From: Pseudomonadota bacterium
GTDB lineage: Bacteria > Pseudomonadota > Alphaproteobacteria > G022571365
Reading direction: 5' to 3'
Assembly: GCA_022571365.1 (NCBI GenBank)
Contig: JACZXZ010000015.1
Span: forward strand, 1-38,126
DNA length: 38,126 bases
Part shown: piece by piece, positions 1-38,126 of the stretch
How positions within the stretch are numbered: the first letter of the stretch is position 1
How the letters are laid out: each line of letters begins with the position of its first letter
The notes under the pieces: model-generated
Database searches by the model: none
Seen by the model: the letters and a program-made list of their open reading frames with translations, nothing else
What the model was told of the DNA's origin: nothing
Made by a program: the position numbers and the translations under genes

Positions 1-19
1 TGTCGATGAAGAACTTCAT
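1..19 (-). CDS. Transaldolase / fructose-6-phosphate aldolase-like, first codons only
   Basis: The reverse strand opens with ATG at 19-17 and reads MKFFID before running off the window. This is the usual beginning of the short (about 215 aa) bacterial transaldolase/fructose-6-phosphate aldolase family, which acts in the non-oxidative pentose phosphate pathway. An AGAGG ribosome-binding site lies about 9 nt upstream of the ATG. The gene would be divergent from priA. Only six codons are visible, so the call rests on a short peptide plus a good ribosome-binding site. Confidence 0.5.
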
Positions 20-131
20 GGGGGCAAGCCTCTGGATAGCCGGTTGAGCGCGAGGATCTCGCGCGGCGTCTTCTCCGCGGCCGAAACCGGCTTCCTTGGC
101 CCGGCCGCCGTTCGCAACTAAAGTGTATCCC

Positions 132-2369
132 ATGACCGCGCGCGGCGCTAGCACGAGCCACGGGTCGACGGCGCGATTCACCGGGGGAGCGATCGCGGCC
201 GGGCGCGTCTCGGTGCTGCTGCCGCTGCCGCTCGAAGGGGCGTACGACTACCGCGTGCCCCGGGGCATGGCGCTCGAGCCCGGCGATCTCGTGGTCGTGC
301 CGCTGGCCCGGCGCGAGGTGGCGGGCGTGGTCTGGGGGGCGGCCGCGGGCAAGGTGGCCCCGGAGAAGGTCAAGGAAGTGATCGCCCGGCTCGACGCCCC
401 GCCGTTCACCGCCGAGCTTTGCCGTTTCATCGACTGGGTCGCCCGCTACACTCTCGCCCCCCCGGGCGCGGTGCTGCGCATGGCCATGAGCGCGCCGGCG
501 GCGCTGGTCCCGCCGAAATCCCGGATCGGCTACCGGCGCGCCGAAGCTTCCGGGGAGGAGCCGGAGGTCAGGCTCACCGCGGCGCGCCGCCGGGTGCTGG
601 CGGTGCTCGCGGGCGGCCCGCCGCGTCCGGCGCCGGAGCTGGCCCGCGAGGCCGGGGTCGGGCCACGGGTCGTGCGCGGCCTCGCCGATGCCGGGGTTCT
701 CGAGCCCGTGGTCATGGCGCCCCGCACGCCGTTCGAGACGCCTGACTGGCGGCGGAAGGGTGTCGATCTCTCGTCGTCCCAGATGACGGCCGCGGCCGCG
801 CTTTGCCCCAAGGTGCGGAAGGGCGGCTTCGGCGTGACCCTCATGGACGGGGTGACCGGTTCGGGCAAGACGGAGGTCTATTTCGAGGCGATTGCAGCCG
901 CGCTTGGGAAGGGCGGACAGGTTCTTGTCCTGGTCCCGGAAATCGCCCTCACCGCCCAGTGGCTCGACCGGTTCGCCCGGCGCTTCGGCGCCCGCCCGGC
1001 CGAGTGGCACTCGGATTTGACGCCCGCCTACCGCCGGCTCACCTGGCGCGCGGTGGCGGAGGGCCAGGCGCGGGTCGTGGTGGGGGCGCGTTCGGCGCTG
1101 TTTCTGCCGTTTGCCGGGCTCGGGCTGATCGTCGTCGATGAGGAGCACGACAGCTCCTTCAAACAGGAGGAGGGCGTCATCTACCACGCTCGCGACATGG
1201 CCGTGGTGCGCGCCCGTCTCGCGGGGATCCCCATCACTCTGGTGTCGGCGGTGCCTTCGCTGGAGACTGTGACCAACGTCGAGGCCGGGCGCTACGACCG
1301 GCTTCACTTGCCCGATCGCTTTGGCGGGGCGCGGCTGCCCGAGATCCAGGTCATCGACATGCGCCAGGACCGGCCGGAGCGCCAGTGCTGGTTGTCGCCG
1401 ATCCTGAAGGCGGCGCTTCAGGACACCGTGGCGGCGGGAGAGCAGGCGATGCTGTTCCTGAACCGCCGCGGCTACGCGCCCCTGACCCTGTGCCGGGCCT
1501 GCGGCCATCGCTTCGACTGTCCGAACTGCACCGCCTGGTTGGTCGAGCACCGCCTGGCCAGGCGGCTGGAATGCCACCATTGCGGCTATTTGGCGTCGAT
1601 GTCGTCGGCCTGTCCGGCCTGCGGCGCCGAGGACACGCTCGCCGCCTGCGGCCCCGGCGTCGAGCGGCTGGCCGAGGAGGTGACCCGGGCCTTCCCCGAG
1701 GTCCGCTTCGCCATCATGGCGAGCGACACGATGACGGGCCCGCGGGCGGTGGCCGCGCTGGTGCGGCGCGTCGAGACGCACGCGCTGGACCTGTTGATCG
1801 GCACCCAGATCATGGCCAAGGGCCACCACTTTCCGCTGTTGACGCTGGTCGGCGTGGTCGACGCCGACCTCGGCCTTGCCGGCGGCGACCTGCGCGCCGT
1901 CGAGCGCACCTATCAGCTGCTCCACCAGGTGGCGGGCCGCGCCGGCCGGGCCGAGCGGCCGGGCCGCGTCTACGTCCAGACCTACATGCCGGAGCACCGG
2001 GTCATGGAGGCGCTGGTGAGCGGGGAGGCCGGTCGTTTTCTCGAAGCCGAAGCCGCCTCCCGGCGGGCCCGGCGCATGCCGCCCTTCGGCCGGCTGGCGG
2101 CGCTCATCGTCTCGGGCGCGGATGCCCAAAGGGTGGATGCCGCCGCCCGGGCGTTGGGCCGCGCCGCGCCAAGGGGCAAGGGCATCGAGGTCTTAGGCCC
2201 GGCGCCGGCGCCGCTCAGCCTCCTGCGCGGGCGCCACCGCCGCCGCCTGCTCTTGAAGGCCGAGCGGAGGGTGAACGTGCAGGCGGTCTTGGGCGACTGG
2301 CTCGGCCGGGTCAAGGCGCCGGCGGGCGTGCGGGTTCAGGTGGACGTGGACCCCTACAGCTTCCTCTAG
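132..2369 (+). CDS. priA: Primosomal protein N' (replication restart helicase PriA)
   Basis: PriA is the 3'-5' superfamily 2 helicase that recognises stalled forks and reloads the replisome. The 745-residue protein has the N-terminal fork-binding domain ([16 protein letters not shown] near the start), a Walker A motif [10 protein letters not shown] around residue 240, the DEEH Walker B box near residue 336, and eight zinc-binding cysteines in paired CxxC motifs between about residues 454 and 505. The helicase motifs [12 protein letters not shown] and [10 protein letters not shown] follow. I chose ATG 132 rather than the upstream start at 96 because homology to PriA begins shortly after it. 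The gene is divergent from the transaldolase-like gene. A 13-bp tandem duplication starts exactly at its TAG stop. Confidence 0.95.
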
Positions 2370-2393
2370 GGCCAGGGAAAAGGGCCAGGGAAA
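2369..2393. repeat. 13-bp tandem duplication at the priA stop codon
   Basis: GGGCCAGGGAAA occurs at 2369-2380 and again at 2382-2393, a period of 13 bp. It begins on the last base of the priA TAG stop. It is one of four tandem duplications in this window that sit on a stop codon. Confidence 0.85.
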
Positions 2394-2507
2394 CCGGCGG
2401 ATTTCCCCCCTTTGCAGCCAAATTCGCGGAGCCCTGAACCGGGCCGGGAGGCCCCGTTCGCTCGGGTTGCCACGCAAAGATGAGTGTGTTAGGAAACGCG
2501 GGCTTTT

Positions 2508-2541
2508 CGGGCGGGGCAGGGACCCGCCCGAAGAGGTTTTT
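2508..2541 (+). terminator. Probable intrinsic terminator downstream of priA
   Basis: CGGGCGGG (2508-2515) pairs perfectly with CCCGCCCG (2523-2530) around a 7-nt loop. A purine stretch and five T residues follow (2537-2541). It lies 140 bp after the priA stop and 60 bp before atpH, so it should separate priA transcription from the ATP synthase operon. A role as an atp leader hairpin cannot be excluded. Confidence 0.55.
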
Positions 2542-2602
2542 ATGTGCTAATCTCCGCGATTGGCATCTCCATTGCGTCCGGCGGTTTTGAGGATTCACCC
2601 AG

Positions 2603-3162
2603 GTGGCATCCCAGACGACAGGCATTTCCGAGGTCGCCGGGCGTTACGCCACTGCGCTTTACCAGCTCGCCGACGAGCAGAAGATGCTCGACCGGGTGGC
2701 GTCTGATCTCAAGGAGCTCAGGGCCATGATCGGCGGTAGCGACGATCTCAAGCGGCTGATCCGCAGTCCGATGGTCGCCCGCCAGGACCAGGCCCGGGTC
2801 ATGGCGGCGCTCGCGGAGAAGGCCGGCTTGTCCGATCTGACCCGCCGCTTCGTCGGCGTGGTGGCTGCCAATCGCCGTCTGTTTGCGATGCTCGTGATCA
2901 TCGATGCCTATCTCAAGCTTCTGGCGGCGCGGCGTGGCGAGGTGACGGCTGAGGTGGCCTCGGCGAAAGCGCTCACTGACAGGCAGGTCCAGGCCTTGAG
3001 CGGCGCCCTGCGGAAGGTGGCGGGGGCCAAGGTTTCGATCGATTTCAAGGTCGATCCGGGACTCATCGGCGGCCTCGTCGTCAAGCTCGGCTCGCGGATG
3101 GTGGATTCCTCGCTCCGCGCCAAGCTGCAGAGATTAGAGCTCGCCATGAAGGGAATTGGGTG

Positions 3163-3163
<1 letters not shown>
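2603..3163 (+). CDS. atpH: F1 ATP synthase delta subunit
   Basis: The delta subunit (OSCP homologue) connects the F1 head to the peripheral stalk. The 186-residue protein has the helical N-terminal domain ([14 protein letters not shown]), the central [15 protein letters not shown] segment and the C-terminal family signature [22 protein letters not shown]. The start is GTG at 2603, preceded by a TGAGGA ribosome-binding site about 10 nt upstream. The TGA stop overlaps the atpA ATG (TGATG), which implies translational coupling. It is the first gene of the usual alphaproteobacterial atpHAGDC operon; the membrane Fo genes are not in this window. Confidence 0.95.
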
Positions 3164-4692
<1,529 letters not shown>

Positions 4693-4781
4693 CCTCTGCT
4701 GGGTGAGGCCTCGAAGCCCGGGGGTCAGGCCGCTCGCCGGACGGCGCCTGGATTTGGCCAGAGATTAAAGACCGAAGCCGC

Positions 4782-7143
<2,362 letters not shown>

Positions 7144-7247
7144 GGACCTCGCCGCCCCCTGGGCTCAGGCGGCCTCCACGGCGCGCTCCGGGGGATGCGC
7201 GGAACTAGAAAAGATCCTGGCGGATCGAGACTCGAGGGGTAGATCGA

Positions 7248-7664
7248 ATGGCGGAGAAGGTGGCCTTCGAGCTGGTATCTCCGGAGCGGCTCTTGATCTC
7301 CGAAGCGGTCGACATGGTGGTGGTGCCGGGGACGGAAGGTCATTTCGGCGTCCTTCCCGGCCATGCGCCGTTCACCTCCACGGTCAGGCCCGGCGTCATC
7401 GAGATCTACAATGGGGGCGAGGTCACCGGGCGGCTCTTCGTCGCCGGCGGTTTCGCCGAGGTCACGCCGGAGCGCTGCACCGTGCTCGCCGAGGAGGCGA
7501 TGGCGCCGGGCGAGATCGACCGCGGCCAGGTGGAAAGCCAGATCCGCGACTTGGGCGAGGATATGAGGGGCGCCCAGACCGACACCGAGCGCCGCGCCGT
7601 CCAGGCCCGGCTCCTGGTCGCCGAGGCCAAGCTCGCCGCACTTGAGGAGACATCTGGGCGGTAG
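7248..7664 (+). CDS. atpC: F1 ATP synthase epsilon subunit
   Basis: Epsilon sits at the foot of the central stalk and can inhibit ATP hydrolysis. The 138-residue protein has the N-terminal beta-sandwich with the family motif [16 protein letters not shown], then the [18 protein letters not shown] strand pair and a C-terminal helical hairpin. The ATG at 7248 follows a GAGGGG ribosome-binding site (7234-7239). It is the last gene of the operon. No T-rich intrinsic terminator is obvious before the next promoter at 7721. Confidence 0.95.
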
Positions 7665-7720
7665 GCTTGGCGTTGGCGGCGGTTGTCCACATGCCGTGCC
7701 AGGTTCGAGTCGCCAGTCAA

Positions 7721-7748
7721 TTGAACACAGCCCTGAACGCGGTATAAT
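7721..7748 (+). promoter_or_regulatory. Sigma-70-type promoter for the ferritin-like gene
   Basis: TTGAAC (7721-7726) and TATAAT (7743-7748) are separated by 16 bp. The predicted start of transcription is about 40 bp before the ATG at 7794. The perfect -10 box in a GC-rich background makes this one of the clearest promoters in the window, and it shows that the ferritin-like gene is not simply read through from atpC. Confidence 0.65.
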
Positions 7749-7793
7749 CGACCGAGAGGTTGATGCGATCTTGGGTGTTCACCCGTAAAGGCC

Positions 7794-8609
7794 ATGAAAC
7801 ACTGGACCCTGGATGACATACCCTGGGAGCGCTTCGACCGCCGCTCAGTCGATCCCGATATCGTGAAGGTCGTGAAAGCCGCGAGCATGGTCGAGCACAA
7901 CGCTGGCGATTACGCCACCTATCTGTGCAATGTTTTCCATGACGATCCCGAGTTCCAGGAAGCCGCGAGACGCTGGGCTCGAGAGGAGGTCCAGCACGGC
8001 CGGGCCCTCGCCCGTTGGGCCAAGCTGGCCGACCCTGAGTTCGACTTCGAGGCCAGCTTCAAGCGCTTCAGGCAAGGCTTCCACCTGCCTCTGGAGGCGC
8101 GCGAATCGGTGCGCGGCTCGCGTGCGGGCGAGTTGATCGCGCGCTGCATGGTGGAGGTCGCCACCAGCTCCTACTATATGACGCTCCACGATGCCACCGA
8201 TGAGCCGGCGCTCAAGGAAATCTGCCGCAACATCGCCGCCGACGAGCTGCGTCATTACAAGCTGTTTTACAGCCATCTGAAGCGCTATCTGGAGAGGGAG
8301 AGGCTGGGCCGCTGGCGCCGGCTCCTGGTCGCCCTCGACCGCATCACGGAATCGGAGGATGACGAGCTCGCCTACGCTTATTATGCGGCGAACGGCGGCG
8401 ACGAGCCCTATGACCGGCGGCGCAGCACCCGCGCCTATATCCACCGCGTCTATTCCAACTACCGGCCCAGGCATGTGGAGCGCGCCGTTGCCATGATCCT
8501 CAAGGTCATCGGCTTCAAGTCCCACGGCCGGTTCAATCTGTGGCTCACGAAGATCGTCTGCTGGTTCATGCAATACCGCAGCCAACGCTTGGCCCGCGCC
8601 GGGGCGTAG
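7794..8609 (+). CDS. Ferritin-like (carboxylate-bridged di-iron) protein
   Basis: A 271-residue protein with the di-iron four-helix pattern: E34 (VEHNAGDY), E65 and H68 (REEVQHG), E121 (MVEVATSSYY) and E151 with H154 (DELRHYK). These are the six ligands expected for a ferritin-like, rubrerythrin-like or acyl-ACP-desaturase-like di-iron centre. The last 100 residues are basic and lack membrane spans strong enough to call. There is no rubredoxin domain. It stands alone between atpC and the convergent rppH, with its own promoter. Substrate is unknown: iron or peroxide handling and an oxygenase role are both possible. Confidence 0.75.
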   Translation: MKHWTLDDIPWERFDRRSVDPDIVKVVKAASMVEHNAGDYATYLCNVFHDDPEFQEAARRWAREEVQHGRALARWAKLADPEFDFEASFKRFRQGFHLPLEARESVRGSRAGELIARCMVEVATSSYYMTLHDATDEPALKEICRNIAADELRHYKLFYSHLKRYLERERLGRWRRLLVALDRITESEDDELAYAYYAANGGDEPYDRRRSTRAYIHRVYSNYRPRHVERAVAMILKVIGFKSHGRFNLWLTKIVCWFMQYRSQRLARAGA

Positions 8610-8941
8610 GCGCGAATCGGCATCTGGCTGTCCTGGGGACTCAGCGCTCTTTATAGTTCCCGAAAAGTCGACGTCGGACTTGCCGGCTTCGAAGCGCCGG
8701 CCCCATAAATCTGCATGAACGGCCTCGGGCAGTCTGGTCGCCGTCCACTCCGCCGAGCCGGCGGAGGCTGCCGTTAGCGAGCCGATCGTTCGGCTTTCAT
8801 CGAGCCCGTGTTTCATCGAGCCCGTGTTTCATCGAGCCCGTGTTTCATCGAGCCCGTGTTTCATCGAGCCCGTGAATTCACCCGCTTGTCCGGCGCCGCC
8901 GTGCATCCCTCAGGCACCCGGCGCAACCGCTTGGCCTCTCG
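8610..8941. other. Intergenic region with hairpin and repeats
   Basis: This 332-bp gap separates the convergent ferritin-like and rppH genes and contains no recognisable gene. It holds an 8-bp perfect hairpin with a 3-nt loop at 8748-8766 (CTCCGCCG / CGGCGGAG). The hairpin has no following T-run but could still limit read-through. Five tandem 16-bp repeats follow at 8795-8874. Nothing else in the gap is recognisable. Confidence 0.7.
8795..8874. repeat. Five perfect 16-bp tandem repeats
   Basis: The unit TTTCATCGAGCCCGTG occurs five times head to tail with no mismatch (8795, 8811, 8827, 8843, 8859). The unit is not a multiple of three and has no spacers, so it is neither a coding repeat nor a CRISPR array. 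Perfect identity points to recent expansion, and the copy number may vary between strains. Confidence 0.95.
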
Positions 8942-9439
8942 CTATTCGCCTTGGCCGAGCGCGCGGACCAGGGGTCCGAACTCCGCGATAAGGTCCCGGT
9001 AGAGCTGGCGCTTGAACGGCACGATGAGCTCCGGCAGCGCATCCAACTCGACCCATTTCCAGGCGCAGAATTCGGCCTCGGCCGTGTGGATGTCGATGTC
9101 TGCGTCGCTGCCGGTAAAACGCAGCAGATACCACTTCTGCCTCTGACCGCGGTAGCGGCCGCCCCACAGCTTGCCGGCCAGGTCGGCCGGCAGGTCGTAG
9201 CTGAGCCAGTCTTTGCTTTCGGCGATGATTCGAGCCTTGTCGGTGCCGATCTCCTCCTTGAGTTCCCTGAGCGCCGCCTGGGGCGGGCTCTCGTCCTCGT
9301 TGATGCCGCCCTGGGGCATCTGCCAGGCCTTGCCCGGGGTGTCGATGCGGCGGGCCACGAACACCCGGCCTTCCCCGTTCACCAACATAAGGCCGACCCC
9401 AGGGCGATAGCCGAGAGCCGCCCTTGTCCGCATGGTCAT
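8942..9439 (-). CDS. rppH: RNA pyrophosphohydrolase RppH (Nudix)
   Basis: RppH removes pyrophosphate from the 5' end of mRNA and starts its decay; in alphaproteobacteria it was formerly annotated as IalA/NudH. The 165-residue protein has the complete Nudix box GGINEDESPPQAALRELKEE ending in IG, and the substrate-binding tail WKWVELDALPELIVPFKR. The start MTMRTRAALGYRPGVGLML is typical. Its ATG (9439-9437) overlaps the TGA of the upstream remnant (ATGA), as expected for an old operon partner. Confidence 0.9.
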   Translation of the reverse strand: MTMRTRAALGYRPGVGLMLVNGEGRVFVARRIDTPGKAWQMPQGGINEDESPPQAALRELKEEIGTDKARIIAESKDWLSYDLPADLAGKLWGGRYRGQRQKWYLLRFTGSDADIDIHTAEAEFCAWKWVELDALPELIVPFKRQLYRDLIAEFGPLVRALGQGE

Positions 9440-9702
9440 CGGCCAGGCTGCCTGGCGACGACAGCGGAGGCCGGCGCCAGGCCCTTGGCCCTCGGCGTCG
9501 GCAACCGTCGGCTCAGGTGCTTGATGGCGGCATGGTCAGGGGTCCGGAGGGCGATGACCGCCGCCCCGGCCGTGAGGTAGGGCCACGCGACTTGGCCCCC
9601 GATCGGGGCCACCAACGGCAGGAAAGCGACGGCAAGCGGATTGCTGAAGCGGCGCCGGCCGCCTGCGTCTTGCCCGACACTCACGGCCCCATCCTGCTCC
9701 AA
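9436..9702 (-). pseudogene. Collapsed remnant, possibly of a divergent polysaccharide deacetylase
   Basis: Between ctpA and rppH many alphaproteobacteria carry a 300-400 aa divergent polysaccharide deacetylase (YibQ-like). Here only about 88 residues remain. The first part (RRRFSNPLAVAFLPLV) resembles the N-terminal membrane anchor. It runs almost directly into a segment like the family's C-terminus (AIKHLSRRLPTPRAKGLAPASAVVARQPGR, two adjoining pieces). The ATGA overlap with rppH supports an original gene end. I infer an internal deletion. The similarity is from memory, so a small unrelated membrane protein remains possible. Confidence 0.4.
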
Positions 9703-9730
9703 CTCGGCCGTCTGGACAGGAAGGATGGCT

Positions 9731-11011
9731 TCAGTTCGCCGCTCTGGCGCTGAACAGGGCGAGTCCTCTCAAGAGGTCAAGCGCGCGGGCCAGCTGGTAG
9801 TCTTCCATCGCCGCCGGCGGACGGTCTTCCCCCGGCAAAACCTCCTCTTCGGCGTTTTGCTCCCCTTGGTTGGACAGCGCGCCGGGCAGGTCCTCCTCCC
9901 GACGGGAACGATCTTCATCGATCGCCTCGATGCGCACCTGTTCGACAACGATGTCCGGATCGATTCCCTTGGCCTGGATGGAGCTGCCTGAAGGCGTGAA
10001 GTAGAGCGCGGTGGTGAGCCGTATCGCCCCATGTCCCGGCAGCGGGAAGATGGTCTGGACCGAGCCCTTGCCGAACGACCGGGTGCCGAGGATGATGGCG
10101 CGCCGATGATCCTTCAATGCGCCGGCGACGATCTCCGAGGCCGATGCCGAGCCGCTGTTGATCAGGACCACGATCGGCAGGCCTTCGGCAAGGTCGCCGG
10201 GCTGGGCGTTGAATCGCTGGTAGCTTTCCTTGTTCCGGCCACGGGTGGAGACGATTTCGCCCTTGTCCAGGAAGGCGTCGGACACGGCCACCGCCTGTTC
10301 CAACAAGCCGCCCGGGTTGTTGCGCAGGTCCAGGATGAATCCCTGTAGGCGGCGGTCGCCCAGGTCGTCCTTGATCGCTTGGACCGCGTTTTCAACTCCC
10401 CCTTCGGTCTGTTCGTTGAAGGTGGGGATCCTGATGTAGCCGATATCGCCCTCGAGCCGCCAGCGCACCGACTGGATCTTGACGATCGCCCGGGTGATGG
10501 AGATGTCGAAGGGTTCCATGCCGTCGCGGCGGATGGTCAGCAGGATGTCCGTATCGACCAACCCGCGCATGCGCTCCACCGCTTGCTCGAGGGTCAGACC
10601 CAGAACCGGCTCACCGTCCAGGTGGGTGATCAGATCGCCGGGCTTGATCCCGGCGCGGTAGGCCGGGGTGTCGTCGATCGGCGAGATCACCTTGACCAGT
10701 CCGTTCTCCATGGTGACCTGGATGCCGAGACCGCCAAATTCACCCTTGGTTTGGATCTGCATCTCCTGGTAGCTCTTGGCATCGAGATAGCTCGAATGGG
10801 GATCGAGCGAGGTCAACATGCCGCTGATTGCGGCCTCGATGAGGTCCTGATCGGTGACTTCCTCGACGTATTTCGAGCGCACGTGCTCGAACACGTCACC
10901 GAACAAGTTAAGCTGGCGATAGGTGTCGGAGCCGTTCTCCTGTGCCGTCGCCGGCATGGGCGATAGCAGCAGAAAAGCCGCCAAACTCGCCGCCGCAATG
11001 AAATTACGCAT
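9731..11011 (-). CDS. ctpA: C-terminal processing protease CtpA (S41 family)
   Basis: A periplasmic carboxyl-terminal processing serine protease of 426 residues. The start is ATG 11011, which gives a signal peptide ending PMPATA|QE; the longer upstream frame lacks one. Domains in order are an N-terminal helical region, a PDZ domain (GGLGIQVTMENGLVKVISPI, residues about 90-175), and the S41 protease core. The core carries the catalytic Ser in INSGSASASEIVAGALKDH and Lys in GTRSFGKGSVQT. It is 11 bp downstream of envC, which fits the common envC-ctpA cell-envelope operon. The acidic C-terminal tail (EDRSRREEDLPGALSN onward) is low-complexity. Confidence 0.93.
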   Translation of the reverse strand: MRNFIAAASLAAFLLLSPMPATAQENGSDTYRQLNLFGDVFEHVRSKYVEEVTDQDLIEAAISGMLTSLDPHSSYLDAKSYQEMQIQTKGEFGGLGIQVTMENGLVKVISPIDDTPAYRAGIKPGDLITHLDGEPVLGLTLEQAVERMRGLVDTDILLTIRRDGMEPFDISITRAIVKIQSVRWRLEGDIGYIRIPTFNEQTEGGVENAVQAIKDDLGDRRLQGFILDLRNNPGGLLEQAVAVSDAFLDKGEIVSTRGRNKESYQRFNAQPGDLAEGLPIVVLINSGSASASEIVAGALKDHRRAIILGTRSFGKGSVQTIFPLPGHGAIRLTTALYFTPSGSSIQAKGIDPDIVVEQVRIEAIDEDRSRREEDLPGALSNQGEQNAEEEVLPGEDRPPAAMEDYQLARALDLLRGLALFSARAAN

Positions 11012-11022
11012 CACACATAGCC

Positions 11023-12261
11023 CTACTCTTTGCGAACCATCAGCCACGGCAACGGGTTGATGGGTTGACCGTTGCGGCGGAGCTCGAGGTAAAGTTCCGG
11101 ATTGCCATCCACTGGCCGCCCCATGCGGCCAACCGGTTCGCCCGCCATCAACCACTGGCCGACGACGCAATCGATCCGCGACAAACCTGCGAGCAACGTA
11201 TGATATCCTTCGTTGTGCTCGATGATCAAGATTTGCCCATAGCCGCGGAACTGGCCGGCGAACACCACCTGGCCGTCATAGGGTGCCACGACCTGGGCTT
11301 CTGCCCGGGTTTGGATGGTAATGCCCTGGGCCGGGGTGCCGAACTCGGTGTTCTGCCCGTAGCGGAGGATCACCGGGCCGCGGCCCGGTATGATCAGGCT
11401 GCCGCGCGCGGCGGTGATCGGGCGCACGCCTTCGGGCGGGCTGGTGCGCATGAGAGCCACCGGAGCCAGCGTTGGTTCGAGGGCCGGGCCCGTGACAGTC
11501 GCGGCGACCGTCCCCTTCTCGGCGCCCCCGGCGGCCGCCAGCTTCTCGATCAACTCGCGGAGGCTTCCGGCTTCGCTGGCCAGCCGTTTGACCCGTTCGG
11601 CGATCTTGCGGCGCTCCGCCTCGGTTTGCTGCCGTAGCTCGGTCTTGCGCTTGACGAGTCCGTTCAGGCGATCGCGTTCGGCCTCGAGCGCCGCTATGGC
11701 CCCGCTCAGTTCGTCGCGCCGACGGGCGATATCCGCGTGCAGTTCCCTGGTCTCCGACAGCTCCGCGCGCAAGGCGGCGGCGGCGGCCTCGATCGGCGGC
11801 AACGCGGCGCGCAGAAGGATTGCACTTCTCACCGTATCGGCCGGCGGCGCCGGCAGCGCGATCAGCGCCTCCGGCGGATGGAGGGCGAGTCGTGTGAGCC
11901 CGCCGAGAAAATGGGCCAGCTGCCCACGTTTGGCCTCGAGCGCCTCCGCCTTGACGGCTTCCTCGGCGCCCAGGGCCTGAAGCTTCTCCTCGAGCGTGGA
12001 AACCGTCTCCTCGCGATCCTGCGCCGCTTCGGCCGCCTCGATCATCTCGGCACGCAGGGCCTCTACCTCCTTCGATAATGCCTCGGCCTCCCGCGCCAGG
12101 ACGGCCTGCCGCTCGCGGTCCGCGTCGAGCGCGCGCTCGACGTCGGCCAGCTTGGTTTCGGCCTCCGACGCTGGGGCGGGGGAGGCAAAGGCGATCAGGG
12201 CGGCCAGGACGAGGGCCGCGCCACGGCTGTCAGGCCGAAGCGCGCTCTGCGGCGGCAACAC
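11023..12261 (-). CDS. envC: Murein hydrolase activator EnvC-like (degenerate M23/LytM)
   Basis: EnvC-type proteins activate periplasmic amidases during septum splitting. The 412-residue protein has a hydrophobic signal segment (AALVLAALIAFASPAPAS), a long coiled coil rich in A, E, R and L (about residues 35-250), and a C-terminal LytM domain (ITAARGSLIIPGRG to the end). The zinc-binding HxxxD and HxH residues of active M23 peptidases are not present, as expected for an activator rather than an enzyme. The GTG start at 12261 lies inside the 83-bp duplication, so the first 14 residues are read from duplicated gpmI DNA in another frame. Confidence 0.85.
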   Translation of the reverse strand: MLPPQSALRPDSRGAALVLAALIAFASPAPASEAETKLADVERALDADRERQAVLAREAEALSKEVEALRAEMIEAAEAAQDREETVSTLEEKLQALGAEEAVKAEALEAKRGQLAHFLGGLTRLALHPPEALIALPAPPADTVRSAILLRAALPPIEAAAAALRAELSETRELHADIARRRDELSGAIAALEAERDRLNGLVKRKTELRQQTEAERRKIAERVKRLASEAGSLRELIEKLAAAGGAEKGTVAATVTGPALEPTLAPVALMRTSPPEGVRPITAARGSLIIPGRGPVILRYGQNTEFGTPAQGITIQTRAEAQVVAPYDGQVVFAGQFRGYGQILIIEHNEGYHTLLAGLSRIDCVVGQWLMAGEPVGRMGRPVDGNPELYLELRRNGQPINPLPWLMVRKE

Positions 12262-12384
12262 GGCGTGCTCCGGCCGGCACGATCAACGATTGTCCGGTCA
12301 TCGCCACGGCCGTCAGGCCGAAGCGCGTTCTGCGGCGGCAACACGGCGTGCTTCGGCCGGCACGATCAACGATTGTCCGGTCAT
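12219..12384. repeat. 83-bp tandem duplication across the gpmI stop and envC start
   Basis: Units 12219-12301 and 12302-12384 are 80/83 identical; the three differences are all C/T transitions. The second unit encodes the last GpmI residues and its stop (12313-12315). The first unit carries the envC GTG start in a different frame. Confidence 0.95.
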
Positions 12385-13896
12385 CGCCGCAGGCTGGTTC
12401 AGGCCCATAAGATTGAGCACCGTCGGCGCGACGTCGGCCAGCCGTCCGTCCCGCAGCTCCGCGACTCCGGCCCCCGCGCCGACCAGGATCACCGGAACCG
12501 GATTCCGGGTATGGGCGGTGTGGGACTGGCCGGTGGCTGGATTGCTCATCATCTCGGCGTTGCCGTGATCGGCGGTGATGAGCAGGGCGCCGCGCTTTTC
12601 GCTCACCGCCTTGACCAGCCGCCCCAAACAGGCGTCGACCGCCTCCACCGCCCCGACGGCGGCCGTCAGATTGCCGGTGTGGCCGACCATGTCCACGTTG
12701 GCGTAGTTGACCACGATCAGGTCGAACGCGCCGCTCTCGATGGCGGCGATCAGCCGGTCGGTGATCTCCGGCGCCGACATCTCGGGCTTGAGGTCATAGG
12801 TGGCCACCTTGGGCGAGGGAACCAGGATGCGCTTCTCGCCGGAGAACTCGCGTTCCTTCCCGCCGTTGAAGAAGAAGGTGACGTGGGCGTATTTTTCGGT
12901 CTCGGCGATCCTGAGCTGGCTCATGCCGGCGGCGGCCACCACTTCGCCGAGCGTGTCCTTGAGATGTTCGGACGGGAACAGCGTCGGCACGAAGTTGTTG
13001 AGTGCGGCCGAGTACTCGGTCATGCCGAGGACGGCGGCGAGGTTGACGACGGTCCCGCGCTTGAAGTCGTCGGACCCGGGGTCGACCAGCGCGGTTAAGA
13101 TCTGGCGGACGCGGTCGGGGCGGAAATTGGCCATGAGCACGCCGTCGCCGTCGGCCATCCCGCCATAGCCGCCAATCACCGTCGGCACCGTGAATTCGTC
13201 GCTGATGTCCTTCTCGTAGCTTTGCGCGACGGCGGCGAGCGCGTCGTCGGCCCGTTCTCCCTTGGCCTCGACCAGGGCCTCGTAAGCGCGCTGTGTGCGC
13301 GCCCACCGCTGGTCACGGTCCATGGCGTAGTAGCGCCCAATCACGGTCGCGATGGTGCAGCCCGGCACCTCCGCCGTGTCGTCGATCAGCTTGGCGAGAT
13401 ATTCTCCGGCGCTCCTGGGCGGCGTATCCCGGCCGTCAAGAAAGGCGTGAATGGCGACCTGCAGCCCGGCCTGCCCCAGGAGTTTCGCCAGCCCCTGGAT
13501 GTGGTTCTGGTGGGCGTGCACGCCGCCCGGGGAGACCAATCCCATTAGCTGGGCGATCCCGCCGCTCGCCTTGAGCCGCGCGATGAAGTCGCCGAGCGCC
13601 GGGTTGGCGGCCAGCGAGCCGTCGGCAAGCGCGGCGTCGATGCGCAGCAGATCCTGGTACACCACCCGGCCGGCCCCCAGATTCATGTGGCCCGCTTCGG
13701 AGTTGCCCATCTGTCCGCCGGGCAGGCCGACTTGGCGCGCCGAGGCATCGAGGAGGGCGTTGGGACAGCTCGCGATCAGCCCGTCCCACACGGGCGTGGC
13801 GGCCGCCAGGATGGCGTTGTTGTGAGGATCGTCACGGTGGCCCCAGCCGTCGAGCACGCACAGCACGACCGGGCGCGGGCGGTGGCCTTCGATCAT
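12313..13896 (-). CDS. gpmI: Cofactor-independent phosphoglycerate mutase
   Basis: GpmI interconverts 3- and 2-phosphoglycerate in glycolysis using two manganese ions and a phosphoserine. The 527-residue protein starts at ATG 13896 (RPRPVVLCVLDGWGHR). It carries the catalytic serine in GQMGNSEAGHMNLGAGR and the metal-binding motifs HAFLDGRDTPP, NYANVDMVGHTGN, TADHGNAEMM and HTARNPVPV-like HTAHTRNPVPVI. It is slightly longer than usual because of an added tail (PAEARRVAAAERASA) encoded in the 83-bp duplicated segment. It is followed closely by envC on the same strand. Confidence 0.96.
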   Translation of the reverse strand: MIEGHRPRPVVLCVLDGWGHRDDPHNNAILAAATPVWDGLIASCPNALLDASARQVGLPGGQMGNSEAGHMNLGAGRVVYQDLLRIDAALADGSLAANPALGDFIARLKASGGIAQLMGLVSPGGVHAHQNHIQGLAKLLGQAGLQVAIHAFLDGRDTPPRSAGEYLAKLIDDTAEVPGCTIATVIGRYYAMDRDQRWARTQRAYEALVEAKGERADDALAAVAQSYEKDISDEFTVPTVIGGYGGMADGDGVLMANFRPDRVRQILTALVDPGSDDFKRGTVVNLAAVLGMTEYSAALNNFVPTLFPSEHLKDTLGEVVAAAGMSQLRIAETEKYAHVTFFFNGGKEREFSGEKRILVPSPKVATYDLKPEMSAPEITDRLIAAIESGAFDLIVVNYANVDMVGHTGNLTAAVGAVEAVDACLGRLVKAVSEKRGALLITADHGNAEMMSNPATGQSHTAHTRNPVPVILVGAGAGVAELRDGRLADVAPTVLNLMGLNQPAAMTGQSLIVPAEARRVAAAERASA

Positions 13897-14048
13897 GGGC
13901 CTTATAATAGGGCATCTTGGAGAGCGGGCATAGCCTGCAGGCGGCTGCTCGCGCCCGGTGACGGCGGGTGGCCGCCTTGTAGATGGCTTCCGCCCGCTGG
14001 GGCCGCCCGTCCACGGGCCCCGCACCCAACCCGCCCCTGGGTCCAAGC

Positions 14049-14432
14049 TCAGGCGGTCAACCCGGTGGGGCTCTCGATCTCCGGCAGCTTCATGCCCCAC
14101 ATCTTCTCGAGATTGTAGAAGGCGCGGACCTCGGGGCGGAACAGGTGGACGATCACGTCGCTGGCGTCGATCAGGACCCAGTCGCACCGGGCCAGGCCCT
14201 CGATGGGAACCGTCTTGAAGCCGTTGGCCTTGAGCCTTTCCCGCAGGTGCTCGGCCACGGCCGCGATATGCCGCTGCGAGCGTCCGCTGGCGATGATCAT
14301 GTAATCGGCGATGGTGGTCTTTCCGGCGAGGTCGATGACGACGGCGTCCTCGGCCTTGTCGTCGTCGAGCCAGCGGGTCACCAGCTCGACCAACCGGATG
14401 GCGTTAGGTGGGGTTTGCTTGCGTCTTGCGAT
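14049..14432 (-). CDS. rsfS: Ribosome silencing factor RsfS (Iojap family)
   Basis: RsfS binds ribosomal protein L14 and blocks subunit joining under nutrient limitation. The family core is clear: LDDDKAEDAVVIDLAGKT, IADYMIIASGRSQRHI, GLARCDWVLIDASDVIVHLF and YNLEKMWG. The start is unusual. An excellent GGAGGAGG ribosome-binding site (about 14434-14442) lies directly after the nadD stop (14448-14446). The codon at the right distance is ATC (14432-14430), not ATG, GTG or TTG. Using it gives 127 residues, the normal family length. The nearest conventional starts are a TTG at about 14393, which is far from the site, or an ATG well inside nadD at about 14603. Confidence 0.85.
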   Translation of the reverse strand: MARRKQTPPNAIRLVELVTRWLDDDKAEDAVVIDLAGKTTIADYMIIASGRSQRHIAAVAEHLRERLKANGFKTVPIEGLARCDWVLIDASDVIVHLFRPEVRAFYNLEKMWGMKLPEIESPTGLTA

Positions 14433-14445
14433 GACCTCCTCCTCT

Positions 14446-15132
14446 TCAGATTCGCTTTCCTGCCTCCCGGCGCGTCTTCCGACCGCGGCCGGAGGCCGGG
14501 ACGGGCGCGCGGATACGCGTTGCCGAGGCGGGATGTAGCGGGGTGTGGAAGAACGTCCACGCCGGCGGCGTCCGGTCGGCCAGCCCGCGGGCTTCCGATT
14601 CATCCACCCGCCATCGGTCGAGGCGCCGCGCCGCCTTTCCGGCCAGCGCCTTGGAAGAATATGAGGGCCGGTCGAAAATCGCAACGGGCACGGTGGCAAA
14701 AATGGCGGTCCAATTTTCCCATTCGGGGATCTGAACCAGATTGTCGGCGCCCATGATCCAGACGAACTTGGTATCCGGAAAACGGCGTTTCAGCACCCTC
14801 ACGGTATCGGCGGTGTGCCGCGTTTCAAGCTCGCTTTCGATGTCGCTCACCCAAATGCGCGGGTCGCGCGCCACGGACTCGGCCGCCGCCAGGCGTTCCG
14901 CCACCGGCGCCATGCCGGCCTCTGGTTTTAGCGGGTTCTGTGGCGAGATCAGCCACCACAGCTGGTCGAGCCTCAAGAGCTCGAGGGCCAAGAGGCTGAT
15001 ATGGCGGTGGCCGTCGTGGGCCGGGTTGAACGAGCCGCCGAGCAAGCCGACTCGGAGGCCGCGGAGGTCCGCACCGCGGGGCGGGCGGAGTTGCTTCAAT
15101 TTATCCCCGGCCAAGCGTAGGTGTCCGCGCAC
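14446..15132 (-). CDS. nadD: Nicotinate-nucleotide adenylyltransferase
   Basis: NadD adenylates nicotinate mononucleotide to deamido-NAD in NAD synthesis. The protein of up to 228 residues has the nucleotidyltransferase motif GLLGGSFNPAHDGHRHIS, the WLISPQNPLK segment, the family motif FVWIMGADNLVQIPEWENW, and a C-terminal ATRIR motif. The longest start is GTG 15132. A TTG at 15099, overlapping the TGA of the upstream tail and following GGGGA, would give 217 residues and is equally plausible. It is immediately followed by rsfS, the usual pairing in alphaproteobacteria. Confidence 0.92.
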   Translation of the reverse strand: MRGHLRLAGDKLKQLRPPRGADLRGLRVGLLGGSFNPAHDGHRHISLLALELLRLDQLWWLISPQNPLKPEAGMAPVAERLAAAESVARDPRIWVSDIESELETRHTADTVRVLKRRFPDTKFVWIMGADNLVQIPEWENWTAIFATVPVAIFDRPSYSSKALAGKAARRLDRWRVDESEARGLADRTPPAWTFFHTPLHPASATRIRAPVPASGRGRKTRREAGKRI

Positions 15133-15264
15133 ACGGCCCGGTGATTGGCGTCGAGCCTGGGCTCCATCAGCAGGATGGCGGCGATGCGGCGGGCCATTTG
15201 CGTCACCGCGCGCGCCTCTTCCGGTTTGCCCAAGCCGGGGCGGAGAAGGACGGGCCGCCGCCCG
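15096..15264 (-). pseudogene. Orphan C-terminal protein tail between proA and nadD
   Basis: In one frame between the proA stop and nadD, about 55 residues read like real protein: RPVLLRPGLGKPEEARAV, then TQMARRIAAILLMEPRLDAN, then HRAVCADTYAWPGIN and a stop. From memory it resembles the C-terminal end of large DNA methyltransferases of restriction systems, but I could not verify this. There is no plausible start with a ribosome-binding site, and the frame overlaps the nadD 5' end by up to 37 bp. I read it as a decayed fragment. A short genuine peptide beginning at the internal Met is a less likely alternative. Confidence 0.35.
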
Positions 15265-16542
15265 TCAAGGCCGGACCTGGCCTGAGCCGCGGACCACGTA
15301 TTTATAGGTCGTGAGCTCCTCGGCACCGACCGGTCCGCGGGCATGCAGCCTGCCGGTGGAGATCCCGATCTCGGCGCCCATGCCGAACTCGCCGCCGTCG
15401 GCGAACTGGGTCGAGGCGTTGCGGAGCACGATGGCGCTGTCGACCCGGGCGAGAAAGCGCTCGGCCGCTTCGTCGTCCTCGGTCACGATCGAGTCGGTGT
15501 GGTGGGAGCCGTGCCGGTTGATGTGGGCGATCGCCTCGTCCACGCCGTCCACGATCCTCACCGAGATGATGGCGTCCAGATACTCGGTCTTCCAGTCGGC
15601 CTCGGTGGCCGGAACGACGCGGTCGTCCAGGGCCTGGACGGTCTCGTCGCCGCGCACCTCGCAGCCGGCGCCCACGAGGTCGTCGAGAATCGGCTTGAGG
15701 TGGCTCTCGGCCGCCCGCCGCTCGATCAGCAGGGATTCGGCGGCGCCGCAGATGCCGGTCCGGCGCATCTTGGCGTTCATGACGATGCGCCGCGCCATCT
15801 CCACCTCGGCGGCGCCGTCCACGTAGACGTGGCAGTTGCCCTCGAGATGGGCGATGACCGGGATTCGGCTCTCCTCTCGCACCCTTTCGATCAGGGATCG
15901 CCCGCCGCGCGGGATGATGACGTCGATATGCTCGGCCATGGCGAGCATGGCGCCGACGGCGGCCCGGTCGGCGGTCGGCACGAGCTGGATCGAGTCTTCG
16001 GGCAGGCCGGCGAGCCTGAGCCCGTGCGCGAGGCAATCCCCGATCGCGGCCGAGGAGTGAAGGCTTTCCGAACCGCCGCGCAGGATCACGGCGTTGCCGG
16101 CCTTGAGGCAGAGCCCGCCGGCGTCCGCGGTCACGTTCGGTCGCGACTCGTAAATGACGCCGACGACCCCCAGCGGGACCCTGACCCGGGCGATCTTGAG
16201 TCCGTTGGGCCGCGTCCATTCCTTCATCACCTGGCCGACGGGGTCGGCGAGCTTCGCGATCTCCTCGAGGCCGCTGGCCATGGCCTCGATGCGGTCGTCG
16301 TCGAGCTCGAGGCGGTCGCGCAGGGCCGCCGACAGGTCCTCGGCCTCGGCCAAATCCTTGGCGTTGGCGGCGAGAATCCGTCCGCGGCCGGTCCTGATCG
16401 CGGCGGCGGCGGCCTTGAGCGCTTTGTCTTTGGCCTGGGCGGGCGCCGTGGCGAGGACCTGGGCGGCGGCCCGGGCCGCCTCACCCAGCCCCAGCATCTG
16501 GTGGCGGATGTCCTCGGAAAACGCCGGCTCTAAGGCGGACAT
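15265..16542 (-). CDS. proA: Gamma-glutamyl phosphate reductase
   Basis: ProA reduces gamma-glutamyl phosphate to the semialdehyde with NADPH, the second step of proline synthesis. The 425-residue protein has the NADP-binding segment [21 protein letters not shown] (given as [15 protein letters not shown] and VTADAG), the GGSESLHSS motif, and the catalytic cysteine in [16 protein letters not shown]. The C-terminus [16 protein letters not shown] is typical. Its normal partner proB should lie directly upstream. Instead only a decayed proB 3' end is there (16574-16866), and the intact proB is 5 kb away. Confidence 0.96.
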
Positions 16543-16573
16543 GAAACCTCCCCGGTTGGTGCGCCGCGAGCTC

Positions 16574-16866
16574 TCAGCTCGAGGCGAACAAGGCTGAACC
16601 GTCGCGATGGCTCATTTCCTCGCGCCCACGATAGCCTAAGAGCGTCTCGATTTCATGGCTTTTGTGGCCCGCGATGCGGCGCGCGTCCGTGGCGGCGCCG
16701 GTCGAGAGCCCACGCGCCACCTCGGCGCTGCCGGAGTCGCGCGCGACGACCGCGTCGCCGCGCTCGGAAGGTGGCTTCGACGACGATGTGACGCCCGCAG
16801 GCAGCAGGCTTTTGCCGCTGACCGGCGCTTTCGGGCGCGCCCTCGTCGACCGTGATCCCGCCTGGC
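16574..16866 (-). pseudogene. Decayed 3' end of proB (PUA domain fragment)
   Basis: This segment aligns along its whole length with the 3' end of the intact proB at 21527-21830. Both contain [11 protein letters not shown] or [39 protein letters not shown] and a matching TGA stop. Identity is visibly high but not complete, roughly four bases in five. Small indels break the frame (for example near 16725 and 16765). It sits 31 bp before proA, where full-length proB would be expected. It marks the proA-side boundary of the inserted block and should be non-functional. Confidence 0.88.
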
Positions 16867-16942
16867 TGGCTTGACGACCGGAGGCAAGCGGGGGCGCGGC
16901 TCCCTTTATGGTGGTTCCGAATGGAAAATTGTCGCGTTTTAG

Positions 16943-16971
16943 TTGACAGTAAGACGCTTGGCACACATCAT
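16943..16971 (+). promoter_or_regulatory. Candidate promoter for the inserted gene block
   Basis: A perfect TTGACA (16943-16948) is followed after 17 bp by CATCAT (16966-16971). It lies about 130 bp before the desaturase GTG start and just inside the proB-remnant boundary. The -10 box is imperfect. Confidence 0.45.
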
Positions 16972-17013
16972 GTAGTGTCCGATCCGTAAGGAAAGCGCGT
17001 GAACGGCGAGTCC

Positions 17014-17070
17014 CCGGCAGTGTGCCGGTAAAGAAAGCCGGTAAAGAAAACTAATGTGCCGGTAAAAAAA
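17014..17070 (+). repeat. Hairpin plus three GCCGGTAAAGAAA iterons in the leader
   Basis: A 6-bp hairpin CCGGCA-GTG-TGCCGG (17014-17028) merges into three copies of a 13-mer: GCCGGTAAAGAAA at 17024-17036 and 17037-17049, and GCCGGTAAAAAAA at 17058-17070. They lie between the candidate promoter and the desaturase start, so they could bind a regulator or act in the leader RNA. Slippage without function is the alternative. Confidence 0.7.
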
Positions 17071-17102
17071 CCTAGAAATCAGGGCGTCCGGGGGAAGGCG
17101 GA

Positions 17103-17858
17103 GTGAACGTCCCATATCGGAAGCTCGAGATTCCGCCGTACTCGAAAAGTGACATCGCATTTCTTGCGCTCGGCACCATTCTAAACGCGGCGTTGACAAT
17201 ATGGGGGCTGGTGTGGGTGACGACCCACTGGCACGTGGTGAATCCGCCTTGGTACGCGTTGGTCGTCGCGCTTGCCCTCGGGCTATTCCTCGCTGATTTC
17301 CTTTCCGGTCTTCTGCATTGGGCCTTTGACACATGGTTTGATGAGAAGATGGCGGCTATCTCGCGCATGGTTGTGTTGGTGCGGGAGCACCATGTCTATC
17401 CTCATCATATTTTTCGTTACGACATGCACCATGAGGCCGGTTCCGGGTCGTGGACTTCGCTGTTTTTCACGGCGCCGGTTTACGGGCTCGTCACTGTTGG
17501 CGTATCTGAGGGCACGATAGTGGGTTTTTCGTCCGTCGTGGCGTGTATCGTTATCTCCCTTTGCATCGTCTTCATGCTTCAATTTCACAAGCTCGGGCAT
17601 CGCAGAAGCAAGTCGAAAATCATACGCATGTTGCAGGTCTCGCGTCTGCTCATGTCACCCCAGCACCATGGATGGCATCATTCGGCGAACCACGATGTGA
17701 AATACTGCCTTATCAACGGGTGGGCCGATCAAGTGCTCGATGCACTGGGGTTTTGGCGGTGGATGGAACGCGTGATTCAGCGCGCCACGGGCGCGGTCCC
17801 ACGGCGCAATGACCATGAATGGATGAGGCGTTACGGCAGGAGTGGTGGATTGCGCTGA
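17103..17858 (+). CDS. TMEM189/CarF/FAD4-type lipid desaturase
   Basis: A 251-residue integral membrane protein of the lipid desaturase family. The family includes plasmanylethanolamine desaturase (TMEM189, bacterial CarF) and plant FAD4, which puts a trans double bond in phosphatidylglycerol. The histidine-rich iron-binding pattern is present: LLHW (H72), REHHVYPHH (H96, H97, H101, H102), DMHH, FHKLGH (H162, H166), and SPQHHGWHHSANH (H188-H197). Hydrophobic segments lie near residues 18-40, 50-72, 118-135 and 138-160. The start is GTG 17103 after a GGAAGGCGGA site. I cannot tell an ether-lipid from an acyl substrate. It is the first plus-strand gene of the inserted block. Confidence 0.8.
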   Translation: MNVPYRKLEIPPYSKSDIAFLALGTILNAALTIWGLVWVTTHWHVVNPPWYALVVALALGLFLADFLSGLLHWAFDTWFDEKMAAISRMVVLVREHHVYPHHIFRYDMHHEAGSGSWTSLFFTAPVYGLVTVGVSEGTIVGFSSVVACIVISLCIVFMLQFHKLGHRRSKSKIIRMLQVSRLLMSPQHHGWHHSANHDVKYCLINGWADQVLDALGFWRWMERVIQRATGAVPRRNDHEWMRRYGRSGGLR

Positions 17859-18011
17859 TGGTTGAAATGGTGGTTGAGGGGAGTATGCTCGTTTAAGCCC
17901 GGATTCCCCAGATGGCTCCCCCCGGTTTAATTAGGTTCTATAGTTCGAGGAACGCGTAGCGAAAAGCTGACGAGCCGCCCGGCTGGTTGACCGGGGCGGA
18001 GGAGGGGAAGG

Positions 18012-18755
18012 ATGCGTGAGGACCTGACAGATCGATCCCCGACGGCGGGCGAGCCCTGGCCGGCCGGCGCGAATCCGTCGGCCAGGCCGGCCGCCGACTT
18101 GGCGCCGGCCGTCTTGCGCCGCGATTCGTTCAAGTATCTCCTGCTGCTGCGCTTCATCCTGGTCAACTTCATCGGCGGCGCGCTGCTGGCGGCCGCGGCG
18201 ATTCAGGGATGGGTCGGCATGGTCTTCAGCAACGACCCGACGCGACTGACGGTCGTCATCTGCGCCGTGTTCGTCTTCGGACTCGTGCTGTGCGGTTGGA
18301 AGATTTTTCGCACGAGCGAGGATCTCAACCGGGCCCAGGCCTTTGATCTGGCATCCGGGGCCGCGTCCGAAGCTGCGCGCTACGTCGCCTCGGTTCAGGG
18401 CCGCGAGGCGGACAGTCGCGCAATAACGTCCTCGTCCCTACGCCAGAAATACGCCACCCGCGTCGCCGTGGTGCGCCATATCGCGAACAGCCTCGTCCTT
18501 TTGGGGCTGATTGGCACGGTGATCGGCTTCATCATCGCGCTCTCGGGCGTGAAGCCCGATTCGATAAGCGAGGTCGAGAACGTCGCGCCAATGGTGTCCA
18601 CCCTGATCGAGGGCATGTCCATCGCCCTCTACACCACCCTGGTCGGCGCGGTGTCAAGCGTTTGGCTGATGGTCAATTACCGCCTGCTCGCGACCGGGAC
18701 GGTCACGCTCACCAACGCGATCATCGAGCTGGGCGAAGCCCATGCACGAGGCTGA
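18012..18755 (+). CDS. MotA/TolQ/ExbB-type proton channel protein
   Basis: A 247-residue membrane protein with four predicted helices (about 42-66, 80-98, 157-179 and 200-226). A cytoplasmic region of about 58 residues lies between helices two and three. The last two helices carry the family hallmark: LLGLIGTVIGFIIALSG (164-179), then EGMSIALYTTLVGAV (200-214), with the conserved Thr and Gly residues that line the proton path in ExbB, TolQ and MotA. The ATG follows a very strong GGAGGAGGGG site. It is 45 bp before the next gene. It is not next to tonB, tol-pal or flagellar genes, so its function is probably different. Confidence 0.8.
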   Translation: MREDLTDRSPTAGEPWPAGANPSARPAADLAPAVLRRDSFKYLLLLRFILVNFIGGALLAAAAIQGWVGMVFSNDPTRLTVVICAVFVFGLVLCGWKIFRTSEDLNRAQAFDLASGAASEAARYVASVQGREADSRAITSSSLRQKYATRVAVVRHIANSLVLLGLIGTVIGFIIALSGVKPDSISEVENVAPMVSTLIEGMSIALYTTLVGAVSSVWLMVNYRLLATGTVTLTNAIIELGEAHARG

Positions 18756-18800
18756 ATCCTTCGGCCAAGCCACGGATCAAAGGCAACGAGGAAAAGAGCA

Positions 18801-19322
18801 ATGGATCATGTGATCTATCTGTTCGCCCCGATGGCGTTTTTGGCGGCTGTGCTGGCTAGCATCTCCATCTGGTCGCGGCGTGCGCTGTGGATCAAGGTTG
18901 TGGCGCTGGCGACAACGATGTTGCTTATTCCCACTGCCTATGCGGGCATCCTCGATCTGCTCAGCAAGCCCAAGCCGGTTCACCTTGAATGGATCGTAGG
19001 CTCGGTCGAGGAGGCGATGGTGCTGAGCGCCGCGATATGGGAAGGTGAAGCAATTTATCTATGGCTGAAGATCGACGGGGTAGGGGAGCCGCGGTACTAC
19101 GTGCTGCCCTGGGATCTAGGGCTCGCCGAAGAGCTGCAGGAAGCACTGCGGGAAGCCGCGCATAACCGCAGCGGCGTGCTCATGCGGTTGCCCTTCGAGC
19201 CGAGTTGGGCGCGCGACGATCCCACTTTCTATGCGTTGCCACAGCCGGCCCTGCCACCGAAATTCGTCGACCCCAATGACCCGGGTCCGCTGCTATACCT
19301 TCACCCGGAAACTGAAAGTTAA
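18801..19322 (+). CDS. Unrecognised two-helix membrane protein
   Basis: I do not recognise this 173-residue protein. It starts with two hydrophobic segments (about residues 4-24 and 29-51) linked by a short basic turn (SRRALW). A soluble part of about 120 residues follows, containing VHLEWIVGSVEEAMVLSAAI, IYLWLKIDGVGEPRYYVLPW and a helical AEELQEALREAAH stretch. The C-terminus is proline-rich (LPQPALPPKFVDPNDPGP). It lies between the ExbB-like gene and the ExbD-like gene with gaps of 45 and 73 bp, so a shared complex is likely. The ATG follows a GAGGAAAAG site. Confidence 0.6.
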   Translation: MDHVIYLFAPMAFLAAVLASISIWSRRALWIKVVALATTMLLIPTAYAGILDLLSKPKPVHLEWIVGSVEEAMVLSAAIWEGEAIYLWLKIDGVGEPRYYVLPWDLGLAEELQEALREAAHNRSGVLMRLPFEPSWARDDPTFYALPQPALPPKFVDPNDPGPLLYLHPETES

Positions 19323-19395
19323 TGCTTCGAGTTGCTGGCATGCCCGGGTGAGGAAAATAACCCGGCGACCGCGATTCAACCACTGAGACCACCCC

Positions 19396-20040
19396 ATGCA
19401 CGATCCCGACTCTTTTGACGAGGACGCCAGCGGCACGGTCTTTCGGGACGTGATCCTGCTCGCGCTGCTGGGCTTCGTCGCCATCGTGGTGCTGCTGCTG
19501 CCTCACGTCAATCCCGACGCCGAGGACAAGGAGGCCGGGGTGTCGCCGGCCTCGGGCAATGTCGTCGTGGAGATTCACTGGCCCGACGGGTTGAATACGG
19601 ACGTCGATCTGTGGGTTCAGGCGCCGGGCGACGTGCCGGTGGGTTACTCGAACAAGGGGGGCCGAATCTTCAACCTGCTGCGCGACGATTTGGGTCACGC
19701 CGCCGATGTGACGAACGAAAACTATGAAATCTCGTACAGCCGCGGGATCCCCGAGGGCGAATACCTCGTCAATGTCCATCTCTACCGCAACGTGGCTCAA
19801 GTCTATCCCGTTCCCGTGACTGTGGTTACCAGCGTCCGGCCCGAGGGCGGGGAACTCAAGCAGCTGCTCTCGACCCAGGTCAGCCTGAACCGGGAAAACG
19901 AGGAGATCACGGTCTACCGCTTTAAGCTTGACCGCGAAGGCGCGCTGGTGCCCGGCAGCGTCCACAGCCTACAGCGGACGATCCGAAAGGGGTTACTACT
20001 AATTCAGCCGGCCCTTCCGCCCAAGGACGATGTCCCTTAA
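19396..20040 (+). CDS. One-helix periplasmic protein with ExbD/TolR-like membrane entry
   Basis: A 214-residue protein with an acidic cytoplasmic N-terminus and one helix (about 19-36). Just before the helix is VFRDVILLALLGF, with Asp18 in the position of the essential Asp in ExbD (PFIDVMLVLL) and TolR (PLLDVLLVLL). The rest should be periplasmic and does not look like ExbD, TolR or MotB. It has a beta-rich domain with VVVEIHWPDGLNTDVDLWVQ, GRIFNLLRDDLGHA and YLVNVHLYRN, reminiscent of DUF2135-like extracellular beta-sandwiches. The C-terminus ends with PALPPKDDVP. I infer that it is the stator partner of the ExbB-like protein at 18012. Confidence 0.6.
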   Translation: MHDPDSFDEDASGTVFRDVILLALLGFVAIVVLLLPHVNPDAEDKEAGVSPASGNVVVEIHWPDGLNTDVDLWVQAPGDVPVGYSNKGGRIFNLLRDDLGHAADVTNENYEISYSRGIPEGEYLVNVHLYRNVAQVYPVPVTVVTSVRPEGGELKQLLSTQVSLNRENEEITVYRFKLDREGALVPGSVHSLQRTIRKGLLLIQPALPPKDDVP

Positions 20041-20151
20041 GAACGCTTATTGCTCTTGCTATACAGAAGAGAATCGATAAGAACTTTCTGATCTCATCCG
20101 GGTTGGCGGCTTCTCCTTGGCCCGCTTCGAGATGTGACGGGGGAATAGGCA

Positions 20152-21357
20152 GTGACCGCACAATCTTCTGCGTTGAATGAATGGGCGGGATTCATCGATC
20201 AAGTCATTGAGGCGAGCGGCGTCTCCTGTGAGATCGAGTTCCCTTCGGGCGAGACCAGGCGCTTCGGTACTGGAGAACCGCGATTTCGCCTGGTGTTCCA
20301 CTCCACCCGCGTGCTCAAAAGGAGCTTTGACGAGCTCTCGCTGGGACAGGCCTATGTCGATGGAGAATTTGATATCCACGGCGACATGATGAGCCTGCTT
20401 GATCTCCGGGCCCATCTGAAAGATAAAGTAATATTACCTATTCTCGCCAAGTTCTGGCTTCAATTCATGTTCCGTTCCCCCACCTGGATCAATCGAAAGT
20501 CTATCCCGGCCCATTATAATTTTGGTGACGACTTCTTCCTGTCCTTTATTGATAAAAAGTACCGTATTTACTCTCATTGCCTGTTTCATTCGGATAACGA
20601 GAGCCTCGAACAGGCGGTGGAGCACAAGCTCGAAACCATGTACGAGGAGCTGGAGCTCGAGCCGGGCATGCGACTTCTCGATATTGGGTGTGGCTGGGGG
20701 GGAGTCATAGAATATTGCGGCGGCCGCGGTGTCCACGTGACGGGGGTAACCCTTGCGGAGAATTCTTACAACTATTGCACCAACCTGATTCGCACGAATA
20801 GCTTCAACTCATGTGAAATCCATCTCGAGGACTTTCTGAACCACCGGCCCAAAGAGCCATACGATGCCATCGTTATCTATGGCGTTATTGAGCATATACC
20901 CTATTACCAACGCTTTTTCGAACGCGTTTGGAACTGCCTGCGGCCCGGTGGGCTCCTCTACCTGGATGCATCGGCTTCGATAGAAAAATATGATGTGAGC
21001 GATTTCGCACGACGCTACATCTGGCATGGCACACACGCGTTTATGTGCCTGCAGGATCTCATTCGAGAGCTCTTATTTCATGGTCTGGAGCTCGTTCGCG
21101 TAACTCAGGAAACCCGTGATTACGAGCTGACCATGAGTCATTGGGCGAAAAGATTCGAAGCCAACCAGGAAGAAATAATCGAACGTTGGGGCGAACAGGT
21201 GTATCGAGCCTTCCGGATGTATCTCTGGGGAGGCTGTCATGACATGCGCAGCCATAACCTCCAAGCCTACCACCTCGTCGCCCGGCGGCGGAATGATCCG
21301 GGACCGCGCCCGGGTCTTATGCGGCGGGTCAAGCACATGATCCAAGGATTGGCCTGA
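20152..21357 (+). CDS. Cyclopropane-fatty-acid-synthase-like methyltransferase
   Basis: A 401-residue SAM-dependent methyltransferase of the cyclopropane fatty acyl phospholipid synthase superfamily. Visible features are the N-terminal lipid-binding region (SLGQAYVDGEFDIHGD), HYNFGDDFF (121-129), SAM motif I LLDIGCGWGG (175-184), the IEH motif (Glu247) and DYELTMSHWAKRFE near 323. The HTIG segment that supplies an active-site His in canonical Cfa is replaced by LDASAS near 271. The product may therefore not be a cyclopropane ring; a methyl branch is possible. The GTG start at 20152 follows GGGGGAA. Stretches such as 20420-20600 are clearly more AT-rich than the flanking genes, a sign of transfer. 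Confidence 0.75.
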   Translation: MTAQSSALNEWAGFIDQVIEASGVSCEIEFPSGETRRFGTGEPRFRLVFHSTRVLKRSFDELSLGQAYVDGEFDIHGDMMSLLDLRAHLKDKVILPILAKFWLQFMFRSPTWINRKSIPAHYNFGDDFFLSFIDKKYRIYSHCLFHSDNESLEQAVEHKLETMYEELELEPGMRLLDIGCGWGGVIEYCGGRGVHVTGVTLAENSYNYCTNLIRTNSFNSCEIHLEDFLNHRPKEPYDAIVIYGVIEHIPYYQRFFERVWNCLRPGGLLYLDASASIEKYDVSDFARRYIWHGTHAFMCLQDLIRELLFHGLELVRVTQETRDYELTMSHWAKRFEANQEEIIERWGEQVYRAFRMYLWGGCHDMRSHNLQAYHLVARRRNDPGPRPGLMRRVKHMIQGLA

Positions 21358-21500
21358 GAGAAAAGTGGGGTTGAGCCCCCCTTATTCGGGCCCCGGTGTG
21401 AACCTGCATCTCACGGCTTTTGCGGCCTGTCCGGGCGCCACGCATCCCCGGCGCGAAGCAGGGCGGCGGGCTTTGGCCACCTCGAGGGATGCCCGCCCTT

Positions 21501-21536
21501 TGTCTTTCTCAGCTCAAGTGTCTTTCTCAGCTCAAG
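21501..21536. repeat. 18-bp tandem duplication at the proB stop codon
   Basis: TGTCTTTCTCAGCTCAAG occurs twice without mismatch (21501-21518 and 21519-21536). The copy at 21519 contains the proB stop (21527-21529 on the minus strand), so the duplication spans the end of proB at the edge of the inserted block. Confidence 0.95.
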
Positions 21537-22675
21537 ACTAAATCGTCGCGGTGGATCATCTCGTCGCGCCCACGGTAGCCTAGGAGCGTCTCGATTTCGT
21601 GGCTCTTATGGCCCATGATGCGGCGCGCATCCACGGCGGCGTAGGCCGAGAGGCCATGCGCCACCTCGCGCTGCCGGCGGTCGCGCACGACGACCGCGTC
21701 GCCGCGCTCGAAGGTGCCTTCGACGGCGGTGACGCCCGCAGGCAGCAGGCTTTTGCCGTTCGCCAGCGCTTTCAGCGCGCCGTCGTCGACCGTGATCACG
21801 CCCATCGGGTTCAGGGAACCGGCGATCCAACGCTTGCGGGCGCTGCGCGGCTCTGAGGAGGGCAGGAACCAGGTGCAGCGCGCGCCCTCCTCGAGGGCGG
21901 CCAAGGGGTGCTCGCACGTGCCGTCGGTCACGGCCATGCGGCAACCGCTCGCCAAGGCGATCTTGGCCGCCTGAAGCTTGGTCACCATGCCGCCCGAGGA
22001 GTGGCCGAGCCGGGCTTGACCCGCCATCGCCTCGATCTCCGGGGTGATCTCGGTGACCTCCGGGATCAGGGTTGCGCCCGGATCGCGCCGCGGATCGGTG
22101 GTGTAGAATCCGTCGATGTCGGACAACAGCACAAGGGTGTCGGCACTGACCATCTGGGCCACCCGTGCCGCCAGGCGGTCGTTGTCGCCGAACCGGATTT
22201 CCTCGGTGGCCACCGTGTCGTTTTCATTGATGACCGGCACCGAACCCAGCCGCAAGAGGGTCTGCAGGGCGTTGCGGGCGTTGAGGTGGCGCCGCCGCTC
22301 TTCGGTGTCGCTCAGAGTCAAGAGAATCTGGGCCACGGTGATGCCGTGGCGGGCCAGGCTCTCCTGATAGGCGTGGGCCAGGAGGATTTGACCGGCGGCG
22401 GCGGCCGCTTGCTTCTCTTCGAGCTTGGGGCTCCGCCTTTCGGGCATGAGGTGGCGGCGGCCGAGCGCGATGGCGCCCGAGGAAACCAGGAGAACCTCCT
22501 GGCCGCGGGCGCGACACCTGGCCACGTCGTCGGCGAGGGAATCGAGCCAGTCGCGCCGGATGGTGCCGCTCGCCTCGTCGACCAGGAGCGCCGAGCCGAT
22601 CTTGACGACCAGCCGGCGGGTGGCGGTGAGCCCGCGGGACCGGGTGGGCCCGCTGGAGCGCTTGGCCTTGGTCAC
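21527..22675 (-). CDS. proB: Glutamate 5-kinase (with PUA domain)
   Basis: ProB phosphorylates glutamate, the first and feedback-regulated step of proline synthesis. The 382-residue protein has the amino acid kinase domain ([53 protein letters not shown] given in part, and [13 protein letters not shown]). A C-terminal PUA domain spans about residues 285-378. The frame is open far upstream, but the start is GTG 22675, which overlaps the obgE stop as GTGA. Its 3' end is duplicated, in decayed form, beside proA at 16574-16866. Confidence 0.93.
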
Positions 22676-23700
22676 GGGGCCCAGGCCTTGTTGCGGGCGC
22701 CGCGCCCGGCGCGGCCGCGGCCGAGCCGGGCCACGAGCGCGGCCATGGCCTCTTCGACGCCCAGCCCGGATACCCCCGAGACCGTCAGGACCGGGGCCCC
22801 GGCGGCGTCCTCGAGCGCCGCTCGCTTGGCCGCGATCGCCTCGGGCGTCAGCGCGTCGCACTTGTTGAGGGCGATGACCTCGGGCCTCTCCTCCAGGCCG
22901 TGGCCGTATTGGGCCAGTTCGTGCCGGATGGTGCGCCAGTCGGCGGCCACGTCGTCCAGGACGCCGTCCACCAGGTGCAGCAACACGCCGCACCGCTCGA
23001 GGTGGCCGAGGAAGCGGTCGCCCAGGCCCTTGCCCTCGTGGGCGCCGGCGATGAGCCCCGGGATGTCGGCAAGCACGATCTCCTCGCCACCGACATGGAC
23101 CACGCCGAGCTGGGGCGCGAGCGTGGTGAAGGGATAGTCGGCGATCTTCGGCCGGGCCTGCGAGACCCTGGCGAGCAAGGTCGACTTGCCGGCGTTGGGC
23201 AGCCCGATCAGGCCGGCGTCGGCGACCAATTTCAGGCGCAGCCTGAGCCGGCGCTCGTCGCCCGGCTGGCCGGGATCGACGCGGCGCGGCGCCCGGTTGG
23301 TGGGGGATTTGTAGTGGTTGTTGCCGAAGCCGCCGCGGCCGCCCTCGAGCAGCACCACGCGCTGGCCCGGCTCGGTCAGATCGACGAGCAGGCTGCCGCT
23401 GTCCTCCTCGAAGATCTGGGTGCCGGCGGGCACGCGCAGAACCATGTCCGCGCCGTCGGCGCCGGTGCGGTTGCGGCGGCCGCCGCGGCTGCCGTCGCGG
23501 GCTTTGAAGTGCTGCTGGTAGCGGTAGTCGATGAGCGTGTTGAGGCCGGTGACGCATTCCGCGATGACATCGCCGCCATGTCCGCCGTCGCCGCCGTCGG
23601 GACCGCCGCGCGCCACATATTTCTCGCGCCGAAAGTTGAGGCAGCCGGGTCCGCCGCTGCCACTCTTGGCGTAGATTATGGCCTGGTCGAGGAACTTCAT
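22672..23700 (-). CDS. obgE: Ribosome-assembly GTPase Obg
   Basis: Obg is an essential GTPase linked to 50S maturation and the stringent response. The 342-residue protein has the glycine-rich Obg fold ([17 protein letters not shown], then [15 protein letters not shown] and [16 protein letters not shown]). The GTPase domain follows, with G1 [12 protein letters not shown]2 [13 protein letters not shown]3 [18 protein letters not shown] and G4 LNKCD. There is no C-terminal extension beyond the G domain, which is common in alphaproteobacteria. It follows rpmA by 101 bp and is translationally coupled to proB. Confidence 0.96.
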
Positions 23701-23801
23701 CTCGGATCGGACGCCTGGAGAGCGGGGAGCCTGAGGCCGAGGAGCCTAAGAAAAAGGAGGAATGGCGTCCATTCCCCCGATCACTCGAGCGCGGCCGGGA
23801 G

Positions 23802-24065
23802 CTATCCCGAGGCCGGCGGCTCCACCAACACGAAGGTGCGGCCTCCCGACTTGCGGACGAATCTCACTCTGCCTTCCGCCCGCGCGAAGAGCGTGTGGTC
23901 CCGGCCCATGCCGACATTGTCGCCGGGGTGAAACTTGGTGCCGCGCTGGCGGATGATGATGTTGCCGGGGACGACGATCTCGCCGCCGAACTTCTTGACG
24001 CCCAACCGCCGGCCGATGGAATCGCGGCCGTTGCGCGAGCTGCCGCCTGCTTTCTTGTGGGCCAT
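23802..24065 (-). CDS. rpmA: 50S ribosomal protein L27
   Basis: An 87-residue protein beginning [20 protein letters not shown], the near-invariant L27 N-terminus that reaches the peptidyl transferase centre. It continues with [20 protein letters not shown] and the [10 protein letters not shown] motif. It lies 17 bp after rplU in the standard rplU-rpmA-obgE order. The GNAT acetyltransferase found between rpmA and obgE in some alphaproteobacteria is absent. Confidence 0.97.
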
Positions 24066-24082
24066 CGGGATTTCTCCTCAGC

Positions 24083-24646
24083 TCAATTCTTCGCCTTGGA
24101 CGTTGCCTTCTTGGAGGCTGTCTTCTTGGTCGGCGTCTTCGCTGCCGCGATCTTGTCGGATCTGGCCTTCTTGGCCTTGACCGCCGTCTCTTTGGGCTTG
24201 GCCTTTCTGGCCTCGGTGACGACGTCCCACTTGGTCCGCTCGGAGGCCGGCGCCGCCGACCCCTTCCTGGCCGGCGCCGCCTTGGCCGCGGGCCTAGGCT
24301 TGGCCTTGGGCTTTGCCGCGGCCTTCTTCTCGGGCGCAGGCAGGATGTCGGCGATCCTGAGCACGGTCAAGTACTGGCGGTGGCCGGCCGTGCGGCGATA
24401 GTTCTTGCGGCGCTTCTTCTTGAACACGATGATCTTGTCGCCCCGGGTCTGTTCCAGGACCGTGGCGGTCACCGAGGCGCCCTCGACGACCGGCGCGCCG
24501 ACCTTCTGGCCCTTGCCGTCGCCGATCAACAGCACCTGGTCGAAGGCGACGGTGGCCCCGGGATCGGCCGGGAGCTTTTCGACCGAGATCACATCGTTCT
24601 TGGCGACCTTGTACTGCTTTCCGCCGGTCTTGATGACTGCGAACAT
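24083..24646 (-). CDS. rplU: 50S ribosomal protein L21 with lysine/alanine-rich tail
   Basis: The first 103 residues are a normal L21: [20 protein letters not shown], then [18 protein letters not shown] and [10 protein letters not shown]. About 84 further residues follow, rich in K, A, P, T and S ([21 protein letters not shown], given here in short, and [13 protein letters not shown] at the end). L21 is typically close to 103 aa in E. coli. Long basic tails occur in alphaproteobacterial L21, but this one is large. The tail could bind rRNA or other nucleic acid non-specifically. The gene is led by a strong promoter at 24712-24739. Confidence 0.95.
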
Positions 24647-24711
24647 CGCTCCGCCTTGGATCAGGGAATCACTCGGCGGGCACCCGAATCGAGCCCGCCC
24701 GAGGTGGCCGC

Positions 24712-24739
24712 ACTATAGCCCCGAACCCGGTTCTGTCAA
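24712..24739 (-). promoter_or_regulatory. Sigma-70-type promoter of the rplU-rpmA-obgE-proB operon
   Basis: On the minus strand TTGACA (24739-24734) is followed after 16 bp by TATAGT (24717-24712). It lies about 65 bp upstream of the rplU ATG at 24646 and downstream of the Ntn-hydrolase stop, so the ribosomal operon has its own transcription start. Confidence 0.7.
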
Positions 24740-24780
24740 CGGCTTTCGCCGGGCGGAAAGGGGTCGAACGCCGCCCCCGC

Positions 24781-25899
24781 TCAGGCGGTCAGCTCGAGGA
24801 TTTCGGTCGCCGGGCCGTCGGCCTCGAAGCCCTGGACCATGAGCCGGCCGTCGGCGGCGTTGGCGACCACGGCGAGGCGGGTCAAATCGTTCAGGATGGG
24901 CGGCACCAGCCAGTCGAAACCGCCCGCGACGGTCCGGTAAAGCCGGGTCATGCAGGCGTGGCGCTCGCGGCTGTTGGTTCCCCGGTCCGCGCCCTTGAGG
25001 TCCGGGGAGAGCCAGTGGTTGGTGATGCAGGCCGGCGCCTGGTGGAGGACGGCGCGCCTCTCGAGCCGCTCGATCACGCATCCCTCGTGCCCTTCGACGC
25101 CGCTCAGCGTGAACAGGGCGGGCAGGCACAGCGGCGTCTCCGCGAGCCTGGCCCTGGCCTCGGCGTAGGTTCGGCACTGGTCGAAAACCTGCCTCATGAG
25201 GTGCGCCGGCGGCAGGGCGCGGCTTCGCCACACGCCGAGCCGGTTGAAAAGCACGTCCAGAGTGAACGAAAGGCCCAGGCGCCGCATGGGGGCCTGGTTG
25301 AAGGCGGCGGCGAAGCGGCCGGGCGCGACCGCCGTCGTGACCCCGACGAAGCCGGGCCAGGTGACGTTCAGATAGGGCCCGGCCGGACCCTCCTGGCGCA
25401 CCACCACCAGGTTGCGCCCAAGGCCCTCGAGCGGCCAGTCCAGGGTGCGCAACATCCGGCTTCCGGGCGCTTCGGGATCGGCGCCGACGCCGGCCGTGCA
25501 GCTCCACTCGAGGCTCAGGTTGAGGAAGTAGACACCCGCAGTCTCGGGGTGGGCGGCGACGGCGGCGATTTCCTCGAGATAGGGGTTGCGGGTGCGGATG
25601 AGCCACCGCCGGGACAAGGCGTCGCCGAAGCGGACCAGGGCGTGGCCGTAGCACCTTTTACCCGAGGCGAGCAGGTCTTCGGCCCGCGCCCGTTCGGCCT
25701 CGAAGACGGCGACGGGCCCGCCCGCTCCAACCTCGATCACGGGGATCGCCGGGAGCCGGTCCGGGCCGGGTCCTTTCTCCGACCCGCCGTTCGTGCGCCC
25801 CGGTGTGATCGTGGGTGTGCGGCCTCGAGCGCTTCCAAACCGTCCCTCCGAGCCCTGTGGGTTCGCCCCGCCCGAATTCTCGGGTGCTTCGGCTTCCAT
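24781..25899 (-). CDS. Ntn-hydrolase of the acid ceramidase / NAAA type
   Basis: A 372-residue protein (from ATG 25899) that looks like a cysteine N-terminal-nucleophile amidohydrolase. Cys134 lies in LEWSCTAGV, followed by RTLDWPLEGLGRNLVV, a counterpart of the RNLDY-type motif. VTWPGFVGVTTAVAPGRFAAAFNQ and the C-terminal ITNHWLSPDL segment complete the fold. In this family the chain cleaves itself just before the Cys and then hydrolyses amide bonds, often of N-acyl lipids. Residues 1-50 are Gly/Pro/Ser-rich and without homology, so the true start may lie further in. The substrate is unknown. Confidence 0.6.
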   Translation of the reverse strand: MEAEAPENSGGANPQGSEGRFGSARGRTPTITPGRTNGGSEKGPGPDRLPAIPVIEVGAGGPVAVFEAERARAEDLLASGKRCYGHALVRFGDALSRRWLIRTRNPYLEEIAAVAAHPETAGVYFLNLSLEWSCTAGVGADPEAPGSRMLRTLDWPLEGLGRNLVVVRQEGPAGPYLNVTWPGFVGVTTAVAPGRFAAAFNQAPMRRLGLSFTLDVLFNRLGVWRSRALPPAHLMRQVFDQCRTYAEARARLAETPLCLPALFTLSGVEGHEGCVIERLERRAVLHQAPACITNHWLSPDLKGADRGTNSRERHACMTRLYRTVAGGFDWLVPPILNDLTRLAVVANAADGRLMVQGFEADGPATEILELTA

Positions 25900-26109
25900 A
25901 TTGGGCTTCACCGGCTGTCTTGGCAACGTCTTGGCGGCCGCGGGGCTCTCAGCCCGCGCCGCCGGGCCCGCGGCCGGGGCTCATCGGCGGGGCGGACACC
26001 TGCTTGCCGTATACTTTGGCAGGCGGGCATCGGCTTGAAGGCGGCTTGGGCCTGGGCTAGGCTTTGGCGCCTTGGCAGGCCGGGGAGCCGTCCCCACCTG
26101 TTCGCCTGT

Positions 26110-26199
26110 GGAGGGGTGCCGGAGCGGTCGAACGGGACGGTCTCGAAAACCGTTGTACCCTTCGGGGTACCGTGGGTTCGAATCCCACCCCCTCCGCCA
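26110..26199 (+). tRNA. tRNA-Ser (anticodon CGA)
   Basis: A complete class II tRNA. The acceptor arm GGAGGGG pairs with CCCCTCC, and the D-arm GCCGGAGCGG follows. The anticodon loop CTCGAAA gives CGA, which reads UCG serine. A long variable arm (TACCCTTCGGGGTA) and the T-arm GTGGGTTCGAATCCCAC follow, with an encoded CCA at 26197-26199. Its 3' end recurs at 26374 and 30645, which suggests use as an integration site. Confidence 0.95.
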
Positions 26200-26238
26200 T
26201 CCAGCACAAAGCCCCCGCGGCGGGGCTTTGTGCTGGAT
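26199..26238 (+). terminator. 17-bp perfect hairpin directly after tRNA-Ser
   Basis: 26199-26215 and 26222-26238 are perfect 17-bp inverted repeats (ATCCAGCACAAAGCCCC and its complement) around a 6-nt loop, beginning on the last base of the tRNA CCA. No T-run follows, so it may act as a processing or weak termination hairpin. Confidence 0.6.
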
Positions 26239-26254
26239 GATGAAGAGACGTGGC

Positions 26255-26298
26255 GGGATTCGAACCCACGATGAAAAGATAGAGATGAAAAGATAGAC
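26255..26298. repeat. Inverted tRNA T-arm fragment and 14-bp tandem repeat
   Basis: GGGATTCGAACCCACG (26255-26270) is the exact reverse complement of the tRNA-Ser T-arm at 26171-26186. It is followed directly by ATGAAAAGATAGAG / ATGAAAAGATAGAC in tandem (26271-26298). It is a scrambled tRNA-derived segment and not a second tRNA, since no acceptor or anticodon arms can be formed. Confidence 0.75.
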
Positions 26299-26373
26299 TG
26301 GGGTTCGACGACAAGGTCCTAGCGGGCATTCGTCCGCGAGGGCCGCGGGCTAAGGCGAGCGCAGCGAGCCAAG

Positions 26374-26389
26374 CCCACCCCCTCCGCCA
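26374..26389 (+). repeat. Direct copy of the tRNA-Ser 3' end (16 bp)
   Basis: CCCACCCCCTCCGCCA repeats the tRNA-Ser 3' end (26184-26199) exactly, 190 bp downstream, and is not part of another tRNA. It could be an inner attachment-site copy left by an earlier integration. Confidence 0.8.
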
Positions 26390-26449
26390 CTTTCAAAGTC
26401 TGACCGCCTTTTACCTTTCCAAGACCCTGGAACGAGGAGAGCAAGAACC

Positions 26450-27670
26450 ATGGTCCAGCCTGCGAAGCGGCATGTCCCCATCAACCTGCGGCAAAGCGGC
26501 GACAGCGCCGCCAGGATGCTCATCTCCACGCGGATCAGGAAGTCGCCTTACTGGCACCTGTCCGAACGGCACGGCTGCTGGGCCCACACGGTCTACAACC
26601 ACATGTACCATCCGCGGGCCTATGTTCCCCTCGAGGAGGGCGGCCTGATCAAGGAGCACGAGCACCTCACCCGGCACGTCACCTTGTGGAACGTCGCGGT
26701 CGAGCGGCAGATCCAGATCAAGGGCCCGGACGCGCTTGCCTTTACCGATCTGCTGGTGACCCGGAACCTGCGCAAGAAGTGCCCGGTGAACCAGGGACGC
26801 TACGTCATTCTGTGCGACGAGAAGGGCGGCATAGTCAACGACCCGGTGCTGCTGCGCGTGGCCGAGGACGAGTTCTGGCTGTCGATCTCCGACTCCGACG
26901 TGCTGCTGTGGGCCAAAGGGGTGAATTACAAGGCCGGCTACGAGGTGGAGATCAACGAGATCGACGTGGCCCCGGTCCAGATCCAGGGTCCCAAGTCCAA
27001 GCAGCTCATGCGCAAGCTTCTCGGCGAGAAGGTGCTCGATCTGCGCTATTACCAGCTCTTCCAGACCCGGCTGAAGGGGCTCGAGGTGGTGATCTCGCGC
27101 ACCGGATGGTCCGGCGAGGTGGGCTACGAGATCTACCTCTACGACGCCACCATCCACGCGGACGAGCTGTGGAACGCCGTGCTCGAGGCAGGCGAGGAGT
27201 TCAACCTCAAGGTGATCGCGCCGAGCCATATCCGGCGGCTTGAGGCCGGCATCCTCTCATACGGTGCCGATATGGACATCGAAACCAACCCGTTCGAGGT
27301 CGGCCTCGACTGGCAGATCGACTTCGACAAGGAGGACTTCGTCGGCAAGGAGGCGCTGTGGGAGATCCGGCGGGAGGGCGTCACCCACAAGCTTGTCGGC
27401 CTCAAAATGGGCGGCAAGCCGCTCACCTGGTATAACGAAGACTTCTACCCCGTGAAGGATGGCTCGGGCGAGGCCGGGGTCGGCCATGTGACCAGCGCGT
27501 TCTACTCTCCGAAGCTCGACAGCAACATCGCGCTGGCCATGCTGCCCAACTCCCACAACGCCCTGGGCACCCCGCTCAAGGTCGTCCTACCCAAGGAGCC
27601 CGAGGCCGTCTCGGCGACGGTCGTGGAGGTGCCCTTCTACGATCCCAGGAAGGAAATCCCGGCCGGTTAG
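26450..27670 (+). CDS. DmdA-like GcvT-family methyltransferase/demethylase
   Basis: A 406-residue protein of the GcvT/aminomethyltransferase family, which moves one-carbon groups to tetrahydrofolate. Its motifs resemble DMSP demethylase DmdA more than housekeeping GcvT: AHTVYNHMYHPRAY, LWNVAVERQIQIKGPDAL, GGIVNDPVLLRVAEDEFW, SISDSDVLLWAKG, SRTGWSGEVGYEIYLYD and LSYGADMDIETNPFEVGLDW. The ATG at 26450 follows a GAGGAG site. No gcvH or gcvP is nearby, which also argues against a glycine-cleavage role. Other O- or N-demethylases share this fold, so DMSP as substrate is only a candidate. It is convergent with the PiT gene. Confidence 0.7.
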   Translation: MVQPAKRHVPINLRQSGDSAARMLISTRIRKSPYWHLSERHGCWAHTVYNHMYHPRAYVPLEEGGLIKEHEHLTRHVTLWNVAVERQIQIKGPDALAFTDLLVTRNLRKKCPVNQGRYVILCDEKGGIVNDPVLLRVAEDEFWLSISDSDVLLWAKGVNYKAGYEVEINEIDVAPVQIQGPKSKQLMRKLLGEKVLDLRYYQLFQTRLKGLEVVISRTGWSGEVGYEIYLYDATIHADELWNAVLEAGEEFNLKVIAPSHIRRLEAGILSYGADMDIETNPFEVGLDWQIDFDKEDFVGKEALWEIRREGVTHKLVGLKMGGKPLTWYNEDFYPVKDGSGEAGVGHVTSAFYSPKLDSNIALAMLPNSHNALGTPLKVVLPKEPEAVSATVVEVPFYDPRKEIPAG

Positions 27671-27698
27671 CCTGCCGGCGCTGGTGAAGGCTTGGGCC

Positions 27699-27748
27699 AT
27701 ACTCGCTGACTGGGCCGACGGCGGCGCGCCCTACCAATCAGCGAATAT
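27699..27748. terminator. 15-bp inverted repeat between convergent genes
   Basis: ATACTCGCTGACTGG (27699-27713) and CCAATCAGCGAATAT (27734-27748) pair at 13 of 15 positions around a 20-nt loop that is itself GC-rich. It lies 29 bp after the DmdA-like stop and faces the convergent PiT gene, so it may serve as a bidirectional terminator. It lacks a T-run. Confidence 0.4.
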
Positions 27749-27863
27749 GTGCGAACGATTCTTCTGGCCGGCTCATGACGCGCTCGCCGCGCTCCCGGCT
27801 CTCCTCGCCGTTGTTTCGCCGCCCGCGGCCGCCCGGGCCCACGCCGTGGGTGCCCCGCGCCCG

Positions 27864-28976
27864 TTATCTCAGGACCACGAGGACGGTGTAGGCGCCGTAG
27901 GACAGGGCGAGGCCGATAGGAACCGTCGAGACCCACGCCGAGAAGATGCCGCCGAGGACACCCCAGTTCAGGGAGCCTTTGACCAGGCCCAGCCCGAACA
28001 GGGAGCCGCAGGAAACATGGGTCGTGGAGACCGGCACGCCCCAACGCGAGGCGAAAATGACCAGCGTGCTGGTGACCAGATTGACGAATGCGCCTTCGGT
28101 ACGGTTGAGCGCGGTAATCCGGAACGACATGGTTCGGGCTATCTTCCTCGCCTGAAGGATCCCGCCGGCCGCCATAAGCAGGGCGACGAGCAACACGCTG
28201 GGCTGGAGATTGAGGGCCTGGGCGCCGAGCAGGATGGCAACGATCTTTGGCGTATCATTCAGTCCGCGAGCGAAGCTCACGGCGCCCGCGCTCATCAAGT
28301 GGAGCACATCGTGGGCGGCGAATCTCCGGGTTCCTCCCGATGGCGGGGAAGGATCGCCGCCCCTGCTCCCGGCGGGCGACGGCTGGACCTCGGAACCGGC
28401 GGGAGCGCGCGGCAAGGAGGCGCCGACGGCGGCCATCGCACCCGAGAGATGGGGCATGATTCCCCGATCTGCGCGCGGACGTAGTCGGGCGAGCTGGAGG
28501 ACGAGCGGGTGGAAAAATCCCACCAGGGCCATTGCGATGAGAGGGCTCGCCAGGAGGGGATAGAGGAAGTTCCCATTCAATGTCGCCAGGTTGATGCCGC
28601 CGCTGTGGCCCGCCAACGCGCTGCCCAGCAAGGCCCCCAAAAGGCTGTGGGTGGTCGAGATGGGAAGGCCGAGGAGGGTGGCCGTGAAGACGGTCAATCC
28701 GGCTCCCAGAACCACCGCGGCCATGAATTCCGGCGCCGCGATCAGTTGGTCGGGCACCAGCCCGCTCCCGGTGAAGACGGTGATGAGTTCGCTGGCCAGG
28801 AAGGCGGCGGACAGGGACCCTAGAAACGTCGTCACCGTCGCCCAGGCAAGAGCGGTCCGGTAATTGACCACACGACTGCCCAGCAGCGTGGCGACGCCCT
28901 TGAAATTATCGTTGGCCCCATTCGAATAGGCGAGGAACAGGGTGGCGCCGATAACGACGGCGGTAAGCAGGGTCAT
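27864..28976 (-). CDS. PiT-family inorganic phosphate transporter
   Basis: A 370-residue integral membrane protein of the PiT family, which imports phosphate (or metal-phosphate) with protons or sodium. Both family repeats are clear: YSNGANDNFKGVATLLGS with GLPISTTHSLLGALLGS in the N-half, and SFARGLNDTPKIVAILLG with GVPVSTTHVSCGSLFGLG in the C-half. A cytoplasmic loop at about residues 195-240 is rich in Pro, Gly and Ser. It is 21 bp downstream of the ArsM-like methyltransferase on the same strand, so the two are probably co-transcribed. Arsenate can enter through such carriers, which makes the pairing suggestive. Confidence 0.92.
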   Translation of the reverse strand: MTLLTAVVIGATLFLAYSNGANDNFKGVATLLGSRVVNYRTALAWATVTTFLGSLSAAFLASELITVFTGSGLVPDQLIAAPEFMAAVVLGAGLTVFTATLLGLPISTTHSLLGALLGSALAGHSGGINLATLNGNFLYPLLASPLIAMALVGFFHPLVLQLARLRPRADRGIMPHLSGAMAAVGASLPRAPAGSEVQPSPAGSRGGDPSPPSGGTRRFAAHDVLHLMSAGAVSFARGLNDTPKIVAILLGAQALNLQPSVLLVALLMAAGGILQARKIARTMSFRITALNRTEGAFVNLVTSTLVIFASRWGVPVSTTHVSCGSLFGLGLVKGSLNWGVLGGIFSAWVSTVPIGLALSYGAYTVLVVLR

Positions 28977-28997
28977 TGGTTAAAGTCCATCCCTACG

Positions 28998-30158
28998 TCA
29001 GCCGTCGCCGGCAGGGCAGCATGCCTCGGTTGCCTGTGTTGTCGTCGCCCTGTAGTCGATTCCTTTCGTCTCGCGGGGGTGCCGGGGCGCCGTGCGCGCG
29101 CCGTCGAACGGCTTGGCGTCGGCCAGCGGAACTTCAACATGTGGCGGCAGGGGGTAGACCTGGTCCTTATAGGGCGCCGAGGTGAGGATGCGGTAGGTCT
29201 TGTCGCACACCGCGACGGCTACGCCTCGCCTGAGGGTGTGGTCGTCATCATCGCGAACCTCGCGCCAGGGCCCCTTGTAGATGACGGCCTGGTTGCGCTC
29301 CCGGCAGGGCCCCTCCTTGCCCTTGCGCGCGGTGACGGTTACCGAGCGGAACTCTATTCCTTCCACCGTCCGCCAGGGCTCCTCGCTTCGTTTCGCGATG
29401 GTGATGCCGTAGAACCCCGCCGCCTCGAACGCGCGGAGGAAGGCGCTTTCCTGGAAGGCGCCGGAGATGCAGCCGGACCACAGCTCGCCGTCCTCCCGCA
29501 AATGCCGGGGCACCTCCTCGTCGGAGACGATGTCGGAGATGGCGACCCGGCCGCCGGTCTTCAGCACGCGGTAGATCTCGGGGAACAGCTTCCCCTTGGC
29601 GTCGCCGGCCACGAGGTTGAGCACGCAATTCGAGACGACGATGTCGATGCTGCCGTCGGCGACGAGCGGCGGCGCCGCGGCCTCCCGGCGGAACGCCTCG
29701 AACGTCTTGTAGTCCTCGTAGCTGAGGATCGGCTTCTCGGCGAGCCTCTTCTCGAGCGCGTCGATGTCGGTTTTCAGGTCCTGAATATGAGCCCGGTGGA
29801 AGCTCACATTGTCCCAGCCGATTCGCTCGGCGACGGCCTTATGGTGCTTCTCGGCCAGCGCCAGCATGTGCGGGTTGAAGTCGATTCCAATGACCCTGCC
29901 CTTCGGGCCGACAATCTGCGAGAGGATGTAGCAGGTCTTCCCGCTGCCGCTACCGAGATCCAAGACGGTCTCGCCTTCGTCCACGAAGGGCGTGGGATCG
30001 CCGCAGCCATAATCCCGTTCGAGGATTTCCTCAGGGATCGCCTTGAGGTAGGCGGGATCATCGTGGACGGGGCAGCAGAGCGCTTCCTCGGTCGTTTTCG
30101 AGGCCACCTCGTAGCGCCGGAGGACCTCTTGATCGGTGTCGAGAGGCGCGATGCTCAT
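28998..30158 (-). CDS. ArsM-like (arsenite) SAM methyltransferase
   Basis: A 386-residue methyltransferase. It has SAM motif I VLDLGSGSGKTCY (residues 65-77) and the cysteines typical of arsenite methyltransferases: Cys28/29 in ALCCPV, Cys52 in DYGCGDP, Cys178 in SNCVLNLV and Cys230 in WSGCISGAF. These bind As(III) in ArsM. About 110 extra residues at the C-terminus (GPCRERNQAVIYKGPW to EACCPAGDG) end in a Cys pair. I chose ATG 30158 because AAGGA lies at the right distance; ATG 30176 is possible. Other thiol-directed methyltransferases remain an alternative. Confidence 0.7.
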   Translation of the reverse strand: MSIAPLDTDQEVLRRYEVASKTTEEALCCPVHDDPAYLKAIPEEILERDYGCGDPTPFVDEGETVLDLGSGSGKTCYILSQIVGPKGRVIGIDFNPHMLALAEKHHKAVAERIGWDNVSFHRAHIQDLKTDIDALEKRLAEKPILSYEDYKTFEAFRREAAAPPLVADGSIDIVVSNCVLNLVAGDAKGKLFPEIYRVLKTGGRVAISDIVSDEEVPRHLREDGELWSGCISGAFQESAFLRAFEAAGFYGITIAKRSEEPWRTVEGIEFRSVTVTARKGKEGPCRERNQAVIYKGPWREVRDDDDHTLRRGVAVAVCDKTYRILTSAPYKDQVYPLPPHVEVPLADAKPFDGARTAPRHPRETKGIDYRATTTQATEACCPAGDG

Positions 30159-30176
30159 GGCGGGAATTCCTTTCAT

Positions 30177-30644
30177 CGGCTGATTGCGACATCCGCGGCG
30201 CGCGGAACAGGCGGGCCGTGCCCGGCGCCGTTTGTCCGGCTGATCCTAGCCAAGTCCACTATGCCTGGCATCTCATATTTCCGTGAGGGTCCGACATTCC
30301 TCCGAAGCGCGCGCGCAGGCCCGGCGGGGATCGCCTCGGGTAGGTATCGACCGGGAAATAATCGAACGCGGTGGTGCCGCTTGAGTGGGAAACACTCGAT
30401 CGTCGTCCTGAACCGGGCGGAGCCCGAGCGGATGCGGCCCGGGCCGCGATCGCCAGGTCGGTCGTGGCCGCCAGGCCGAAGCGGCCGGGCCCGTTGCCGA
30501 CCGGCGGCGATACGGTAGCCGTCCCTATTGCCGGTGGCTTGTGGAACTCGGTGCACGGCGTATTTCTCGACGGCTTCTTCCGCCGAGCGAAAGGGTCTGA
30601 AAACATTGGCCAAACACCGTGATCGTGAGGTGAAGAAGATTCGA
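30177..30644. other. Long intergenic region, nothing recognised
   Basis: About 470 bp between the divergent ArsM-like gene and the tRNA-end copy at 30645. Several overlapping open frames exist on both strands, but none has a ribosome-binding site, a recognisable motif or a credible protein composition. It is plausibly decayed DNA at the edge of the tRNA-linked segment and must also hold the promoter of the ArsM-like gene. Confidence 0.5.
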
Positions 30645-30664
30645 TCCCACCCCCTCCGCCATCC
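30645..30664 (+). repeat. 20-bp copy of tRNA-Ser 3' end (candidate attachment site)
   Basis: TCCCACCCCCTCCGCCATCC matches tRNA-Ser plus its flank (26183-26202) at all 20 positions, and TTCGA also precedes both copies. It lies 4.46 kb downstream in the same orientation, the arrangement left when an element integrates at a tRNA 3' end. Confidence 0.75.
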
Positions 30665-30778
30665 TCCTGAACGGGACCCGGATCGAAACCGCTCCGCCCA
30701 TTCGCTCGAGCCCAAGCGGTCGCCGGAGATGCCTTTGCGGCGACCGGCCCTTCGCGGTCACGCTAAAGATTTATTATT

Positions 30779-30812
30779 TTGAAAAATTTTTGCATATGTG
30801 AAAATAATTTTC
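30779..30812 (+). promoter_or_regulatory. Promoter with two dyads upstream of the XRE-cupin gene
   Basis: In an AT-rich island, TTGAAA (30779-30784) and AATAAT (30803-30808) are 18 bp apart. Two dyads overlap them: AAAAATTTTT (30782-30791) and GAAAATAATTTTC (30800-30812), with centres about 20 bp, two helical turns, apart. They are good candidate operators for the adjacent regulator. Confidence 0.55.
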
Positions 30813-30882
30813 TTGCTGCCGAAGCGCCAAGCATGCAATATGAAATTATGATTTCGTGTGGCAAGACCGCGGGTTAAGACGA

Positions 30883-31602
30883 ATGGAAACGGCGGTTTCT
30901 GCCCTCGGCAATCGGATCAACGAGATCCGAAAGAAGAAGAAGATGACGCTGAACCAAGTCAGCGAGCGGTCCGGCGTCTCCGTCTCGACCCTGAGCAAGG
31001 TCGAGACGGGTCAAATCAACGGCTCCGTCGACACGATCTTCAAGATCGCACGCGGGTTGGGGGTGTTGTTCAACAACTTGATGCCTTCCCAGTCCGCCGC
31101 CGCCGCGCCTGCGGGGCGGCGCGTGATCACCAGGAGATCGGATGCGGAGCGGTTTCCGACCGAGATTTACGATTATGCCGTCCATTCGGCCGACCTCGTC
31201 AGCAAGTCCATGTTGCCGCTGCTCATGACGATCAAGACGCGGCAGGTTCCGGATTTCTGCGACTGGAGCACGCACGGGGGCGAGGAGTTCGTCTTCGTTG
31301 TCCGGGGTGTGATCGAGTTCCACACGGAACACTACGCGCCCGTCCGTCTCGAGCACGGCGACAGCGTCTATTTCGACAGCCTGATGCGGCACGCTTTCGT
31401 GACGGTCGGGGGTGGCTCCGAGGCCGTGATCGTTTCAGTGAGCCTATCCGACACCCGTGCGCTGTGGGATGGAGACGAGCCGTGGCGGCCCGGCCTCGGC
31501 CGTGTCGAGGCCGGGCCGCCACGGCAGGCGCGCGATGGCGGCTCGAGAGACGCGAAGACCAACGTGATCAAGGAAGCAAACATGCACCGGAAGACGCAAT
31601 AA
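30883..31602 (+). CDS. XRE-family regulator with cupin sensor domain
   Basis: A 239-residue transcription regulator. An N-terminal helix-turn-helix spans about residues 8-65 (LGNRINEIRKKKKMTLNQVS, then GVSVSTLSKVETGQ). A C-terminal cupin domain spans about residues 110-190 (GGEEFVFVVRGVIEFH, LEHGDSVYFDSLMRHAF). In this family the cupin binds a small ligand, often linked to the metabolite of the operon. ATG 30883 is preferred over GTG 30856 because it matches the usual domain start. It is 35 bp upstream of the binding-protein gene and probably controls that operon and itself. Confidence 0.87.
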   Translation: METAVSALGNRINEIRKKKKMTLNQVSERSGVSVSTLSKVETGQINGSVDTIFKIARGLGVLFNNLMPSQSAAAAPAGRRVITRRSDAERFPTEIYDYAVHSADLVSKSMLPLLMTIKTRQVPDFCDWSTHGGEEFVFVVRGVIEFHTEHYAPVRLEHGDSVYFDSLMRHAFVTVGGGSEAVIVSVSLSDTRALWDGDEPWRPGLGRVEAGPPRQARDGGSRDAKTNVIKEANMHRKTQ

Positions 31603-31626
31603 GAAGCCGCAATAGAAAACGCAATA
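31595..31626 (+). repeat. Three CGCAATA repeats across the XRE stop codon
   Basis: CGCAATA occurs at 31595-31601, 31608-31614 and 31620-31626. The first overlaps the TAA stop of the regulator gene and the last runs into the ribosome-binding site of the next gene. It resembles the cleaner stop-codon duplications elsewhere in the window. Confidence 0.6.
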
Positions 31627-31637
31627 AGGGAGGAAAG

Positions 31638-32897
31638 ATGATGCGTGAGAACATTTTTGACTGGACTAATGGGCGGACGTTTATTGCGGGAGCCGCCGCC
31701 GCTATCCTGCTCGCCGCCGGGCTCGGAGGGGCCGGGACGGCAAATGCTGCAAGTCACGAGATCTTTATCGGAGGGGCGCTCTCCCTCACCGGCATCCAGG
31801 CGCCGCTCGACGAGCCCGGGCTGCGAGGCGCGAGGTTGGCCGTCCAAGCCATCAACGCCAGAGGCGGCGTGCTCGGCCGCAACCTCAAATTCATCAACCT
31901 CGATGGCAAGAGTGATCCTGTGACCGTCGGTAATAACGCCGCACAGCTCATCGCGGAGGGTGCTGAGCTGATCATCGCCCCGTGCGACTTCGACTTCGGC
32001 GGTCCGGCGAGCCGGGAGGCGCAAAAGGCCGGGCTCGTCGGCATCTCGACGTGCGCCTCTTCGCCTCTCTACGGCTCGGTGGCACTCGGGGACATGCAGT
32101 TCACGCTCGCCATGTGGAACACCCAGATGGGCGGTGCCGCCGCCGAGTACGCCTTCAACGAGCGCGGGTGGAAGACGGCCTACGTGGTGACCGACACGTT
32201 CATCGACTACACCACCAGCCTGAGCGAGTTCTTCATCAAGCATTTCGAGAACATCGGCGGCAAGGTGATCTTCGAGGACAAGTACACCCAGGGCGCGGGG
32301 GACTTCTCGGCCCAGCTCGCCCGGATGCAGCGCAAGCTGGCGGAGGAGCCCGCCGACGTGTTCTTCATCTCGTCCTACATGCCCGACCTCGGCATGATCA
32401 TCCGCACCATCCGGCTAGCCGGCATCGACCTGCCGGTCGTGGGTGGCGATTCCTATGACGACACAGGGTTGTTCGACGCTCTCGGCGAGAAGTTCGGTGA
32501 CGACATCTACTTTGCCACCCATGGCTACATGGCCCCGGGCTCTGCCCCCGGCATGGAAGAGTTCCTCGCGCTGCACGAGCAAGTGTATCCGGACGAGCCG
32601 CTGACGTCGTTCGTCGCCACGGGCTGGGACGTCGTTCAGATCATGGCCCAGGCCGTCGAGATCGCCGGGACGACCGATGGCGCTGCGGTGGCGAAGGTGA
32701 TGGAGGACAACGTGTTCAACTTCCTCACCGGGTCCATGGATTGGTCGAGCGCGGAGACCGGGCACGAGCCTGATAAGTCGGTTGCGCTTATCGAGCTACA
32801 GGACGGCAAGACCACGTTTCTCGGGTGGACGCGGCCAACCGACGTCCCGAAGCCCGACTATCTTATAAAGTACCTCGAACGGCAGGAATCGGACTAA
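31638..32897 (+). CDS. Periplasmic binding protein of a branched-chain-type ABC importer
   Basis: A 419-residue type I periplasmic binding protein (LivK/UrtA/FmdD-like). An N-terminal signal peptide ends near TANA|AS. The mature part begins with EIFIGGALSLTGIQAPLDEPGLRGARLAVQ-type strands (seen as IFIGGALSLTG and GARLAVQAINARGGVLGR). It continues with VTDTFIDYTTSLSEFF, QLARMQRKLAEEPADVFFIS and TSFVATGWDVVQIMAQAVE. A GGGAGGAAAG site precedes two possible ATGs (31638, 31641). It is the first structural gene of the transporter operon. The ligand cannot be read from sequence; the downstream amidase suggests a short-chain amide or urea-like compound. Confidence 0.9.
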   Translation: MMRENIFDWTNGRTFIAGAAAAILLAAGLGGAGTANAASHEIFIGGALSLTGIQAPLDEPGLRGARLAVQAINARGGVLGRNLKFINLDGKSDPVTVGNNAAQLIAEGAELIIAPCDFDFGGPASREAQKAGLVGISTCASSPLYGSVALGDMQFTLAMWNTQMGGAAAEYAFNERGWKTAYVVTDTFIDYTTSLSEFFIKHFENIGGKVIFEDKYTQGAGDFSAQLARMQRKLAEEPADVFFISSYMPDLGMIIRTIRLAGIDLPVVGGDSYDDTGLFDALGEKFGDDIYFATHGYMAPGSAPGMEEFLALHEQVYPDEPLTSFVATGWDVVQIMAQAVEIAGTTDGAAVAKVMEDNVFNFLTGSMDWSSAETGHEPDKSVALIELQDGKTTFLGWTRPTDVPKPDYLIKYLERQESD

Positions 32898-32977
32898 GTC
32901 GTGCGAAGGGGTCGGCGGCCGCCGGCCCCTTCCCCCTTGCGGCACGTTTCGGGCCGACGCGAAGGGGATCAAGCGGA

Positions 32978-33748
32978 ATGGTGGCCGATTCGATCAGCTC
33001 TGAGCACGGCGTCCTCGTCATCGAGTCGGTGTCGAAGTATTTCTACCAGCTTTGCGCCGTCGACAACGTCAGCCTGTCCCTGAAGCGGGGCGAGATTCTG
33101 GGGCTGATTGGGCCCAACGGATCGGGCAAGACCACGCTTATCAACATCGTCACGGGCGTGCTCCCGCCCACCGCTGGACGGGTCGTGGCCGACGGCGTCG
33201 ACATCACGGGCTGGAAGTCCTATCGGATCGCCCGAGCGGGGCTGGCGCGCACCTTCCAGCGGGTGCGGCTGTTCGGCGGGCTGAGCGTGGTGGAGAATAT
33301 CATCGTCGCCGCCATGAGTGTGGGCGTCGGGCGCCGCGAAGCATTCGAAGACGCCCGCGCCCTGCTTGCACAGCTGAGGATGGAGCATTGTGCCGATCTC
33401 CCCGCTACCGCGCTTCCCTTTGGACACGAGCGCTTGGTAGAGGTGGCACGCGCCTTGGCGATGCGGCCGAAGTTCCTCTTGTTAGACGAGCCGGCTGCCG
33501 GCCTTAACGAGGAAGAGAGCGGGGAGCTGCTCCGACGCCTGTCGGCTATTCCGGCGGAGCAGAACCTGGGCATGCTGATCGTCGATCACGACATGCACCT
33601 GATCATGCGGCTCTGCGACCGGTTGCACGTGCTGGACTACGGGCGGACCATCGCGGAAGGCACGCCGGAGGAGGTGCGCACCGTGACCGAGGTCGTCGAG
33701 GCCTACCTGGGCACGGCCGCAGCGGAGGAGGGGTATGCTCGAACTTAA
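32978..33748 (+). CDS. ABC importer ATPase (LivG type)
   Basis: A 256-residue ATP-binding subunit. It has Walker A GLIGPNGSGKTTLIN, the LivG-type GLARTFQRVRLFGGLSVVENI segment, a weakly conserved signature region FGHERLVEVARALA, Walker B FLLLDEPAAGLN and the switch His in LIVDHDMHLI. The usual LSGG-type signature is replaced by LPFGHER, as in most LivG proteins. ATG 32978 is chosen because LivG homology starts soon after. The 3' end overlaps the next gene by 14 bp. Confidence 0.93.
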   Translation: MVADSISSEHGVLVIESVSKYFYQLCAVDNVSLSLKRGEILGLIGPNGSGKTTLINIVTGVLPPTAGRVVADGVDITGWKSYRIARAGLARTFQRVRLFGGLSVVENIIVAAMSVGVGRREAFEDARALLAQLRMEHCADLPATALPFGHERLVEVARALAMRPKFLLLDEPAAGLNEEESGELLRRLSAIPAEQNLGMLIVDHDMHLIMRLCDRLHVLDYGRTIAEGTPEEVRTVTEVVEAYLGTAAAEEGYART

Positions 33749-34481
33749 GGACGTGCACGCCCAGTACGGCGCGATCGTCGCCCTCAGAGGCGTGTCGATC
33801 CACGTCGCCGAAGGCGATCTCGTCGGGCTCCTCGGGGCGAACGGCGCGGGCAAGACCACGACGCTGTTGACCATCGCCGGAGTCATCAAGCCGAGCCGCG
33901 GGGAGATCACGTTCCGCGGTGTCTCCCTGGCCGGCCTGCCGCCCGAGATGATTGTCCGCAAGGGCATCGCAATGGTGCCCGAGGGTCGCGAAATCTTCCC
34001 GACCCTTACCGTGCAACAGAACCTCCGGCTCGGCGCCTTCATCCGCCGGAACCGCGTGGAGTACCGGCACGACCTCGAGGAGATGGGGGAGCTGTTTCCG
34101 ATCCTCGGCGAGCGGATGCATCAGTCCGCGGGGACGCTCTCCGGTGGCGAGCAGCAGCAGCTGGCGATCGCCCGCGCGCTCATGTCGCGGCCGCGGCTGT
34201 TGATACTTGACGAGCCGTCGCTGGGCTTGGCGCCGCGGCTCGTCGACCAGGTCTTCAGGCTGATCGCCAGGCTGCGTCGCGAGGGGATGACGATCCTGCT
34301 CGTGGAGCAGAACGTGATCCAGACCCTCAGGATCGTCGACCGCGCCTACCTGATCAGCATGGGACAAGTCGAAATGTCCGGGACGCCCGAGGAGCTCAAG
34401 CGCCACGTGGACATGGAAAGCGTCTACCTTGGTGCCACCGTGGCCGCGAGAGGCGGCGGACAGGGTCGCGGCGCGCCATGA
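33735..34481 (+). CDS. ABC importer ATPase (LivF type)
   Basis: A 248-residue second ATPase subunit. It begins MLELKDVHAQYGAIVALRGV and has Walker A GLLGANGAGKTTTLLTI, the LivF-type motif GIAMVPEGREIFPTLTVQQNL (seen as IAMVPEGREIFPTLTV), signature LSGGEQQQLAIARAL, Walker B LLILDEPSLGLAP and switch His replaced by Gln in LLVEQN, as is normal for LivF. It overlaps the upstream ATPase gene by 14 bp and the downstream permease by 4 bp (ATGA), so the cluster is translationally coupled. Confidence 0.94.
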   Translation: MLELKDVHAQYGAIVALRGVSIHVAEGDLVGLLGANGAGKTTTLLTIAGVIKPSRGEITFRGVSLAGLPPEMIVRKGIAMVPEGREIFPTLTVQQNLRLGAFIRRNRVEYRHDLEEMGELFPILGERMHQSAGTLSGGEQQQLAIARALMSRPRLLILDEPSLGLAPRLVDQVFRLIARLRREGMTILLVEQNVIQTLRIVDRAYLISMGQVEMSGTPEELKRHVDMESVYLGATVAARGGGQGRGAP

Positions 34482-35350
34482 ACGAAGCGATCCGGTTCAT
34501 CGTCGATGTGGCGAGTTTGGGCAGCCTGTACGCGCTGATGGCCCTCGGCCTCGTGCTCGTGTACGGCATTCTGCGGCTCGTCAACTTCGCGTACGGCGAG
34601 CTGATCATGATCGCCGGCTACACCCTGTACCTGTTGAGCGGCAGCCCCTTGCCCTGGCTGGTCATGGCGGCCTGCGCCGTGGTCGCTGCGCTTGCGGCGA
34701 GCGTGCTGACCGAGCGCGTGGCGTTCCGGCCGGTGCGGGAGAAGTCGCTCACCGCGATGCTCATCACATCGTTCGCGGTGAGCACACTGTTCCAGAACGC
34801 GGCTCTCTTGTTCATCTCGCCGCGGGCGCGGTTGGTTCCTCTGCCGGACCTGTTTTCCGAGAGCATCGTGATCGGCGGAATGCTCTTCTTCGTCCGCGAG
34901 CTGCTGGCCATCGTGGTCAGCATCTCTATGCTCGTCCTCTTCACGGCGCTCTTGAACCGCACCGTTCTGGGGATCGCGCTGCGGGCTGCTGCGGACAACT
35001 TCAGGATGACGCGCATGCTGGGCGTCCCGGCGAATCTCGTGATCGGCGTCGCGTTCGCGATCAGCGGTTTCTTGGCGGGAATCGTCGCCCTGTTTTGGCT
35101 GGGCCGGACGGCCTCAGTGATGCCGGGAATTGGCCTCGAGCCACTGATTGTCGCCTTTGTCGCGACGGTCCTCGGTGGCATGCAGAGCCTGGTCGGCGCC
35201 GTTGTGGGCGGGTACGTGCTGGCCCTGATGACTGTCGGCATCAACACTTTCCTTCCGCAAGCCTTAGTGGACTACAGACAGGCCTTCACATTCTCCTTAG
35301 TGATCTTGATTTTGCTTTTCCGGCCCGAAGGGCTGGTCCGCGGAAAGTGA
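34478..35350 (+). CDS. ABC importer permease (LivH type)
   Basis: A 290-residue membrane permease of the LivH/UrtB class with about eight hydrophobic segments. It shows the family opening SLGSLYALMALGLVLVYGIL, the LVNFAYGELIMIAGY motif and the C-terminal FVATVLGGMQSLVGAVVGGY segment with the EAA-like contact region. Its ATG overlaps the stop of the LivF-type gene. It forms the membrane channel with the LivM-type protein. Confidence 0.92.
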   Translation: MNEAIRFIVDVASLGSLYALMALGLVLVYGILRLVNFAYGELIMIAGYTLYLLSGSPLPWLVMAACAVVAALAASVLTERVAFRPVREKSLTAMLITSFAVSTLFQNAALLFISPRARLVPLPDLFSESIVIGGMLFFVRELLAIVVSISMLVLFTALLNRTVLGIALRAAADNFRMTRMLGVPANLVIGVAFAISGFLAGIVALFWLGRTASVMPGIGLEPLIVAFVATVLGGMQSLVGAVVGGYVLALMTVGINTFLPQALVDYRQAFTFSLVILILLFRPEGLVRGK

Positions 35351-35363
35351 GACCGGAGCGCTG

Positions 35364-36488
35364 ATGTCCATGAGTCTGAGATTGCTTCGCGACCGGATTC
35401 CCGGGGCCAGCACCGTCCTCATGCTGGTCGTCATGCTCTTGCTCATCGCGGCCGTCACGGAGGCCTTGGGCTCGACGGTGCTGAGCCGCTTCGCCATCCG
35501 GATGTTCATCGACATGACGCTGGTGCTGGGGCTGCAGATGTTCATGGGGAACTCCAACATCCTGTGGTTTCCCCACGTCGGCTTCATGGGCATCGGCGCG
35601 TATGCCTCGGTGATCTTCTCGATGTCGCCGTTGCAGAAGATCCTGAGCCTGCCGGAGCTTTATCCGTTCCTCGCCGACGTCAATCTGCCGTTCCTGCCGG
35701 CGCTGTTGGCCGGGGCGCTGGTCGCCGCGGCGGTCGCCGCCGTGATCGGGCTCCCGCTCATGCGGCTGTCCGATTTCCCGGCTGTCATCGCCGGCTTTGC
35801 GATGCTCATCGTGATCCACGCCGTGCTGACGCACTGGGAGGCGCTGACCAACGGCCCGCAGACACTCTTCGGGGTCGAGCGGCGCACCTACGTCATGAAC
35901 AGCGCGATCTGGGCCTGCGTGTTTGTCGCCGTCGCCTACTGGTTCAAGGAGTCGAAGTCCGGCTTGCAGCTGCGGGCGTCGCGCGACGACTTGGTTTCCA
36001 CCAGTTCCATCGGGGTGAACATCGTGGCCGTGCGCTGGTTCGCGCTGGTGCTCAGCGCCTTCGCCGCCGGTATCGCTGGCGGCCTGTTCGCGCACTTCAT
36101 CACCTCGTTCAGCCCCAAGGCGTTTTTCCTGAGAGAGACCTTCATCATCCTGGCCATGCTGGTGATCGGCGGGCCGGCGACGGTAACAGGTGCGGTGCTC
36201 GGGACGGTGATTGTCACCATCGTCTATCAAACGCTCAGATGGGTGGAGAACACGCTCAACATCGAACAGGTATTCGCTCAGCCGATCGCAGGCTTAACCG
36301 ACATCACCCTTGCCGTCATGCTGATCGGTATGCTGATCTTGCGTCCGGCGGGTATTTTCGAGCGGCGCGAGATCGGGTGGCAGGCACTGCGGGCGCTTTG
36401 GCCGTGGACGGGAGCCGATGCCGCCCCGGAGCCCGCAGCGGACCCGCAGGTCGTGCGGAAGGCGGCCGAGACCAAGCAAAGGAGGTAG
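35364..36488 (+). CDS. ABC importer permease (LivM type)
   Basis: A 374-residue permease of the LivM/UrtC class. Hydrophobic helices occupy residues about 14-335. FMGNSNILWFPHVGFMGIGAYA corresponds to the usual LxSLGHAAFFGIGAY region (seen here as FPHVGFMGIGAYA), and the LivM segment LQLRASRDDLVSTSSIGVNI follows. The end of the membrane part is MLILRPAGIFERREIG, and the last 35 residues are hydrophilic. Its stop codon is inside the first copy of a 22-bp duplication (36471-36514). Confidence 0.92.
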   Translation: MSMSLRLLRDRIPGASTVLMLVVMLLLIAAVTEALGSTVLSRFAIRMFIDMTLVLGLQMFMGNSNILWFPHVGFMGIGAYASVIFSMSPLQKILSLPELYPFLADVNLPFLPALLAGALVAAAVAAVIGLPLMRLSDFPAVIAGFAMLIVIHAVLTHWEALTNGPQTLFGVERRTYVMNSAIWACVFVAVAYWFKESKSGLQLRASRDDLVSTSSIGVNIVAVRWFALVLSAFAAGIAGGLFAHFITSFSPKAFFLRETFIILAMLVIGGPATVTGAVLGTVIVTIVYQTLRWVENTLNIEQVFAQPIAGLTDITLAVMLIGMLILRPAGIFERREIGWQALRALWPWTGADAAPEPAADPQVVRKAAETKQRR

Positions 36489-36514
36489 AAACACCAAGCA
36501 AAGGAGGTAGAAAC
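36471..36514 (+). repeat. 22-bp tandem duplication at the livM stop, doubling the amidase ribosome-binding site
   Basis: Two perfect 22-bp units (36471-36492 and 36493-36514) each contain AAGCAAAGGAGGTAG. The first holds the end and TAG stop of the LivM-type gene. The second supplies the AAAGGAGG ribosome-binding site of the amidase gene, so the same motif serves as last codons in one copy and as translation signal in the other. Confidence 0.95.
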
Positions 36515-36515
36515 A

Positions 36516-37529
36516 ATGGCAGTCATGGAAGCCACTGTCCCGGACTGGCTCGGGACATCCATCATGGCCGCGCGGGGCGTTGCCAAGGGCAAGATCGGGC
36601 AAACCCACGAGCTGACCGAGGAACGGCAGGGCAAGTACCACTACACGATCGGGCCTTACTCGGATCCGGTGATGACCGTGAAGCCGGGCGACCGCATCCG
36701 GGTCTGGACCCAGGACTGCTTCGAGGGGCGGATCCGGAGCGAGAGCGACAAACCCTCCGAGGTCCTCGAGATGCCGTACATCAATCCGCAGTGCGGGCCG
36801 ATCGAGATCGAAGGAGCGGAGAAGGGCGATGCCGTTGCGGTCCACATCGAGTCCATGGTCCCGCGCGGCGAAAACCCGCGCGGCACCTGCTGCCTGATCC
36901 AGGAGTTCGGCGGCCTCACCGGCACGACCTACACGGCGACCCTCAATGACCCGTTGCCCGAGGTGGTCCGAAAGATCAACCTCGACGAGCACAGCGTTTA
37001 CTGGAGCGACCGCGTGACCCTGCCCTACAAGCCGCATGTGGGCACGCTCAGCTGCTCGCCGGAGATCGATTCCATCAACACGCTCACGCCGGACCAACAC
37101 GGCGGCAACATGGACATGCCCGATATCTGCCCCGGTCACATCACGTATCTGCCCGCGAAGGTGCCGGGGGCGCGGCTGTTCCTCGGCGACTGCCATGCCT
37201 GCCAGGGCGAGGGAGAGGTGTGCGGCGTGGCCGTGGAGCACGCGACCATCACCACGATCCGGGTGGATCTCGTCAAGGGCTGGAACATCACCTGGCCGCG
37301 GCTTGAGACCGAGGACATGATCATGACGATCGGCAGCGCGCGGCCGCTCGAGGACGCCATGCGCATCGCATATCGCGAGCTCGTGTTCTGGATGGTCAAG
37401 GAGTACGGGTTCGAAAAGTGGGATGCCTACATGCTGCTGAGCCAATGCGGCAGAGCCAAGCTCGGCAACTTTGTCGATCCGAAATACACGATCGGCGCGG
37501 CGATCTTGAAAAGCCTCATCGGCCGCTGA
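36516..37529 (+). CDS. Acetamidase/formamidase
   Basis: A 337-residue enzyme of the acetamidase/formamidase (FmdA/AmdA) family, which hydrolyses short aliphatic amides to ammonia and the acid in the cytoplasm. Recognisable blocks are DPVMTVKPGDRIRVWTQDCF, INPQCGPIEIEGAEKGDAVAV, RGTCCLIQEFGGLT, the metal-site region NMDMPDICPGHITYLPAKVPGARLFLGDCHACQGEGEVCG (seen as GGNMDMPDI and FLGDCHACQGEGEVCG), and a C-terminal AYMLLSQCGRAKLGNFVDP. It directly follows the importer genes with a very strong ribosome-binding site. The arrangement parallels the formamidase plus short-chain amide importer clusters (fmd) described in methylotrophs. Confidence 0.92.
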   Translation: MAVMEATVPDWLGTSIMAARGVAKGKIGQTHELTEERQGKYHYTIGPYSDPVMTVKPGDRIRVWTQDCFEGRIRSESDKPSEVLEMPYINPQCGPIEIEGAEKGDAVAVHIESMVPRGENPRGTCCLIQEFGGLTGTTYTATLNDPLPEVVRKINLDEHSVYWSDRVTLPYKPHVGTLSCSPEIDSINTLTPDQHGGNMDMPDICPGHITYLPAKVPGARLFLGDCHACQGEGEVCGVAVEHATITTIRVDLVKGWNITWPRLETEDMIMTIGSARPLEDAMRIAYRELVFWMVKEYGFEKWDAYMLLSQCGRAKLGNFVDPKYTIGAAILKSLIGR

Positions 37530-37975
37530 CATTGCAGCCCGGGCGGATGCGGCCTGGAGGCTGCCCGCACCACGTGAGGCCTTCCGGAGGATGCCAATCA
37601 GCCGGCTCGCCAACCCGGTCGGCCGGCCCGCTCCCGATCCCGGATTTCACGGCTGGTATGTGAGCTAGCCTGTGCCCCACGCGGATCCGGATGTCCGCTT
37701 CTCGCGCGCCCGGCTTGCCCCCGGGTGTATGTGGAGGGGGGATCGGTGGCCCGCCCGGTTCGAGTCCGAGCCCAAGCGAGGGCGACGCGACCCTTGGCGA
37801 GCGGCAATCTCTCTTCCTCCGCCATTTCAGGCCGTTTGGGAGCTGTTTTCGCGGCGGCGATCCTGCGCGGGCGAGACAGCCGCCCTCGCGGCCGGCGCGG
37901 GGTGCGGGCCTTTAGAGCCGGTTAGGGCTGAGGGGCTTTAAGGCTCCGGGACCGTGGGCGGTCCTTTCCTCCCGC
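37530..37975. other. Intergenic region with tRNA-like scraps
   Basis: About 446 bp between the amidase gene and nadC, with no credible gene. GGTTCGAGTCCGAGCC (about 37758-37773) looks like a tRNA T-arm, and CCTCCGCCAT (about 37816-37825) repeats the last ten bases seen at the tRNA-Ser 3' end and its flank. They do not fold into a tRNA. The region probably holds terminators for both convergent units, but I see no clear T-run hairpin. Confidence 0.45.
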
Positions 37976-38126
37976 TTACGCCGCTTCCAGGTCGAGGGCT
38001 GTGTCCAGGCTGACCGCGCTGTGGGTGAGCCAGCCGAGGGAGATCAGATCGACGCCGGTGGCGGCGATCTCCCGGACGTTTTCGAGCGTGATGCCGCCCG
38101 AGGCTTCCGTGACCATGCGGCCCCCC
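37976..38126 (-). CDS. nadC: Quinolinate phosphoribosyltransferase, C-terminal part
   Basis: The minus strand enters the window inside a frame reading MVTEASGGITLENVREIAAT, then GVDLISLGWLTHSAVSLDTA and LDLEAA with a TAA stop (37978-37976). This is the conserved end of nicotinate-nucleotide pyrophosphorylase NadC (EASGG...THS...LD), which makes nicotinate mononucleotide from quinolinate. The 5' part is outside the window. The related ModD family is a less likely alternative. Confidence 0.85.
   Translation of the reverse strand, partial: GGRMVTEASGGITLENVREIAATGVDLISLGWLTHSAVSLDTALDLEAA

Follow-up and report, generated by a model that had tools for sequence, protein, structure and literature searches.

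A candidate ion-driven membrane motor encoded by three adjacent genes in alphaproteobacteria and in unrelated phages

Three adjacent genes in an alphaproteobacterial genome, here called the trio, are on the whole best explained as a membrane motor that is driven by ions and belongs to the MotAB/TolQR/ExbBD superfamily (probability about 0.7), a reading drawn from sequence comparison and founded on the channel family, an aspartate and two threonines. With somewhat less assurance, though still above even odds, we regard it as a distinct proton-driven three-subunit motor family that is widespread in alphaproteobacteria and present in several unrelated phage lineages, cultured ones included, with phages running an envelope motor of their own during infection. 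In this superfamily ion flow drives flagella, the Tol and Ton systems, gliding and one defence system.

The window, that is, the whole stretch of DNA analysed (38,126 nucleotides), corresponds to contig C38 in a genome of 2.3 Mb (93% complete), and the sampled relatives of this genome have only the class in common with it. All three open reading frames of the preliminary description were found in place, and the features of the trio are as follows.

18012-18755, + strand: channel subunit gene, 247 aa, MotA/TolQ/ExbB-type, four hydrophobic segments
18516-18518, + strand: codon of channel subunit T169, matching ExbB T148 (hhalign)
18636-18638, + strand: codon of channel subunit T209, matching ExbB T181 (hhalign)
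18801-19322, + strand: mid gene, 173 aa, two N-terminal helices and a small beta-beta-beta-alpha-beta domain
19227-19262, + strand: FYxxPQPxLPPK motif of mid, residues 143-154 (homologue conservation)
19396-20040, + strand: D3 gene, 214 aa, one transmembrane helix and an eight-stranded beta-sandwich periplasmic domain
19447-19449, + strand: codon for Asp18 of D3, presumed to carry protons (homologue conservation; hhalign to ExbD/TolR/MotB)
19600-19728, + strand: D3 acidic cluster D69, D71, D97, D98, E111 and D104, which we infer to be a Ca2+ site
20005-20025, + strand: D3 C-terminal tail QPALPPK, a near copy of the mid end (local alignment)

The trio lies between a CarF-like lipid desaturase gene upstream and a cyclopropane fatty-acid synthase-like gene downstream. 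The former, at 17103-17858, encodes a homologue of the CarF-like plasmanylethanolamine desaturase (Lipid_desat, 6e-41, under the CarF equivalog cut-off). Farther out, the open reading frames look, from their translations, like proA, proB, obgE, nadD and ribosomal protein genes.

The channel subunit can be assigned by sequence to the MotA/TolQ/ExbB family, as first proposed: it matches Pfam MotA_ExbB (PF01618) at 2.2e-9 with 37.6 bits against a cut-off of 22.9, and a profile of its homologues matches the solved structures of MotA (8gqy, 3e-6) and PomA (8brd, 8e-4). An hhalign comparison with E. coli ExbB (2.6e-4) is in register and places T169 on T148 and T209 on T181. Among the aligned bacterial sequences T169 is kept in 117 of 117 and T209 in 118 of 118; in twelve viral channel subunits Asn stands in place of T169, which counts against the motor reading. 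Glu176 of ExbB, the last-helix glutamate of ExbB and TolQ proper, has no counterpart, its position being taken by Ile204 (hhalign); this sets the subunit apart from ExbB/TolQ proper and is a further point against the motor reading. Phages have shorter versions of the channel subunit, most of them 130-190 aa long.

D3 has the features of an axle subunit, with a single predicted helix (residues 10-38; AlphaFold2, mean pLDDT 88.7) and a conserved aspartate, Asp18, at the cytoplasmic end of that helix. The corresponding Asp of ExbD, TolR and MotB is essential. In hhalign comparisons without a forced register, Asp18, a real codon in the window, falls on TolR D23, MotB D32 and ExbD D25, all three in agreement, although none of these alignments is long or strong (E 0.016 for TolR, 0.032 for MotB and 0.008 for ExbD). 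The conservation check called for in the preliminary description gave Asp18 in 118 of 118 bacterial and 82 of 83 viral D3 sequences of the main sampled set, and in the single viral exception (L156) an Asp is found close by, displaced. A family found in a later search, outside that set, departs from the rule: in f159 (8 of 8 loci read, L227-L234, from genomes of 6-9 Mb) Val occupies the canonical place of Asp18. In its D3 the Asp comes one turn earlier, and the Asn four residues further on has given way to Lys (FDPLGVMLFKALQ); this is a naturally altered ion site. This displacement counts against the motor reading, and the f159 motor may be differently coupled or inactive. The label of an ExbD-like partner thus holds for the helix, which resembles those of ExbD, TolR and MotB, and fails for the head, which is unrelated; the Pfam ExbD model (PF02472) gave no match to D3 by hmmscan, its only hit in the genome search being part of a MotA_ExbB and ExbD pair on contig C3.

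The head of D3 proved to be all-beta, as the beta-rich periplasmic module proposed earlier, and AlphaFold2 confidently models helix and eight-stranded sandwich in the single chain. Structure prediction was run on alignments without sequences from the plasmid and phage collections. The DVDLWVQ motif is there with D69 and D71 invariant, and D97, D98 and E111 are likewise invariant, a 98-sequence alignment being among the bases for this. Since these five acidic residues are invariant and the best PDB fold for D3 is a calcium-bound domain (2lge, E 4e-3), a Ca2+ site in the head is presumed. The head gave 5e-5 across 77 columns against E. coli YfaP (DUF2135) in hhalign, whereas a DUF2135 match at 0.01 or better was obtained for 6 of 94 D3 homologues and the D3 of the window scored 14.5 bits against the PF09906 cut-off of 22; going by sequence, the head would be distant kin of YfaP/DUF2135 and nothing closer. 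The best PDB sequence match of D3, to the C-terminal portion of a protease of subtilisin type (3afg), was non-significant (E 0.11), and a Foldseek search against viral structures returned generic beta-sandwiches only.

The mid protein, previously described as an unfamiliar two-helix protein with a proline-rich end, is confidently modeled, as a single chain, with two helices and a beta-beta-beta-alpha-beta domain (AlphaFold2, mean pLDDT 89.4), only about 120 residues lying past the helices. Most bacterial and some of the viral sequences keep its FYxxPQPxLPPK tail, and K154 and P97 are invariant or nearly so. No Pfam, NCBIfam or PDB sequence family matched mid, a PDB fold search gave nothing at E <= 0.001, and a comparison with TolR yielded no result; neither D3 nor mid was matched by Pfam, NCBIfam, PHROGs or PADLOC at 0.001 or better. 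The transducing role that TolA or TonB has elsewhere probably falls to mid as the third subunit.

In bacteria the three genes form a fixed unit. They were found together in 121 of 121 loci with full flanks (a few genomes being counted twice), and the order is MotA-D3-mid in 120 of these; the order of the window, MotA-mid-D3, is unique. The proposal of a three-gene unit therefore stands as regards the joint occurrence of the genes, while the gene in the middle is normally the third and the arrangement first seen is peculiar to the source genome. In the D3 tail, 17-18 of 20 bases are identical to the mid end (19239-19262), and QPALPPK occurs only in the D3 of the window among those scanned; this copy and the unique gene order could reflect a local rearrangement, a partial duplication of mid, or a misassembly.

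With a profile of ten D3 homologues, 43 genomes out of the 289 sampled from the class had a match at E <= 0.001, full-length in about 35 cases; a 399-genome sample of the phylum added 16 strong matches, of which three lie outside the class. Among named genomes a scan detected 476 D3 relatives, the best 80 of which are mainly from Rhodospirillales-like alphaproteobacteria (Azospirillum, Skermanella, Tistrella, Geminicoccus, Pelagibius) and include some gamma- and betaproteobacteria; a few relatives come from MAGs assigned to other phyla, where misbinning may be the cause. Two D3-matching places occur in each of seven Azospirillum megaplasmid records, NZ_CP012915 among them, and Azospirillum may carry two copies of the trio or of the D3 head. 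In a family of small genomes (f9, about 1.3 Mb) the trio is present in 29 of 32, and the three that lack it are 65-77% complete, a pattern that points to a core function; the trio is vertically retained in this streamlined family. Its retention even in 1.3-Mb genomes suggests that it probably serves a basic envelope task. In another family (f33) it is present in 3 of 3 genomes. As no partner gene recurs in most of 86 bacterial loci, the trio looks self-contained; the commonest recurrent neighbours, ABC-transporter-like open reading frames (28 of 86 loci), are at scattered places and look like background.

The trio is also carried by phages. In IMG/VR, 231 viral contigs with D3 relatives were found, the trio being unannotated, and among the loci drawn from the best 80 of these contigs and three cultured phages, 72 of the 77 with full flanks have the complete trio, in the order MotA-D3-mid. 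The co-occurrence survey suggested at the outset thus came out in favour of the unit on both sides. Terminase large subunit and portal genes, hallmarks of phages, lie beside some of these trios. By tblastn, D3 was detected in 27 of 50,697 phage records, all from Rhizobium or Sinorhizobium phages with genomes of 59 to 171 kb, and is annotated there as 'hypothetical protein' or with a bare number; PHROGs has no family for the trio and gave weak matches only, to families of unknown function. Cultured phages carry it as follows.

16-3 (temperate): p038, p040, p042
RHph_N34 (Pootjesviridae): gp145-147, mid assigned by position
P10VF (Pootjesviridae): 191-193, mid and channel gene assigned by position
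RHph_N3_13: 063-065
RHph_I1_18: 122-124, mid and channel gene assigned by position

Small open reading frames are interleaved in the trio of 16-3-like phages, namely p039 (L212, 19705-19995) and the membrane-protein-like p041 (20525-20710). A tree of D3 and the channel subunit has two deep groups with bacteria and phages in each; one viral contig that falls among bacteria (L132) may be a misassigned cellular contig. Unrelated phages carry the trio with the Asp kept.

The setting in 16-3-like contigs, where the trio lies downstream of lysozyme, Rz-like and trypsin-like protease genes, the protease being periplasmic, and in the same direction, raises the question whether the phage trio is part of the lysis machinery and helps to breach the envelope. 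We consider this doubtful, although it fares best among the alternatives: Rz/Rz1-like spanins seem to be already there (L159 c121, L144 c121; read from sequence), the trio of T4-like Rhizobium phages sits amid gyrase, sigma-factor and clamp genes, in RHph_N3_13 the lysozyme gene is 17 kb away from it, and a device that runs on protons would stall as soon as a holin had collapsed the proton gradient. A role as spanin replacement was considered and dropped, as Rz-like genes seemingly adjoin the trio. In about a dozen viral loci (L138-L160, L212) a Trypsin_2 gene whose product begins with a signal or lipoprotein sequence is located just upstream of the trio, p036 of 16-3 included.

In consisting of a channel, a partner with one helix and, third, a membrane protein whose tail is rich in proline, the trio resembles TolQRA and ExbBD-TonB, and it could be a variant Tol/Ton energiser for known outer-membrane proteins (TolB/Pal, TonB-dependent receptors). 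This is improbable, since the source genome already has the separate pair on C3, the only other one detected with Pfam MotA_ExbB and ExbD and provisionally taken for TolQ/TolR, and since mid, with its two helices and short remainder, matches no TolA/TonB family. As claimed earlier, there is no Tol, TonB or flagellar gene among the neighbouring open reading frames read in the window, nor do such genes, tolB, pal and receptor genes included, recur around the trio in other bacteria. Membership of Tol-Pal/Ton was rejected, as the third subunit matched no TolA/TonB family and no linked tolB, pal or receptor gene recurred nearby.

If the trio conducted or transported ions and had no mechanical output, this would be in line with the fact that only the channel part is recognised by existing families. 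We rate this reading lower still, because force transmission accounts better than conduction for a D3 head that is large and strictly conserved and for an obligate third protein whose tail is conserved. Least probable of all is a Zorya-type phage defence, in which an envelope sensor motor would respond to infection and the phage homologues could serve as counter-measures or weapons between phages: the ZorA match of the channel subunit is weak (PADLOC 9e-7) and, where curated cut-offs exist, far below them (19.9 against 100 bits), there is no ZorB match, no ZorC/D/E-like or nuclease gene recurs beside the trio, the window setting is housekeeping-like (read from translations), and the trio is near-universal in f9 and general in f33 whereas defence genes are patchy. 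Zorya membership was accordingly rejected on the ZorA/ZorB cut-offs and the effector genes.

We read the trio as representing a new subfamily among the ion-driven motors, probably with 5:2 stoichiometry, that includes the phage versions and most likely sits, in alphaproteobacteria, in the inner membrane. Five channel subunits would ring a D3 dimer (5:2 by analogy), and proton passage by way of Asp18 and two conserved threonines (T169 and T209) would turn or tilt this dimer, so that the beta-sandwich head, probably calcium-stabilised, would move in the periplasm. Mid, as transducer in the TolA/TonB place, would present its PQPxLPPK tail to a periplasmic target; a TolQRA-like transducer is our best guess. 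Judged by size, the place of action would be the inner membrane, the periplasm or the peptidoglycan, and would not extend out to the outer membrane. As to the driven process, we would guess a housekeeping envelope task in bacteria and, in phages, keeping or changing the envelope of the infected cell, or excluding other phages.

What is new here is the trio as core in one small-genome family, carried unrecognised by cultured phages and over 200 viral contigs, and the addition to the superfamily of a member whose periplasmic head is different and whose third subunit has no known fold. In the open-access literature no description was found of phage-encoded motors of this kind, of the periplasmic head or of the third subunit, and that on phage-encoded ExbB/TolQ, DUF2135/YfaP and phage 16-3 held nothing on the trio, an absence which is no proof of novelty. 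Two reviews of 5:2 motors and MotAB relatives (PMC12505986, PMC9389320) do not mention phage-encoded members in their passages on phage, and their passages with DUF2135 or Pfam terms hold nothing on such a head. Both roles are directly testable in tractable phages (16-3, P10VF, RHph_N34) and hosts (Azospirillum brasilense).

Compared with TolQ-TolR-TolA and ExbB-ExbD-TonB, the trio shares the MotA_ExbB channel with its conserved GxxGTxxG and T-rich helices, the one-helix partner with Asp at the helix start and a third membrane protein encoded adjacent, but the D3 sandwich is not the ExbD/TolR fold, ExbB Glu176 is lacking, and, in contrast to TolA/TonB, mid has two helices, a small domain without known fold and the PQPxLPPK tail, with no TolB, Pal or receptor. 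With the MotAB/PomAB stators it has in common the four hydrophobic channel segments, the profile match to MotA 8gqy and PomA 8brd and the MotB D32 alignment, whereas D3 is without the OmpA-like peptidoglycan-binding domain or plug, the cytoplasmic loop of the channel is short and there are no neighbouring flagellar genes. ZorA of Zorya ZorAB belongs to the same channel family, and the weak PADLOC match is a further likeness, but the trio is without the long ZorA tail, a ZorB match and ZorC/D/E, and as a core unit it is not patchy in f9 and f33. YfaP/DUF2135 shares the pattern WxxxxxDxDLxVxxP ... GxYxVxxxxY with the D3 head; its gene, however, is found in a yfaQ/yfaS/yfaT cluster and has no channel subunit as partner, and RDDxG and E170 are peculiar to D3.
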